Assembly (NCBI GenBank): GCA_947459425.1
Contig: CANHDJ010000002.1
Coordinates: forward strand, 1 to 60,050
DNA from: Ignavibacteria bacterium
Lineage (GTDB): Bacteria; Bacteroidota; Ignavibacteria; Kapaibacteriales; UBA4661
Length of the DNA stretch: 60,050 nt
Direction: 5' to 3'
The position numbers were made by a program, and so were the translations under genes. A model generated the notes under the pieces. The model was not told the origin of the DNA. It saw only the letters and a program-made list of their open reading frames with translations, and did no database searches. Of the stretch, positions 1-60,050 are shown piece after piece; within the stretch, counting starts at the first letter, position 1; each line of letters starts with the position of its first letter.

Positions 1-119
1 AGCGCAAGGCATTGAATAGCGAAGAACACACCGGAAGAAGCATAGCGATTTCCTTTCTCAGGTTCGTGGTTGAATCCTGAAAAGTCGCACTTCTTTCGGG
101 TTTTTTCAAATCTTTTTTC

Positions 120-137
120 TTGACAAAGAACTGTCAA
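120..137. other. Short perfect inverted repeat TTGACA-N6-TGTCAA
   Basis: A perfect 6-6-6 inverted repeat lies in the 270-base gap left of the TonB receptor gene. The form could be a regulator-binding site. A TATAAT-like hexamer follows at 153-158, but its 27-base distance from TTGACA is too long for a sigma-70 promoter. Nothing else in bases 1-270 could be assigned. The site may belong to a gene beyond the left edge. Confidence 0.25.
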
Positions 138-270
138 AACTACTGTAACAGGTATAATCTTCCCGTCCGGCGACTGAGGGGTGCGAGTACGCTACAGCGA
201 AAGAAGCGGTAGCACGGAAAGAAATGATTCGACCGATTACGCATCATCAAACGAAACCATTGCGAGTTGC

Positions 271-2622
271 TCAATCCAAGCGCCATCGAACACCCAGAAA
301 GCCGCGTATTCCCTGAAACGACGCATAAACATAGGTTGGGTCGAAGGTGAAATTATTGGGGTTGTTCACGGGGTCATTGATGCGCTTGTCGAAGGGGTCA
401 AAAGGGCGCATAATGGAGTTTGCTGGGGGTGTATAGTTGAGCAAATTTTTCACACCGGCATAAATTTCCAGCGATTTCCATTCTGACGAGGCTTCGTCGA
501 AGGTTTTGGTGATTTGAATATTTTGAAGGCTAAACAGTGGCGAAAATTCAGGGCGTGGGTCGTTTTGAAAAACGGGAAGCCGCATAGGACCATAGACCGC
601 GCCAGTATAATCCAGCGAAAGCCCTATTTCCTTGAAAGCATAACTGACGGCGAATGTTCCCGAAAACCGCTCTGCCAGCACAGGCAGCGTTTTTACGCCA
701 TCGTCCACATTGAACACATCCAGCACTGTTGCGCCAAGCATGATTTTAAGCGGCACGTCCGTAAAAGCAACGTCCACGTTTGCCGATGCACCCGCCGAGA
801 CCGCGTAGCCACGCAGGTTATCGTAAATAATTTCGTCCGGGTTGGTGTCGTAATCGGGGATGATTTTATTGGTGAAATACGTGTAGAATGCCGTTGCGTC
901 CAGCGTTATGAAGGCTTCGGGCAGAGCAAGCGTTTTGGAGTAGTTGACATTGGCATTGTACGACATCTCCGGCTTGAGTGCTTCGCGGATAACGACCCGA
1001 CGCGCACCCGTAAGTGCGGCATGGTCTTCAGTAAAAATATTGACCACGCGAAAACCATTTCCCGCCGAAATCCGCACTACATCATCGTTTTCGGACTTCC
1101 ATTTGTAGTTGATTCGCGGCGTAACGATGCTCCCATGCGCACTGCTCCAATCGTACCGTGCGCCCAGAAGCAAGGTGTGTTCCGGTGCGAGGGCTATTTC
1201 GTCTTGGATAAACACGCCCGGCAGCAGGATATTTTGCGGCATCGGGCGACCATTCGCGTCGTTTGTTGCGGGCGTATTGTCTTGGTAAAATGTGTGGCGC
1301 GTAGCCGCACCGAACAAGAATTGATGCGCTTCCCACAATGTTTTCTCCCACGTAATTTGCCCAAAAGAAATCTGCTGTGTGGCAAAAAATGGTGTCGTGC
1401 CGTAGTACGAATTTTGATGATGATGGTTAAACGAGCCGCGCAGAATAATTTTCTCGTTTGGTATCGGAAGTTGGTATGCACCAATGACTTCCGCACGATT
1501 AGTGACAATGGATTCGCCGTAAATGCTGTCGCCACCGCGAAACTCAGGCGACCAATTCATCTGCCCGCCGAAGCGGTCTTCGGTGACATAGCGCACGGCA
1601 AGCGAGGTTTCGCCTTTGTCTTCGCGCTCCAATGACCATTTTGTGAAGGCAGAAAGGCGCTGCTGCAAGGTTGCATCGGTAAAACCATCGCCATTATTAT
1701 CAACGCGGTTTTGAAAATGGAAATAATTTACGCCAATAAGCCCCGTGAGAGCGCCAATTTTGAGCTTTGCGCTGGCATCAAGGTTATGTTCCAGCCATGA
1801 GGTAGAAAAGGCATCAAACGCCAGCGTAGCAGCCTTTGTTGGGGATTTGGTAATGACGTTGATAATGCCCGCCAATGCTTCCGAGCCATAGAGTGTCGAG
1901 GCGGGACCTTTGACGATTTCGATGCGCTCCACAAGGCTGTTTGGTATGCCCGTCAAACCATAAACCGTCGAAAGTCCACTGACAATCGGCATCCCGTCTA
2001 TCATCACCATCGTGTATGCGCCTTCCAAGCCGTTGATATGAATGTCTCCGGTATTACAAATGCTGCAATTGAGTTGCGGGCGCACACCATTGACGACCTG
2101 AAGCGCATCGAAAAGACAGGCGGTTGGGTTCTTTTTCAGAAATGTTGGCGTATAAACTTCCACCATCACGGGGGAATCGGAAATCAGGGTTTCCCGCATG
2201 GTTCCCGTGACGACAAGTTTTTCGGTAACGCGCTTATCTTCTTGCATCGTTAGGGCTAACGTCAGATTTTGTGCCGCTTCCAGACGAATTTTTTGACTGA
2301 TGGTTTTGAATCCGATGCGCCGCACATCAAGCGTGTATGAGCCTTCGGGCAGATTTGCTATCTGAAAATTCCCCGCAGAGTCCGAGCGTGTACCCCATTT
2401 TGTTCCGACAAGTCGCACGGTGGCAAAGCCTACGGGGTCATTATTGGCACTGATTTTTCCGCGAACAAGCGCGTTTTGCTGGGCAGAAAGCGTCAGGAAT
2501 GTGCCTTGCAGGAGGAGTATCGCAACGCAAAGAACTCTTGACGACAAAAATGTGGTTATTGCTGATAAGGAAAATATTGCTTGATGCCTTTTCGCAATAG
2601 CTGTTGTCTTGAATCTCGTCAT
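271..2622 (-). CDS. TonB-dependent outer-membrane receptor with carboxypeptidase-regulatory-like N-terminal domain
   Basis: 783 residues. A hydrophobic signal segment (about 22-48, ending near LSAQ) is followed by a carboxypeptidase-regulatory-like beta domain (about 50-130), a TonB plug (about 150-260, with DIHINGLEG, VMIDGMPIV and RIEIVKGPASTLYGSEA) and a 22-strand-type barrel ending in aromatic GVRWRLD. The plug has a Cys-x-x-Cys pair (NCSIC) just before the DIHINGLEG motif. The family imports metal chelates, heme, cobalamin or similar ligands with TonB energy; the substrate cannot be read from sequence. A Bacteroidota-type promoter and a DtxR-like palindrome lie 54-110 bases upstream, which points to iron or manganese control. 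No TonB, ExbBD or binding-protein gene is adjacent. Confidence 0.93.
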   Translation of the reverse strand: MTRFKTTAIAKRHQAIFSLSAITTFLSSRVLCVAILLLQGTFLTLSAQQNALVRGKISANNDPVGFATVRLVGTKWGTRSDSAGNFQIANLPEGSYTLDVRRIGFKTISQKIRLEAAQNLTLALTMQEDKRVTEKLVVTGTMRETLISDSPVMVEVYTPTFLKKNPTACLFDALQVVNGVRPQLNCSICNTGDIHINGLEGAYTMVMIDGMPIVSGLSTVYGLTGIPNSLVERIEIVKGPASTLYGSEALAGIINVITKSPTKAATLAFDAFSTSWLEHNLDASAKLKIGALTGLIGVNYFHFQNRVDNNGDGFTDATLQQRLSAFTKWSLEREDKGETSLAVRYVTEDRFGGQMNWSPEFRGGDSIYGESIVTNRAEVIGAYQLPIPNEKIILRGSFNHHHQNSYYGTTPFFATQQISFGQITWEKTLWEAHQFLFGAATRHTFYQDNTPATNDANGRPMPQNILLPGVFIQDEIALAPEHTLLLGARYDWSSAHGSIVTPRINYKWKSENDDVVRISAGNGFRVVNIFTEDHAALTGARRVVIREALKPEMSYNANVNYSKTLALPEAFITLDATAFYTYFTNKIIPDYDTNPDEIIYDNLRGYAVSAGASANVDVAFTDVPLKIMLGATVLDVFNVDDGVKTLPVLAERFSGTFAVSYAFKEIGLSLDYTGAVYGPMRLPVFQNDPRPEFSPLFSLQNIQITKTFDEASSEWKSLEIYAGVKNLLNYTPPANSIMRPFDPFDKRINDPVNNPNNFTFDPTYVYASFQGIRGFLGVRWRLD

Positions 2623-2675
2623 GGTTATTTGCCTACTGCTTCGGTTTGTACGCGGTTGATGGAATGATTTCGTAA

Positions 2676-2706
2676 CAAAGATAACAACAGTTTAGCAATG
2701 ATGAAA
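2676..2706 (-). promoter_or_regulatory. Bacteroidota-type promoter for the TonB receptor
   Basis: On the minus strand TATCTTTG (2676-2683) matches the Bacteroidota -7 consensus TAnnTTTG. TTTC at 2703-2706, 19 bases upstream, is a one-mismatch version of the -33 TTTG box. The start codon is about 54 bases downstream of the -7 box. The palindrome at 2709-2732 abuts the -33 side, a good position for repression. Confidence 0.5.
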
Positions 2707-2708
2707 AT

Positions 2709-2732
2709 ATAATTTAGGCTAGGCTAAATTAT
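2709..2732. promoter_or_regulatory. DtxR/IdeR/MntR-like operator palindrome upstream of TonB receptor
   Basis: A perfect inverted repeat ATAATTTAG-N6-CTAAATTAT. Its core TTAGGCTAGGCTAA matches 13 of the first 14 positions of the known DtxR/IdeR operator (TTAGGTTAGSCTAACCTAA). It sits directly upstream of the receptor promoter. No DtxR-family gene is in the window, so control by such a regulator is inferred. Confidence 0.5.
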
Positions 2733-2903
2733 GATTTCAGAAAAGGTCATTGCTCAAGTTGGGCGATACAGGGGAAATTTCACACACACGGAAGTATGCG
2801 CCGCGCTAAAGAATCAACGAAATGACAAAAATTTTCACGATATTTGCGTTCCTGCCCAATGGTATGGGTTTTGCTGTCTCTTTTTCATTATTGCGAGGTT
2901 GTT

Positions 2904-3053
2904 ATGAAAACACGTTTGGATGCGCTTTGCAAGGCAAATGAACTTGATACCGACCGCGACCCTACGAGTGCTACATGGCCCAGCGAAATTGTTCCAGGCT
3001 CGTGGCTGTTGCATAATATTCGCGGCGGGCTGTCTTTGCGGTATGCGCCATAA
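2904..3053 (+). pseudogene. Remnant of an OmpA-type barrel gene (end of barrel domain)
   Basis: A 49-codon stretch ends in GSWLLHNIRGGLSLRYAP and a stop. It aligns from NELDTDRDP to the stop with the last barrel strands of the next gene (NELGTEGDP, then GSWFFNNVRGGLSIRYSP): about 22 identities in 38 residues by eye. The stop falls just where the neighbour continues into its periplasmic part. The first ten codons (MKTRLDALCK) do not match. It is most simply the stump of a tandem paralogue. The rest of the 2623-3247 gap holds the TonB promoter and operator, and otherwise nothing assignable. Confidence 0.6.
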
Positions 3054-3247
3054 GCATACCACAGATATACCATAGAAATACCACGATTTTCTTTCCGCGA
3101 AAAGTTTTTTTGTGCATGGTTTTTTGTTATTTTACCGTCTGTTTGAACGTTTCTGAAGGCGACTTTTTTTCATGCAAGGAAAAAAAGCCGTTCCCGATAA
3201 TGCAAGCAACACACATTATTTTTATCTTTTTTTTGAGGGCTTGACGT

Positions 3248-5701
3248 ATGAAATTGCGCTCCTATTATTCCTTGTCCGCAGCATGGATACTGGCGCTTCT
3301 GGTAGGCATTCCTTTTTTGACCCAGAACCCCAGTAGTGCCACCTTTGCGCAGACACCCGCTCCGGCAAAAGCGGACACGACCGATGCATCTGCTTTGAAG
3401 CTAAATTTTTTGGAAGATCTTATGGCAGATGCCGATAAGCCCCTCTACATTCGCTATGGAATTTTTGGCGGTGTAACCTATAACATTCACCGAGCTAATT
3501 TTACCGATTTTGCTAATAGAGATGCCTTGCAGCGTGCACTTAATGATCCAAATGTCATTGGTGCTAATGGAGCACTAGTAGGTGGCTTTAGTGGAGGCAC
3601 GGTCAATCTCGCAAATCCACTCTCCTATCATCTGGGTGGTCTGTTTGAATATCCGGTTTTTGATCGTTTAGGCATTGCCTTACGAGCAAGTTTTTCTAAT
3701 GTTGGGGCGCTAAAAATAGCCGGTAAGGAGAATCTCCTCACCCCAGCCCCAACTGGTAGTGGGACATATCTCCTGCAAATTGATCACACGCTCACTGTCA
3801 GTAATTTGTCGTTGATTGCCTTTGAGCCGTATATTATGTACCGTTTCTTAGAAAATTTTACACTTTATGCAGGTGTGCGAGTTGGTACGTTCCTATCTCC
3901 TCGCTATCAGTATGAACAAAGAATCCCTGATGATAGCCCGCTTAAATTCCGCACACTCGACGGCAAAGGTGTTACTACCATTTGGGACTCTCAAGACGAG
4001 CCAATTCCAAATATCAGCACTGTGAATCTCGGCGTTATGGGCGGTATCAGCTATGAAATTCCTCTTGATCCAGGTGTCGGTAAATGGTTGTTAGCAATTG
4101 AAGGTTTCTATACGCATGGATTAAGTCAAGTCGCTAATGGCTTGGTTTTGCGTCAACCAAATGCTACGAATGCTGCGGGGCAATCTTCTGGGCGAACTGT
4201 ACCTCAAAATGAACTTGGCACAGAAGGCGACCCTTCAAGTGGGGCGTGGCCATATACAATTACCGAGGGGTCGTGGTTTTTTAACAATGTTCGCGGTGGA
4301 CTTTCTATCCGTTATTCCCCATTCCGTACCATTCGCCCCGAACTTACGCCTTCCATGCAAGAAACCTTCAAGCAAATTAGGAAAATTGATAGTGCTATTG
4401 CTCAAGAGCGTATTCAGAACAAAAAACGTTTAGCACAAGTAGATTCTATCAACACAGCAATTGCCAAAAAAGTAGAAGAACTCAAAAAAGTGGGCATTAG
4501 CGTGACCATCACCAAAGTTGTGGGCATTGATGAAAACGGAAAAGAGCTGCCCGGCAAGCCGAAACTTGTCGTGGAGCAGTTCCGCAAGTCGGTGACGCAA
4601 CCGATTCTGCCCGCCATCTTCTTTGACGAAGGCTCTTACACGATTCCTTCCAAATACCGCCGCTTGAAAGCTGCCGACCGAGGCACATTCAAAATGAGCG
4701 ATCTTGCGGGCAAAAGCAACTACGAGATTTACCGCCACACGCTGAACATTGTCGGCAAGCGCATGGAAGAAAATCCTGCTGCGGTGCTGTTTGTGACGGG
4801 GTGCAATTCCAATTCCGGCGCAGAGCAGGGCAATCAAAAACTCTCCGAACAGCGTGCGCAGTCCATCAGCGATTATCTGCAAGATGCGTGGAAAATACAA
4901 GCAAAACGGATTATCGTTCAAAAGCGTGATTTGCCGGAAAATCCCGCTAATAGCGCGGAGCCAACGGGCGCAGCCGAAAATCGCCGCGTGGATTTGTCTT
5001 CGACGCTGCCGGAACTTCTCGCTCCTGTGGTAAGCGATGTAATTGCAAAAATCCCGAATCCGCCGACAATCCGTTTTGGCTTGGAAATCAACGCCGGAGC
5101 GGGTCTGAAGCAATGGAACTTTGAAACAACGCAATTCCAAGATGATGAAGTCGCCACCGTGTTCCAACGCACCGGCACGAACTCATACCCTCAGCAGCTT
5201 GATTGGGGCTTGGCGCAAGAGGCAAACACTGTTCCGTCGTCGGGTCAGGATTTGACCGTGCAGCTTTCGATGACGGATATTAACAACAAAACGGGCGATG
5301 CGCCGCTTGTTTCGATTCCGGTTGAACAGATCAATGTTCAGAAAAAAGAATTGGAAGCAAAAGGCGACAAACGTATAGATTGGTTTGATATTTTGGGCTT
5401 CACTGGCGGCATGAGTCCCGGGCTGGACGAGACCAATCAAAAAGTTGTCGAAACAATTAAAGCCAAATTGAAGCCCGACGCAACCGTCAGCATTAGCGCC
5501 TACACCGACAACACAGGCGATGCCGCACAAAACAAGCAGCTCGCCCAAAAACGCGCCGACTTCATTGCCAAAGCGCTTGGCGTACCATCGGCAAAAATCA
5601 ATGCCGTCGGACCAACGACGATGCAGGACAACAACAATCCCGAAGGCAGAATGTACAACCGCTTTGTGCGCGTGGAAGTGCTTACGCCCGTTACGAAATA
5701 A
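3248..5701 (+). CDS. OmpA-family outer-membrane protein with N-terminal barrel and two OmpA-like C-terminal domains
   Basis: 817 residues. Signal peptide about 1-35 (cleavage near TFAQ); an outer-membrane barrel-like region to about residue 360, ending RGGLSIRYSPF; a charged helical linker about 365-440; then two OmpA/MotB-like modules. The first (about 455-580) contains FFDEGSYTIP, LFVTGCNSNSGAEQGNQKLSEQRA and ENRRVDLS. The second (about 715-817) contains VSISAYTDNTGDAAQNKQLAQKRAD and RMYNRFVRVEV. Such domains bind peptidoglycan non-covalently and tie outer membrane to wall; a double copy is unusual. The barrel part looks richer in A+T than the 3-prime half. A paralogous barrel stump lies just upstream, and a strong terminator follows. 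Confidence 0.85.
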   Translation: MKLRSYYSLSAAWILALLVGIPFLTQNPSSATFAQTPAPAKADTTDASALKLNFLEDLMADADKPLYIRYGIFGGVTYNIHRANFTDFANRDALQRALNDPNVIGANGALVGGFSGGTVNLANPLSYHLGGLFEYPVFDRLGIALRASFSNVGALKIAGKENLLTPAPTGSGTYLLQIDHTLTVSNLSLIAFEPYIMYRFLENFTLYAGVRVGTFLSPRYQYEQRIPDDSPLKFRTLDGKGVTTIWDSQDEPIPNISTVNLGVMGGISYEIPLDPGVGKWLLAIEGFYTHGLSQVANGLVLRQPNATNAAGQSSGRTVPQNELGTEGDPSSGAWPYTITEGSWFFNNVRGGLSIRYSPFRTIRPELTPSMQETFKQIRKIDSAIAQERIQNKKRLAQVDSINTAIAKKVEELKKVGISVTITKVVGIDENGKELPGKPKLVVEQFRKSVTQPILPAIFFDEGSYTIPSKYRRLKAADRGTFKMSDLAGKSNYEIYRHTLNIVGKRMEENPAAVLFVTGCNSNSGAEQGNQKLSEQRAQSISDYLQDAWKIQAKRIIVQKRDLPENPANSAEPTGAAENRRVDLSSTLPELLAPVVSDVIAKIPNPPTIRFGLEINAGAGLKQWNFETTQFQDDEVATVFQRTGTNSYPQQLDWGLAQEANTVPSSGQDLTVQLSMTDINNKTGDAPLVSIPVEQINVQKKELEAKGDKRIDWFDILGFTGGMSPGLDETNQKVVETIKAKLKPDATVSISAYTDNTGDAAQNKQLAQKRADFIAKALGVPSAKINAVGPTTMQDNNNPEGRMYNRFVRVEVLTPVTK

Positions 5702-5723
5702 CGAATTGCCGTTCTTGAAACGG

Positions 5724-5772
5724 AATCAGGTGTCGTCTGCCTTTCGGGGGCGGACGACACCTGATTTTTTTT
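5724..5772 (+). terminator. Rho-independent terminator after the OmpA-family gene
   Basis: A perfect 14-bp stem (5724-5737 with 5753-5766, AATCAGGTGTCGTC) closes a 15-base loop and runs into eight T residues. The inner stem AGGTGTCGTC recurs in the hairpins at 28130 and 39268. Confidence 0.9.
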
Positions 5773-6017
5773 GTGCTACGTTCCGTGTCAGGAGTATGTT
5801 GATATTTTGACCTTTGGGCGATTCAGGCTAAAAAGCGCATCAAACCTCATGCAGAGATTGTCGAGGCATCCATGTATTTTTTGAACGGTTCCATAGTTAC
5901 GACGCACGCTCCCTCCGCCCCTTATTGCCGCTTTCCAAGTGCCGTAAAAAACGCCTTTTCTGCGTCTTGTCTTTGTTGTATTTTCGTGGGTTATCATTAA
6001 TCATCCTGAATCGCCGC

Positions 6018-7214
6018 ATGAATATTGCTTTTATTATCCACAACCAAGCCGAAACAGGTCCGTACTGGAAAGTGCTGGAACAGTGCGCCGCATACGTGAA
6101 GTCCGGGCATAGCGTCACGATTTTCGCTACATCCAAGACCAAGCGCTTTCAAACACGTGTCGTGATGCGGGACGGAGTGCGCGTCGTCGAAGCGCCGGAT
6201 ATGCTTTGGGGGAAATTACGGCAAGGTGTTGATCTCTGGAATGCGCTTGTACGCTGCCGCGTTGCAAAAAAACTGCACCGGGAGCAGCCGTTTGATGTTG
6301 TTCATGCGGTGGACTGCCGTCCGAATGTGATTATTCCGTCGCTCTATATGCAGCGCCGTTTGGGAATGCCCTTTATTTTATCGTGGTGGGATTTATTCGG
6401 CAAAGGCAGTACGCGCTTTGGAAAACTCTTTGCTTTGACGGTGGGGAATATTGAAGGATGGCTTGAAACGGGCTTTCGGAAGTATGCTGATGGTGCAACG
6501 ACAATTACGTCGTATCTTGCGGCGCGGCTGGCGGCAACGGGCTATGCTCAAGAACGCATCGAAGTTCATCATCTTGGCGTGGACACGAGCCAAGAACCGC
6601 TTTCATACACCGATGCGCGGGCGTGGCTTCAATCCGAGTGCGGTATTGCGCCGAGTGAATCAGTATTCTGCTTCGCCGGAACGATTTATGAGTCGGATTT
6701 CGCCCTTTTGCTCAAAGCGCTGGATAATCTTAAAAGCCAGAACATCGCATACAGACTCGTCTGGGTCGGCAAACATGAGATTCCGACGGATGTTTGCGCC
6801 GAGTACAATATCCTCAGAACAGGCATTGTACCGACGATGCAGGAGGTCTATCGGTATTTTGCTGCCGCCGATGCGTGTATTTTGCCAATGGAAGTGAACG
6901 ATGCGAATGCGGCGCGTTGGCACTCAAAAATGACCGACTACCTCAATGCCGGTGCGCCTGTGGCGCTAACGCCCGTGAGTGATTTTCCCAAATATTTCAA
7001 GGAAAACGCTATTGGCTGGCTTGCGGCTTCGGGTGCGCCGGAAGACTTTGCCGAAGCGCTGAAGATGGCACTTGAAGCCGCACCCAACCGCGTTCAGTAT
7101 GGGGAAAATGCCCGTGCATTTATGAAACGCGAATTGGACGTGCGAGCAATAGCAGAGCGGGCTTTACAATTTTATCAACGATGTATTGACGAATACAAAG
7201 GACAACCACGATGA
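6018..7214 (+). CDS. Glycosyltransferase, GT-B fold (GT4-like)
   Basis: 398 residues from ATG 6018. The longer frame back to 5925 adds a low-complexity stretch; from 6018 the protein opens with MNIAFIIHNQAETGP, a usual GT-B first beta strand. An N-terminal acceptor-type Rossmann domain (with DVVHAVDCRPNVI) precedes a donor-binding half with SVFCFAGTIYESDF, RLVWVGKHE and DACILPMEVNDANAARWHSKMTDYL; this last acidic/Lys segment resembles the nucleotide-sugar site of family 4. It probably adds a sugar to a surface polysaccharide or lipid carrier; the sugar is unknown. Its stop overlaps the next start by ATGA (translational coupling), and a sugar-phosphate transferase lies two genes on. Bases 5773-6017 hold nothing assignable. 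Confidence 0.8.
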   Translation: MNIAFIIHNQAETGPYWKVLEQCAAYVKSGHSVTIFATSKTKRFQTRVVMRDGVRVVEAPDMLWGKLRQGVDLWNALVRCRVAKKLHREQPFDVVHAVDCRPNVIIPSLYMQRRLGMPFILSWWDLFGKGSTRFGKLFALTVGNIEGWLETGFRKYADGATTITSYLAARLAATGYAQERIEVHHLGVDTSQEPLSYTDARAWLQSECGIAPSESVFCFAGTIYESDFALLLKALDNLKSQNIAYRLVWVGKHEIPTDVCAEYNILRTGIVPTMQEVYRYFAAADACILPMEVNDANAARWHSKMTDYLNAGAPVALTPVSDFPKYFKENAIGWLAASGAPEDFAEALKMALEAAPNRVQYGENARAFMKRELDVRAIAERALQFYQRCIDEYKGQPR

Positions 7215-7882
7215 ACAATCAACGAACAGCACTTATCGTCGGCGCAAGCGGGCTTGTTGGCGGGCATTTGCTACGAATGCTTTTGAACGATGATGCGTAC
7301 TCGCGTGTCACCGTGCTTGTGCGCAAGCCGCTTCCCGTCAATCATCCCAAACTTACTCAGGAAACTGTTGATTTTGCGCGGCTTTCAGATGTGGCGGGCA
7401 GAATCACGGCACAGGATGTTTTTTGCACCCTTGGCACAACCATCGCCAAAGCAGGTTCGCAAGCGGCTTTTCGCAAGGTGGATTATGAATATCCCCTCCA
7501 AGTCGCGGAAATGGCGCTATTGCGGGGAGCAGAGCAGTATTTGATTGTTACCGCCATTGGCTCAGACGCACGTTCGCCCATCTTGTACAGCCGCGTCAAA
7601 GGCGAAATCGAACAAGCAATCGAGGCGCTCGGCTATAAAACGACCGTAGTATTTCGACCATCGTTTTTGGCAGGAGACCGCGCCGAATCTCGCTTAGGCG
7701 AAACTCTTGGCATTGCCGTCGGCAAATTCTGGGGCTTTGCAATGCTTGGACCCTTGGCGAAATATCGGGTTATCGATGCCGATGTTGTTGCCGATGTGAT
7801 GATACGAGAAGCCAAGCGTGGTCTCGCTGGAAGGCGTGTTCTCGAATCCGATTCAATTCAAGCGGCGCATGACAAAGCCTGA
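7211..7882 (+). CDS. NAD(P)-binding Rossmann oxidoreductase (NmrA/TIP30-like short-chain family)
   Basis: 223 residues. The N-terminus LIVGASGLVGGHLLRMLL carries the GxxGxxG dinucleotide loop. DVFCTLGTTIAKAG and the YSRVKGEIE segment (Tyr-x-x-x-Lys) follow the atypical SDR pattern seen in HTATIP2/YwnB-like proteins. It lacks a long C-terminal substrate domain. The start overlaps the glycosyltransferase stop by four bases, so the two are co-translated. The substrate is unknown; a role in making or modifying a sugar or lipid precursor for the neighbouring glycan genes is only inference. Confidence 0.78.
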   Translation: MNNQRTALIVGASGLVGGHLLRMLLNDDAYSRVTVLVRKPLPVNHPKLTQETVDFARLSDVAGRITAQDVFCTLGTTIAKAGSQAAFRKVDYEYPLQVAEMALLRGAEQYLIVTAIGSDARSPILYSRVKGEIEQAIEALGYKTTVVFRPSFLAGDRAESRLGETLGIAVGKFWGFAMLGPLAKYRVIDADVVADVMIREAKRGLAGRRVLESDSIQAAHDKA

Positions 7883-7950
7883 ACCCTAGTAATGTAGCGA
7901 TTTTAGGGTATCGTTCCCAGCATCATTAGTTTCATTTTCATCAGAGCATT

Positions 7951-9402
7951 ATGACCGAAACAGGCAAAAAATATAGCTTTTCCAAAGCAATTTTGTTATT
8001 TCTTGATGTGCTGACGGCGCTTTTGGCAGTACAAATTATTTTTGCCTTTCGTACTTCCGAGACGGTTATTGCCTTCTCGCGCAAGGCTGGTGCGCTCTAC
8101 AAGACGGAGGCGTTTATTTTTTACACGCTTGCAGCGCTATCGTTGCCACTATTTTTTCGACTCAATAATCTCTACAAATACCGCGTCATTGCTAACGCCA
8201 CCGACCAAATTCCGCAGGTTATAAAGTCCTATTTTACGCTCGGAATGGTTCTGTTGGTCTTGTTATTTTTCTTTCAAGACCGCGTATTGGCTACGTCGGC
8301 GCGTGGTTTTTGGTTGGGATTTGAGATTTTAGGCATCGTATTGGTGAGTATCGAACGCGCAATAGTGGCGCATTTTGTGCGGAAGCGGAAGTTTTTGCGA
8401 GATGAAATCGTTGCAAAAAAAGTGTTGATTTTGGGTGCCGGTCATGCTGGAGAAACCTTTGCGCTGCGTGTGCTGAACGATCCCGAACTTGGAATTGAGA
8501 CGGCATATTTTCTGGATGATGACGCAAAAAAAATCGGGAAATCGCTTTTGGGTTTTCCCATTTTAGGCACCTCCGACGATGTTCAAAGTTGCGCGATTGA
8601 TGTGGGAGCCGATGAAATCTATATTACCATTAATGCCATCACCCGTGAGCGCCTCTTGGAATTGATTGAACTATGTAAAAAAACGAAGTTGCCGATAAAG
8701 GTTTTTTCCCGGCATTTCCGTATCGTGCAAGGAGAAATGGAGGGGCGTATCATCTCCGGCGCACTGGAATTACCTTCGCAAATGACTATTCAGCCGGGGC
8801 TTGTCGCCAAGCGGGTTGTGGATATGATTGCCGGAACGGTGATTTTCCTTTTGGCGCTTATTCCGGGAATTATTATTGCGCTCGTGATTTGGCTGAGTTC
8901 GCGGGGTCCGATTTTTTATCTGTCCTACCGCATCGGCAAAGGCGGGCAGCCGTTCAAAATGTTCAAGTTTCGGACAATGTATTTGAACGACGAAACCGAA
9001 CACCGCGAAACAGCCGAACAGCGCTTAAAAGAAGGCGTTCATATGGGCAAGCCCGAAAATGACCCACGCATCACGCCGATTGGTCGGATTCTTCGCAAGT
9101 ACAGCATTGACGAATTTCCGCAGATTCTGAACGTCTTGCGTGGCGAAATGAGTCTTGTCGGACCGCGCCCTTGTTTGGATTATGAGATGCAGTATTTTGA
9201 AGATTGGCACAAACGTCGGTTTCTTGTTTTGCCGGGCTTAACGGGGCTGTGGCAGGTCACGGGGCGGCAAATAGATGGTCTGAGCCTCCACGATGCTATG
9301 ATTTTGGATGTTTTCTACGCGGAGAATTTTACGATATGGCTGGATATAAAAATTTTGCTCAAAACAATTCCGGTGGTGTTGTTTGGTAAAAGTAAGGTGT
9401 AG
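7951..9402 (+). CDS. Polyprenyl-phosphate sugar phosphotransferase initiating exopolysaccharide (WcaJ/WbaP type)
   Basis: 483 residues, the usual size. Four hydrophobic segments (about 11-150) are followed by a CoA_binding_3-like Rossmann domain ([18 protein letters not shown], about residues 156-235), a fifth membrane segment near 290-315, and the catalytic bacterial sugar transferase domain (about 284-480). Key blocks are seen: [44 protein letters not shown] followed by LVGPRP, and [13 protein letters not shown]. The enzyme moves a hexose-1-phosphate from a nucleotide sugar to undecaprenyl phosphate at the inner membrane, the first step of capsule, colanic-acid-like or O-antigen synthesis. 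It may be in one operon with the two upstream genes (68-base gap). No Wzx/Wzy genes follow, so the pathway is scattered. Confidence 0.9.
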
Positions 9403-9416
9403 TGCGGTCTAAAAAA

Positions 9417-10163
9417 CTATCGTTGCAGAAAATCATCCAAGCGGCGTAAACTCAGGGTTGTGCCGTCAAATTCAGCGTAGGTGCGGTGACTGAGCCAATC
9501 GCCTGTATTGATGTACAAGCCGCTCCCCGTCTTGTGTTCAAAGCGTTTTTCGACGGGTTTATGAAGATGCCCCATCAGCACAAAATCGCATCCTTCCTTG
9601 ATTTTTTCCTCCGCAAATGCTTCCAAGCCATTGCGCTCATTCCCGAATTGCTTTTCGCTGGTATAGGCACGGCTTTTGCGCGAAGCACGGGCGGCAATAC
9701 CGACACCAACGTCGGGATGAAGCCACTTCCACGCCCAGAGCGCAAGCGGATGGCGCAAAATAGAGCGTAATATGAGATAGCCCGTGTCGTTGAATGCCTT
9801 TCCGTCGCCGTGAGCAAGGTAAAAGCGCTTGTTGTGGAGCGCGAGAGCGAGATCGCCTTTGTGAATGGTAATGCCCAATTCTTCTTCAAAAAATGTTTGA
9901 TGCCCAAAATCATGGTTTCCCATGAGATAATCCACCGCGATTCCGCTATCGGCATAGTCTGCCAGCGCCGCAAGAGTGCGCACGTGGTATTTGGGGACGA
10001 CGGTTTCATATTCAAACCAATAATCAAACAAGTCTCCCAAAACAAAAAGCCGCTCACAGTGCGGCTTTGCTAGAGATAAAAATTGCAGAAGGTCGCGCTC
10101 ACGCTGTTTGTCGGCGGTACGCTCACCAAGACCAAGATGCTGGTCGGAAATGAAATAGATCAT
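9417..10163 (-). CDS. lpxH: UDP-2,3-diacylglucosamine diphosphatase LpxH
   Basis: 248 residues from ATG 10163; the frame runs 20 codons further upstream but overlaps the terC-family gene, and MIYFISDQHLG is the proper family start. Calcineurin-type metallophosphatase motifs are complete: SDQHLG, LGDLFDYWFE, MGNHD, LAHGD and MGHLHKP. LpxH hydrolyses UDP-2,3-diacylglucosamine to lipid X in lipid A synthesis at the inner membrane face. The gene lies 14 bases after the TerC-family gene and is probably co-transcribed with it. It converges on the WcaJ-type gene with a 14-base gap and no obvious terminator. Confidence 0.87.
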   Translation of the reverse strand: MIYFISDQHLGLGERTADKQRERDLLQFLSLAKPHCERLFVLGDLFDYWFEYETVVPKYHVRTLAALADYADSGIAVDYLMGNHDFGHQTFFEEELGITIHKGDLALALHNKRFYLAHGDGKAFNDTGYLILRSILRHPLALWAWKWLHPDVGVGIAARASRKSRAYTSEKQFGNERNGLEAFAEEKIKEGCDFVLMGHLHKPVEKRFEHKTGSGLYINTGDWLSHRTYAEFDGTTLSLRRLDDFLQR

Positions 10164-10177
10164 TGCAGAACAGTTGT

Positions 10178-11122
10178 TTAGACGTTTTGTTCGGCTTCTT
10201 TCGATTCTTCCTTTTTGGGCCAAATGACCGAAGCAACAACCGATGCCACAAGGACAAATACGACAAAGCCGAGTGCTGCGCTCGTGGGAATTTTGTACAA
10301 ATCCACAACTAACATTTTCACACCGATAAAGGTGAGAATAATTGAAAGTCCGAATTTGAGATAGTGGAAAAGATTCATAATTCCGGCAAGCGCGAAATAC
10401 AGGGAACGCAAGCCAAGAATGGCAAAGATGTTCGACGTATAGACGATGAATGGGTCTTGCGTGACGGCAAAAACTGCCGGAATGGAATCCACCGCAAAGA
10501 GAATATCGGTTGCTTCGACAATGAGCAAAACGATAAAGAGTAGCGTGGCTTTGCGCACACCGTCGTTATCAATGATGAAAAAATTGCTGCCGTGATATTT
10601 GTCGCTGACGGGAAAGAAGCGGCGGAAGAGTTTGACAAGAATATTGTTTTCGGGATTGACCTCTTCGCCTTTGTCGAATGCCATGCGAATACCCGTGATG
10701 ACGAGAAAAACGCCGAAGAGATAGAGGACATAGTGGAATTGAGCAATCAGCACCGCCCCAACCCCAATAAATAAGGCTCGCATCACTAATGCCCCGACAA
10801 TGCCCCAAAAGAGGACTTTGTGCTGGTAATCGGCAGGAACTTTGAAATAGGAAAATACGAGGAGAAAGACAAAGAGATTGTCAACACTAAGCGATTCTTC
10901 CAAGAGGTATCCGGCGAGAAATTCCAGTCCCGCATCGTGTCCCATGACAAAGTACACCCCAATATTAAAGGCAAGTGCAAGGCTTATCCAAACGGCGCTC
11001 CACGAGAGCGCTTCGCGCATGGAAACGGTATGAGTTTTCCGATGAAAAACGCCGAGATCAAGCGCTAACATGAGAAAAATAAAAATGTGGAAGCCTATCC
11101 ACCAATATGTTTGTACGGGCAT
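10178..11122 (-). CDS. TerC/Alx-family integral membrane protein
   Basis: 314 residues with about nine hydrophobic segments. Conserved TerC features are present: HIFIFLMLALDLGVFHRK near the start, LEFLAGYLLEESLSVDNLFVFLL with membrane-embedded acidic residues (about 68-90), and VEATDILFAVDSIPAVFAVTQDPFIVYTSN (in parts, about residues 205-235). The family is linked to metal ion handling (Mn export by Alx, tellurite resistance) and to metalation of secreted enzymes. The N-terminal signature is of the YkoY/Alx kind. It precedes lpxH in the same direction. I looked for the Mn riboswitch often found before Alx genes and saw no clear match. Confidence 0.9.
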   Translation of the reverse strand: MPVQTYWWIGFHIFIFLMLALDLGVFHRKTHTVSMREALSWSAVWISLALAFNIGVYFVMGHDAGLEFLAGYLLEESLSVDNLFVFLLVFSYFKVPADYQHKVLFWGIVGALVMRALFIGVGAVLIAQFHYVLYLFGVFLVITGIRMAFDKGEEVNPENNILVKLFRRFFPVSDKYHGSNFFIIDNDGVRKATLLFIVLLIVEATDILFAVDSIPAVFAVTQDPFIVYTSNIFAILGLRSLYFALAGIMNLFHYLKFGLSIILTFIGVKMLVVDLYKIPTSAALGFVVFVLVASVVASVIWPKKEESKEAEQNV

Positions 11123-11426
11123 GGCTGTATCCTTCAGTAAAAAGCCGCTAAGAAAAACGCGGAGAACCGCACTGCCACAGAGTTTCGCGTGAGTTATTAT
11201 TCAGTCGTCATCAACGCACTAATGCTGAGAGAGGGCAAATTTCGTGCATTATGTTTCCAAATTATTCCGTAATTTAGTAAAAATCTGTTACCGTTCATGG
11301 AAAATCGCACAAGAACGGAAGAGATTTTGCAAGTTTAATGATATTTTTTTGTAAACGATAGTGATACAAGGTCATAATCGTTTGCATTTCCTTCTCTTTC
11401 ACTTTTTTCATCCTTACCACCATTTT
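11123..11426. other. Divergent intergenic region between TerC-family and hydroxylase genes
   Basis: About 300 A+T-rich bases separate two divergently read genes and must hold both promoters. I see no full TTTG-N19-TAnnTTTG match, no long inverted repeat and no ribosomal RNA-like or tRNA structure. A GTG codon at 11361 would extend the hydroxylase frame but is not favoured. Confidence 0.4.
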
Positions 11427-12122
11427 ATGGAAGCACATCGCATTCAAGCGCATGAACAAGCTACAAAAAAGGGACGCTTTGTCTCCAACAAAGACGAGAC
11501 TATTCCTCTTTTTCAGAATCCCGTTCTCGAATATTTTTCTCACATCCATCCCGTAACACCGCTTGTAACCTTCATTCCTGTCAGTGTTGCGACAGCATAT
11601 TTTTCCGTCTTGGCGCTAGGCGCACTTTGGACGCTAGGGCTGTTTGCCGCAGGTGTAGCTGTTTGGACGTTGACGGAGTATGTTCTGCACCGTTGGGTTT
11701 TTCATTATCATCCAAAATCAGAAATTGGGAAAGAAGTACATTTTCTCGTTCACGGTATTCACCACGACTACCCGCGTGATTCCACGCGCCTTGTCATGCC
11801 GCTACTCGTCAGTATTCCGCTTGCCTTGCTGTTCTATGGTGCTTTCTATGCCGTTTTGGGAACGTACACCAATGGTGTTTTTTGTGGCTTTATTGTTGGG
11901 TATATGCTCTATGATTCCATTCATTACGCCACACACCACTTACCAATGAAAAGCAAATTTGGTCGTTTTTTGAAAACCTACCATATGCGCCATCACTACC
12001 AAGATAGCGATACGGCATACGGGGTCAGTAACCCGCTTTGGGATTATGTTATCGGAACTGTACCTGAATACCTCAAAAATGATGCCAAAAGCTCAGAAAT
12101 CAATGAAAAAGAAAAAATTTAA
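11427..12122 (+). CDS. Fatty acid hydroxylase/sterol desaturase superfamily protein (Scs7-like)
   Basis: 231 residues from ATG 11427; a GTG start at 11361 would add 22 residues rich in His/Phe and looks like untranslated leader. Two pairs of membrane helices surround a di-iron histidine cluster: [28 protein letters not shown] and HMRHHYQD. The order and the [10 protein letters not shown] box match the fatty-acid 2-hydroxylase branch (yeast Scs7, human FA2H), which hydroxylates acyl chains of sphingolipids. Hydroxylation of membrane acyl chains or sphingolipids is thus likely; the substrate is inferred. The protein lacks the cytochrome b5 domain of fungal Scs7. nuoC follows after 32 bases. Confidence 0.85.
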
Positions 12123-12154
12123 TTTTTCTCACTCCCTCTATTTTTGGTCAAACT

Positions 12155-12676
12155 ATGGCACTAACAAAAGAGACGATTTTGCAAGTTCTCGCGCCGATTT
12201 GCGGCACGGTTGACGTGATTGAGCATCGTGACGAGACAACCTTTATGATTGACAAAGGCGACCTTCTTGAGGCGGTGCGCGAACTTCAACAAAATCCACG
12301 CACGGGGTTTGACCTTCTGATTGACATTACAGCGGTGGATTATTTCCGCCGTAAAAACCGTTTTGAAACCGTGTACATCCTTTTTTCTCTGGCAACGACC
12401 ACGCGGATTTGCCTCAAAGTGCGCTTGGATGAATACGACGATCCGCATTGCCCATCGGTGACAGGCATTTACGAAGCAGCAAATTGGTATGAGCGCGAAA
12501 CATTTGATATGTACGGCATTATTTTTGACGGTCATCCCGATTTGCGCCGTTTCTATATGCCGGAAGATTTTGTTGACCCCGACACTGCCGAGCCGCTGTA
12601 CCCGCTCCGCAAAGATTTTCCGCTTATGGGCATTCCCGGATCTTTGCCGATGCCGGAGAAGAATCCGCAGTATTAA
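12155..12676 (+). CDS. nuoC: NADH-quinone oxidoreductase subunit C (NuoC)
   Basis: 173 residues, full length for an unfused NuoC. The 30-kDa subunit signature is clear: [29 protein letters not shown] and [16 protein letters not shown] near the C-terminus. NuoC is part of the peripheral arm of complex I next to NuoD and NuoB. None of the other nuo genes is in the window, so this copy is detached from a complex I operon. It lies between a fatty acid hydroxylase and an HPPD gene, all in the same direction, with gaps of 32 and 84 bases. Confidence 0.93.
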
Positions 12677-12760
12677 ATCGCTTTAGGCAAATGCCTCTTC
12701 TTGATGGTATTTTTTATCCTTGCTCAATTTTTCATAAAACTCTTCATTTCAACGCCGTCA

Positions 12761-13897
12761 ATGGAATCCACCCAAACACTTGCACAATCGCCATCACAAG
12801 CACATCTTGTTGATTTTTTACCGCTCAATGGCACCGACTACCTTGAACTGTATGTCGGCAATGCCAAGCAAACAGCGTATTACTATCAAGCAGCCTTTGG
12901 CTTTGAATGTATCGCCTACGCAGGACCGGAAACGGGTGTTCGAGACCGTGTTTCCTACGTTCTGAAGCAAAACAAAGTGCGCTTGATTATCACCGGAGCA
13001 ACGCGCTCCGATTCGCCCATCGCCGAACACGTCCGCAAACATGGTGACGGCGTGAAAGTCATGGCACTGTGGGTGGACGATGCCGAAAAATCATTTTATG
13101 AAACCGTCAATCGTGGAGCTACACCTGCTGCGCCCCCCCGTACACTGACGGATGAACATGGTGAAGTCGTTGTCGCGTCAATTCACACCTACGGCGAGAC
13201 GCTCCACACCTTTGTTGAGCGGAAAAACTACAAAGGAACGTTTATGCCCGGTTACGAGCCGCGCCAGAGTTTCTTTCCTACGACACCCGTCGGACTCTTA
13301 CACGTTGACCATTGTGTTGGCAATGTGGAATTGGGCAAAATGGACGAGTGGGTGAAATTTTATGAAGATGCGATGGGGTTCAAACTCCTTATCACGTTTG
13401 ATGATAGCGATATTTCAACGGAATATTCGGCGCTAATGTCGAAAGTGGTGTCCAATGGCAATGGTTATGTCAAATTTCCCATCAATGAACCGGCAGAAGG
13501 CAAGCGTAAATCGCAGATTGACGAATATTTGGAGTTCTACGAAGGCGCTGGCGTTCAGCATATTGCTATTGAGACCAAAGACATTCTGCATACCGTCGGC
13601 GAACTTCGCAAACGCGGTGTGGAGTTTTTGACGGTGCCGGAGACCTACTACGAAGACCTGCTTGAGCGCGTGGGTGCGATTGAAGAGGATTTACAACCGC
13701 TCAAAGATTTGAATATTCTTGTTGACCGCGATGAAGAAGGCTATTTACTACAAATCTTCACAAAACCTGTTCAAGACCGTCCGACGATGTTTTTTGAGAT
13801 TATCCAACGCAAAGGCGCAAAATCCTTTGGCAAAGGGAATTTCAAAGCGCTCTTTGAGGCGATTGAGCGCGAACAGGCGCGGCGGGGAAATTTATAG
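12761..13897 (+). CDS. hppD: 4-hydroxyphenylpyruvate dioxygenase
   Basis: 378 residues from ATG 12761, giving the family's usual length; the frame opens 20 hydrophobic codons earlier with TTG/ATG, which is not favoured. Two vicinal-oxygen-chelate halves are seen. The Fe(II) ligands expected for HPPD are present: His184 (HVDHCVGN), His267 (GVQHIAIETKD) and Glu346 (MFFEIIQRKG). The enzyme converts 4-hydroxyphenylpyruvate to homogentisate in tyrosine breakdown; a 4-hydroxymandelate synthase is less likely given the C-terminal FFEIIQRKG followed by FGKGNFKALFEAIE. No homogentisate dioxygenase is adjacent. The convergent purC gene follows after a structured repeat. Confidence 0.92.
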   Translation: MESTQTLAQSPSQAHLVDFLPLNGTDYLELYVGNAKQTAYYYQAAFGFECIAYAGPETGVRDRVSYVLKQNKVRLIITGATRSDSPIAEHVRKHGDGVKVMALWVDDAEKSFYETVNRGATPAAPPRTLTDEHGEVVVASIHTYGETLHTFVERKNYKGTFMPGYEPRQSFFPTTPVGLLHVDHCVGNVELGKMDEWVKFYEDAMGFKLLITFDDSDISTEYSALMSKVVSNGNGYVKFPINEPAEGKRKSQIDEYLEFYEGAGVQHIAIETKDILHTVGELRKRGVEFLTVPETYYEDLLERVGAIEEDLQPLKDLNILVDRDEEGYLLQIFTKPVQDRPTMFFEIIQRKGAKSFGKGNFKALFEAIEREQARRGNL

Positions 13898-13928
13898 CGG
13901 AATCGTATTACCATCGTAGCCGCCAGTT

Positions 13929-14034
13929 TCGAGGGTCTCGCTTCCTAGCGAGGCTCTCGGTACAGCGCTTGGTGCGGTGCAGCACAAAACCGCTCTTCAG
14001 AAACGAGAGCCTGCCTAAGAAGGCAGACCCTCGA
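13929..14034. repeat. 106-bp nested inverted-repeat element with cruciform/cloverleaf potential
   Basis: Four nested pairings fill the gap between hppD and purC: an outer perfect 10-bp stem (13929-13938 with 14025-14034); a left side hairpin CGCT-TCCT-AGCG (13939-13950); a second perfect 9-bp stem (13951-13959 with 14004-14012); a right side hairpin GCCT-AAGA-AGGC (14013-14024); and a 44-base central loop. The symmetry is too regular for chance. It lacks a T-run, so it is not a normal terminator. It resembles REP/MITE-like intergenic elements, but no family is identified. Confidence 0.65.
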
Positions 14035-14056
14035 CCATGACCAAATCATCAGTGGT

Positions 14057-14926
14057 TTATTTCGTCAAGCGTTCCAGCGCTTCTTGATACTTCGCAGCAG
14101 TCTTTTCGACAATCGCTTGTGGCAAGGTTGGTGGCGGATACTGCTTGTTCCAGTCTAACGTTTCGAGATAGTCCCGTAGCACTTGTTTATCGAAGTTCAT
14201 TTGCGGTTTGCCTGGCTGCCACTCTTCTTTGAGCCAAAAGCGTGAAGAATCAGGCGTAAGTGCTTCGTCAATTAAAATAATTTCTCCTGTGCTGTCAACC
14301 CCAAACTCAAATTTCGTATCCGCCAGAATAATCCCTCGCTTTGCCGCAAAATCTGCCGCGAATTGATAAAGCCGTAGGCTCAAATCCCTCACCAATGCTG
14401 CTGTTTCTCGCCCAACGATGAGCGCCGCTTCTTCAAAAGAAATATTTTCATCATGCCCAGTTTCAGCCTTCGTCGCAGGCGTGAAAATCGGCTCAGGGAG
14501 TTGCGACGATTCTTCTAAGCCGCTTGGGAGCTTGATTCCGCAGACCGTCTCCGATGCTTGATATTCTTTCCAGCCCGACCCCGCCAAATACCCTCGCACG
14601 ACACATTCAATCGCCAATGGTGCCGTTTTTTCGACGAGCATCGAACGTCCACGCAATTCATCAGCGTATTGATGACACTCTGGCGGATACTCGTCCAGAT
14701 TGGCAGTGATGAAATGATTGCGCACTATCGGGCGCGTCTGTGCGAACCAGAAGAGGGAAATACTCGTCAGCAGTGCGCCTTTTTGCGGGACAGGTTCCGC
14801 CATCACGACATCGAAGGCAGAAATACGGTCGCTGGCAACCATCAGCAACTTCGTACCGAGGTCGTACACATCGCGTACTTTGCCGCGTCGGAAAAGGTGG
14901 AGGTCGGGGAAATGAGATTCAATCAT
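14057..14926 (-). CDS. purC: Phosphoribosylaminoimidazole-succinocarboxamide synthase (SAICAR synthetase)
   Basis: 289 residues, of the longer yeast-like PurC type. Signature blocks: [12 protein letters not shown] (about 13-24), [30 protein letters not shown] (about 106-121), [21 protein letters not shown] and [14 protein letters not shown]. It catalyses ATP-dependent joining of aspartate to CAIR in de novo purine synthesis. It reads leftward with the M24 peptidase gene 27 bases upstream, and purE lies about 2.3 kb away in the same direction. The chosen ATG gives the standard N-terminus. Confidence 0.95.
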
Positions 14927-14953
14927 GGTGTGTGAAAATATGAGGAATAAGCG

Positions 14954-16168
14954 TTACGCTTCAATAAGTGCCAATACATCCAGATTCGGTGCGAGAAGCG
15001 GCAGCATTTCGCGCTGCGCCGAACCGCCGGAAACAATGATTTCGCCCGCTTCGGAAATAACAACATCAATTTCTGTTCGTAGTCCAATTTCGCCCGGAAT
15101 ATAAATACCCGGTTCAATAGAAAACGAAGTCATTGGGATAAGTGGGCGAATGTCCTGCGTCTCGAAATTATCAATGTTTGCGCCCGAACCGTGCGTATCG
15201 GTCGTGATACTATGCCCGGTGCGATGGATAAAATACTGCCCAAATCCGGCATCATCAACAACCTTTCTGCAAGCATCGTCAACGTCGCAACCGCGCACGG
15301 TCTTGTGGGGGAAAGTATCGTACAGCAATTTGAGTGCGGCATCTCGTCCGGCGGCAATGGTGTTGAAAAGCATTGCAGGGCGCTCCGGGACTTGCTCGCC
15401 GAGAAAAGACATCCACGTAATATCCGAATAAACAGAGTTAGGCGTTTTTTGCTTTGCCCACATATCCAGAAGCAGTACATCCCCACGCTGAAGGGTTGCG
15501 CTTTTCTCGGCAGTCGGCTGATAATGCGGGTTGGCAGAATTTGCATTGACCGAAACACTAGGCAAGGAGTAGCTTGTGAGATTGTTTTCCTCGAAAAACC
15601 GCCCCACTTCCTGCTGCACATCAAACTCCGTGATAGACGTTCCTGCCAGCATATTTTCCCGCACAAAGCTCAAAGCCCGCATCATGGCTGTTCGGAGTAG
15701 CTTTGCCGTTGTTTTATTTTCCTCGAACTGCTCTCGCGTCCAGACGGCGGAATATTGTTGGACAATTTCTGCGGAGGAATGCAGGTCGTAGCCCAAAGAC
15801 CGCAGCCATTCGACGGTTCCGCCGTCCACCCACGAAACAACAGGAATCGCGTTATTCGGCGAATATTCCAAGGCGATACGCTTTTTACCTTGCAAAGCGC
15901 TCTGGATGGCGCTTTCCCAGTCATGGCGCGTCGCATAGCGGATTTCCCGCGCCGCAACCGTGCCAAGCGTGTGAACTTCAATGCCATTAACAATTTTTAT
16001 TACCTCTCCATCGGCAGGAATAATGACCGCCCAACGGCGCGAACAGTGCGTTTCCGGAGGTATTGCCAGCGTTTGCCATGCGATCGGGTTGCTATGGCGA
16101 AAATCATAGAGCAGCCAAGCGTCTATGCCGCTTTTGCGGAGAATTGTTTGAATATGGGAAAGATTCAT
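14954..16168 (-). CDS. M24-family metallopeptidase (Xaa-Pro aminopeptidase-like)
   Basis: 404 residues: an N-terminal creatinase-like domain (about 1-160) and a pita-bread catalytic domain. The five metal ligands are visible in order: Asp in DVLLLDMW, Asp in YSDITWM, His in HRTGHSI, Glu in SIEPGIYIPG and Glu in LRTEIDVVI. It should remove N-terminal residues before proline or cleave Xaa-Pro dipeptides in the cytoplasm. No signal peptide is present. The gene sits between purC and a TPR-protein gene. Confidence 0.88.
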   Translation of the reverse strand: MNLSHIQTILRKSGIDAWLLYDFRHSNPIAWQTLAIPPETHCSRRWAVIIPADGEVIKIVNGIEVHTLGTVAAREIRYATRHDWESAIQSALQGKKRIALEYSPNNAIPVVSWVDGGTVEWLRSLGYDLHSSAEIVQQYSAVWTREQFEENKTTAKLLRTAMMRALSFVRENMLAGTSITEFDVQQEVGRFFEENNLTSYSLPSVSVNANSANPHYQPTAEKSATLQRGDVLLLDMWAKQKTPNSVYSDITWMSFLGEQVPERPAMLFNTIAAGRDAALKLLYDTFPHKTVRGCDVDDACRKVVDDAGFGQYFIHRTGHSITTDTHGSGANIDNFETQDIRPLIPMTSFSIEPGIYIPGEIGLRTEIDVVISEAGEIIVSGGSAQREMLPLLAPNLDVLALIEA

Positions 16169-16244
16169 CGGAACATCATTGAGGGATGGAATGACAAATA
16201 GTGAGATTTATTTAACGGAGGCGAGAAAAGATGAGGTCTGTGGG

Positions 16245-17036
16245 TCATTTGCAGAAAGACGCAAGCATGGACAATGCCTCCAGAGCGCCCGTATCGGCAG
16301 CCGTTTTGAGGTCTTGACAAGCGCTGGGGTCTTGAAGCGCAATTTTTACTCGTGCGCGGTGGATAAGCGCTTGTATTGCCTTGGGTTCGAGTTGCAGGGT
16401 CATCGTAAAATCTACGATTGCTCCTACTAAATCTCCCATCTGCGCCCTTGCCTGACCGCGCATAAAAAAGTACATCGCATTAGCGCGGCTAACGCGCAGT
16501 GCCTCGCTATAATCATTTTTTGCGCCTTCGTAATCATTCAGTTGCAATTTTGCCATTCCGCGTAGCGACAGCGCTTCATCATCTTGGGGGTCAAGTTGCA
16601 GAGCGCTTGTGCAGTCGTGTGTTGCGCCCTCGTATTGCTTGAGCGAAAATTTTGCATACGCACGGTACAAATAGGCGAGGGCGGCATTGCTATCGTTTAC
16701 GCTGAATCGTAGCACTTCGCTACAATCCTGTACCGTTCCTGTATAGTCTTTCAGTTGTAATTTTGCATATCCCCGATACCGATACACCTGCGCACTTGCC
16801 AGAGAGCGCTTGAGCGCAGCATCAAAATCGCGCACTGCCCCCAAAAAATCGCCATTGTCGGTCTTGGCAAGCCCGCTTTGGATATACTGCTCGGTTTGGG
16901 TCGTGGTATTAATTGCTGTTTGAGCAGAGACCGTTGCTCCTGCAAAAAGAAATAACAAGAAAACAAGCCATGTTTGACCTCGCCCATTTTTCCGATAGGT
17001 TGTGATGTCGCTATTTTTTGTGTTCCTGAAAACCAT
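16245..17036 (-). CDS. Exported tetratricopeptide-repeat protein
   Basis: About 263 residues from ATG 17036; an ATG at 17075 would add 13 residues, and the choice is uncertain. A basic N-region and hydrophobic segment (WLVFLLFLFAGATVSAQ) form a signal peptide. At least five TPR motifs follow (for example AYAKFSLKQYEGATHDCTSALQLDP in parts, AMAKLQLNDYEGA and GQARAQMGDLVGAI), each of about 34 residues. TPR proteins hold other proteins together, so a periplasmic scaffold is likely. The role is unknown. It is read in the same direction as purE upstream and the M24 peptidase gene downstream. Confidence 0.8.
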   Translation of the reverse strand: MVFRNTKNSDITTYRKNGRGQTWLVFLLFLFAGATVSAQTAINTTTQTEQYIQSGLAKTDNGDFLGAVRDFDAALKRSLASAQVYRYRGYAKLQLKDYTGTVQDCSEVLRFSVNDSNAALAYLYRAYAKFSLKQYEGATHDCTSALQLDPQDDEALSLRGMAKLQLNDYEGAKNDYSEALRVSRANAMYFFMRGQARAQMGDLVGAIVDFTMTLQLEPKAIQALIHRARVKIALQDPSACQDLKTAADTGALEALSMLASFCK

Positions 17037-17219
17037 GATGAATTGGGGTAGTATGGTAAGGGCGAGGTCAGACAATTTCTGCTACAAAACAACAAACAAA
17101 ACTCTAATTGTCAAAGAAGTATTTCTGCGTATGTCGAAGCCACATCGGGCGGGCTGAGGAGTTACCATGTGGCGAGTTGCATGAGAGGAGTCGTGCGTAG
17201 CAGGAGAAGCAGCGCCATT

Positions 17220-17789
17220 TTATGCCGTCAACACCGTTGCCAGCCCATGATTTTTCTGCCGCGACTCATCTGCCATGCGCTCTTTATAGTGGATGACCTT
17301 TGCTTGCAAGTGTTCGTCGTGTGCGGCGAGCATCTGGACGGCGAGTAAGCCCGCGTTTTTTCCAGCGCCGATAGCAACCGTTGCGACAGGTACTCCAGCA
17401 GGCATTTGGACGATAGAAAGGAGAGAATCAATGCCGGAGAGCGCTTTTGAGAGAATTGGCACGCCAATAACGGGCAGAGGCGAGTACGCCGCAACCATAC
17501 CCGGCAAATGTGCTGCTCCCCCTGCTCCGGCGACGATAACTCGCAAGCCGCGTGTGTGAGCGGTGGAAGCGTATTCCGCCATGTCGGCAGGGGTGCGATG
17601 TGCTGAGATAACTCGTATCTCGAAGGGAATGGAAAATTCGATGCAAACGTGCGCCGCTTCTTGCATGGTGGGCAAATCAGAATCGCTGCCCATGATAATT
17701 CCCACAAGGGGTGTTTGCGAAGTGTGGTCTTGCGGTTCGGCAACTTGAATGGCAAGAGAGTGAGGAACAATCTGGGATTTCTGGCTCAT
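17220..17789 (-). CDS. purE: N5-carboxyaminoimidazole ribonucleotide mutase (PurE)
   Basis: 189 residues from ATG 17789; the open frame continues upstream through the tRNA-Gly gene, so the longer start is rejected. After a 28-residue extension comes the class I PurE core: [45 protein letters not shown] and PVIGVP. The enzyme rearranges N5-CAIR to CAIR, the step before PurC in purine synthesis. No adjacent purK is present. The tRNA-Gly gene lies 125 bases upstream on the same strand. Confidence 0.94.
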
Positions 17790-17914
17790 AGCGTAAGAAT
17801 ATTTCGACAAGATTGAGGTTCCGTACAGACAAAAAACAAAAATGCCTCGCCACCGGGGGGATTTGATGACAAGGCATGCAGCATAAAGAGGATTTCGGTT
17901 GTAAGAAACCGAAG

Positions 17915-17987
<73 letters not shown>

Positions 17988-18084
17988 TTATGTTTTCAAT
18001 GAACAGGGCAAATTGCTATTGCATACCTAATGCCCGTACTCATTTTAAGTGAGTCCAAAATTACATCAAGAATATCTTCCATGC

Positions 18085-18116
18085 AAGATTTTTTTTCAAT
18101 TTTTTCAAAAAATCTT
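18085..18116 (-). terminator. A+T-rich hairpin downstream of lipB
   Basis: A 10-bp perfect stem (18085-18094 with 18107-18116, AAGATTTTTT) closes a 12-base loop just after the lipB stop. The stem is weak in G+C and lacks a clean T-tail outside the stem, so termination is uncertain. Confidence 0.3.
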
Positions 18117-18126
18117 TAATATTGTT

Positions 18127-18768
18127 CTACAAAAAATGTGCAATAAATCGGCTTGTGCAAATATTTTGAACATCTTCCAGCGATACGGACGACGATGATT
18201 TTTTTTCACATTCTTGGTGAATAGACGTTACTTCTTTGTCGTGGATACCACAAGGAATGATATAAGAAAATTCTTTCAAATCATTCTGGACATTCAGTGC
18301 AAAGCCGTGAGCTGTCACCCAGCGCGAACAGTGAATGCCGATAGCACAAATTTTACGCTGCTGCTTCAACCAAACACCCGTTAAACCCTCGATGCGCTCC
18401 CCCGATAAACCATACTCTGCAATTGTCTCAATAATGCAAGACTCTATTTCTCGCAAAAACCAGTGTAAATCGGGTTGAAAATCGGTCAACCGAAAGAGTG
18501 TATAGCCGATAAGCTGCCCGGGATTGTGCAGCGTCACATCGCCACCGCGATTGACGTTGACAACTTCGATCCCGCTCTTATTCCATTCAGTGTGCGGAAG
18601 CAAGATATTATCGCGGCTTCCGGCTTTTCCAACGGTAATAACGCTTGGATGCTGGCAAAAAACGAGGGTGCTGTCTTTAGCGCCCGATTGAATACGACCT
18701 TGTAAGTGACGTTGGCGTTCCCATGCGTCGTGATAATCAATCATGCCCCAATCTTCAATAGTGAGCAT
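18127..18768 (-). CDS. lipB: Octanoyl-[acyl-carrier-protein]:protein octanoyltransferase LipB
   Basis: 213 residues. The signature RGGDVTLHNPGQLIGY (about 79-94) is exact for the family. The catalytic Lys/Cys pair is visible in KICAIGIH and PCGIHDKEVTSI. LipB moves octanoyl from acyl-ACP to lipoyl domains of 2-oxoacid dehydrogenases and GcvH in the cytoplasm; LipA then adds sulphur. lipA is not adjacent. The C-terminal tail (about 190-213, rich in Ser) is variable. Confidence 0.93.
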   Translation of the reverse strand: MLTIEDWGMIDYHDAWERQRHLQGRIQSGAKDSTLVFCQHPSVITVGKAGSRDNILLPHTEWNKSGIEVVNVNRGGDVTLHNPGQLIGYTLFRLTDFQPDLHWFLREIESCIIETIAEYGLSGERIEGLTGVWLKQQRKICAIGIHCSRWVTAHGFALNVQNDLKEFSYIIPCGIHDKEVTSIHQECEKKSSSSVSLEDVQNICTSRFIAHFL

Positions 18769-18822
18769 AGAAGCGAAAAAAGTAAAAAGAAAGTGATTTG
18801 AAAGCGGCAGGAAAGCGCTATA

Positions 18823-19491
18823 TTAGCGCTGTGCCGACGGAATGAGTCCGATTTTTGACGCGAATTTTGTTGCCTCTAATCGAGAACCAACATTAAGTTT
18901 CTGATAAATACTGGAAATATAATTTTTGACTGTTCCCTCGCTAATGGACAGCAATTCGGCAATTTCTTTATTCGGCAGACGAATAAGCCGCAGCACGTTG
19001 CGTTCGACGGGAGTGATTCCGGCAGAATTGAGAGCATGGTCAATGACGACCAACTGCTGTGCAACGCTAGAACTAAGCCAAAGTTCGCTGGTATGCTGCG
19101 CAATCCAACGAATCGCGGAAATAAAGGTGTCGCCAGATTCCGCTTTGGAAAGATACCCATTTGCACCGCTTGCCAAAATATCATGCACCGAGACGCTTTC
19201 GTTACCCGTCATAGCGAGAATGCTCAGTTTGTCGCTGGTCAAGCCCTTTTGTCGAAGTTTTTTTATGATTTCCAAACCCGTCGTATCCGACAGCTGCATA
19301 TCTATCAGCAAAACGTCGGGCTTGAGTATTTTCAAGGCGGTAAGTGTGTCAGCGCCTGTCGGTGCTGTTCCGAGAAGGTTGATATAGGGCAGTTCGTCGC
19401 CGGCTTTCGTTTTTATCCATGATTCGAGGGCGAATCGTACCGCTTCGTGGTCATCGGTAACAAAGACATTGATAGTGTCGCCTTGATACAT
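18823..19491 (-). CDS. NarL/LuxR-family response regulator
   Basis: 222 residues from ATG 19491, which places VFVTDDHEAVR at the N-terminus; the frame extends 39 codons upstream without homology. Receiver domain: acidic DD at 13-14, phospho-acceptor Asp64 (LLIDMQLSD), Thr94 (AMTG) and Lys115 (YLSKAESG). The C-terminal HTH (about 150-215) reads TPVERNVLRLIRLPNKEIAELL and EGTVKNYISSIYQKL, the LuxR type. It is divergent from a TPR histidine kinase gene 275 bases away, its probable partner. Confidence 0.9.
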   Translation of the reverse strand: MYQGDTINVFVTDDHEAVRFALESWIKTKAGDELPYINLLGTAPTGADTLTALKILKPDVLLIDMQLSDTTGLEIIKKLRQKGLTSDKLSILAMTGNESVSVHDILASGANGYLSKAESGDTFISAIRWIAQHTSELWLSSSVAQQLVVIDHALNSAGITPVERNVLRLIRLPNKEIAELLSISEGTVKNYISSIYQKLNVGSRLEATKFASKIGLIPSAQR

Positions 19492-19766
19492 AATGGTAAG
19501 CAAGAATGCAGAAGTGGGCAAAAAACTCGGATGAGATACATCAATACGTCCTGCTGAGACTCGTGTTTGCAGAGATTTAGACACACAATCTAACGATGCA
19601 GCACACACGCTGTAAAGAATAATTACGAAAGCATCACAGCAAAATATATTGCCGAATTTAGCGAAAGTTCGTAGATTTTCCTAGATTATACCTTTCTAAA
19701 ACAGTTCCGCGCTAAAGTTTTTGTATATTTCGGCGTTGATATTTTAAGCTTTGCTAGAGAGCAAAC

Positions 19767-21908
19767 ATGAACATATCTTTCTTGAATAACCCTTCTTCTA
19801 TGAGCTTGAGTGGCGACTTTTCTCAGAAAAGCTGCACGTCCCGGCTGTGTAGATTTATTATACTTGCTCTTTGGGTGCTGTTTGCCTGTTGTATTGCTCC
19901 GCTTTCGGCACAGCCAAAGCGGAATGACAGCTTGGAAGCGGTCTTAAATGCGATGCGCCGTGAATGGGGCACAATTGTCGATACAACAATTGTCAATATG
20001 CTCAATAATGTAGCAAAAGAATATCTCACGTCCAACCCTTTTAAGTCTTTTGATTATTCCGAAGAAGCGCTAAAGTACGCTCGCTCCTTAGGATACAAAA
20101 AAGCCATCGCCGAGGCGACCGCGAATATCGGGAATATTTATGAGCAGCAAGGAAATTACGAACGTGCCATCGAAAGCTATCTGGAGGCGTTAAAAATATA
20201 TGAAGAACTCCAAGATAAGCGTCGGAGAGCTTTGACGCTTAATTCGCTGGGGATAGCATATAGCAAACGCGGAAATATGCGCCAATCTTTAGAAAGCTAT
20301 GAAAAAGCACGTAACCTCTATACAGAGATTAACGATAAGAGAGGATTAGCTCAAACGCTTGGCAACCTCGCAAGTCTTTATTCCGATAAAGGGAATGATC
20401 GTGTCGCTCTAACTTTTTATGAAAAAGCCCTTTCCCTGCACCAGGAATTTGGCGACTCTACGCGAGTTGCATTCGCTCTCAATGGAATTGGGATTGCTTA
20501 TATTAATTTAGGTGATTATGATAAAGCATTAGAGTTTTTTAGGGCAACAGAACGGATATTTTCCGGAACTCAGTCTGAAATCGACCGGGTAACTCTTGGA
20601 GATTTGTATACCAATTTTGCCATCGCCTACTCTTCAAAAGGTTTATATCGTGAAGCCAAAATTAAAGTTCAGAAAGCGCTTGACATTGCTCAAGAATCGG
20701 GGTTGCGACCTCTGCGACAAAATTCCTACGCCATTCTTTCTGATATTTACAAAGGACTTGGCAATTATCAACTCGCACTTGAGTACTCCCAGCGCGACAA
20801 CCAACTTAAAGACTCTATTTTCAGCGAAGAAAGCGATAAACTCCTTGCCGCAGCCGTGCGTGGGTACGAAATTAAGCGCAAAGAAGATTCTATCCGCACC
20901 CTTACCCAAGACAAGCAAATCCGCGACCAACAGCTTCAGTTGCAAACGCAACAACTCCAATTACAAAATCAGCAACTTATTTTCCTTGCCATTGGATTTG
21001 TGCTGTTTATTGCCGTTTTGGGCTTGCTGGCAAATGGTTATCGGATTAAACGTCGTTCAGAATTACAACTCCAACACAAAAACGCTGAACTCGAAGTCGC
21101 TAATCAAGAAATTGCCTTGAAAAACGAGCATCTGGAAGAACTCAACAACGAAAAAAATGAGTTTCTCGGTATTGTTGCCCATGACCTCAAAAGCCCGATT
21201 TTATCCATTAAACTTCTGGCTCAACTCCTCCACGACACAAATGTTGCCACCGACGAGCGTATCCGTTTTACCAACACTATTATTTCCTCCTCCGACCAGC
21301 TTTCGCGCATCATCAGTAACTTGCTGAATGTCAACGCCATTGAGCGAGGCGGTATCACACTTGACATTACGCCGTTCAATGTATCGGTCTCTGCGTATTC
21401 CGTTTTTGAGGAATACACACCTCGCGCAGAGGCAAAAAATGTGAAACTCCATTTTGAGAGCCTTACCGATGGCGAGTGTCTTGGCGACTATACGGCTGTC
21501 ATACAAATTATGGATAACCTTGTCTCCAATGCGCTTAAATACTCGCCCGGCGACAAAAATGTTTGGTTTCGGATTTATGGTGAGCGCCAATGGACGCACA
21601 ACAATCATCACGCCAGTACAAGCGCCACAAACAGCTTTACCAAAAGCGCTACCGAATACATCACGCAACACTGCATCCGCATTGAAGTTCAAGACGAAGG
21701 ACCCGGTTTGTCCGACGACGACAAGAAAAAACTGTTTGGTAAATTTCAACGTCTTTCTGCCAAACCCACAAGCGGCGAACAATCGACAGGCTTGGGGCTT
21801 TCTATCGTCAAAAAGATGGTACAAGCCATGAACGGCGAGGTCTGGTGCGAAAGCATTTTAGGCAATGGCGCACTCTTTATCGTAGAATTGCCACAGGCTG
21901 ATGTGTAA
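19767..21908 (+). CDS. TPR-containing membrane sensor histidine kinase
   Basis: 713 residues. A signal/anchor segment (about 31-50, FIILALWVLFACCIAPLSAQ) leads to a periplasmic array of about seven TPRs (residues 80-360, e.g. ANIGNIYEQQGNYERAIESY), a coiled coil of QLQLQTQ repeats (near 390-410), a membrane helix (FLAIGFVLFIAVLGLLANGY), a HisKA domain with His472 (VAHDLKSP) and an ATPase domain with NLVSNALKYSP, DEGPGLSDDDKK and STGLGLSIVKK. It is a Bacteroidota-style TPR kinase with a divergent NarL-type regulator next door, probably its target. The ligand is unknown. Confidence 0.92.
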   Translation: MNISFLNNPSSMSLSGDFSQKSCTSRLCRFIILALWVLFACCIAPLSAQPKRNDSLEAVLNAMRREWGTIVDTTIVNMLNNVAKEYLTSNPFKSFDYSEEALKYARSLGYKKAIAEATANIGNIYEQQGNYERAIESYLEALKIYEELQDKRRRALTLNSLGIAYSKRGNMRQSLESYEKARNLYTEINDKRGLAQTLGNLASLYSDKGNDRVALTFYEKALSLHQEFGDSTRVAFALNGIGIAYINLGDYDKALEFFRATERIFSGTQSEIDRVTLGDLYTNFAIAYSSKGLYREAKIKVQKALDIAQESGLRPLRQNSYAILSDIYKGLGNYQLALEYSQRDNQLKDSIFSEESDKLLAAAVRGYEIKRKEDSIRTLTQDKQIRDQQLQLQTQQLQLQNQQLIFLAIGFVLFIAVLGLLANGYRIKRRSELQLQHKNAELEVANQEIALKNEHLEELNNEKNEFLGIVAHDLKSPILSIKLLAQLLHDTNVATDERIRFTNTIISSSDQLSRIISNLLNVNAIERGGITLDITPFNVSVSAYSVFEEYTPRAEAKNVKLHFESLTDGECLGDYTAVIQIMDNLVSNALKYSPGDKNVWFRIYGERQWTHNNHHASTSATNSFTKSATEYITQHCIRIEVQDEGPGLSDDDKKKLFGKFQRLSAKPTSGEQSTGLGLSIVKKMVQAMNGEVWCESILGNGALFIVELPQADV

Positions 21909-21929
21909 TACATCCCCACAAGTCGCACT

Positions 21930-22406
21930 CTACCAGCCTTTGCGCTGACGAAGATCCACAATTTGCTTGATGTGATTGTCCCCATGGTCGGCGTAACTTC
22001 TGAGCAGATCATCAAGCGTCATCGTCCCATTGTCGGGATGGTGGAAGGTTCGCAAATATGCGCTCTCCGGCAGACTCTCCCACAAAACACCCCACCGAAA
22101 ATGCAGCCCATCAATAATCGCCAAGGATGATTCAAGCGGCAAAGCATAATCCGCCAAAAGCGCCCATGCGTCTTGGTCGTAAGGCTTGATAGTCGGGTTG
22201 TCCTCCGTAAGCGCAAGCCGTGTCCGCGCGTGTGCGTTCAGGTGCGAATCCGCCAAATGATGCACCACTTGGCGTACTGTCCAGCCACCGTCGCGGTAAG
22301 GCGTATTCAACTGGTCATCATTCAAGTTAATGATTGCGCTGCGGAGACGCTCCGGTACGGACTTAATACGGCTAATACAGTATTGTCGCTCGCTAGGGGT
22401 AAGCAT
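21930..22406 (-). CDS. DinB/YfiT-family putative metal-dependent hydrolase or thiol transferase
   Basis: 158 residues from ATG 22406; an upstream ATG at 22448 would add 14 residues overlapping the preceding gene end. The DinB four-helix bundle has the conserved histidines in VVHHLADSHLNAHAR (about residue 50) and YADHGDNHIKQI near the C-terminus, matching Bacillus YfiT. Such proteins bind Ni/Zn through three His and include bacillithiol S-transferases. The substrate here is not known. Confidence 0.82.
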   Translation of the reverse strand: MLTPSERQYCISRIKSVPERLRSAIINLNDDQLNTPYRDGGWTVRQVVHHLADSHLNAHARTRLALTEDNPTIKPYDQDAWALLADYALPLESSLAIIDGLHFRWGVLWESLPESAYLRTFHHPDNGTMTLDDLLRSYADHGDNHIKQIVDLRQRKGW

Positions 22407-22451
22407 GATTTTCTCCAAACAAGTGTGATAAAAACATGACGGCATCAATTC

Positions 22452-23738
22452 TTAACGCGACAACTGTATTTTGAGTGTCGCTTGAGAGCGCTCTACGGCT
22501 TCATCGTTCAACGCTGATGCCCGTAAAACAAGGAAATATGCCACTTGATTGGGCAAACGAGCCGCATCAAGGGAAAATGTGTGCGTACCGCGTGGGCGCT
22601 CAAGACCAGTAAAGACCGCATCAATCAGCCTTCCGGCTGCATCATACAAATGCGCCGTCACGAGAGCGCGGTCAAGCAGCATATAGCGCACAAGCGCTGT
22701 TTCGGCAAAGGGATTGGGATTGACTTCCGCCGATGATAAAATTGCATTGGGAATCGCTATTGCGACGGTATCACTGGGAAATACCGCCCGAAATTGCTGT
22801 ACAAGACGCACCGTTGCATCCAGAAAGCCCAAGCGATAAGCGTATATTGCGCCGCGTTTCGGCACGGAATCGTGATGCTCATAATCCGCACCGTTTGGAG
22901 CGCCGCGCAATCGCAGGGAGGCGCTGCGGAGGAATGTAGTGACGGTATCAAACGTGGCTGTGCCTCTACTTACTTCTTGCCGAAGTAGCACAAACCCAGC
23001 ATTCGTGCGCCTTCCTAAACGCTCTTCTCGTGTCTGCCAGCGTAAGCGTACACGCTTGTCGCCAGCGTATTCTACCTGTAAACCATTGGCAAAAACTTCT
23101 GGCGGCAGCTCCACAACAGGCTTTTCAGCCAAAAAGCGTGTTGTCATCTCCACATTATCATTCTTTTGAAAATCTTTTCCTTGGAATCGGCTCTGGCGCT
23201 CAACTTTGAAGGCATTTGCTTGAAAACGACGCAAGGGCAATGCCCACGAAACTCTAATTTTTTCAGGGCTTTCTATGGTATCGGCAAGCGTGAGGCGAAA
23301 ACGTCCGAGTACAATCGTCGAATCTGGCAACACCCTTTGTGTGTTTTCTAAACTATCACTGCCAAGTATTGCCATAACAAGACGTTGGCGCTCTGCTTGA
23401 ACAAGCATTTTTGCCTCGTACCCCGAGCGCCCGTCTGTAAGCGGGCTGCGACTTTGTTCTGCCCGTAGTCCGGAGGAATCAAGCTCCAAAACCGAACCGT
23501 TGAGAGGGCAATTACTGATATTTAGGAAAAATGTTCCATTTGCCCATAAACGCCAAGTGTTGTTGGAAAGCGGTGCAGAGCAGTTTTTAAGGGCAATTTC
23601 AAGGTCAATGGTGCGAGGCGGCTTGATGACGATATTTTGTAACCGAAGTTCTGCTGTCGTGTCCTGCTGCGCCGAAAGTGATGATACAACCAGGCTGCAA
23701 AAGAGTAGTGTATAAATAACACGAAGAAAAAGACACAT
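22452..23738 (-). CDS. Secreted protein with C-terminal type IX (T9SS type A) sorting domain
   Basis: 428 residues. Signal peptide about 1-24 (LLFCSLVVSSLSAQQ). The middle has beta-rich segments with no family I recognise. The last 90 residues show the type A CTD pattern: VNPNPFAETALVRYMLLDRA, YDAAGRLIDAVF, PRGTHTFSLDAARLPNQVA and a final short beta strand. Such domains direct export by the Por/T9SS system and attachment at the cell surface. Its start overlaps the stop of the 1443-residue gene upstream by one base (TAATG), so the two are translationally coupled. Confidence 0.82.
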   Translation of the reverse strand: MCLFLRVIYTLLFCSLVVSSLSAQQDTTAELRLQNIVIKPPRTIDLEIALKNCSAPLSNNTWRLWANGTFFLNISNCPLNGSVLELDSSGLRAEQSRSPLTDGRSGYEAKMLVQAERQRLVMAILGSDSLENTQRVLPDSTIVLGRFRLTLADTIESPEKIRVSWALPLRRFQANAFKVERQSRFQGKDFQKNDNVEMTTRFLAEKPVVELPPEVFANGLQVEYAGDKRVRLRWQTREERLGRRTNAGFVLLRQEVSRGTATFDTVTTFLRSASLRLRGAPNGADYEHHDSVPKRGAIYAYRLGFLDATVRLVQQFRAVFPSDTVAIAIPNAILSSAEVNPNPFAETALVRYMLLDRALVTAHLYDAAGRLIDAVFTGLERPRGTHTFSLDAARLPNQVAYFLVLRASALNDEAVERSQATLKIQLSR

Positions 23739-26700
23739 TATTTAACCCTCCTTTTGCCGCGATTGTTCCAAATAGTGTTTGCATCTCGTGTCGTCACAAG
23801 CCCATCCATATCGGCATCGCCGCGCACATATCCGTCGCGGAAAATTACCTGCCATGCCGAGTTGAGCGCAGCGTCATAATCAAAACGAGTAATAACGGCG
23901 CTTTCGTGGGATTCATCGCTCACGTTGCCTGCAATCAAGGTGAATACTGGCGCGGCGCTGTTCCCGCTCTCAAAACGCCGCAACGTTGATGCTCCGCCCA
24001 GTACGTGCGCCGTATCGCTCCAATCCAGCATGAATCGGCGTTGTGGGGATAACTCCAGTGTGTCGCGCCACTGCACGGGAAGATGGTTGCGGTGGTGCAG
24101 TATGGCGAAAAACCGCTCATTGCTACCGAAGCGCTCCGGCAATTCCAGTGTTAATGCGCTCTGGCGGTTTGTTCCGCGTACTATGCCGTCACCGTGCAGC
24201 ATTGCGGGAAGAAAAAAGCGCAGTGAATCAGCAGTTACGCCATCGGCAGCAGGACGCAACTCCAAAAGCAGCCAATCCACAGCGTTAGCCGGAACTGCAC
24301 GAGAAAAACTTTTTTCGCCCAAAATTCTTTCCGCCAAAGCGCCCGACACTGCCGGTAATTCCGTCTCGTCAATGGCTTGTGGCAAAAGATTGTCGTCGCG
24401 CAAATATGTTTTCATGCGTCTCTCGCCAAGATACGCCCCTTCCAAAAATGCCTGCATCGTAAAAAATATACTCGGAACAATAGTTCGTGTAGAATCTACA
24501 CCAAGTGCAAAAAAGCGAGAAGATGCTGATGAAAATACAACGCTATCCATCGCGCCATATTGCCAGAAGCCCTCTTCTGATGCGCTGTTCCAGCGTGAAC
24601 GGAGTGTTGCTCGGCTTGGTGTGCCACTTGTTTGCCATTGCCGTGTTTCATTATTCCAGCGCTGCAAGAGAATACGGGGCGCTTCGAGGTTATTTGTTTC
24701 GTCGCGTGATTCTGTACGCCATGCGTAGCCGATACGTGTCATGATGCGCTCTGGAGGGGTGTTTTCGCTGGCAACGCTAATTTCTACACCTCGCCAAACC
24801 TTGTTTGTGTCGGCATTGGGAGAAGGAAACCGTTCAGGCAAGATGCGAAACGATGCTTGTAGCATTGCGGTCGCCGTGCCGGAAGTCGAGATTTGAAGCG
24901 TGGTGTAGCGATTGTTGAATAAGCGCAAGAGCGTATCGGGAGGAATCGTGCGTCGGACGGTGCCAACAATTTCGGCGGAATCTTCCAAAAACTGTGGATT
25001 GCGCGTGTGGTCGATGGGCTGAAACGTGAGGTTGTATGAGCCTTCGGAGCGCTCTGTCCAAAGTCGGGAAGCCACAAGCAGAGAGTCGTCCAAACGAAGA
25101 TTTTCGGTAAGAACATAGCCGCCACGATTACGCACATCCAGCACGGAAAGGCGCGGCAGAAGTTCACCGGAAGCAGTCATTACGCCATTTCCCCGCGTAT
25201 GAACCCGCAAACGAGACTGGGCAATAGGCTTTTCCGCAAGACTACTTTCCGGGAAGCGCATGATGACAGCATTATCCGCAAGGCTGATATTTGCTGTGCG
25301 TGAGGTACGAAACTCTCCGCGAATAAGATGGAGTGCGCTTTGCAGAAAAAATGAGCCGGAAATCGGCGCAATACCTTGCCCGTTTTCAATCGAAAGAATA
25401 TCAATGTTGCCAATGCCGCGCAAAAACTGGGTTTTCGTCCCGCGCAAGCGCAATAGTGCATCACGGCTTGCGCTCAAAATTGTTCCGTCGTGAAAGACTC
25501 CGCCTCGGGCTTCGATTGGTGCGCCGGAAACTACCTCAAAAACCGCATCACGACTTGTTTGCAGGGAATCGTGAACAATGAAAGGTTTGGTGGTTTGCGG
25601 TATCAACTGTTTGCGGGACTGCCCGGAAAGCGCGAGATTGCTATACGACAGCGATGGAACGGCTTGAATGCGCCCACGCACATCGCCCGCAATATTCACC
25701 CAAGAGCCGATAGAATCTTGGGCGAGAACATTTTCAGGCGCAAAACTGCTCACTGCCCCGCTATTGGCAAAAAAGCCCAAACTGGTGAGGTTGTCCAGCA
25801 CATCAATCTGCCCGCCGTTTGTTATCAAGCCCTCATTCCACACCTGCTGAAGCCTAAGCCGTGTCGAATCCCGTGTTGATGCGGGCGCAAAGACAGTTAG
25901 CCCTTGTTGCATTGGCGGCGCATTATTTCTCAATTCTTGCAATGCCAGTCGTGATGAGCGCTCTCGGGCTGTTTGTGAAGCAGTGCTTGAAATCAAATGG
26001 GCGTGAATATGAAGAGAAGTTAGATTCCATCTGCCGTTCACGGGTGGCAATTCGTCGGCAAACGTAGAATCGTTGGTAGGGAAAGAACCAATCAACAGCG
26101 CTGCACGGCGCGTGGTGTCTGGTGGCGGAGCAATTACTAGCGATTGTGCCAACATTTTACCAATCGCTGCACCCCGCTCCCGCACTTGCCCGAATGGATT
26201 ACGACCATCCAAAGCATTACGGCGAAAGCCAATATGGATAGTATGTGTAATTTTGACACTATCTTCTGCATCCGGCTCTCTTCCTATGTTCCATGTTGAC
26301 GGATTTGACCAGCGCCCGTCTTGTACGCTCTGCACAAGTTCGCGTCCGCCGCGCAACAGCAATTCGTCGCCGGAAACAAAGGACAGTGCCGTTCCCATTT
26401 GATTTGTCAATCTGCGATATTCCACGAAACCAAACCCTGTGCTACTCGACAAACCCCGCTCCACACCAAGCGCTCCGAGACGGCGCGGCGTGGGAATCGC
26501 ATCACCGCTTGGCAGTGAGAACATTCCCAAACTTGGCTCATTGACGGCTTGAAAGGGCGGTTGTACTTCCTCGCGTCTGTACGCAAGGCGTAGAGCGCCA
26601 GTCCAAAGATTTGTGCTGCTGTCGCTCTGCGCCCATTCCCATCGCAGACGGCGGCGCACATCGCGCTGTGCCTCGTACACTGCTGGTTCTTGGCGCGGTA

Positions 26701-28069
26701 ATATCGTTAGCGTCATAGTGCGCGGAAGAGCGCCGGAAGTCCGTGTGAAGCGGGTTGCGGCGTTATTGAAGGTGTACGTTTGTATAGTGCTGCTGAGAAA
26801 ACGCCGCATTGCGCCTTGCACTTCGGCAAATCCCGTGAAAAGCGCTTGAGTGCTGGGGTTCAGCATCGTGAGTTCGCCATTGCCCATATCAACAAGGGAA
26901 GATTGGACACGCAATGTGCCGAGAATCGCGATATTTGCTTGCGTTGCTGTTTGTTGACCGAAAAGGGGCTGTACCGTTTTATCTGATGTTTCCAGCGTCA
27001 GATTGCCGTAAGGGTGCGTGAGGCTAGTGGGCATGAGGCTTTGGGTTGTGCTGCTATTGTAGCGCACGGTGCTTTCGGGGTGAAAACTTGCATTGGTGCC
27101 GCTCGGAAGGTCGTTGCGCATTGTGCCGCTCACGGTCAAAACATTTCCGGCAGCGCTCAGGCGCAATGAGCCGCTTGTGGAGGCGTTTGGCGCATATAAT
27201 CGCAGAGTCGAATTGGTCTCAATAAGCATGGAAGCCGCCCCCAGCCGTGTTGCCAGCAATCCCGCATAAACACGGAGTTCTTGAACGCCAACATTCAATG
27301 AGCCAGCATTGATGAGCATTTGTGCAGAAAGTGTCGAATGTACACTTACGCCCGATGTTGTACCAATTTCGATGTGTCCGGCGCTACTCGTTGTTTTGGG
27401 AAATAGTCCGTCTGTTCCGATTTCCAACGAACCATAAACCTGCAAACCCGCATTATTGCTTGCGTTTTGGCGAAACGAACCTCGTGTGCGGACGCTTGTT
27501 CCTTCGGAAATGCGTTTCGGTGCGCGTCCTCGTGCAATCTCAATATGTTGATAATCTTCCCCGCCAAGCAGTGTTTGTGCCTCCAGATTATCATAAAAAA
27601 ATGTTCCGGAATACGACCGAAAGCCGCCCGATGCCGTAAAAACGCCTGTTTGCGCGGTCTCGCCGCCGACGTAGATGGCATCGGGCAGACGTTTTGCCGC
27701 GCTGCCTGCAAGAGCCAGATTGCTGTACCACCGAGCCTGTACTTGCTGGGTTTCTGTTGCCGATGTGCTGGCATAGCGCACCAAACCGCCTATTCGCAGC
27801 GATTCCAGCACGCCGAGTGCTGCGCCGCCTGTAAAGCGATTGGTTATGCCAAGAAATTCAATCGTGCCGTTATTGCGGACTTCTGGCGGTGTGGGATTTT
27901 CATTGCGTAATTCGCCATTGGCAGTGCGAAAGCGCAGAATAGCACCTGTGCTGTTCAGAAATACGCCTGTTCTGTCGTTAATGAAGTGTTGGGCAAGAAG
28001 AGATGCACAGCCCAGAAAAAACAAGGCACAGGAGACAATAACGCGAGGGATAATACGGCTTCCGAGCAT
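23738..28069 (-). CDS. Giant secreted beta-rich surface protein with dockerin-like C-terminal calcium loop
   Basis: 1443 residues. Signal peptide about 1-26 (SCALFFLGCASLLAQ). The body consists of long beta-rich segments, with recurring phrases of the kind YSNLALAGSAAKRL/YSNLALSGQSRKQL and YGNLTLE, typical of Bacteroidota surface proteins with beta-solenoid or adhesin-like stretches; no enzyme motif was recognised. The C-terminus GDADMDGLVTTRDANTIW resembles one EF-hand loop of a type I dockerin. No T9SS domain is at its own end, but the coupled downstream gene has one. Both probably work together at the cell surface. Confidence 0.75.
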   Translation of the reverse strand: MLGSRIIPRVIVSCALFFLGCASLLAQHFINDRTGVFLNSTGAILRFRTANGELRNENPTPPEVRNNGTIEFLGITNRFTGGAALGVLESLRIGGLVRYASTSATETQQVQARWYSNLALAGSAAKRLPDAIYVGGETAQTGVFTASGGFRSYSGTFFYDNLEAQTLLGGEDYQHIEIARGRAPKRISEGTSVRTRGSFRQNASNNAGLQVYGSLEIGTDGLFPKTTSSAGHIEIGTTSGVSVHSTLSAQMLINAGSLNVGVQELRVYAGLLATRLGAASMLIETNSTLRLYAPNASTSGSLRLSAAGNVLTVSGTMRNDLPSGTNASFHPESTVRYNSSTTQSLMPTSLTHPYGNLTLETSDKTVQPLFGQQTATQANIAILGTLRVQSSLVDMGNGELTMLNPSTQALFTGFAEVQGAMRRFLSSTIQTYTFNNAATRFTRTSGALPRTMTLTILPRQEPAVYEAQRDVRRRLRWEWAQSDSSTNLWTGALRLAYRREEVQPPFQAVNEPSLGMFSLPSGDAIPTPRRLGALGVERGLSSSTGFGFVEYRRLTNQMGTALSFVSGDELLLRGGRELVQSVQDGRWSNPSTWNIGREPDAEDSVKITHTIHIGFRRNALDGRNPFGQVRERGAAIGKMLAQSLVIAPPPDTTRRAALLIGSFPTNDSTFADELPPVNGRWNLTSLHIHAHLISSTASQTARERSSRLALQELRNNAPPMQQGLTVFAPASTRDSTRLRLQQVWNEGLITNGGQIDVLDNLTSLGFFANSGAVSSFAPENVLAQDSIGSWVNIAGDVRGRIQAVPSLSYSNLALSGQSRKQLIPQTTKPFIVHDSLQTSRDAVFEVVSGAPIEARGGVFHDGTILSASRDALLRLRGTKTQFLRGIGNIDILSIENGQGIAPISGSFFLQSALHLIRGEFRTSRTANISLADNAVIMRFPESSLAEKPIAQSRLRVHTRGNGVMTASGELLPRLSVLDVRNRGGYVLTENLRLDDSLLVASRLWTERSEGSYNLTFQPIDHTRNPQFLEDSAEIVGTVRRTIPPDTLLRLFNNRYTTLQISTSGTATAMLQASFRILPERFPSPNADTNKVWRGVEISVASENTPPERIMTRIGYAWRTESRDETNNLEAPRILLQRWNNETRQWQTSGTPSRATLRSRWNSASEEGFWQYGAMDSVVFSSASSRFFALGVDSTRTIVPSIFFTMQAFLEGAYLGERRMKTYLRDDNLLPQAIDETELPAVSGALAERILGEKSFSRAVPANAVDWLLLELRPAADGVTADSLRFFLPAMLHGDGIVRGTNRQSALTLELPERFGSNERFFAILHHRNHLPVQWRDTLELSPQRRFMLDWSDTAHVLGGASTLRRFESGNSAAPVFTLIAGNVSDESHESAVITRFDYDAALNSAWQVIFRDGYVRGDADMDGLVTTRDANTIWNNRGKRRVK

Positions 28070-28129
28070 GAAAGGAAGAGAAAATCAGGAAGACATCAGT
28101 AGTTGGGGCAGTCGGAGCGGCATCAAATT

Positions 28130-28163
28130 AAGGTGTCGCCCACCTTGCAGATGGACGACACTT
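28130..28163 (-). terminator. Hairpin with the shared AGGTGTCG stem after the coiled-coil protein gene
   Basis: An 11-bp stem with one bulge and one G-T wobble (28130-28141 with 28153-28163) lies 14 bases past the stop at 28177. The T-tail is poor, so terminator strength is doubtful. The stem sequence is nearly that of the terminators at 5724 and 39268. Confidence 0.45.
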
Positions 28164-28176
28164 GAAATTTTAGCAT

Positions 28177-29097
28177 TTATCCATCAATCACCACAATCAA
28201 GTAGCGTGAGGTTTGCCAGAATTTTTTCGGGTCGGTAATCGTAATTTTCTTTTTGTCATCCGAAACCTTGATGTACTGCAAATTATGCGTCGAAACGACT
28301 TCGTTGAGCGTACCGGGGAGGCTAATTTCCGTTTGGCGCGTGATATTAACGGCGGTAAAGGCGCTTAAATTGAGATTGTCGTTTGGAACACGCTTGCCGC
28401 CGATAAAGCCAAGTACCGTGCCTTTGCGGTCAATAATTTTGTTGGATTCAAGAAAACTCTGCGTTCCGACGACGTAGTAGCACGTGTTGGTTTCTTCGGT
28501 GAGCGTGGAAACTTGGTCGTTCAAGGCGGCTCTCTCTTCGGTGAGCGAAGCAACTTTTCCAGAAAGTTCGGCAACTTTCGTGTTTAAGCCGCCAATTTCC
28601 TCTTTTTGTGTCTGAATAATCACGTTCAAATCCGCAATAACCTGTTCGTAGCTGGCGATTTGATTCGCAAATTTGGTATTGCTGCGTTTGAGTTCCGAAA
28701 TACGCGATTGATTTTCTTTCAAACGCTTTTCGTTATCCTGCATTTTTTTCGATAAAAGCTGGATTTTTTTGGTGATTTCCTGACGATAGTCCGGGGATTT
28801 CTGCTCTACGCCGCGCGTATTGAGTTCGCCGGAGAGCGAGGAAAGTTCGGTATAAACCTCGCTAATAAACTTTGTGGTTTCGACAACTTCATTAAAAAGG
28901 CTGTCTTTTTCGCTTGCTGTGATCGTCAATCGCCGTACTTCTTCGGCAAGTTCCTCGCGGGATTTACTGGCGAGTTGGGCATCGTCAATTGGCTCATCGT
29001 CGCGTTTGCCTTTGGTGCAATCCGCAAGACCAATAGCAAGCGTCAGCACGAGCGCTCCGGCAAGGAGACGCAGCATAGAGAAGGGTTTTCGCATCAT
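28177..29097 (-). CDS. Envelope coiled-coil protein, possible lipoprotein
   Basis: About 306 residues from ATG 29097 (MMRKPFSMLRLL); an ATG at 29139 would add 14 residues. A hydrophobic signal (LLAGALVLTLAIGLADC) ends in Cys, but Asp before the Cys makes a poor lipobox. A long heptad-repeat region (about 30-190, rich in Lys/Glu/Leu) forms a coiled coil. A compact C-terminal domain contains CYYVVGTQSFLESNKIIDRKG, then beta-rich residues to the end. This layout recurs in Bacteroidota proteins of unknown function. The domain may sit in the periplasm. The role is unknown. Confidence 0.7.
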   Translation of the reverse strand: MMRKPFSMLRLLAGALVLTLAIGLADCTKGKRDDEPIDDAQLASKSREELAEEVRRLTITASEKDSLFNEVVETTKFISEVYTELSSLSGELNTRGVEQKSPDYRQEITKKIQLLSKKMQDNEKRLKENQSRISELKRSNTKFANQIASYEQVIADLNVIIQTQKEEIGGLNTKVAELSGKVASLTEERAALNDQVSTLTEETNTCYYVVGTQSFLESNKIIDRKGTVLGFIGGKRVPNDNLNLSAFTAVNITRQTEISLPGTLNEVVSTHNLQYIKVSDDKKKITITDPKKFWQTSRYLIVVIDG

Positions 29098-29160
29098 TGT
29101 TGGTATGAAAGAAATGGTTCGAGAAATATGGGTTGACAATGGAACAGTCGAGGACGCGAG

Positions 29161-30189
29161 TCACGACGCGAACGATACACGCATTTGCGGCGTAAGGCGG
29201 CGAATAAGCAGATAAGCGCTCATAAATATGAGCGCTCCGAGCAAAAGTAGCAATAATCCACGCCCCAGAGAGATACCGTAGGGCGACATTTCCACGCCCT
29301 GACTGGGCGCATACAGTGCGACAATGGCAATAGCGTTACTCAGAAAATGTGCCACAATGGGCAATGCTAAACTCTGGGTGTAATATGCCAAAAATCCCAG
29401 ATATGCGCCAATCAAAATAAGCGGTATGACCGAAAGCGGATTAAAATGCAAAATACCAAAGAGAATAGCCGTCACAATCACAGCACGGCGAAGCGGGTAG
29501 ACTTCTTCCAACGAGCGCTGAAGTACGCCCCGAAATAAAACTTCTTCGGCAAATGCCGGCACGACAGCACCAATAATCAACGCCCGTACAGATTCCCAAG
29601 CCGTTGTCCCGGCAAAGGAAGTGCGATAGAACTGCTCGACCATATCCGACCAAGCGCGAAGCTGCTGATAAACGGGCATCATAAACGACGGAGTCAGACG
29701 CTCTTGGACAGCAATAAATCCGGCATCGAAAATTTGTATGCCGAAAATACCAATGAGTCCCAATGCCCATTGCAAAACAGTGACTTCGCCGCCAGAGCGC
29801 ATGAGTCCTTGCGTTTTAAGCGGCGAATAGCGCATAATCAGTAGCGCGGGAATGAGCATAAAGAGTATTTGACCCAATCCTTGCAAGACAATTTCAAACC
29901 CGACAGAATGATTTCGTGCCAAGGAGTGAAGCGCACCGCCAGCAAATTGGTACATCAAATAAATACTCACCACCGCCGCAAAGCCATATTTTGCATGAGC
30001 GAAGGGTTCCTTATCTGGAATGACGGCACTCTGTTCTTCGGGGGACAAAGGTTGCATTTCCGGCACAACAAAAGGCAATGGCGCGGCGAGTGCGTCATCG
30101 TCGTGGGGCGGCAAGGGGGTCGAGTCGTGAGGAGCGGTACGGGAGCGCTCGTCGTCGGGCAGATGTTCGTTTTCTGGCGGTTGATTCAT
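29161..30189 (-). CDS. CPBP-family intramembrane metalloprotease
   Basis: 342 residues. An acidic, proline-rich cytoplasmic N-terminus (about 1-65) precedes eight or so membrane helices. The Abi/CAAX-like motifs are present: FAEEVLFRGVLQRSL (EExxxR), FGILHFNP (FxxxH) and HFLSNAIA (HxxxN). The family cleaves membrane or prenylated proteins inside the bilayer; some members mature or resist bacteriocins. The target is unknown. Between its start and rpsF lie 340 bases that carry the rpsF promoter. Confidence 0.87.
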   Translation of the reverse strand: MNQPPENEHLPDDERSRTAPHDSTPLPPHDDDALAAPLPFVVPEMQPLSPEEQSAVIPDKEPFAHAKYGFAAVVSIYLMYQFAGGALHSLARNHSVGFEIVLQGLGQILFMLIPALLIMRYSPLKTQGLMRSGGEVTVLQWALGLIGIFGIQIFDAGFIAVQERLTPSFMMPVYQQLRAWSDMVEQFYRTSFAGTTAWESVRALIIGAVVPAFAEEVLFRGVLQRSLEEVYPLRRAVIVTAILFGILHFNPLSVIPLILIGAYLGFLAYYTQSLALPIVAHFLSNAIAIVALYAPSQGVEMSPYGISLGRGLLLLLLGALIFMSAYLLIRRLTPQMRVSFAS

Positions 30190-30339
30190 GCGTTATTACT
30201 CAAGGGAGGCGGTCAATCGGTAAACGTATGTCGAAAAAAATAACCACACCCAATTTACACAGCATTCAGCGCGTCAGCAAGGAGTTTTTCAACCTTTTTC
30301 GGGTTATGGGGGCAGACATAATGTTTTATGCGATTTTTT

Positions 30340-30370
30340 TTTGCCAACAAAAAAAAACCTCGTATATTTG
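30340..30370 (+). promoter_or_regulatory. Bacteroidota-type promoter for rpsF-rplI
   Basis: TTTG at 30340-30343 and TATATTTG at 30363-30370 are separated by exactly 19 bases, a full match to the -33/-7 consensus TTTG-N19-TAnnTTTG. A leader of roughly 150 bases follows, long enough for a ribosomal-protein autoregulatory structure; a 5-bp hairpin (ACGGC-GGAAG-GCTGT) is visible near 30480 but I could not confirm an S6:S18 motif. The rest of 30190-30529 shows nothing. Confidence 0.7.
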
Positions 30371-30529
30371 CCGTTCTGTAACAAAATGTTGCTCCTGCTT
30401 TTTGCTAGTCGGTATGTCTTTGAAAAAGCATACCACAAAAGAATTCACTGGAAAACTTCTCTCCAAGAATCTTCTTTGTACGGCGGAAGGCTGTTTTTTT
30501 TCTAAACACCCAAAGGAGTTGTAGGTTCA

Positions 30530-30967
30530 ATGAATCCTAAACACACTTACGAAACGACGTTTATCGTCAACGCCTCGCTCGAAGACGCAAATATCGAGCC
30601 TGTGGTCAACGGTACGATTGATTTTATCCAAAACAACGGTGGCACTATTACCACGCTGGATAAATGGGGTCGCCGACGTTTGGCATATCCGATTCAAAAA
30701 AAGCACAATGGCTACTACGTCTATGTGATGTACGAAGCACCGCCAACGCTGCTACCGCAATTGGAGCGCTATTTTCAGTTGGAAGAGAATGTTTTGCGCC
30801 ATTTGTCTATCAAAATGAATGGTCACGCCATTGAGTTTCGCAAGCAATTCTTGCAAAACCGCCATGACCTTCTCCTCGAAACAGCTGCCGCAGAAACAGC
30901 CGCAGCAACGGCTGATGGTGGCGATGACGCAGTTGAAACAACTATTTCTGACGCAAGTGTCGCATAA
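30530..30967 (+). CDS. rpsF: 30S ribosomal protein S6
   Basis: 145 residues. The S6 fold is clear: YETTFIVNASLEDANIEPVV at the N-terminus, TITTLDKWGRRRLAYPIQKKHNGYY (two blocks) and ENVLRHLSIKM. An Ala/Thr/Asp-rich tail (about 118-145) is typical of longer S6 variants. S6 binds S18 and 16S rRNA in the small-subunit platform. AAGGAG lies about 13 bases before the ATG. rplI follows after 41 bases; rpsR and ssb, often found between, are absent. Confidence 0.96.
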   Translation: MNPKHTYETTFIVNASLEDANIEPVVNGTIDFIQNNGGTITTLDKWGRRRLAYPIQKKHNGYYVYVMYEAPPTLLPQLERYFQLEENVLRHLSIKMNGHAIEFRKQFLQNRHDLLLETAAAETAAATADGGDDAVETTISDASVA

Positions 30968-31008
30968 TTTTTCTCTACCGAACTATTCCATCTGAAGGAT
31001 TTACCATC

Positions 31009-31455
31009 ATGAAAATCATTCTCCGTGAAAACGTCGAGCATTTGGGCGCGGTAGGCGAAATTGTGAACGTCCGCGACGGTTATGCTCGTAATTTCCTCAT
31101 TCCGCGTGGTTTGGCATACTATGCCTCGCCCAAAGCAATTCGTGTGCTGGATGGTGAAAAGAAACACTACGAAGCACGTATGGCGAAACTCAAAACTGCT
31201 GCAGAACTTATCGCAGCGCGTCTTGCCGATACGCAAGTCTCTATCGCTATGCAAGTCGGCGAAGAAGGTCGTCTTTTCGGCAGCGTTACCAATCAAATGA
31301 TTGCGCAAGAACTCACCGACAAAGGCTTCGATATTGACCGCCGCACTATCGTCTTGGACGATCCGATTAAGAGCATCGGTGAGTTTGAGGTTATCGTGAA
31401 ACTTCACCCTGAAGTCCACGCACCGCTTAAAGTCTGGGTGACAAGCGCTGCTTAA
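31009..31455 (+). CDS. rplI: 50S ribosomal protein L9
   Basis: 148 residues, normal length. N-terminal domain MKIILRENVEHLGAVGEIV and DGYARNFLIPRGLAYYAS (the L9 signature), the long connecting helix (about 41-75) and the C-terminal domain (FGSVTNQMIAQEL, IVLDDPIKSIGEFEVIVKLH). L9 binds 23S rRNA near L1 and helps keep reading frame. AAGGAT about 10 bases upstream of ATG may act as a ribosome-binding site. Confidence 0.97.
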   Translation: MKIILRENVEHLGAVGEIVNVRDGYARNFLIPRGLAYYASPKAIRVLDGEKKHYEARMAKLKTAAELIAARLADTQVSIAMQVGEEGRLFGSVTNQMIAQELTDKGFDIDRRTIVLDDPIKSIGEFEVIVKLHPEVHAPLKVWVTSAA

Positions 31456-31508
31456 ATAGGCTTTTCCCGCACGATTGTACTGGCATAGTCTTTATAGATA
31501 CACACTCA

Positions 31509-31544
31509 CAAGGCACTTTCCGGCTTTTTCGGAAACGTGCCTTG
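31509..31544 (+). terminator. Hairpin terminator after rplI
   Basis: CAAGGCAC-TTTCCG pairs with CGGAAA-C-GTGCCTTG (14 pairs, one bulged C) around the loop GCTTTTT. The following T-run is short, but the position 54 bases after the rplI stop fits a terminator. Confidence 0.65.
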
Positions 31545-31548
31545 TTGC

Positions 31549-31578
31549 TTTGGTATTCGAGAAAATTGTCTATTTTGC
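31549..31578 (+). promoter_or_regulatory. Possible Bacteroidota-type promoter for the GT-B-like gene
   Basis: TTTG (31549-31552) is followed after 18 bases by TATTTTGC (31571-31578), one position off the TAnnTTTG consensus. It lies just after the rplI terminator and about 34 bases before the next ATG. It is a weak match. Confidence 0.35.
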
Positions 31579-31611
31579 AGAAAACTATCCGACACGTGAT
31601 TACCACACCGC

Positions 31612-32727
31612 ATGAAATCACTTCTCTTTGTCGCCCACGACCCGGGCGGAGCAAATGTTATCAAGCCTGTCATTGAATATTACGCCCAGCGCAATGATAT
31701 TGCCAGCCATTGCCTGCTGCTCGGTCCGGCAGCAGAGCGCATTGCGTCTGCTTTGCCAACCTTGGAGTATCATCATATTGCCAGCCACGCTACTCCAAAT
31801 TTTCCTCAAGAACGTTCGGTGGAGCCTGAGAGTTTGTTTGCGGCTCTTGATGCTATTAAACCTGATTGTATCTTCACGGCAACAAGTTTCAACAGTACTT
31901 TGGAGCGACTCGCGGTGCAGTTCGCTCGTCTTCGCGGTATTCCTGTCGTGTCCATTATTGATTTTTGGCGAGGATATGCGATGCGTTTTACGCTTGACGG
32001 CGTACTTTCTGCCCCCGATGTTGTCTTTGTTGCTGATGGACGCATGAAACACGAGGCAGAAGTAGAACTCCCCGCCACAACGCGCGTGGTCATCTCTGGC
32101 AATCCCCATTTGGCAACAATCGGTGCAAAATACGTCGAAACAAGACAGAATGCGGCTTCTCAAGTACGCGCTCCGCTTTTGCGTATCCGATTTTTTTGCG
32201 AAAATATCCGTCATTATTATCCCGAAAAGCCCGTCAACGAATTTAGCGTTGTACCAAAACTGCTTCAAAGCCTGATTCAATGCGGCTTTCATGGAGAATT
32301 TATCATTCGACCGCATCCGATGGAATCCCGCGACATTTGGGAAGAGGAGATTGCGAACTACGAAGTCGGTATTACCAGAGGTGGTAAACGCTTCGCTGCC
32401 AAACCCGCGATTGCCGTGCGGCTTGATACCGCTACCTTTGACGAGGTTTTACGCGACAATTGCGCTGCGGTAGGTTTTAATTCAATGGCGCTTTTAGAGA
32501 CCGCTTCGGTCGGTATCCCAACCTTCTCCTATCAAATCGCAGTGCCGTCGGATTATTTTTTGGTGCCGTTTGAAGAATACGGTATTGTGCGCCTTGCACG
32601 GGAGGAAGATATTTTGCAACTTGTAAACTCTTCTCCGTTGTACATCTCAAATAATAATCAAGAAACATCAGCAGCATCTGCTCTTGATCTTATTGATCAA
32701 GTGCTGCAACAATTTCTGACAAAATAA
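31612..32727 (+). CDS. Putative GT-B-fold glycosyltransferase-like protein
   Basis: 371 residues, no signal peptide or membrane helix. It begins MKSLLFVAHDPGGANVIKPV, like an N-terminal Rossmann domain of GT-B enzymes, followed by DCIFTATSFNSTLERLAVQ and VVSIIDFW. The C-terminal half has FIIRPHPMESRDIW and AVGFNSMALLETASVGIPTFSY, a pattern (Arg-Pro-His-Pro, then Ser with ALLE) shared with CDP-glycerol and surface-carbohydrate transferases. It probably moves a sugar or a polyol phosphate to a surface glycan; donor and acceptor are unknown. A terminator and a weak promoter lie before it. Confidence 0.6.
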   Translation: MKSLLFVAHDPGGANVIKPVIEYYAQRNDIASHCLLLGPAAERIASALPTLEYHHIASHATPNFPQERSVEPESLFAALDAIKPDCIFTATSFNSTLERLAVQFARLRGIPVVSIIDFWRGYAMRFTLDGVLSAPDVVFVADGRMKHEAEVELPATTRVVISGNPHLATIGAKYVETRQNAASQVRAPLLRIRFFCENIRHYYPEKPVNEFSVVPKLLQSLIQCGFHGEFIIRPHPMESRDIWEEEIANYEVGITRGGKRFAAKPAIAVRLDTATFDEVLRDNCAAVGFNSMALLETASVGIPTFSYQIAVPSDYFLVPFEEYGIVRLAREEDILQLVNSSPLYISNNNQETSAASALDLIDQVLQQFLTK

Positions 32728-32760
32728 GCATACCCGCTTTTGCCTTATACGCTTGTTACC

Positions 32761-34065
32761 ATGCGCCTTCTCTCTGTAATCCATCGTCGCAGTGTTTTCG
32801 CCATTTGTCTTGCAATCGCAGGACTTATGCTGCTTTCCAGCCAATGCGCTCGTCAAAGCGGTGATGAAGATGTTATCACCAAACCCGATGAAATCACCTT
32901 TTGGCATTTCCGCAGCGAACCCAAACAGCGCGAGGCACTCAAAGCAATTGTGGCGCAGTTCGAGAAAGAAAATAACTGTAAAGTAACAATGGTTGACTTG
33001 ACGTGGGGCGAAGGCAAAACAAAACTTTTTGCTGCCTTCAACTCCGGCACAGCGCCTGATGTCGTCGAATTAGGCTCCGATTGGGTGACGCAATTTTCCT
33101 CCGGCGGTGTTCTCAAAAATTTATCGAAAAGCAAAATTACGCTTGATAAATTTGCCGACAATACCCGTCCGGCAGCCCTTTTCCGCGATAGTGTTTATGC
33201 GCTTCCATGGAACGTTAATACTCGCGTGATGTTCTACAACAAAGACCTACTTACAAAAGCCGGAATCGCTAAACCGCCAACAACAGGAGCAGAGCTTTTA
33301 CGCGCCGCCGAAGCTATTCAAGCCATCGGCGATGCGGCGGTTGCGCAAGGAGGGGGCAATACCGCAAACCGCGCCTATGGCTTCGGTGCAAATGGTTCGG
33401 ACGAACACCGCTTGCATAAAAAGGTATTGCCATTTTTTTGGAGCGCCGGCGGAAAAGTGCTGGATGATAGCGGCAGAGTTGTGATCAATAGCAAGCAAAA
33501 CGTTGATGCGCTGAATCTCTATCTTGCGTTGGCACGAGCGGGGTTTATCGAAACGCAACGGCAGTTGGACAATATGTTTGTTCGTGGTAACTTGGGCTTC
33601 TGGATTTCCGGCTCATGGCTGATAGAAAAAATTGCGCGTGAAAATCCGTCCTTGAAATTTGGCGTTATGCCTCTGCCGTCGTTGGGAAAAGGCAGTATTT
33701 CGGTTGTCGGCTGCAACTACGTTGCCGTCACCTACAAGGCGCAAAATCCCATTCTCGCAAAACGTTTTGCTCTCTTCATCACCGATGGAAAACAGGCATT
33801 GGAGCTTCTGAAACAATTCCAAGATGCGGGCATTCCCGCCGATAAACGCTTTATGAACGATGATTTTGTGCGCTCGTTGCCATACAATGACGTATTTTTG
33901 CAGCAACTTACTACGTCGCAAATGCCGCCAATGCACCCGCACTGGCTTGATATAGAGCGGGTTATTGAAGATGCCATCGTCGAAGCGCTCTACGGCATAC
34001 GTTCTGCGGAACAAGCGTTGGAGAAGGCACACTGGCTTATCACGGACATTGTTACGAGACCGTAA
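32761..34065 (+). CDS. Extracellular sugar-binding (ABC-type) lipoprotein
   Basis: 434 residues from ATG 32761; a TTG frame start at 32740 is not favoured. The signal MRLLSVIHRRSVFAICLAIAG, then LMLLSSQC, ends in a lipobox-like Cys (Gln before Cys is atypical). The mature part is a class B/D solute-binding protein: ITFWHFRSEPKQREALKAIV, AFNSGTAPDVVELGSDWV, ALPWNVNTRVMFYNKDLL and LGFWISGSWLIEKI. It should capture a sugar for an ABC importer. No permease or ATPase gene is in the window, so the transporter is encoded elsewhere. The DUF29 gene follows after 43 bases. Confidence 0.85.
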   Translation: MRLLSVIHRRSVFAICLAIAGLMLLSSQCARQSGDEDVITKPDEITFWHFRSEPKQREALKAIVAQFEKENNCKVTMVDLTWGEGKTKLFAAFNSGTAPDVVELGSDWVTQFSSGGVLKNLSKSKITLDKFADNTRPAALFRDSVYALPWNVNTRVMFYNKDLLTKAGIAKPPTTGAELLRAAEAIQAIGDAAVAQGGGNTANRAYGFGANGSDEHRLHKKVLPFFWSAGGKVLDDSGRVVINSKQNVDALNLYLALARAGFIETQRQLDNMFVRGNLGFWISGSWLIEKIARENPSLKFGVMPLPSLGKGSISVVGCNYVAVTYKAQNPILAKRFALFITDGKQALELLKQFQDAGIPADKRFMNDDFVRSLPYNDVFLQQLTTSQMPPMHPHWLDIERVIEDAIVEALYGIRSAEQALEKAHWLITDIVTRP

Positions 34066-34108
34066 TGGAGAAATTTTCTTTGTCGTATTGGTATGCTAAA
34101 GAGTTATT

Positions 34109-34543
34109 ATGGAAGAACTTGAGCAATTACGCACGTATCTCGAAACCAGTCGTTACGATGATGCACTCGTGTTGATTGGAGAAATGGAAGAAATGGCAAA
34201 AGACGATAAACTCAACAAAATCGGTAGTTTTGCTATTGTTCTTCTTCTGCATTGTATCAAACAACACGCTGAGAAGCGCCTCACACGATCATGGGGGGTT
34301 TCGATACGCAACGCAGTCCGCGAAATTGAACGCGCAAATAAACGGCGCAGTAGCGGTGGTTACTACGCTTCCGAGACAGATATTCGTGAAATTTTGGCAA
34401 GCGTTTATCCAACGGCACTTGACCGAGCCTCACTTGAAGTCCATGAAGGTCGCTATGACACGAGTGAGCTTGCACAAATGGTTGACCGCGACTACATTAT
34501 CAAACAAGCACTCGCACTTATCCTCCAAGAGCAGCATCAATAG
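34109..34543 (+). CDS. DUF29-like small protein
   Basis: 144 residues, soluble and helical. The block KIGSFAIVLLLHCIKQHAEK followed by SWGVSIRNAVREIERA and the YPTALDRASLEVH segment resemble the DUF29 family common in cyanobacteria, which has no established function. Some DUF29 genes lie near toxin or mobile genes; here the neighbours are a sugar-binding lipoprotein and an M16 peptidase. Identification is by pattern only. Confidence 0.55.
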   Translation: MEELEQLRTYLETSRYDDALVLIGEMEEMAKDDKLNKIGSFAIVLLLHCIKQHAEKRLTRSWGVSIRNAVREIERANKRRSSGGYYASETDIREILASVYPTALDRASLEVHEGRYDTSELAQMVDRDYIIKQALALILQEQHQ

Positions 34544-34616
34544 TGATGAATAGGACTTTTGGACTTGTTCTTTTCTCTGATAAATTGTCTTTCCTCATTT
34601 GTAAATTTTTCCCCAA

Positions 34617-35870
34617 ATGCACTATCAAACCCTTGATAACGGCTTGCGAGTCGTGGTGATTCCTCGCCAAAATGCGCCCGTAGTGTCGGTTGCCGTCACT
34701 TACGGCGTTGGCTCGTATTCGGAATCGCCCACTAATACTGGCTTTGCGCACCTTTTTGAACATCTGATGTTTGAAGGCTCAGAAAATGTCGCCCACGGAA
34801 TGTTCGACAAATACTGCTCTGAAGCGGGCGGCGACAATAACGCCTACACCACCTTCGACAAAACCACCTACTATATGTCGCTTCCGGCGCATCAGGTGGA
34901 ATTGGGCTTGTGGCTGGAGGCAGACCGCATGGCTTCTTTTGGTGTGAATGAGGATGCGCTCAATGTGCAGAAAAATGTCGTTGTGGAGGAAATTAACCAA
35001 AACGTCGAGAACTCGCCTTACGGCACATACTCACGTGTTCTGAGCCGTCTGGCATTTGCGCCGGAAGCCGGGTATAGCTGGGAAGTCTATGGCGACCCCA
35101 AACACGTTGCGGCTTCGACGCTTCAGGATGTACGCTCGTTTTTTACCAATTTTTATCGTCCCGATAATGCGTGTTTGGTGGTTTGTGGCGATGTTACGCC
35201 GGAAGCCGCATTACCGCTTGTTCATAAGCATTTTGGCATTATTCCGCGTGGAACGCTGCCGCTCACGCAAAAGCCATTTCACCACGATTTTCGCTTAGGA
35301 AAGCGCCACCAGCGCGTTCAAGACACTATTCCGACAGATTCAATTTTCTGTTCGTACCATTTTGACGGCTACATGACGCATGAAGTCTATGTTGCCGATG
35401 TGCTGTGCAGTGTTATTTCCGACGGCATGAGTTCTCGTCTTTACAAAACGCTTGCCTACGAGCAGCAGATAGCATCGGATGTGAATGCCTACGTGGACGA
35501 CCGCCGCCACACGAGTCTTTTCACCATTTATGCAGTGTCGAATGGCGCAGAGCATAGCTGTGATGCGATGTACGAGTCAATGTGGCAGGTACTCGCGGAT
35601 GTCGTACAGAACGGCATTACGGAGCGGGAATTGACCAAGGCAAAAAATCGCATTCGCACACGCATTGCCCGCACGGTACAACGCGCTTCGGGCATTGCCG
35701 ATGAAGCCGCGCACCAAGCACTTTTCTTCAATGATCCTTCGCGTGTTTTCCGTCTCGCCGACGACTATGCCGCCATCACCGCCGAAGAAATCCACCAGTT
35801 TGCAGCAAAACTCTTCACCGTTGACAATGAAGTGCGGGTAGATTTTGTACCGAAGGAACTCACAGCGTAA
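34617..35870 (+). CDS. M16-family zinc metallopeptidase (insulinase/mitochondrial processing peptidase type)
   Basis: 417 residues, a single full M16 half-clamshell. The inverted zinc motif HxxEH is HLFEHLMFEG (about residue 46), and the downstream Glu is in NVVVEEINQN (about 125-130). A typical C-terminal inactive-type domain carries SDGMSSRLYKTLAYEQ followed by IASDVNAYVD. It has no signal peptide, so it may act in the cytoplasm or periplasm as a dimer with a partner. The substrate is unknown. The sirtuin gene follows 24 bases later. Confidence 0.9.
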   Translation: MHYQTLDNGLRVVVIPRQNAPVVSVAVTYGVGSYSESPTNTGFAHLFEHLMFEGSENVAHGMFDKYCSEAGGDNNAYTTFDKTTYYMSLPAHQVELGLWLEADRMASFGVNEDALNVQKNVVVEEINQNVENSPYGTYSRVLSRLAFAPEAGYSWEVYGDPKHVAASTLQDVRSFFTNFYRPDNACLVVCGDVTPEAALPLVHKHFGIIPRGTLPLTQKPFHHDFRLGKRHQRVQDTIPTDSIFCSYHFDGYMTHEVYVADVLCSVISDGMSSRLYKTLAYEQQIASDVNAYVDDRRHTSLFTIYAVSNGAEHSCDAMYESMWQVLADVVQNGITERELTKAKNRIRTRIARTVQRASGIADEAAHQALFFNDPSRVFRLADDYAAITAEEIHQFAAKLFTVDNEVRVDFVPKELTA

Positions 35871-35894
35871 TTTGATGAATAATTCTTCAATGCA

Positions 35895-36662
35895 ATGTCC
35901 TATATTTTCAGCGACAATCTTCTCCAAACTCTCATCGAAGCCCGTAGTATTGCGGTCTTGACGGGTGCGGGTATTTCTGCCGAAAGCGGCGTAGCTACTT
36001 TCCGCGATCCAAACGGGCTATGGGCAAAATTTCGTCCTGAAGAACTTGCCAGTATGGACGGTTTTTTGAAAAACCCCAATCGTGTTTGGGAATGGTACGA
36101 AGCCCGGCGCGACGTGATAGACCGTGTACAGCCTAACGCCGGGCATACCGCGCTTGTGCAGATGCAGGATTGGTGCGAGCAGCAAGGAAAGCGCTTCACG
36201 CTTATCACGCAGAATGTTGACCGTTTGCACCAGCAAGCCGGAAGCCGTGATGTTATCGAACTGCACGGCAATATCATCGAAAATTATTGTTCGCGCTGCA
36301 CAAAGCCACATGAATACCGCCATTCCGCCGAAACTGCCGCCAAAGAGCCACCGCGCTGCACCTATTGTGGCGGCATGATACGCCCTGCGGTAGTCTGGTT
36401 CGGCGAGATGCTGCCGCCGTTGGCACTGGAAGCCGCACAGGAAGCCGCCCAGACGTGTACTATCTTTTTCAGCATTGGCACGTCGGCGGAAGTCTATCCT
36501 GCGGCAGGGCTGCCGATAGAGGCGAAGCGGGCGGGCGCACTGTTTATCGAGGTCAACCCGAACCAAACGGCAATTACTCGTTTTGCAGACGTGAGCATTA
36601 GTGCGCCTTCGGGCGAAGCATTACCAGCACTTTTTGTCGCAATGATGGCGAAAAGCACATAA
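35895..36662 (+). CDS. cobB: NAD-dependent protein deacylase (Sir2/CobB, SIRT5-like)
   Basis: 255 residues. The sirtuin core is complete: LTGAGISAESGVATFRD, LITQNVDRLHQQAGS, ELHGN with the catalytic His, a CxxC-Cx2C zinc site (YCSRC and CTYCGG), and ISIGTSA-like FFSIGTSAEVYPAA. The YEARR segment (Tyr-x-x-Arg at about residues 58-61) is the SIRT5/CobB signature for succinyl- and malonyl-lysine, so desuccinylase or demalonylase action is likely beside deacetylation. It reads with the M16 and lon genes. Confidence 0.93.
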   Translation: MSYIFSDNLLQTLIEARSIAVLTGAGISAESGVATFRDPNGLWAKFRPEELASMDGFLKNPNRVWEWYEARRDVIDRVQPNAGHTALVQMQDWCEQQGKRFTLITQNVDRLHQQAGSRDVIELHGNIIENYCSRCTKPHEYRHSAETAAKEPPRCTYCGGMIRPAVVWFGEMLPPLALEAAQEAAQTCTIFFSIGTSAEVYPAAGLPIEAKRAGALFIEVNPNQTAITRFADVSISAPSGEALPALFVAMMAKST

Positions 36663-36699
36663 ATTCACAACGCAATTTCCTTTTGAATCCCTTTCACCC

Positions 36700-39237
36700 A
36701 TGAAGAAGAAAACACCTCAACCCGAAATTCCCCCAACACCACAACTCCCCGAAAGTGCCGCAATACCGCGTATTCTCTCGGTTTTGCCCTTGCGGGATGT
36801 GATTGTTTTTCCGCATATGATTTTTCCCGTCTTGATTGGGCGCGAGAATTCTATTCATGCGGTCTCGGAGGCACTCAAACGCGAAAAATATATTTTCCTT
36901 GCCGCGCAAAGCACCGAAGCCGATGATCCCAAACAAGATGATATTTATCAAGCCGGAACAATTGCTAAAATCATCCAACTTGTGCGATTGCCCAATAATT
37001 TGATTAAGATTTTGGTCGATGGTGTGATTCAAGCCCGTGTGGTGCGGTTTGTGAAATCGAAACAGTGCTTGGAGGCAGAAATAGAACCGATTGTAGTGGA
37101 TGCTGATGAAAGCACGATGGAATTTCAAGCAATGGTGCGCCATGCAGGGGATTTGTTTATGGAGTACATTCGCACCGGACGCGGTATTGCGCCGGAAGTC
37201 GGCACGGCGTTTACGAATATTCAAGATCCTGTCAGAAGGCTCTACTATGCGGCTGCCAACGTGGAAACGGAAGTCGAGACCAAGCAAAAAATCCTCGAAA
37301 AAACCACGCTCCGCGAACAATATTTCGAGCTTTTGGCAATGCTCACGGCGGAAATTGAGGTGCAAAAACTGGAGCAGGATATTGATGTCAAAGTCCAAGA
37401 ATCCATCCAAAAAACACAAAAGCGCTTTTTCATTCAAGAGCAGATACGCGCTTTGCAGCAAGAATTGGAAGACGACGACGGTGTGTTCCCCGAACTCACA
37501 AAACTCCGCGCCGACCTTGATGCCGCAAAACTCCCCGAAGCCGCATTAAAACACGCAAACGAGGAGTTTGACAAATTGAAAAAAACGCAAATTATGTCGC
37601 CGGAATACGGCGTTTTGCGCAATTACCTCGAACTTATCGCTGCGCTGCCGTGGAACGCCACAACGCCGGACAATCTCGACATCCTGCACGTCCGACAAAT
37701 CCTTGATGAAGACCACTTCGGCTTGGAAAAAATCAAAGAGCGCATTTTAGAATATATCGCCGTTCTCAATTTGGTCAAAGGTGTTCAAGGGCAGGTCTTG
37801 TGCTTGTCGGGACCTCCGGGAGTGGGTAAAACCTCGCTTGCACGGTCAATCGCTCGGGCGCTGGGGCGGAAATTTGTCCGAATGTCTTTGGGCGGTGTGC
37901 GCGATGAAGCGGAAATACGCGGGCATCGGCGGACGTACATTGGCTCAATGCCGGGGCGCATCATCCAAAGCATGAAGCGGGCTGGCACAATCAATCCCGT
38001 TATCTTGCTGGACGAAGTTGATAAAATGGTCACGGATTTTCGCGGCGACCCCTCGGCTGCGCTCTTGGAGGTGCTTGACCCTGAACAACATCACGCTTTT
38101 AACGATCATTATGTTGAGATTGACTATGATCTCTCGAAAGTCCTGTTTATCGCAACGGCAAACGTGAAGTACGACATACCCGCACCATTGCTTGATAGGA
38201 TGGAAATCATTGAACTTTCGAGTTATGTCGATTACGAAAAAGAACAGATTGCTCATAAACACTTGATTCCACGCCAGTTGGAGAAACACGGCATGGGTAA
38301 TTTCGCCGTCAACTTCAGCGAGGATGCGGTTCGAGAGCTTATTCGCGGTTATACCAAAGAAGCGGGCGTGAGAAATTTAGAGCGCCAACTTGCTTCGGTG
38401 ATTCGCAAAGTTGCAAAAACGATTGTCGTGGAAATAGCTCAAGAATCAAGGAATGGTAAGGCGGAAGGGGCTGCGGCACAACCGGAAAAAATCAAACGTC
38501 CGCGCAAGAACAAGGAACAGGAAAGCAAGGAGCCGGAAATCAAGGAACAAGCAAACAACGCCGAAGAAACCGTTCATCTCCAAGCCAGCGAAGCCATTCG
38601 TGCAAAAGAGCGCGTGATTACGGCGGAACTTGTGCATGAGTATCTGAAAGCACCCATCAATCGCAAACGCGAGAATGAAATTTCGGACAAAATCGGCGTG
38701 GTTACCGGGCTTGCGTGGACAAGCATGGGAGGCGATATTTTGCCTGTCGAAGTAACGATTATGCCCGGAAAAGACAAACTCACGCTCACGGGCAAACTCG
38801 GCGATGTGATGAAAGAATCCGCAATGGCGGCACTTTCTTACGTCCGCGCCAACACGGAAAAACTCGGCGTTCCGGCAGAATCGCTCACGGACAAAGAAAT
38901 CCACATCCACGTTCCCGAAGGCGCAATTCCCAAAGATGGTCCTTCGGCGGGTATTACAATGACGATGGCGCTTATTTCGGCAGCTTCAGGAAGGGCTGCG
39001 CGGGGCAATGTGGCTATGACGGGCGAAGTCACCTTGCGTGGAAACATCCTCGCTATTGGCGGGCTGAATGAAAAACTCCTTGCCGCAAAGCAGTCAGGAA
39101 TCACGACGGTTCTCATTCCCAAGCAAAACGAAGTGGACATTGCTGAAATGGATGCAAAGACGACCGATGGCTTGGAGATTGTTCCTGTGGCGCATATTAG
39201 CGAGGCACTGAAGTATGTTTTCCGCTCTGCGGAGTAG
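36700..39237 (+). CDS. lon: ATP-dependent protease Lon (LonA)
   Basis: 845 residues. N-terminal substrate-binding domain (about 25-230), AAA+ module with Walker A GPPGVGKT (Lys377) and ILLDEVDKM, and a C-terminal serine protease domain with catalytic Ser749 (KDGPSAGITM) and Lys792 (GLNEKLLAAK). Lon degrades damaged and short-lived regulatory proteins in the cytoplasm. A charged, Lys/Glu-rich insert of about 60 residues (roughly 588-650) sits between the AAA+ and protease modules and is longer than in E. coli Lon. The start follows the sirtuin stop by 37 bases. A clean terminator follows. Confidence 0.97.
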   Translation: MKKKTPQPEIPPTPQLPESAAIPRILSVLPLRDVIVFPHMIFPVLIGRENSIHAVSEALKREKYIFLAAQSTEADDPKQDDIYQAGTIAKIIQLVRLPNNLIKILVDGVIQARVVRFVKSKQCLEAEIEPIVVDADESTMEFQAMVRHAGDLFMEYIRTGRGIAPEVGTAFTNIQDPVRRLYYAAANVETEVETKQKILEKTTLREQYFELLAMLTAEIEVQKLEQDIDVKVQESIQKTQKRFFIQEQIRALQQELEDDDGVFPELTKLRADLDAAKLPEAALKHANEEFDKLKKTQIMSPEYGVLRNYLELIAALPWNATTPDNLDILHVRQILDEDHFGLEKIKERILEYIAVLNLVKGVQGQVLCLSGPPGVGKTSLARSIARALGRKFVRMSLGGVRDEAEIRGHRRTYIGSMPGRIIQSMKRAGTINPVILLDEVDKMVTDFRGDPSAALLEVLDPEQHHAFNDHYVEIDYDLSKVLFIATANVKYDIPAPLLDRMEIIELSSYVDYEKEQIAHKHLIPRQLEKHGMGNFAVNFSEDAVRELIRGYTKEAGVRNLERQLASVIRKVAKTIVVEIAQESRNGKAEGAAAQPEKIKRPRKNKEQESKEPEIKEQANNAEETVHLQASEAIRAKERVITAELVHEYLKAPINRKRENEISDKIGVVTGLAWTSMGGDILPVEVTIMPGKDKLTLTGKLGDVMKESAMAALSYVRANTEKLGVPAESLTDKEIHIHVPEGAIPKDGPSAGITMTMALISAASGRAARGNVAMTGEVTLRGNILAIGGLNEKLLAAKQSGITTVLIPKQNEVDIAEMDAKTTDGLEIVPVAHISEALKYVFRSAE

Positions 39238-39267
39238 ATTTTTTACCAAAGTACAAAACAAGCAAAC

Positions 39268-39308
39268 AAGGTGTAGTCCGCTTCAAGACGTGGACTACAC
39301 CTTTTTTT
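39268..39308 (+). terminator. Rho-independent terminator after lon
   Basis: A perfect 12-bp stem (39268-39279 with 39292-39303, AAGGTGTAGTCC) with a 12-base loop runs into seven T residues. It lies in the 75-base gap between the convergent lon and VWA-lipoprotein genes. The stem is nearly identical to those at 5724 and 28130. Confidence 0.92.
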
Positions 39309-39312
39309 GACC

Positions 39313-42300
39313 TCACCGCGCAATAATCGCAAATTCCGTCCGGCGATTTTTCTGGCGGTCTTCTTCGGTCTCATTTCCGGCGACGGGCTGCGAAAGCCCC
39401 AACCCTTTCGAGCGCAGACGCTCCGCCTTCACGCCCCGCTCCACGAGTGCCTGCACGACAGCCGCAGCGCGGAGTTCCGACAAGCGTTGGTTAAACTCAT
39501 CGCCGCCAATATTGTCGGTGTGTCCGCGTATTTCAATGCGGATGCGCGGCGCTCCCAAAAGCGCTCCGGCGATTGCATCCAGCATTGGTGCTGACTCGGG
39601 GCGCACATCCACTTTTTTATAGTCAAAATAAATCTTTGTGGTCGAAAAAACGGTGTTCAGCGTGTCGAACATATTAAACGGCGATTTGTCCAATTCAAAC
39701 GACGCAAGAAGATCTTTACCGCTTCGGCGCTTGCCATTGCGGTCATAACCGTTGGCATCAAACCCATTGCGGTCGTAGCCATTTTTGTTGAAACCATTCC
39801 GTGCAAAGCCGTTTCTGTCGAAGCCGTTGCGGTCATAACCATCTCTGTCAAACCCGCTTCCCGACTTGTGTTTGCCATTTTTATCGAAGCCGTTGCGGTT
39901 GAAACCGTTTTTATCGAACCCATTGCGGTCATAGCCGTCATCTCCAAAGGCGCTTCCTGACTTGTGCCGACCATTTTTATCAAAGCCATTGCGGTCGAAG
40001 CCGTTGCGGTCATAGCCGCTTATGTCAAAACCATTGCCATCAAAGGCGCTTCCCGACTTGTGTTTGCCGTTTTTATCGAAACCGTTACGATTGAATCCAT
40101 CTTTGTTGAAGCCATTTTTATCGTAACCATTGCGGTCAAAACCATTTTTATCGAAGCCATTGCGGTCATAACCATTACCATCAAACCCGCTTCCTGACTT
40201 GTATTTACCGTTTTTATCGAATCCATTACGGTCAAAGCCATTCTTGTCAAAACCATTGCTATTGAAGCCGTTTCGGTCAAAACCATCACCATTTAAGCCG
40301 TTTCTATTGCGACCATTGCCATCAAAGGCGCTTCCCGATCGGTGTTTTCCATTAGCATCGAAACCATTGCGGTCGTAACCGTTTTTATCGAAGCCATTGC
40401 GGTCGAAGCCATTGTTGTCAAAACCGCTCGCATTCCAGCCGTTTTTATCAAAGCCATTGCCATCAAAACCGCTCCCTGACTTGTGTTTGCCGCTACTGTC
40501 AAAGCCATTTTTGTCAAAACCATTTGCATCAAAGCCATTTTTATCGAAGCCGTTGCCGTCAAAGCGGCTTCCATTCTTGTTATTTCCGTTGCGGTCAAAG
40601 CCATTTTTGTCGAACCCATTTGCATCAAAGCCATTTTTATCGAATCCGTTGCCGTCAAAGCGGCTTCCGTTCTTATTGTTCCCATTGCGGTCAAAGCCGT
40701 TGCCATCAAAGCCATTGCGGTCGTAGCCGTTCTTATCAAACCCGTTACGGTCAAAGCCGTTTTTATCAAAACCATTGCGATCGTAGCCGTTGCGGTCAAA
40801 ACCATTCTTGTCAAAGCCGTTTTTATCGAAACCATTTTTATCAAAGCCATTGCGGTCAAAACCATTCTTGTCAAAACCATTTTTATCGAAACCATTTTTA
40901 TCGAAACCATTTTTATCAAAGCCGTCTTTATCGAAGCCATTTTTATCGAAACCGCTTGTGTTTAAGGCGTTTTTGTCCTTGCCATTTTTGTCTTTGCCGC
41001 CTTTATTAAACCCATTTTTATCGAAACCACTGCGGTCAAAGCCGTTTTTATCATAACCATCTTTATCAAAGCCTGTATCATCAAAGGCGCTTCCGTTCTT
41101 GTGTTTGCCGTTTTTGTCGAACCCCTTGCGGTTGCGCCCTTGCTTGTCGAAGCCGTTGGGGTCAAAACCGTCGCGGTCGTAGCCATCGCGGTCGTAGCCG
41201 TTAATATCAAAGCCGTCTTTATCGAAGCCATTCTCATCAAAGCCAAGATCGCCGTCGCCGCGTGTTCTCAGGGCAATTTTTACGGTAGTTTTTCCAGCAA
41301 ATGGCGTTGGTGAATAGGTAATTTTGTAGAAATTGCGAAGGCTCTCGTAAATATCCTTGAAAGCCGATTGAAACTCTTGTTTCGAGCGAATCTTGTAAAA
41401 CTTACCGCCCGTGTACTGCGCAAGCGCCGTCAGCGTTGAATCATTGACATAGCCAAAGCCAACGGGAAAAATACGCACGTTATTGGCACGGGCGTAGGCG
41501 TAGAGTTCGGCATCGGTGGTTTTAGAGGCGTTGTCCTCGCCGTCGGTGAAGACGACGAGCGCACGGGGCGTGTTGATATTGGTGGTTTTGAGTAAGTCCA
41601 CCGATTCTTTCATCGCGTCGTAAAGCGCGGTATAAAGTCCGTAGCCCTTGAGGTCGTTGTTGCGGAGCGCAGAGTCAAGCTGGCGGAGATCGGCGGTGAG
41701 TTTTCGCTCAACGGTGATTTTCTTATCAAATTTCGCAATAGCAATGCGGTCATTCGGGTATTTCATCTTGACAAACATCCGCGCTGCTTCCAGCAAATAC
41801 TGGACTGCACCTGCCATTGAGCCGCCGTGGTCGAGGGTGAGTGCGAGGGCGTAGGTGATAGAATCTTGGTCGCCATATTCACGCACGACGTAATCCTTGA
41901 CTTTGACAGTATCGCCACCGAGAATCTGCGTAATACCCGACCAATAGCGCTTATAGGAGCCTGCGCCTTTGTAGTAGGGGTCTGCCATGCCGGAAATAAA
42001 ATTTCCCGATGAGTCCAGAACACGAGCAAATACGCGGACTTCCTTTGGATAGTCTTCCGACTCAACTTTCCAAACGTCCAGCACCAAAGCATCGGGGTCG
42101 GCTTGGTCAATGGATTTTTTGCCCGTGATATAGATAGGGCGTTTCTCGGTGGAGTCATTCGCCGATTCAGCGCTGAGGGCAAATTCCCGTGTTCGAGAAC
42201 TCCCACAGGCGCTCAAAAAGAGGGTCGTACTGCAAAGAATAGCGAAAAGAAGCGAGAAAAGCAAGGCAGGAAGCGGCTTGCGCAACAAGGACGTTTTCAT
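39313..42300 (-). CDS. Lipoprotein with VWA domain, about 100 F/Y-D-x-N-G pentapeptides and C-terminal OmpA domain
   Basis: 995 residues. A lipoprotein signal ends in LSAC (Cys32). A von Willebrand A domain follows (about 145-325): DHGGSMAG (157-164, MIDAS with Gly159 for the usual first Ser), GLYTALYDA (221-229) and VVFTDGED. Residues about 353-861 are a near-perfect pentapeptide array of F/Y-D-K/R-N-G type (overlapping DxNGxD, like calcium-loop acidic patterns). The last 115 residues are an OmpA/MotB domain (IYFDYKKVDVR, IEIRGHTDNIGGDEFNQRLSELRA, NRRTEFAI) that should bind peptidoglycan. The layout suggests an outer-membrane lipoprotein whose VWA part is joined to the wall by a long repetitive stalk; this is inference. 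Confidence 0.9.
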   Translation of the reverse strand: MKTSLLRKPLPALLFSLLFAILCSTTLFLSACGSSRTREFALSAESANDSTEKRPIYITGKKSIDQADPDALVLDVWKVESEDYPKEVRVFARVLDSSGNFISGMADPYYKGAGSYKRYWSGITQILGGDTVKVKDYVVREYGDQDSITYALALTLDHGGSMAGAVQYLLEAARMFVKMKYPNDRIAIAKFDKKITVERKLTADLRQLDSALRNNDLKGYGLYTALYDAMKESVDLLKTTNINTPRALVVFTDGEDNASKTTDAELYAYARANNVRIFPVGFGYVNDSTLTALAQYTGGKFYKIRSKQEFQSAFKDIYESLRNFYKITYSPTPFAGKTTVKIALRTRGDGDLGFDENGFDKDGFDINGYDRDGYDRDGFDPNGFDKQGRNRKGFDKNGKHKNGSAFDDTGFDKDGYDKNGFDRSGFDKNGFNKGGKDKNGKDKNALNTSGFDKNGFDKDGFDKNGFDKNGFDKNGFDKNGFDRNGFDKNGFDKNGFDKNGFDRNGYDRNGFDKNGFDRNGFDKNGYDRNGFDGNGFDRNGNNKNGSRFDGNGFDKNGFDANGFDKNGFDRNGNNKNGSRFDGNGFDKNGFDANGFDKNGFDSSGKHKSGSGFDGNGFDKNGWNASGFDNNGFDRNGFDKNGYDRNGFDANGKHRSGSAFDGNGRNRNGLNGDGFDRNGFNSNGFDKNGFDRNGFDKNGKYKSGSGFDGNGYDRNGFDKNGFDRNGYDKNGFNKDGFNRNGFDKNGKHKSGSAFDGNGFDISGYDRNGFDRNGFDKNGRHKSGSAFGDDGYDRNGFDKNGFNRNGFDKNGKHKSGSGFDRDGYDRNGFDRNGFARNGFNKNGYDRNGFDANGYDRNGKRRSGKDLLASFELDKSPFNMFDTLNTVFSTTKIYFDYKKVDVRPESAPMLDAIAGALLGAPRIRIEIRGHTDNIGGDEFNQRLSELRAAAVVQALVERGVKAERLRSKGLGLSQPVAGNETEEDRQKNRRTEFAIIAR
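39718..41244 (-). repeat. 15-bp coding tandem repeat array (pentapeptide stalk)
   Basis: About 1.5 kb of imperfect 15-bp units encode F/Y-D-K/R-N-G. Every 32 or 47 residues a K-H-K-S-G-S-x linker inserts two extra residues, so the array is built of blocks of six or nine pentads plus two. Linkers start at residues 399, 541, 573, 605, 652, 699, 746, 778, 810 and 857. Such DNA is prone to length change by recombination or slippage. Confidence 0.95.
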
Positions 42301-42505
42301 GCAATAATGAAATCGTTAAACAAAAACCTACGAAATGCGGCGCAAAATATTCGATACTCGCTTCAAATGGATGGGGGAAGAAGAAAAATACTGCTACGAA
42401 TTTGCAAAATTTTTGTGAGTTCGCGGCAGAAATTTTTTGTTGACGGGCGTAGTGGTGTATTTATGGTGCTTTTTCTAGCGCTTATGGTGTTTTTTCTGCT
42501 CAAAT

Positions 42506-42537
42506 CTTGGAAGAAGAAAAAAAATCTCGTATATTTG
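42506..42537 (+). promoter_or_regulatory. Bacteroidota-type promoter for tRNA-Ser
   Basis: TATATTTG (42530-42537) is a full -7 match and CTTG (42506-42509) lies 20 bases upstream as a one-mismatch -33 box. The tRNA starts 32 bases beyond the -7 box. The -7 region TCGTATATTTG is the same as before rpsF. The rest of 42301-42505 shows nothing assignable. Confidence 0.55.
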
Positions 42538-42568
42538 GAGACCGCCCCGAAAAATATCGGCGCACGAG

Positions 42569-42650
42569 GGAAGGTTCGCATAATGGTATTGCAGCAGTCT
42601 TGAAAACTGCCGAGCGAAAGCTCATGAGAGTTCGAGTCCCTCACCTTCCG
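42569..42650 (+). tRNA. tRNA-Ser (TGA anticodon)
   Basis: 82 nt. The acceptor stem GGAAGGT pairs with ACCTTCC. The anticodon stem GCAGT/ACTGC closes loop CTTGAAA, giving anticodon TGA. A long variable arm (CGAGCGAAAGCTCATG) marks a class II tRNA, and the T loop GTTCGAGTC is canonical. The discriminator is G. CC then T follows, so no CCA is encoded. Confidence 0.95.
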
Positions 42651-42655
42651 CCTAA

Positions 42656-42693
42656 AACGGCTTGAAACCAAGTGTTTCAAGCCGTTTTTTTTT
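42656..42693 (+). terminator. Rho-independent terminator after tRNA-Ser
   Basis: A perfect 13-bp stem AACGGCTTGAAAC/GTTTCAAGCCGTT (42656-42668 with 42674-42686) with loop CAAGT runs into nine T residues, six bases past the tRNA end. Confidence 0.93.
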
Positions 42694-42940
42694 GTAACAA
42701 CTTTGGTAATATCGAAGAATTTGAGGCACGACCAAAGTATTGGGCGAATACGTCGCAAAGCAGGCGAATACTCTACTCCATGAAATCACCCTATGTCAGA
42801 AATAATTCTGGCGTGTCTTGGTTTTCTGTTGTTTTGGAGCGATATTGTGCCGATTTGGGTCAGTAAGGTTATGGACAATGAAAGATTAAAATATCATATT
42901 GCCTCAAAATACCAATGTTCTGACTTTTTGACCAACAGCA

Positions 42941-43871
42941 ATGGGAAAAATACGCATACCAATACTGAGCAGTGAGCAACAGAGCGTCTTAGAGGATGGC
43001 TATGGTCACGGCAAAAAGGCGAGTTTTCGCCGACGATATCAAATGATTCTTCTCAAAGCGCAAGGACGTACCTCTGAGGATGTCGGTAACATTCTTGGTG
43101 TATGTGCTGTTTCGGTCAATACATGGCTTGACCGTTGGGAAGCCGAAGGCATTGCCGGACTGAAGAACCGTCCTGGGCAGGGCAAGAATCCGATTTTTGA
43201 AGTCGCCGATGCGCTTATCCTGACCGAAGCGGTGAGAGGATAATCGGCAACAACTCAAATTGGCACGTATTGCAGCACAAGTCGCTCTGAAGAAGGAGTT
43301 TTCGCTCAAAACCCTCAAACGCTTCGTAAAAAAAACGACTGCCGATACAAAAGCCTCCGCAAACGCCCACGTTATGCGCCCGATGCAGAAGAATACGCTG
43401 GCAAAGCAGAGAGCCTTGCCACGTTGGAACACCGTGCCGAAGAAGGGGTCATTGACCTTTTCTATGGCGATGAGGCAAATGTTTCGGAGCGAGCAACCGT
43501 CCCATATGCTTGGTAGTTTACCGACGAGAAATAGACCGCATTTACGCCAACAACGCAGGGGGCTTCCGTGAGTTGTTTTGCCTTGGTCTCTCGTGATAAT
43601 CGTTCGCACATCGCCAGGACCGAAAAGCGCATTGATGCTGCCTTTATCTATGAGCAACTTGATATTTTATTTGCCGAAATATTCTCCGCATTGGAATATT
43701 GCCGAACATCTCTGGAAGCATCTCAAATACTTCTGGTTGCAGCCGCAGATCTACACTTCAAAACAACTCTTATTTTATAGCGTTTCTCTGGCGCTGGCTG
43801 CATTTGGAACACTCCTAACCATTGAATTTTCAAAATTCGGGGTACAAGTAGAATCATTTAGAACCGTTTAA
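42941..43871 (+). pseudogene. Decayed IS630-family transposase
   Basis: Homology is split over two frames. 42941-43243 carries the N-terminal HTH part (GRTSEDVGNILGVCAVSVNTW). A frame change near 43240 gives LARIAAQVALKKEFSLKTLKRFV, and another near 43335 returns to RPRYAPDAEEYAGKAESLATL and DLFYGDEANVSERATVPYAW with the first catalytic Asp. 43568-43660 gives SRDNRSHIARTEKRIDAAFI. The segment with the second Asp (usually near DNAPIH) is missing, and the next frame joins directly to FYLPKYSPHWNIAEHLWKHL with the third acidic residue. So at least three frameshifts and one internal deletion have occurred. No terminal repeats could be defined. Confidence 0.82.
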
Positions 43872-43985
43872 CAGCATTTTAATTCTCCTTTAATTTTCTA
43901 CAAGATATTTTTATTTTGCTCTCGAAGCATTCACGCTTATCACCATTGAGCCTTTCTCTTCACGCCACAATTTTATGGAGCCGTT

Positions 43986-46313
43986 ATGTTGAAGTTTTTT
44001 GCACATTTGCGCACCTCGGTAAAAATTGCCATCGCATTTACTGTCATTTTAGGAGTAATGCTGCTTGTCGGGGCATATTCCGTCAGCAAAAGTATCCAAG
44101 GCAAAGCAAGTGTTCACGCCATGTACGAAAATAATCTTGTGCCAATCAATCTGCTTTCTGACATTGCCGAAAACTCGCTGCTTATTCGGGTGCATATCCG
44201 CAATATTTTGCTGGCAGACGTTGGCTCAAGCGAGGCACAGAGCTATATTGCAACAATACAGGATTTGACTGCCAAAGATAATGCGCTTATCGAAGAATAC
44301 AAGCAGCGTATTTCCAGCCCCGAAGAGCAGCGACTGTATGAGCAGATGATGGCAAGTTTGCAAGAACTGCGGCAGGTGCGCACCGAATTTCTGCAAACGG
44401 CACTCACAAGCCGAGAAGGAGCGATGAACATTCTCCGAAGCAGCCTCAAAGAAAAAAATGAACGTTTGGAACGCACCATCAATGCCCTTATTACCGAAAA
44501 CCGCCGACAAGCGGAAGAAACGAAAACGACAATAGAATCAGCAATGAACCTTTCGACGATAGTGAATGTGGGCGGTTTGGGGCTTGCGGTTTTGACGGCA
44601 TTGGTATTTGGCTTCTTGCTCATGCGAACAGTAAATACGCCGCTTGTACGGCTGACCAAAGCCGCCGAAGAGAAAAATTTTCAAACCGCAGCAATAACAA
44701 GTCTCGCTTCGCTGCCGGAGGAAATCGGACATTTAGCAAATGCTTTGCAAATAATGTCGGCATCGGTCGCGCAGGGTCTTCGCCTCAAGCAAGCAATGGA
44801 GAGCCTTTTAAGCGAAACAACCTTTGAAAAAAGTCTGGATGTGCTGACAGACAAAGCACAAAGTGTGATGCAGACACGCTTTGCAGCACTGGCAATGTTT
44901 GATGACGCAGGCAAAATTGAGACGTTTTTGAATCGTGGTTTTTCGGAGGAAGAAATTCGGCTCATCGGTCATCATCCCGTCGGGAAAGGTCATTTGGGCG
45001 ATGTGCATAAAGTGCAAGGAACGATGCGCACCGCAGATCTGACGAAACATCAGCATTCTGGCGGTTTTTCCGCCGGGCATCCACCCATGAAAACGCTGCT
45101 TGCCGTGCCGATTCTTGCCGGAACAATCTCGTTTGGCAATCTTTATGTCTCGGAAAAACAGGATGGTACGACCTTTACGGAGCAGGATGAAGAATCGCTT
45201 CAAACCTTAGCAAACCTTGCCGCAAAGATTATCGCAGCCCGCAAAGGTGAAGAAATTGTGCGTCAGCAAAGCGAGTATTTGAGCAAAAGTGTGAAAAATA
45301 TTTTGGCAGAAATTGAGCATTTCGCTCAAGGCGATTTGACCATCAGCCTCAGCACCGACCGAAACGATGATATTGCGCGGCTTTGCGAGGGAATCAACCG
45401 CGCTGTGGTGAATTTTCGGAATTTGGTTGTGCAGGTGCAAAACTCCATGGAGCAAAACACTCGTGCCGCATCGGAAATCAGCACGGCAACGAGCGAAATG
45501 GCATCCACCACCGAGCAGGAAGCCGCACAAACCGCACAAATGGCTGTGTCTATGGAAGAAATGGCACGGACGATTGCCGAGAATGCCCGTCTTACCTCGC
45601 GCACGGCACAGCTTACGCAATCAAGCGGGCGCAGCGCCGAAGAAGGCGGAAGAATCGTCGTCGAAACATTGCAAAGAATGTCGGCAATTTCGGAAATGGT
45701 CAATACAACGGCAACAACCGTACAGCGTTTGGGCGATGCAAGTTCGGAAATCGGAGAAATTATTTCGGTGATTGATGAAATTGCCGATCAGACCAATTTG
45801 CTTGCGCTGAATGCCGCGATTGAAGCCGCCCGCGCAGGAGAATCGGGGAAAGGCTTTGCCGTTGTTGCCGATGAAGTCCGCAAACTCGCCGAGCGCACCA
45901 CACAAGCCACCAAGAAAATCGCCCAAACAATTACGCAGATTCAACGCGAAACCACAACCGCCGTCGAACAAATGCAACAAGGCAGAAACGAGATGCAGCG
46001 CGGTATCACGCTTGCCGGAGACGCACAAAAAGCTCTTTCGACGATTGTGGATGCGGGAAAAGAAGTCGCCACAATGGTTGCCGAAGCCGCCAGTGCCGCA
46101 CAGCAGCAAACGACGACCTCCAACGAAATTGCACAAAGTGTGGATATGATGTCATCGGTGATACAACAGTCTGCCTCCGGCATAGCGCAGATAGCGCGTA
46201 CTGCCGAGCATTTGGACGGCATGACAAGGCAGATGCAGCAACTTATTCAAACATTCCATGTGGGCGAGAATCAAGATTTGAGGCTGTCTTCAGGACACCA
46301 ACGACTGAAATAA
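43986..46313 (+). CDS. Methyl-accepting chemotaxis transducer with periplasmic four-helix domain and cytoplasmic GAF domain
   Basis: 775 residues. Membrane helix 1 (about 14-34), a four-helix-bundle ligand domain (about 35-185), membrane helix 2 (about 192-214), a short linker, a GAF domain (about 265-420, with [18 protein letters not shown]), a HAMP-like segment (about 440-490) and the MCP signalling domain with the hairpin tip [20 protein letters not shown], then [23 protein letters not shown] inside a transmembrane MCP is less common and suggests a second, cytoplasmic signal. No che genes are near. The gene follows the IS630 remnant. Confidence 0.93.
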
Positions 46314-46354
46314 CTTCATACAGTACTCTGCATTAACGAGATTGCATGAGCAGT

Positions 46355-46401
46355 GTGAGGCTTTCGCTTCCTGACAAAAATATACTTTGCGAGAGCCTCA
46401 C
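46355..46401. repeat. 13-bp inverted repeat after the chemotaxis gene
   Basis: GTGAGGCTTTCGC (46355-46367) pairs with GCGAGAGCCTCAC (46389-46401) with one G-T wobble around a 21-base loop. No T-run follows. TCGCTTCCT and GAGAGCCT are shared with the element at 13929-14034, so it may be a reduced relative or just a weak terminator for the gene ending at 46313. Confidence 0.4.
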
Positions 46402-46429
46402 ATTCAGCATAACATTTGGAATACAATCA

Positions 46430-46706
46430 TCAATCATTAGAAAATCCATTTTCCAGCACTTTTTCTTTGAACGTCGCACCAAAGGTGTACGCAAAGGTCA
46501 GCAAAACAGCCCTCGTATTAACCTTGCCAATACGAGAAAGTGTAAAGCTCTCACCAGCAATAACTAAGCCGCTATTGAGCGTATTGGAAACATCCGTTGC
46601 CACAAGCCGAATACGTCCTTTGCCTTCCAAAATCTTCTGTTGAACTGCTATATCAATATTGAATTGCTCTACGCGATAGCCTTGCGGAGCAGCCGTCGGC
46701 GCGTAG
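46430..46706 (-). pseudogene. C-terminal stump of an outer-membrane beta-barrel (TonB-receptor-like) gene
   Basis: The minus strand reads, without a start codon, from YYAPTAAPQGYRVEQFNIDI through VQQKILEGKGRIRLVATDVS, then NTLNSGLVIAGESFTLSRIG to AVLLTFAYTFGATF and a stop at 46430. This is the usual end of Bacteroidota outer-membrane barrel proteins (GKGRIRLVATDVSNTLNSG, followed by paired aromatic strands). The homology begins just beyond the uvrD stop at 46710. The rest of the gene is missing. Bases 46314-46429 hold only the inverted repeat at 46355. Confidence 0.65.
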
Positions 46707-46709
46707 TAA

Positions 46710-49037
46710 TTACGACAACACCGTCAATTTCGCAAATTTCAGCACCAATTTCTTCCGTCCGACTGCCGGAAAGTCCACCTCCACTTGCGCCGTTTCGCCA
46801 GCGCCGGAAAGTTTGACGACTTTGCCATCGCCAAACATTCCATGCTGTACACGAGACCCAACGCGGAGCGGAGTGCCTTCGTCAGGCGGAATTTGCGAAT
46901 AATTCTCGTCTGCCGGAATATCGTCGAAATCATGCTTTGGCGCGGCTTTTGGGGTAACCTGCCGTGCGCCGTAGGACGTGCTGGTGGCGGACGATGTAGT
47001 CCCCACGCCGCTTCCCGAACTAAATTTGCTTTGAATACTCGTGCCGCCGTGTTCTGTCAATTCTTTCCGAATTTCGCTCAAAAATGGCGACGGAAGCGGG
47101 TAATTCAGCTCTCCAAAACGGTAGCGTTTTTCCGCATAGCTCAGATACAAGCGCTCTTCGGCACGGGTAATGCCGACGTAGAACAAGCGCCGCTCCTCTT
47201 CCATCTCGTCTTGTTGCTGTTCTGCGCGATTGCCCGGAAACAAGCCGCGCTCCATCCCCGCAATAAATACCACCGGAAATTCCAGCCCCTTGGCGGCATG
47301 AATCGTCATTAAGGTCACGTGTTTGCCGCCCGCTTTTACTTCGTCAATGTCCGACAACAGCGATACTTCCTGCAAGTATTGGTCGAGCGTTGGCGCTTCG
47401 CCTTCGGCAACGCGGCGTTCGCAGTATTCGGCAAGATGCGACAACACACGCTGTATGTTGTTCCAACGGTCAAGAGATTCTTCCGAGCCGTCGTCTTCGT
47501 ACATTCGCAGCAAGCCGCTTGATTCCATCAGCATTTTGGCAACTTCGTCCGCACGGGCGCTTGTTTGCAAGGCGCGGGCGCGTTCGATAATTCCAGCAAA
47601 ATTCTGTGCGGCTGCTTGAGCGCGTTTTTGCAAGCCGTCGGCGTGTTCTGCCTGCCCAAATGCCTCCATCAACGAGAGATTACGCCCTTCGGCGAGACGC
47701 TGCAAATGGTCAATTGATGTTTTACCCAGACCGCGCGGCGGTTCGTTCACAATCCGTTGAACGCTTTCGTCATCTTGCGGATTGACCACAACACGCAAAT
47801 ACGCAATCGCGTCCTTGACTTCCTTGCGCTTGTAGAACGACACACCGCCGACAATCAGATAGGGAATGTTATCGCGTCTGAGTGCGTCTTCGAGGGCTTG
47901 CGATTGAGCATTGGTGCGGTAGAGAACGGCAAAATCTTCCAAATCGCGCTCCTGTTTTGCACGAGCGGTTTTGATGATGCGGGCGATACTTTCGGCTTCT
48001 TCGCGGTCGTCGCGGCAGCGTAGAAGTTGGATTTTGTCGCCACCAGCGTTGTCCGTCCAAAGCGCTTTTTTGATTTGACGGCTGTTGCGGTTAATCACGT
48101 CGTTGGCGGCTTCCAAAATGGTCTTGGTCGAGCGATAATTCTGCTCCAGCCGCACCACATTCGCATCGGCGTAATCCCGCTCAAAATCGAGGATATTGCG
48201 AATATCCGCGCCGCGCCACCGATAAATACTTTGCGCATCGTCGCCGACAACGCAGACGTTGCGGTACTTCCGCGCCAAAAGATTCACGACTTCGTACTGC
48301 GCTTTATTCGTGTCTTGGTATTCGTCAATCAGAATGTAGCGAAACTGATCGTGATAGCGCTCCAATGCGCCCGGATGATTGCGCAAAAGGCGAATCATAT
48401 TCAGCAACAAATCGTCAAAATCCATCGCGTTATTTTTTGCTAACCGCTTTTCATAGTCTTTATACACCAAGCCCACTTGCTTCTCAAAGAGCGAAGCCGC
48501 TTCTCGGCTGTATTCCTGCCACGAAAGCATCTTGTTTTTTGCGCTGGAAATAGCGCCCCGCACAGCGCTTGGGTTGTAGTTCTGCTGCGAAATTCCAAGC
48601 GTTGCCATCACTTGCTTGATAATGGACAAGGAATCATCGCCGTCGTAGATGGAAAAACTCGCCGTGAAGCCGATTTGTTCCGCCTCGCGCCGCAAAATTC
48701 GTGCAAAGATGGAGTGAAACGTTCCCGCCCAGATACGCCGCGCTTTGTCCTCACCGACAAGCGTTGCAATGCGCTCTCGCATCTCGCCCGCCGCCTTGTT
48801 GGTGAAGGTCAGAGCAAGGATATTCCAAGGCTGTACGCCCTTTTCAATCAAATACGCAATGCGGTAGGTCAGAACGCGGGTTTTGCCGCTCCCCGCGCCA
48901 GCTAAAATGAGCAGTGGTCCGTTGATGACGGCAGCCGCTTCGCGTTGCGTGGGGTTCAGACCATCCAGAAGAGCGCTATACGACTGGGCTTGTGGCGGAG
49001 TTTGCTGGTCGAGGGGTTTGAGGACAAGTTTAGACAT
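46710..49037 (-). CDS. pcrA: ATP-dependent DNA helicase UvrD/PcrA
   Basis: 775 residues. Superfamily 1A motifs: LNPTQREAAAVINGPLLILA, AGAGSGKT (Walker A, Lys52), ILIDEYQDTN, VVGDDAQSIYRWRGADIRNI, EQNYRST, HAAKGLEFPVVFIAGMERG and ERRLFYVGITRAEERLYLSY. The C-terminus (PLRVGSRVQHGMFGDGKVV, about 720-775) is the Tudor-like RNA-polymerase-binding tail of PcrA/UvrD. It unwinds DNA in nucleotide excision and mismatch repair and removes RecA or polymerase. It lies 36 bases after a membrane-protein gene, and its stop abuts the barrel-gene stump. Confidence 0.95.
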   Translation of the reverse strand: MSKLVLKPLDQQTPPQAQSYSALLDGLNPTQREAAAVINGPLLILAGAGSGKTRVLTYRIAYLIEKGVQPWNILALTFTNKAAGEMRERIATLVGEDKARRIWAGTFHSIFARILRREAEQIGFTASFSIYDGDDSLSIIKQVMATLGISQQNYNPSAVRGAISSAKNKMLSWQEYSREAASLFEKQVGLVYKDYEKRLAKNNAMDFDDLLLNMIRLLRNHPGALERYHDQFRYILIDEYQDTNKAQYEVVNLLARKYRNVCVVGDDAQSIYRWRGADIRNILDFERDYADANVVRLEQNYRSTKTILEAANDVINRNSRQIKKALWTDNAGGDKIQLLRCRDDREEAESIARIIKTARAKQERDLEDFAVLYRTNAQSQALEDALRRDNIPYLIVGGVSFYKRKEVKDAIAYLRVVVNPQDDESVQRIVNEPPRGLGKTSIDHLQRLAEGRNLSLMEAFGQAEHADGLQKRAQAAAQNFAGIIERARALQTSARADEVAKMLMESSGLLRMYEDDGSEESLDRWNNIQRVLSHLAEYCERRVAEGEAPTLDQYLQEVSLLSDIDEVKAGGKHVTLMTIHAAKGLEFPVVFIAGMERGLFPGNRAEQQQDEMEEERRLFYVGITRAEERLYLSYAEKRYRFGELNYPLPSPFLSEIRKELTEHGGTSIQSKFSSGSGVGTTSSATSTSYGARQVTPKAAPKHDFDDIPADENYSQIPPDEGTPLRVGSRVQHGMFGDGKVVKLSGAGETAQVEVDFPAVGRKKLVLKFAKLTVLS

Positions 49038-49048
49038 GAGAAGATATA

Positions 49049-49076
49049 GTGTTGAGTGTTGAATGTTGAGTTTTCA
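49049..49076 (+). repeat. Heptamer tandem repeat (GTGTTGA family)
   Basis: Four heptamers GTGTTGA, GTGTTGA, ATGTTGA and GTTTTCA run in tandem in the 36-base gap before uvrD and reach the stop codon of the membrane-protein gene. Related repeats occur at 58144-58171 and 58265-58298. Confidence 0.7.
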
Positions 49077-50681
49077 TGCCGCATAGCAGCTATAATCCAT
49101 TTCTCTAAGCGCCCTGATGACGGCTTTGGTTGTCAGGGCAACAAAAATCAATGCCCCAAAGGTCATTCCGACAATGCTGTACCAGTAGCCAAATGAGCGC
49201 GTCAGAAAATATCCCAGTGCCGCATTGCCCGCGATTGCCCAGAGAAAAGCGCGGATAACGTCGTTGGAACGCGAAAGCGTGTAGAGAATGTTATTATTCA
49301 TCAAACCCCAAATAAGCATACTGTAACCAATGATACCGCAGACAATCACCTGCTGCGCCAGTTCGGGTGCGGTATTTGTGGCAGATTGCAACAGCCCGCC
49401 GGAAGCGGCTTGTTGGGTAAGGCTGTACACGGCATAAATACTTGCTCCGACAAGAATTGCCGTACCAACAAGCATGAGCCAATATTGCATATAGCGGTCA
49501 AGAAACGTGTTATTATGCGCCTCACGCTCGGCAAAGGTGAAGCGGTGCTGCACCCGCGCCATCATTCGAGAAAAATCATCGCCGATATATTCCAACAACG
49601 GCAACATCAGCGAAAATGCGGCAAACGCCCAGAGCAGAAGCAACTCATACCCCGCATGAATCCAGAGTTTGAGCGAAGTTTCGGATGGCGTGAGCGACCA
49701 ACTCATAAGCCTATCGGTGAGCAAATAGGCAAAGTATAATACTCCGGCAAGGAAATACGGCGCAATCGACGGCAGAAGTGCTGTTAGGCGAGGTAACTCC
49801 ACATTGCGCTGCTGTTTACTCATTCTCGCGGTCAAATTCTTGAGAATAAACGAAATCCACGTAAAACCGACCGCCGATGTGACCAGAAAGCCCGTCCAAT
49901 GGGCAACGTAAATGCTGAGGGGCGTGTATTCCATCACAAGAATCATCACCACAACGCCCGCCAATGTTGAGAGAAACAGCCCTGCATGGCGATTGAGCGT
50001 GTAAAAAAGCGTGAGCGAAAGCGACATGATGCCGCAGCACACATAATACCCCAAACCAATCATCAAAGATTCTTCGGGAAACAACGGAATAAACCAGTTC
50101 ACGCCGTCCAAACAAAATGCCGACACGACCATACCCACCACACCAATCCGCCAGACCTGATAATAGAATTGTCGCGTCAGCGCATAGCTGTTTTGCCCGA
50201 TGTAAAACGATGCCATGCGCCCCATCATCTGCACAAAACCGCCCGCAACCAAAAAACTCAGCATCATACCGACACCCGCGACCGTTACTTGCTTTCCATC
50301 GAATTTCGCATAAACGCCGAAGGCATAACCAAAAAGCAGCAATGAAGCAATCTGCAATGCCCACGGTGCATTGGAAAACAGCCCGCGCGCGTAGTGCAGC
50401 AAAAAGCGCTTCCATGCTGGTTGCTCGGCATTTTCTTGAGGCGGCGGAATAAAAGGGTAGCGCTTGGCGCGAAGACGAAACTCCTCGAAAAGCTCTTCTG
50501 CCAGCACAAAGACATTTGCGACTCCAAAGCGCTCTTGCGCATCAACGTCACGCAAACCGTAGGTTTCCAATACTGCGACAATAGCAAATGCATCAATCGG
50601 ATAGCCGATAATGCCCTGCACGAATGCTAAAAGCTGAGGTTTGGTTGCCTTGACGAGATTTTGGTCTGTTCCTGCGGTCAT
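49074..50681 (-). CDS. Multi-pass membrane protein resembling PelG exopolysaccharide transporter
   Basis: 535 residues with about 12 hydrophobic segments after a soluble N-terminus of about 105 residues. SNAPWALQIASLL recalls the SSGPWVLSIV block of PelG, and APYFLAGVLYFAYLLTDRLMSW also fits that MOP-flippase-like family, which exports Pel polysaccharide across the inner membrane. No other pel genes are near, so this is a moderate guess; another MOP or unknown membrane family remains possible. Its ATG overlaps the stop of a PAS histidine kinase by four bases (ATGA), so kinase and transporter-like protein are co-translated. Confidence 0.5.
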   Translation of the reverse strand: MTAGTDQNLVKATKPQLLAFVQGIIGYPIDAFAIVAVLETYGLRDVDAQERFGVANVFVLAEELFEEFRLRAKRYPFIPPPQENAEQPAWKRFLLHYARGLFSNAPWALQIASLLLFGYAFGVYAKFDGKQVTVAGVGMMLSFLVAGGFVQMMGRMASFYIGQNSYALTRQFYYQVWRIGVVGMVVSAFCLDGVNWFIPLFPEESLMIGLGYYVCCGIMSLSLTLFYTLNRHAGLFLSTLAGVVVMILVMEYTPLSIYVAHWTGFLVTSAVGFTWISFILKNLTARMSKQQRNVELPRLTALLPSIAPYFLAGVLYFAYLLTDRLMSWSLTPSETSLKLWIHAGYELLLLWAFAAFSLMLPLLEYIGDDFSRMMARVQHRFTFAEREAHNNTFLDRYMQYWLMLVGTAILVGASIYAVYSLTQQAASGGLLQSATNTAPELAQQVIVCGIIGYSMLIWGLMNNNILYTLSRSNDVIRAFLWAIAGNAALGYFLTRSFGYWYSIVGMTFGALIFVALTTKAVIRALREMDYSCYAA

Positions 50682-52354
50682 AGTGAGGTAGTGGGGTTAA
50701 GCGGTATCCGAACATGAAACATTGTGCCTTTCCCAACGTGGCTTTCGCAGAGAATCGTGCCGGAATGAGCATCCACGCAGCGCCGCACTATTGTCAGCCC
50801 CATACCGGTTCCTTGCGCCATCCCTACATTGCTTGCACGGAAAAAGAGGTCGTAAATGGAGGCTTGTTCGTCGTCGGGAATACCAATACCTTGGTCGGCA
50901 ACACGTATCAAAAGGGCATCGGCAGTGTGTTCGATATCTAGGCGAACCGTTTTGCCCGTGCTGGAAAATTTCAATGCATTAGCAAGAAGGTGGGCAATGA
51001 TAGAGCGCACTAAGCCTACATCGAGCGGCACAAAAAGCGCAGGATTGCTGGTGGAAATCTCGCCGGAAAAGCCATGATATTCCACCGCGAGAACATGACT
51101 GTCACGGTCAAAAACCTCTGTTTCGGCAAGAATATCGGAGACCAACTTGTAGATATTTGTTGGGCGCGGGAAAGCAATGGTGCGCTCTCTCATACTGCGT
51201 TCAATAAAGACGACTTCATCTAGTAATTCGGTCATGCGCTTGACGCTGCGCTCAATTTGGAAGTGCATTTTGTCACGTTTTTCTTGTGGCATATTGGGCT
51301 GCACTTGCAAGATTTCCGACGACGAAAAGATAACCGTAAGCGGCGTTCTGAACTCGTGCGAAACCGCAGTGACAAAATTTGCCTTGAGCTTGTTTAATTC
51401 CTGTTCTCGCGCCAGGGCAAGTCGCATTTCCTCTTGGGCGTGTTTGATGTCGGTGATATTGGTTCCGGTGGTGATAACACGTGCTTCGCCGTCGGCAGTA
51501 ACAAAGCGAACACTGGTAAAATAAATATCCAATTCCTTGCCGCTCCGAAGGTGGAAATGCCGCTCTCCATCTAAAATACCGGCTTCGCCATTGATAAGTT
51601 CATTCCAGCGTTCTATCGCGGTTTTTCGGTCGTCTTCGTCATACAAGTAAGCAAAATGTTTACCTAAAAGCTCATCAATACTAAAGCCAAACATCCGGCA
51701 AAACATCTGGTTAAGGCGAATATAACGCCCGTTTTGGTGCAACAATGCCAAGCCAACTGCCGCATTTTCAAAAATCAACGAGAGTAATTGTTCACTATGG
51801 CGGAATGCTTCTTCGACTTGCTTACGAACGGCAATTTCTTTGGTGAGTTCTTGATTCAGTTTGCCAAGTTCGTCCGTGCGCTCTCCAACGCGCTTTTCCA
51901 GTTCTTCGTTCAAAATGCGAATTTCTTCGTCGTTGCGCCAAATTTCCTCAATTTCCACGATGGAGGTTTTGAAATGCTCCAATTCCTGCGCTTGCGGGGT
52001 AATATCTTGCAGAGTGAACAGTGCAACGGTTTCGTGGTCGGCGGTCAGATACATCCTTGCCGATGCAATCTCGACGCGGCGCGTACTGCCTTGCACAAAC
52101 GATGGAATCACGCTGGGTAAGCCGTCTAAACTGACCATTTCTCCTGTTTGCCAAATAGCTCGGAGCGCATCGCCAAAATCATTGGTACGCAAATGCCCGA
52201 ACCACAAGCGAATATCCGTGCCGACAAGCGCACTGGCTTCCAGCCCCGTCCATTCGGTGAGACGTGCGTTCCAAGCCCTAACGATGTAATGTTCGTCAAG
52301 AGCGAAAATCCCTACGGCGAGGGCATCGAAAAGGCGTTGCTCAATGGTCGTCAT
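50678..52354 (-). CDS. PAS-domain sensor histidine kinase
   Basis: 558 residues, soluble (no membrane helix). An N-terminal PAS (about 1-115, VGIFALDEHYIVRAWNARL), a coiled-coil linker (about 120-180), a second PAS with PAC (about 185-305, IFENAAVGLALLHQNGRYIR), HisKA with His333 (TAVSHEFRTPLTV) and an ATPase domain (about 430-555) with HLLANALKFSS, DQGIGIPDDEQ and GTGMGLTIVRR. It phosphorylates an unknown response regulator. surE lies 24 bases upstream, and the downstream start overlaps by ATGA. Confidence 0.93.
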   Translation of the reverse strand: MTTIEQRLFDALAVGIFALDEHYIVRAWNARLTEWTGLEASALVGTDIRLWFGHLRTNDFGDALRAIWQTGEMVSLDGLPSVIPSFVQGSTRRVEIASARMYLTADHETVALFTLQDITPQAQELEHFKTSIVEIEEIWRNDEEIRILNEELEKRVGERTDELGKLNQELTKEIAVRKQVEEAFRHSEQLLSLIFENAAVGLALLHQNGRYIRLNQMFCRMFGFSIDELLGKHFAYLYDEDDRKTAIERWNELINGEAGILDGERHFHLRSGKELDIYFTSVRFVTADGEARVITTGTNITDIKHAQEEMRLALAREQELNKLKANFVTAVSHEFRTPLTVIFSSSEILQVQPNMPQEKRDKMHFQIERSVKRMTELLDEVVFIERSMRERTIAFPRPTNIYKLVSDILAETEVFDRDSHVLAVEYHGFSGEISTSNPALFVPLDVGLVRSIIAHLLANALKFSSTGKTVRLDIEHTADALLIRVADQGIGIPDDEQASIYDLFFRASNVGMAQGTGMGLTIVRRCVDAHSGTILCESHVGKGTMFHVRIPLNPTTSL

Positions 52355-52378
52355 ACTGCTCCAAAAATGAATCGCGTA

Positions 52379-53131
52379 TTACTCTTTCAAATGAATTGTA
52401 CGGAGAATATCCTCATTCGTCAGTTGATAACGCACGGGCGTTACCGAGACGTAGCCTGCTTTCATTGCCCCTTCGTCGGTGTCAATGTCGTTATCAATGG
52501 AATTGTAATGCCCCGAAAGCCAGAAATATTCCCGTCCCATTGGGTCTTTTCGGCGCTCATATGCGTCTTCCCAACCGGAAGTGCCTTGCCGCGTCAGACG
52601 AAAACCCTTTATCTGGTCTTTGGCAAGCGCGGGAACGTTCAGATTCAAAATCGTATCGGCGGGAATTTGCAAATCGAAATATTGAGCCGCAATGCGGGCT
52701 GCGTACTCCGCCGCTACGGTACAATCAGTGCGATAATCCAGCGAATCCAATGAAACGGCGATTGCAGGCAGCCCCATCATCATTCCTTCGGTTGCCGCAG
52801 AAACAGTACCGGAATAGAGAATATTTCTGGAAGTGTTCGAGCCGTGATTGATACCGGAAACCAGCAAATCCGCCTTTTCTTCGAGCAGGGCGCAAATTCC
52901 GATTTTTACGCAGTCGGCAGGTGTACCGTTGATAGCGTAGCCGAACATTTCCCCGTCACGGCGAATTTTGGTAGCACGGAGCGGGCTACTGACAGTCAGG
53001 GCGTGACCGACGGCGCTTTGCTGGCGGTCCGGCGCAACAACAGAAACCTTGCCAACGCCGCGCAATGCATGAACGAGCGCGTAAATACCCGGCGAATCAA
53101 TTCCGTCGTCATTAGTAACAAGAATGTGCAT
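52379..53131 (-). CDS. surE: 5'/3'-nucleotidase SurE
   Basis: 250 residues, usual length. Metal-binding acidic pair in MHILVTNDDGIDSPG (Asp8, Asp9), a Ser/Asn ligand pair in APDRQQSAVGHALT and LLVSGINHGSNTS, and the family C-terminal region with VPALAKDQIKGFRLTRQG and WLSGHYNSIDNDIDTDEGA. SurE dephosphorylates nucleoside monophosphates and short polyphosphates in stationary phase. pcm, often paired with surE, is absent; a PAS kinase gene follows after 24 bases. Confidence 0.95.
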   Translation of the reverse strand: MHILVTNDDGIDSPGIYALVHALRGVGKVSVVAPDRQQSAVGHALTVSSPLRATKIRRDGEMFGYAINGTPADCVKIGICALLEEKADLLVSGINHGSNTSRNILYSGTVSAATEGMMMGLPAIAVSLDSLDYRTDCTVAAEYAARIAAQYFDLQIPADTILNLNVPALAKDQIKGFRLTRQGTSGWEDAYERRKDPMGREYFWLSGHYNSIDNDIDTDEGAMKAGYVSVTPVRYQLTNEDILRTIHLKE

Positions 53132-53183
53132 ACTGTGGTTGATAAGTCAAAAAAAATATTTACTTCTTCACGTCTTCCTGCTC

Positions 53184-54134
53184 TCACGCATCGCTGTCCG
53201 TCTGCTCTCGAATAAGATATTGCGCCGTTCCCGTCGAAGAATTTTTCACGAGCATTTCGCCGAGCAGCCCCATAGAAATAAGCTGAACGCCGACAATAAT
53301 CAGCAAAATACCCAATAAAACAAGCGGGCGATTGGAAAAATACGTCATTCCCAAAAACCACTCAACGGTGAGCGTTGTTTCTACGCCCATGCCGACCAAC
53401 AACAACAAAGTGCCGATTGTGCCGAAAAGATGTAGAGGGCGCTTGATATATTTCGTGGTAAAAAGCACCGTCAGAAGGTCAAGAAATCCAGTCACAAAGC
53501 GCTTTGCACCGAATTTCGACACACCAAATTTGCGTGGATGATGCTGCACCGGAATCTCCGCAACGCGAAAGCCTTCCCAATGCGCCAGAGCAGGAATATA
53601 GCGGTGCATATCGCCATAAATTTGCACCGATTTCACAACGTCGCGCCGATACGCCTTCAACCCGCAATTAAAGTCGTGGAGCGTAATTCCGCTCATTTTT
53701 GAGGTAACGGCATTAAAGAGTTTCGAGGGCATTGTTTTGTGCCAAGGGTCGTAGCGCTTGCGTTTCCAACCGCTTACAAGGTCGTAGCCTTCGTCTAATT
53801 TTGCGCAAAGTGCCGGAATTTCTTGCGGGTCGTCTTGCAAATCAGCATCCATTGTTATCACAATATCGCCCGCCGCCCGCGCAAAACCTACCGCCAGCGC
53901 TGCCGATTTGCCATAATTCCGACGGAAACGTATCGCCTGAAAGCGAGGATTAGCGCGGTGGATGTCGCGCAAGACCTGATAGGACGTGTCGGTAGAGCCA
54001 TCGTCAATAAATAGTACCTCATAGCTCTCTGGCGCAAGACCCGAAAGCACCGTCTCTAGCCGAGAAGCAAGCTCACGCAGGGATTCTTCTTCGTTTAATA
54101 AGGGAATAATAACGGAAATTTTGACCGAGTGCAT
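53184..54134 (-). CDS. Family 2 glycosyltransferase of GtrB/DPM1 type
   Basis: 316 residues from ATG 54134 (MHSVKISVIIPLLNEEESL); an ATG at 54170 would add 12 residues. The GT-A domain shows VLFIDDGSTDTSYQVL, ITMDADLQDDPQEIP (DxD-type) and DLVSGWKRKRYDPWHK, then two C-terminal membrane helices (about 235-295, LHLFGTIGTLLLLVGMG and PLVLLGILLIIVGVQLISMG). Such enzymes load undecaprenyl phosphate with glucose or another sugar at the inner membrane for later transfer to O-antigen or lipid A. surE lies 52 bases downstream on the same strand. Confidence 0.9.
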   Translation of the reverse strand: MHSVKISVIIPLLNEEESLRELASRLETVLSGLAPESYEVLFIDDGSTDTSYQVLRDIHRANPRFQAIRFRRNYGKSAALAVGFARAAGDIVITMDADLQDDPQEIPALCAKLDEGYDLVSGWKRKRYDPWHKTMPSKLFNAVTSKMSGITLHDFNCGLKAYRRDVVKSVQIYGDMHRYIPALAHWEGFRVAEIPVQHHPRKFGVSKFGAKRFVTGFLDLLTVLFTTKYIKRPLHLFGTIGTLLLLVGMGVETTLTVEWFLGMTYFSNRPLVLLGILLIIVGVQLISMGLLGEMLVKNSSTGTAQYLIREQTDSDA

Positions 54135-54183
54135 GAATATCTGAAGAGTGTGGAAAGAAGCAGTAAACACCGCTGAAACACAC

Positions 54184-54213
54184 CCGCCGGACGGCGAAGA
54201 AGCCGCCCGACGG
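54184..54213 (-). terminator. G+C-rich hairpin between ligase and glycosyltransferase genes
   Basis: A 12-bp stem with two G-T wobbles (54184-54195 with 54202-54213) and a 6-base loop lies 26 bases past the ligase stop. No T-run follows, so it may stall transcription only partly. Confidence 0.45.
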
Positions 54214-54239
54214 GGTAATATCTGGGCAGTGACGAGCTA

Positions 54240-55805
54240 TTAATTCTGACGTAATTTTTCGCGCTCGCGTTCAATCAAAACACGGCGTAAAATCTTACCG
54301 GAAGCAGATTTTGGTATTTCTTGCACAAATTCTACTTCGCGGATTTTTTTGTACGGCGCAACCTTCTCGGCGATGTAATCCATTACTTCCTGTGCGGTAA
54401 TTTCGCCCTTTTTCACGATAAATGCTTTCGGATTTTCGCCCGCTTCATCGTCTGGAACGGGTATTACGGCGGAATCGGCAATGGCAGGATGCCCAAGCAA
54501 CAAGCCTTCAAGTTCTGCCGGAGCTACTTGATACCCTTTGTGTTTGATAAATTCTTTGAAGCGGTCAACGACATAAAAATAGCCATCGTCGTCAACATAG
54601 CCCACATCGCCCGTGTGCAGCCAGCCGTCTTTGAGGGTGCTTGCATTTGCGTCGGGATTATTGAGATAGCCCTTCATAACGTTTGGTCCTCGGAAGCAAA
54701 GTTCGCCGTTTTCATTCGGACCAAGTTCTTTGCCCGTTGTCAAATCAACAACCTTTGCCTCTAAGTTCGGAACAAGCGGTCCGACCGACGCAATTTTAAT
54801 CGGATAGCTCAGGGAATTCATATTCGTCACGGGCGAAGCCTCCGTCATGCCGTAGCCTTGCTTGACGATACATTTGATGCGCTCGGCGCACATTTCGGCA
54901 ATCGGCACTGACATTGCCGCCGCACCGGAAGTAATGACTTTCAAACTCGAAAGGTCGAAGTTGTCAATGATGGGATGTTTCGCCAAAGCAAGCATAATCG
55001 GCGGGGCAACAAAAAAATTGGTCACTTTGTACTGCTGAATAATGCCCAGAACCTGTTCAAGATCGAAACGCGGCACCGATACGACCGTTCCGCCAACAGC
55101 AAGCGCACCATTGAGCAAGCCTGTCATAGCGTAGATATGGAAAAATGGCAGCACCGCAAGCATGACGCTGGTTTCGTTGAGCTGCTCTAAATCGGAGTAT
55201 TGCACAACATTCGACGTGAGGTTGTAGTGCGACAGCATCACGCCTTTGGGCAAGCCCGTTGTACCGCTTGAATAGGGCATTACCACGATGTCGTTATGCA
55301 CATCATATTCAATGGTGGGCAGTACGCCATCGCCCTTCATCAACTCCGCAACAGGTGTAGCGCCTTCACCTTCGCCCAAAACGAAGATTTCCTGAATGCC
55401 GGCACGTTTAGCGGCTTCGATGGCGTTGGGCAAGAAAAGCGGGATGGTCACGAGGAATTTTGCGTTGGCATCTTTCATCTGATGCGTGAGTTCGTCAACG
55501 GTATAAAGCGGGTTAATGGTCGTATTTGTGCCGCCGGCTTTAATCACGCCGTGAAAAATAATAGCATATTCAGGCACATTGGGGCTGTAAATTGCCACGA
55601 CTTCGCCTTTTTTTAAGCCTCGCTTCACAAGATTGGAAGCCACCATTTGGATGCCGCCTGCAAGCTGTTTGTACGTGATGGTGCGCCCCGACGGACCATC
55701 AATAAGTGCAGCTTTATCAGGAAATTGACGTGCTTTGGAGAGAACAAAATCGTGCAATGGCACTTCTGGCAGGACTATCGGCGGAAAAGGGCTTTTGAAA
55801 ATCAT
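54240..55805 (-). CDS. Acyl-CoA synthetase / 4-coumarate-CoA-ligase-like AMP-binding enzyme
   Basis: 521 residues from ATG 55805; an ATG at 55850 would add 15 residues. ANL-family motifs: MPYSSGTTGLPKGVMLSHYN (P-loop-like A3), KQGYGMTEASPVTN, LHTGDVGYVDDDGYFYVVDR, FKEFIKHKGYQVAPAELE and the catalytic Lys in IPKSASGKILRR. It activates a carboxylic acid as acyl-AMP and passes it to CoA. The sequence resembles 4CL/long-chain acyl-CoA ligases. An acyl-CoA dehydrogenase gene lies upstream on the same strand, which fits fatty acid or aromatic acid breakdown. Confidence 0.9.
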   Translation of the reverse strand: MIFKSPFPPIVLPEVPLHDFVLSKARQFPDKAALIDGPSGRTITYKQLAGGIQMVASNLVKRGLKKGEVVAIYSPNVPEYAIIFHGVIKAGGTNTTINPLYTVDELTHQMKDANAKFLVTIPLFLPNAIEAAKRAGIQEIFVLGEGEGATPVAELMKGDGVLPTIEYDVHNDIVVMPYSSGTTGLPKGVMLSHYNLTSNVVQYSDLEQLNETSVMLAVLPFFHIYAMTGLLNGALAVGGTVVSVPRFDLEQVLGIIQQYKVTNFFVAPPIMLALAKHPIIDNFDLSSLKVITSGAAAMSVPIAEMCAERIKCIVKQGYGMTEASPVTNMNSLSYPIKIASVGPLVPNLEAKVVDLTTGKELGPNENGELCFRGPNVMKGYLNNPDANASTLKDGWLHTGDVGYVDDDGYFYVVDRFKEFIKHKGYQVAPAELEGLLLGHPAIADSAVIPVPDDEAGENPKAFIVKKGEITAQEVMDYIAEKVAPYKKIREVEFVQEIPKSASGKILRRVLIEREREKLRQN

Positions 55806-55975
55806 AACTCCAAACTCCTGAATAAGGCAAGGCAAGAAGCGCAAAACCACGTCACATACTGTGCGTAGAACCTTGAAATAGCCTCGCTTGATGAAGAAAA
55901 TAGGTAATTAGCATTATGCACAGACAACGAATTTACATATTTTTTTCGGCGTGGCAAGATGATAGGCGAAAATCA

Positions 55976-56081
55976 TTAGGGCAATCGCATGAAAATAGTC
56001 TCTACACATTGGACGACAAGCATTGGCAAAAATCAGATACAGATTTGATATGGGTTTTGATATTTCATACGATTGCCCTAA
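55976..56081. mobile_element. 106-bp MITE-like element with 19-bp terminal inverted repeats
   Basis: Terminal repeats of 19 bp (55976-55994, TTAGGGCAATCGCATGAAA, and 56063-56081) match as inverted copies with a single mismatch and enclose 68 bases without a gene. If the first TA (TTAGGG) and last TA (CCCTAA) are read as target duplication, the element fits insertion at TA, as used by the IS630-Tc1-mariner group. It lies in the 335-base gap (55806-56140) between the ligase and acyl-CoA dehydrogenase genes; the rest holds a terminator and the ligase leader. Confidence 0.55.
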
Positions 56082-56117
56082 AAAAAACTCACTCTTGCTT
56101 GTAGCAAAAGTGAGTTT
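56081..56117 (-). terminator. Rho-independent terminator after the acyl-CoA dehydrogenase gene
   Basis: On the minus strand a 15-bp stem with one G-T wobble (56085-56099 with 56103-56117) and a 3-base loop runs into eight T residues, 24 bases past the stop at 56141. The T-run overlaps the edge of the MITE-like element. Confidence 0.88.
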
Positions 56118-56140
56118 GTAAAAAGCTTCCGAATAAGTCT

Positions 56141-57295
56141 TTACACGGTCTCTTTCAATACTTCGCGAGCAATCACAATATGCTGTACCTCGCTTGTACC
56201 CTCGTAAATCTCGGTAATTTTGGCATCACGTAAAAAGCGCTCCACAAGGTACTCACGGACATAACCATAACCACCATGCACTTGAATAGCTTCCAGAGCC
56301 ACTTCTACGGCAATTTTTGAAGCAAAAAGTTTTGCATGAGCGGCAGCTTTGATGATGTTTTCGTGCTTATCTTTCATCGTTGCAGCTTTGAGAATGAGCA
56401 ACCGTGCGGCTTCGATTTTGACGGACATTTCGGCAAGTTTGAATTGAATTGCTTGCAAATCAGCAATGGGGCGGTTAAATGCCTTGCGCTCTTTGGAATA
56501 CTTCACCGCTGCTTCAAATGCGCCTTGCGCAATACCGAGCGCCTGAGAAGCAATACCAATGCGCCCGCCATTCAAAACTTCCATGGCAATATTGAAGCCC
56601 CGACCAACTTCACCCAAGACGTGCGTAGAATGGGAAACCTTGACGTTGGTAAAACTGAGTGAACACGTGTCACTGGAGCGAATGCCCATTTTATCCTCTT
56701 TTTTGCCGCGTTCAAATCCGTCCATATCGCCTTCAACGATAAAGCAGGTAATTCCTTTATGGCGTTTTTCGCGGTCGGTTTGCGCCAAAACAAGGAAAAT
56801 ACTCGCGGTTGTGCCATTGGTAATCCAGTTTTTTGCGCCATTGATAACCCAACTGCCGTTTTGCTGAACAGCGATGGTTGCTTGCTGTGTCGCATCTGAG
56901 CCTGCGCCAGGTTCGCTTAGGCAAAACGCTCCGATTTTCTGCCCTGAAGCCAATGGGCGCAAAAAGCGCTCTTTTTGCTCATCGGTGCCGTACTGCTCCA
57001 AAGCCCAGCAAACAAGCGAGTTATTAACCGACATGACCACACCAACGCTGGCATCAACTTTACAAATCTCCTCCATAGCGATAGTGTAACTAACAGCATC
57101 CAAGCCGCTTCCGCCCCATTCTGGCGAAACCATCATGCCCATAAAGCCGAGTTCACCAAGTTGGCGGATAATGTCGTGGGGAAATTCCGCCGTCAAATCG
57201 CGCTCAACCGAAGAGGGAGCGATAACATCTTGAGCAAAATCGCGTGCGGTGCGGCGAATCATCTCGTGCGTTTCGGTAAATTGCAGCGTAGTCAT
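56141..57295 (-). CDS. Acyl-CoA dehydrogenase (short/medium-chain type)
   Basis: 384 residues, standard length. Motifs: GAFCLSEPGAGSDATQQ and WVINGAKNWITNGTTA (FAD and substrate sites), MGIRSSDTCSLSFTNVKV, and the C-terminal QVHGGYGYVREYLVERFLRD and ITEIYEGTSEVQHIVIAR block with the catalytic Glu. It oxidises acyl-CoA to enoyl-CoA with FAD and passes electrons to ETF. The neighbouring acyl-CoA ligase supports a role in fatty acid oxidation. A 16-bp palindrome lies 78 bases upstream. Etf genes are not in the window. Confidence 0.94.
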   Translation of the reverse strand: MTTLQFTETHEMIRRTARDFAQDVIAPSSVERDLTAEFPHDIIRQLGELGFMGMMVSPEWGGSGLDAVSYTIAMEEICKVDASVGVVMSVNNSLVCWALEQYGTDEQKERFLRPLASGQKIGAFCLSEPGAGSDATQQATIAVQQNGSWVINGAKNWITNGTTASIFLVLAQTDREKRHKGITCFIVEGDMDGFERGKKEDKMGIRSSDTCSLSFTNVKVSHSTHVLGEVGRGFNIAMEVLNGGRIGIASQALGIAQGAFEAAVKYSKERKAFNRPIADLQAIQFKLAEMSVKIEAARLLILKAATMKDKHENIIKAAAHAKLFASKIAVEVALEAIQVHGGYGYVREYLVERFLRDAKITEIYEGTSEVQHIVIAREVLKETV

Positions 57296-57372
57296 AATGA
57301 TTGAGAAGAAATAAAGATGAGGAAGACAAGGGGTTATCGTAGTTGTTACTCACAAAACGTCTATTGCGCAAC

Positions 57373-57388
57373 CGTTGACACGTCAACG
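57373..57388. promoter_or_regulatory. Perfect palindrome CGTTGAC-AC-GTCAACG upstream of acyl-CoA dehydrogenase
   Basis: Seven-base arms with a two-base centre form an operator-like palindrome 78 bases before the start codon, downstream of the convergent-free end of rsmG. TetR/FadR-type regulators of fatty acid breakdown bind sites of this kind; the identity of the regulator is unknown. Confidence 0.4.
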
Positions 57389-57474
57389 AAATAGATACGG
57401 GCAAATATGCAAAAAAATCCGCATAAGCGAAAGAAGGAAAACGACGGACGAGGAAAATTTTTGCCCTCAAGCAC

Positions 57475-58137
57475 TTACGAACCCAAGCGGCATATCAACA
57501 ACTTCTTTTCTTGTGCTTTGAACCAATTCGTGCCGCTCATTTCAATCGCAATTTCCTCAACGGCAAGCGTGGGAAATTTTTTCACGGCTTCGGCAATTTC
57601 CGCTTCGAGGTCGCCACCTTTAAGAAAAAGCATCTGTGCGGTGGGCTTCAAAAGCGGCTCTACCCACGATACCAACTGCACGAGCGGTGCAACGGCGCGG
57701 GCGGTGATGACATCAAACACCTTCCGAAATTCCGCTTTATCCGCCAGCGCTTCGGCACGAACGGTTTGCGCCGAAATATGCCGCAAACCCGTGTGCTGGG
57801 CAAACATCCCGGCGGCTTTCGATTTTTTGGCAATCGAATCCACAAGCAGCATTTGAATTTCGGGCAAGGCGATTTTGAGCGGTATTCCCGGAAAGCCGCC
57901 TCCTGTCCCAACGTCCATACAACGCGCTTTAGGAGCAATCGTCGCATATTTGAGTATCGTCAGCGAATGCAAAATGTGACGTTCATAGAGATTATCCACA
58001 TCTTGCCGCGAAACCATGTTGATGCGGTCGTTCCATATCACGAGTTCATCGTGGAAACGGTTGATATTGTCCATTTGGCGGCGGTCTAAGACAATACCGT
58101 TTGCTGAGCAGACTGTCCAAAATTCTATTGAGTCCAT
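57475..58137 (-). CDS. rsmG: 16S rRNA (guanine527-N7)-methyltransferase RsmG
   Basis: 220 residues. GidB/RsmG motifs: IVLDRRQMDNINRFHDELVI near the N-terminus, WNDRINMVSRQDVDNLYERH, ARCMDVGTGGGFPGIPLKI (SAM-binding motif I, about 87-105) and DVITARAVAPLVQLVSWVEP. It methylates G527 of 16S rRNA; loss gives low-level streptomycin resistance. The mnmG, parA and parB genes often nearby are absent. It lies downstream of alkD on the same strand. Confidence 0.94.
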   Translation of the reverse strand: MDSIEFWTVCSANGIVLDRRQMDNINRFHDELVIWNDRINMVSRQDVDNLYERHILHSLTILKYATIAPKARCMDVGTGGGFPGIPLKIALPEIQMLLVDSIAKKSKAAGMFAQHTGLRHISAQTVRAEALADKAEFRKVFDVITARAVAPLVQLVSWVEPLLKPTAQMLFLKGGDLEAEIAEAVKKFPTLAVEEIAIEMSGTNWFKAQEKKLLICRLGS

Positions 58138-58143
58138 TGGGTA

Positions 58144-58171
58144 GTGTTGATTTTTGAGTGTTGATTTTTCG
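58144..58171 (+). repeat. 14-bp tandem repeat related to the heptamer family
   Basis: Two tandem copies of GTGTTGATTTTTGA (58144-58157 and 58158-58171, the second ending TCG) lie just upstream of rsmG. They share GTGTTGA with the repeats at 49049 and 58265. Confidence 0.6.
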
Positions 58172-58264
58172 GTTTTGCCCTCGGCGATAGTGCTTCATTG
58201 TGGTTGCTGAATACTGAGCTACAATAGCTGTAAACCATTGTAGAAGAAACGATTTTGGCTCTTT

Positions 58265-58298
58265 TCACTCAAAACCCAACATTCAAAACTCAACACTA
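58265..58298 (-). repeat. 14-bp tandem repeat overlapping the alkD stop codon
   Basis: On the minus strand GTGTTGAGTTTTGA, ATGTTGGGTTTTGA and GTGA run in tandem. The first copy encodes the last codons Val-Glu-Phe and stop of alkD, so the repeat supplies the end of the gene. Confidence 0.65.
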
Positions 58299-59044
58299 TT
58301 CCTCAAACGGCGCGTCCTTTTTTTCGTAAAATATTCTGGCGGTAGCTTTGCAAATTCTCTTAGCGCGTCCGCCGCTATCCATCGTGCGCTGGGAGTGCCT
58401 TGCGCTTTGATACGCTCGGCAGAGGCTATTGCTTGCTGCAAGAGTGCCGGACTGCGCTTCCCCATTTGCCTGAGCGACCAATTCACGGCTTTTTTCACAA
58501 AATTGCGCTCATCAAAAGCAAAGCGCTCCAAGAGTGGAAAAAAGGCTTCAAATCGTTCATCGGGGGCTTTTTTGTCATGTACGGCAAACTGGGCAATCAA
58601 AACGATTCCCACGCGCCGAACAAATGCTAATTCTTCTTCGCACCAAGCAATCATGCGGTCTTCTGCGTAAGGAATTTTGCAGAGAAGATTGCTGCATAAT
58701 TGGTCGCAGATGTCCCATGAATCCACTTCATGCACCCACGATTCTATCTGCTTGGGAAGCATTTCTTTCGGATCTTCTATCAATATTGCCAACAATCGCG
58801 CTTCGTGGATGCCGCTTTCCCACAGGTCTTGCGCGAGTGTGTGCAGAAGCTCGCCCTTGCGTATGCTCCGAGTATTCGCCTCAACTTTTGCTTCAATTTT
58901 TATTGAACGGGCAAGTTCGCGCAATACAGGCATAGAAATGCCCAATACCTTTTCACTTGCAATGCCGAAACGCGCCATTCCAAGGCGATTTGCGTCATTT
59001 TCCAGACTTCGTAGATGTTCAAGCAATGCGGTCGAGGTTTCCAT
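58283..59044 (-). CDS. DNA alkylation repair protein (AlkD-like DNA glycosylase)
   Basis: 253 residues of HEAT-like helical repeats. AlkD motifs: LWESGIHEARLLAILIEDPK, DSWDICDQLCSNL (Trp/Asp of the active cleft) and FVKKAVNWSLRQMGKRS. AlkD excises 3-methyl- and 7-methyl-purines without base flipping. The C-terminal residues are encoded by an intergenic repeat unit. The histidine kinase gene upstream ends 10 bases before its ATG. Confidence 0.9.
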   Translation of the reverse strand: METSTALLEHLRSLENDANRLGMARFGIASEKVLGISMPVLRELARSIKIEAKVEANTRSIRKGELLHTLAQDLWESGIHEARLLAILIEDPKEMLPKQIESWVHEVDSWDICDQLCSNLLCKIPYAEDRMIAWCEEELAFVRRVGIVLIAQFAVHDKKAPDERFEAFFPLLERFAFDERNFVKKAVNWSLRQMGKRSPALLQQAIASAERIKAQGTPSARWIAADALREFAKLPPEYFTKKRTRRLRNSVEF

Positions 59045-59054
59045 AGCATTCCCT

Positions 59055-60050
59055 TCAATTCAACATCACTTGTGCTTGGCTTACGGGTTTGCTGACAAGC
59101 GGCAGACGCACTGTAAAGGTTGAGCCTTCGTTTTGCTGGGTCTGCACCTCAATCGTTCCTCCGTGTGCGTCGATAAATTCTTTCACAATCGAAAGCCCAA
59201 CACCTGTGCCGGAGATTGTTGTGGTATTAGAAGCGCGGAAAAACGGAGTAAAGAGTTTTTCAAGGTCTTTTTCAGGAATACCAATTCCTTTGTCGCTTAT
59301 CGCTATGACCATCCACTCTGCTTCGCAATGGACATTAACGCTGACGGGCGACTGCTTGGGCGAGTATTTGATAGCGTTTGCCAGTAAATTACGAATGACA
59401 TAGCGCAAGAGTTTGATGTCGCCTTGAATATACGCCTCGCCGACGTTAATATTGCGATGCACTCTTGAGCGCGAGGTTGCCGAGGCAATAAATTCCATCT
59501 CCGTTATCAGGTTTTTACACAATTCGTTCACCTCAATAAGTGATGGCTTAAATCGCCCAACGACCGATTGAGACTCGCTTTGCGCTAGGAAGTCATTCAT
59601 CAAATCGGTTAATTCATTGATACGCAAGCGAATTTTTTGCAACTCGTCCACACGCTTGTCGGCAGGCATTCGGTCGAAATAGCGCGTCAGCAAGTCCACC
59701 GAAAGAAGCATCCCTGCAAGCGGTGTGCGAAACTCATGCGAAACGGTACTCACAAAGCGGGTCTTGAGTTCGTTGACTTGGCGTTCTTTGTCGAGCGAAA
59801 TCTGTAATTGGGTTTCGGATTGCTTTTTCTCGTCAATATCCATGAGCGCTTGAATAATGATGATTTCACCGGAATCCAAATGCAATTTGGTAGTGTAATC
59901 ATCGAACCAGCGGTATTCCGGCTCACGTCTGGGAGAATTGTCTTTCACCACTCGTAAGCGGTAGGCGCGGCGAAGCATCGTATCGGCATCATTTTGAAGC
60001 CATGTTGACCACGCTTCCTCAGCCTGTAAGCGGTCATCGTCGTGCATTGG
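59055..60050 (-). CDS. PAS/PAC sensor histidine kinase (5-prime end beyond window)
   Basis: At least 330 codons; the frame is open at the right edge, so the true start and any sensor domains lie outside. The visible part has a PAC-like segment (YRWFDDYTTKLHLDSGEIII), a coiled coil, HisKA with RFVSTVSHEFRTPLAGMLLS, and an ATPase domain with NLLANAIKYSP, ISDKGIGIPEKDLEKLF and GTGVGLSIVKEF. It is close in layout to the PAS kinase at 50678-52354. Its partner is not visible. The stop lies 10 bases before alkD. Confidence 0.92.
   Translation of the reverse strand, partial: PMHDDDRLQAEEAWSTWLQNDADTMLRRAYRLRVVKDNSPRREPEYRWFDDYTTKLHLDSGEIIIIQALMDIDEKKQSETQLQISLDKERQVNELKTRFVSTVSHEFRTPLAGMLLSVDLLTRYFDRMPADKRVDELQKIRLRINELTDLMNDFLAQSESQSVVGRFKPSLIEVNELCKNLITEMEFIASATSRSRVHRNINVGEAYIQGDIKLLRYVIRNLLANAIKYSPKQSPVSVNVHCEAEWMVIAISDKGIGIPEKDLEKLFTPFFRASNTTTISGTGVGLSIVKEFIDAHGGTIEVQTQQNEGSTFTVRLPLVSKPVSQAQVMLN

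Follow-up and report, generated by a model that had tools for sequence, protein, structure and literature searches.

A near-constant pentapeptide array at the VWA-OmpA joint of a Kapabacteria lipoprotein: a candidate spacer in an envelope tether

A lipoprotein encoded in the window (the whole analysed stretch of 60,050 nucleotides of contig CANHDJ010000002.1, from an Ignavibacteria bacterium) carries, at the joint between its VWA and OmpA domains, an array of about 500 residues made of [FY][DN]xxG pentads, and this insert has a similar length in four species. We read the array as a length-conserved spacer, most likely a compact periodic rod, within a lipoprotein tether from the outer membrane to peptidoglycan, and give this reading a probability of about 0.4. 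In the proposed arrangement, a lipid at Cys32 would hold the protein in the outer membrane and the OmpA domain would sit on peptidoglycan, with the VWA domain near the membrane end of the tether. The ancestral protein would have joined VWA to OmpA almost directly, after which one Kapabacteria lineage would have gained an array of near-constant length in this joint; coiled like a beta-solenoid, it would form a rod of ~12-16 nm that fixes or extends how far the VWA domain stands from its peptidoglycan anchor. Related species differ at this one joint, some having the array, others a short linker and others again a different repeat; this natural comparison makes the setting of the outer membrane-peptidoglycan span by bacteria a testable question.

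The minus-strand frame was taken as coding because the array differed between two species by a pS of 0.272 versus a pN of 0.018 (Table 1). Its domain architecture agreed with what the initial annotation had described: the sequence reads LSAC at the lipobox, and both domains exceeded their Pfam gathering scores (VWA, 43 vs 23.8 bits; OmpA, 75.3 vs 27.2 bits). The presence of all three elements supports the spacer reading. The OmpA domain, whose PDB sequence matches include YiaD, YfiB and Pal, contains GHTDN (926-930) and LSELRA (940-945), corresponding to the GHTD and LSxxRA motifs that we take to bear the peptidoglycan-binding Asp and Arg of the family, and is predicted to bind peptidoglycan. 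Judging from the lipobox and this domain, the wall to which the protein had been assigned would be the peptidoglycan of a Gram-negative-type envelope. A complete MIDAS motif, DxSxS, was not found in the VWA domain, where DHGGSM (157-162) has Gly in place of the first Ser; the motifs with the Thr and the Asp are present, as GYGLYTALYDAM and FTDGEDN, some orthologues have DHGGSM and others DxSGSM, and the VWA fold does not require a complete MIDAS. The convergent neighbouring gene is lon (Pfam and NCBIfam). The nearest named genomes are Ignavibacteria / Candidatus Kapaibacterium.

Table 1. Features of the array lipoprotein gene and its 3' flank, in window coordinates.
Feature	Residues	Position	Strand	Basis
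Whole gene, lipoprotein of 995 aa		39313..42300	-	ORF; frame taken as coding given pS>>pN for the array
Signal peptide and lipobox LSAC, Cys32	1-32	42205..42300	-	sequence; processing inferred
VWA domain	156-314	41359..41835	-	Pfam PF00092, 7.2e-11
Pentad array, mainly [FY][DN][KR]NG	354-858	39727..41241	-	sequence patterns
Clip 1, KHKNGSA	399-405	41086..41106	-	sequence
Run of 18 pentads without interruption	451-540	40681..40950	-	sequence
Clip 2, NNKNGSR	541-547	40660..40680	-	sequence
Clip 3, NNKNGSR	573-579	40564..40584	-	sequence
Clip 4, KHKSGSG	605-611	40468..40488	-	sequence
Clip 5, KHRSGSA	652-658	40327..40347	-	sequence
Clip 6, KYKSGSG	699-705	40186..40206	-	sequence
Clip 7, KHKSGSA	746-752	40045..40065	-	sequence
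Clip 8, RHKSGSA	778-784	39949..39969	-	sequence
Clip 9, KHKSGSG	810-816	39853..39873	-	sequence
OmpA peptidoglycan-binding domain	891-986	39343..39630	-	Pfam PF00691, 4.9e-21
Terminator-like 14-pair hairpin, between this gene and convergent lon		39268..39303		pattern match only

The repeat unit is [FY]-[DN]-x-x-G, with K/R frequent at position 3. Relaxed five-residue units, each ending in G, number 96 over the 505 residues of the array, and strict [FYW][DN]xxG units occur 80 times, as compared to a mean of 6.2 and a maximum of 14 in 1000 residue shuffles. Of the roughly 100 tandem pentapeptides first described, the long array is thus real, but it is not one unbroken run, as nine seven-residue clips of the KHKSGSA type, many of them with His, interrupt it. 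The overlapping DxNGxD pattern, on which the initial annotation had built its suggestion that Ca2+ would bind in acidic loops and stiffen the stalk, does occur, matching D.[ND]G.D 53 times, and the array resembles thrombospondin type 3, EF-hand and RTX calcium repeats in being rich in Asp, Asn and Gly. However, the array is charge-balanced rather than acidic (K+R 90, D+E 87; net near zero), it gave no match to any of the EF-hand, thrombospondin type 3 or RTX patterns tried, nor to Pfam, and the Asn at position 4 is not conserved in relatives, where this position is D/E/N in 178/256 Syntrophomonas units and K in 28/119 archaeal units. Moreover, some array members, namely the archaeal and Caryophanon proteins, appear by eye to lack an export signal. 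Given the charge balance, the free position 4 and the missing patterns, we dropped calcium loops as the leading idea, and a calcium-stiffened stalk now seems very unlikely.

Comparison with relatives identified the array as an insert, because all 13 order-level orthologues measured join VWA to OmpA without an array, through linkers of 0-102 residues, as compared to 516 residues in the window protein. Measured with identical cut points, the array was 506, 504 and 501 residues long in three species, and in a fourth it spanned ~500 residues, pieced from two contig fragments. The array is under purifying selection in the one unsaturated species pair (G000 vs G002), with a dN/dS of 0.053 over 500 codons (0.081 for the OmpA region). 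Between G000 and G007, where synonymous change is saturated, positions 1-4 of the pentads agreed at 0.63 in register versus 0.49-0.54 when shifted. Near-fixed length, low dN/dS and in-register agreement all support the rod reading, which is weakened by the C-terminal piece of G003, where the register value of 0.462 hardly exceeds one shifted value of 0.454. The same data make it extremely improbable that the array is the product of neutral low-complexity growth through slippage, without a selected role: selection on its codons in the one pair, and a similar length in four species despite synonymous saturation between G000 and G007, both contradict this, even though different low-complexity stretches occupy the joint within this bacterial family and in G006, a close relative, the site has no array but a linker of 35 residues. 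The earlier proposal that the stalk holds the VWA domain at a set distance gains from the near-fixed length in four species and loses from the array's absence in the 13 orthologues and in G006, which indicates that a set VWA distance is dispensable for the basic protein.

A serious alternative, which we consider quite possible, is that the array is a disordered hydrophilic tether, i.e., a flexible, charge-balanced chain (Rg ~8 nm) through which OmpA would reach peptidoglycan at variable distance, so that only the composition pattern matters. Several observations that weaken the rod reading favor it: in a charge-hydropathy test the array fell on the disorder side of the boundary, as did a GS-rich alternative, and G004 and G005 carry at the array site a GSGSGND repeat that resembles a flexible linker. 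In addition, PMC8824477 cites simulations in which OmpA linkers were flexible and adjusted their distance. Set against a disordered chain are the near-fixed length and mostly in-register conservation between species, the regularity of the clips, and the stand-alone archaeal proteins that consist almost wholly of the repeat (see below). Structure prediction bore on the rod reading in both directions, and we counted neither of two AF2 runs as proof. In the first (three sequences, five models; only the best model is presented), the best model had a mean pLDDT of 40.9 and was locally confident over the uninterrupted pentad run (block pLDDT 68-83, with a five-residue strand pattern), which supports a rod, whereas the other four models had mean values of 29-32 and most of the VWA domain and all of the OmpA domain stayed below 50. 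Its 50 listed PDB matches included recognisable VWA-type and OmpA-type chains and some presumed chance chains, and none for the array. The second run reached a pLDDT of 94, without DSSP output, and yielded no Foldseek match in the PDB and a single BFVD match with an E of 0.56. PMC11795689 reports that AF2 gives confident yet unrealistic beta-solenoids on perfect repeats, which also weakens the rod reading. Alignment A2 was too gapped and was excluded from folding.

Searches of family models agreed with the earlier remark that no described family was known for the array: at E up to 10 the window array hit no Pfam family, and it likewise matched nothing in PHROGs or NCBIfam (E up to 1). It shares a five-residue period with pentapeptide-repeat proteins (A(D/N)LxX) but, as first noted, lacks their pattern, with 0 A[DN][LF] motifs, and also that of RTX repeats. 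Position 4 would face inwards in the pentapeptide-repeat fold, whereas in array relatives it varies and in some units holds a bulky residue. The window protein has the lipobox, VWA and OmpA in common with envelope lipoproteins of the VWA-OmpA type and the OmpA family, and differs from them in the linker. Arrays of some relatives touched the DotG, Decapeptide and PMG models. The DotG/IcmE repeats of the Dot/Icm T4SS (NF033900) have Gly-aromatic steps like the window array, but their unit is ten residues long (AGFSAKELKD type) instead of five; a profile of 18 pentad runs scored 1.9e-18 against the IcmE chain as a whole, with only 3.6e-4 for the best single stretch, and the window array itself matched neither NF033900 nor PF25296 ("Decapeptide"). 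The cut-off of the latter model, presumably built on DotG-like repeats, was exceeded by one viral array (L115, 52.6 vs 45 bits), in which no single stretch passes. PF25296 matches within the organism's own genus all fell under the cut-off, and the one inspected (L057) was a different repeat. Two viral arrays exceeded the 29-bit cut-off of the PMG model, PF05287 (L111, 62.3; L115, 68.8), over only ~50-60 residues of the C-terminal part of the profile; the window array does not match this model. PMG is a Gly/Tyr-rich hair protein, and we read this likeness as one of common Gly/Tyr-rich composition.

Repeats resembling the window array in their [FY][DN]xxG unit were found in Syntrophomonas, Nitrosopumilaceae, Ichthyocystis, Caryophanon, plasmids and viral contigs, part of the set sharing a Gly-x-His clip; in four Syntrophomonas loci, neither clip form was found. 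In Nitrosopumilaceae, the repeat occurred in 18/151 genomes, mostly as a stand-alone protein of ~250 aa that is repeat almost throughout, and eight aligned copies were free of internal gaps; a simple linker would have no need of this, and it supports the rod reading. Position 1 is aromatic in 8/8 groups, most units of the cellular groups have K/R at position 3, and the second clip position carries His in Kapabacteria, Ichthyocystis and Caryophanon. These regular aromatic and basic residues could bind glycan, peptidoglycan or nucleic acid, with the clips marking sites, but the contexts are too diverse to indicate one ligand, and we consider such a binding array unlikely. Super-period lags were 3, 5 and 8 pentads in Syntrophomonas (z up to 5.3) and 2 in Nitrosopumilus (z 5.2); as no lag was common to all groups, we claim no coil size. 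If it folds, so simple a repeat, which occurs in archaea, viral contigs and several bacterial phyla and whose window copy fits no family model, would represent a new structural module. Our tentative wider proposal is that these arrays form an uncatalogued class of compact rods with a five-residue step, in which the His-bearing clip would act as a phase-shifting joint, and which would have come to serve in two ways, as a protein on its own and as a ruler of fixed length within a tether from outer membrane to peptidoglycan; the DotG repeats could be a remote offshoot. Scanning viral contigs with the window array alone confirmed zero loci, a limitation of the query, since the mixed alignment A3 then found 69. 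A Microbulbifer locus (L055) with KDKNG repeats in an apparent transporter was dropped. The window array also matched 3 phage and 41 plasmid records, among which we inspected five places: a Calothrix match (opposite strand to an annotated pentapeptide-repeat gene) and an Edwardsiella match (GRHRAG-like, opposite annotated genes) were discarded, and those in Gordonia, Euzebya and Fusobacterium were kept.

The window protein carries, between its two recognizable domains, a long run of five-residue units of the form [FY][DN]xxG, hereafter pentads. With the aromatic position widened to strict [FYW][DN]xxG, 80 units were counted in the array, versus a mean of 6.2 in shuffled sequences (n = 1000), and a relaxed definition gave 96. 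The phase is interrupted by nine seven-residue breaks of the KHKSGSA type ("clips"), and the charges comprise 90 K+R and 87 D+E. In its own genome (G000), the protein is matched along its full length at its own locus only, and the 12 other matches are confined to the OmpA part. The MIDAS motif reads DHGGSM (window 41815-41832), as in several orthologues, and DxSGSM in three others (G037, G058, and G060). By eye, the short plus-strand ORFs adjoining at 42941-43571 have the look of a split transposase.

Features of the window protein and the basis of each assignment
Feature	Location	Strand	Basis
Lipoprotein ORF, 995 residues	39313-42300	minus	translation
Lipobox LSAC	ends at Cys32		sequence motif
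VWA domain	residues 156-314		Pfam
Pentad array, 505 residues, between VWA and OmpA	residues 354-858		
OmpA domain	residues 891-986		Pfam

Some part of the protein was matched in all 61 genomes searched, its own included (E <= 0.001), a count that takes in single-domain matches. From the 51 order-level genomes matched, the distance from VWA end to OmpA start was measured at 13 loci, where it was 0-11 residues in 11, 36 in G024, and 102 in G016. Each of these loci holds 0-3 strict pentads, and the array is therefore absent from all 13. Within the genus, the array was found in G000, G002, G003, and G007, and the VWA-OmpA distance is 516 residues in the window, 514 in G007, and 35 in G006, whose short-linker protein is complete on a single contig. 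Array loss in G006 is likely, because a tree of the OmpA region nests this genome within the array clade (weak support, 0.73). At the joint, G004 (in both of its pieces) and G005 (in the C-terminal one) show a GSGSGND repeat that reaches the contig ends. G008 and G009, from the same family, have N-terminal pieces that finish in G/N-rich stretches, and the matches listed for G001 are all at or below 34% identity.

Where present, the array is nearly constant in length: 506, 504, and 501 residues in three species at identical cut points, and about 500 in G003, where it lies in two contig pieces (298 + 208 residues) whose ends share 18 nt. Between G000 and G002, the array gave dS = 0.338, dN = 0.018, and dN/dS = 0.053 (500 codons), and the OmpA region a dN/dS of 0.081. 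For G000 and G007, dN/dS was 0.075 for VWA and 0.111 for OmpA, and no array value was derived because synonymous change there is saturated (pS = 0.91). Aligned pentads of this second pair agree at positions 1-4 at 0.63 in register versus 0.49-0.54 when shifted. The N-terminal piece of G003 gave 0.44 versus 0.30-0.39, and its C-terminal piece 0.462, with one shifted value almost equal at 0.454. Since lengths are near equal, dN/dS is low, and pentads mostly agree in register, the array seems to evolve by substitution more than by unit turnover, as judged from one unsaturated pair and four species.

The pentad counts impose G at position 5 and D/N at position 2; F/Y occupies position 1 in the majority of units in each of the eight groups. 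Of the 81 window units, 65 have K or R at position 3, and these residues are also frequent there in other groups. Position 4 varies: N in 66/81 window units; 73 D, 53 E, and 52 N among the 256 Syntrophomonas units; and K in 28 of 119 archaeal units. In the 12-residue steps, clip position 2 is His in 6/9 window steps, in 5/9, 6/8, and 6/6 steps of relatives, and in 8/9 and 4/4 steps of Ichthyocystis and Caryophanon. Archaea and Fusobacterium have a GIHxxT clip; neither form was found in Syntrophomonas arrays.

An AF2 run with three input sequences gave a best model in which VWA mostly and OmpA wholly fell under pLDDT 50. The pure pentad run at residues 451-540 scored higher, with block averages of 68-83 and paired strands at each F-D; mean pLDDT was 29-32 in the remaining four models. 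Given 90 residues and 18 rows, AF2 returned pLDDT 94.2 (five models, 92.9-94.2) and pTM 0.67, and this model matched no PDB structure. According to PMC11795689, AF2 produced beta-solenoids, many confident, from 32 of 78 random sequences, which were perfect repeats; the window array is an imperfect one. We tentatively favor, at a probability of roughly 0.4, an array that would act as a compact spacer of conserved length; if coiled at 15-20 residues per 0.48-nm turn, 505 residues would span a calculated 12-16 nm. A disordered tether is only slightly less probable. By charge-hydropathy, the window array, the archaeal protein, and a GS linker all fall in the disordered class, with VWA and OmpA in the folded one; a random coil of the array's length has a calculated Rg near 8 nm. 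At full stretch (calculated contour, 182 nm), the stalk seems too long for the gap between outer membrane and peptidoglycan; PMC8824477 gives 30-32 nm between the inner and outer membranes of wild-type Escherichia coli in hyperosmotic conditions and cites simulations in which flexible OmpA linkers adapt to the gap.

The window array matched nothing in Pfam (E up to 10) or in PHROGs and NCBIfam (E up to 1), and its four PDB matches all had E of 0.18 or worse. A mixed profile of 18 pentad runs (A3) matched the IcmE/DotG chain (whole chain, 1.9e-18; best stretch, 3.6e-4). The DotG/IcmE repeat model NF033900 matched Caryophanon (2.6e-6) and Nitrosopumilus (0.0056), both far under its 750-bit cut-off. 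PF25296 ("Decapeptide"; cut-off, 45 bits) scored 33.4 on Syntrophomonas L047, 16.3 on Gordonia, and 43.3 and 52.6 on the viral loci L111 and L115, which exceeded the 29-bit cut-off of PF05287 (PMG) at 62.3 and 68.8. Such matches possibly reflect a distant DotG link or common composition, not membership. Elsewhere in the own genome, L057 (contig C40) has, by eye, repeats of ~26 residues of the EYGVLGIRPEYVKEMK type, unlike pentads, with a weak PF25296 signal. In the literature, eight-letter strings from the array had no match in a text search, and the papers listed for shorter motif words deal with antibodies, chitinases, Rhs proteins, bacteriocins, and similar; a search that reached few subscription papers found no description of the repeat. 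PMC4943182 describes certain gene families of Ichthyocystis as bearing repetitive motifs, which may be the pentads.

Scanning contigs of named genomes, we confirmed 11 of 139 pattern matches: two near relatives (Ignavibacteria bacterium, L045; Candidatus Kapaibacterium sp., L046), four Syntrophomonas or Syntrophomonadaceae, two Nitrosopumilus, Candidatus Ichthyocystis, Caryophanon latum, and Microbulbifer, the last of which was discarded. The Ichthyocystis genome gave 37 matches at E <= 1e-6, several per gene. In Candidatus Ichthyocystis hellenicum (G338), numerous array genes lie in two chromosome stretches, and one locus (L053) has four array frames within 10 kb. Of 296 genomes sampled across the window's phylum, 2 matched at 1e-10; this sample apparently lacked the array carriers G002 and G003, since they are missing from its matches. 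At the same threshold, 18 of 151 genomes of the Nitrosopumilus family matched, with the best match in a 249-285-aa open frame in 13 and in frames of 106, 159, 231, 304, and 614 aa in the other five. The eight Nitrosopumilaceae proteins aligned share constant ends and a single central GIHxxT clip, and their alignment is free of internal gaps. The ~250-aa protein of this family (L051, L052, and L090-L095) is almost entirely pentad repeat, with no signal peptide evident by eye. Matching plasmid records numbered 41, among which we examined Gordonia, Euzebya, and a Fusobacterium variant; by eye, the Gordonia protein has N-terminal pentads followed by membrane segments. On viral contigs, A3 gave 69 loci, some sharing a contig, of which 57 hold at least six strict pentads and the remainder are weak. 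Nine viral-contig proteins were scanned for domains, and two pentad proteins among them also contain, respectively, an amidoligase-like domain (L136:1891-4185) and a PI3/PI4-kinase-like domain (L102:2491-4170).
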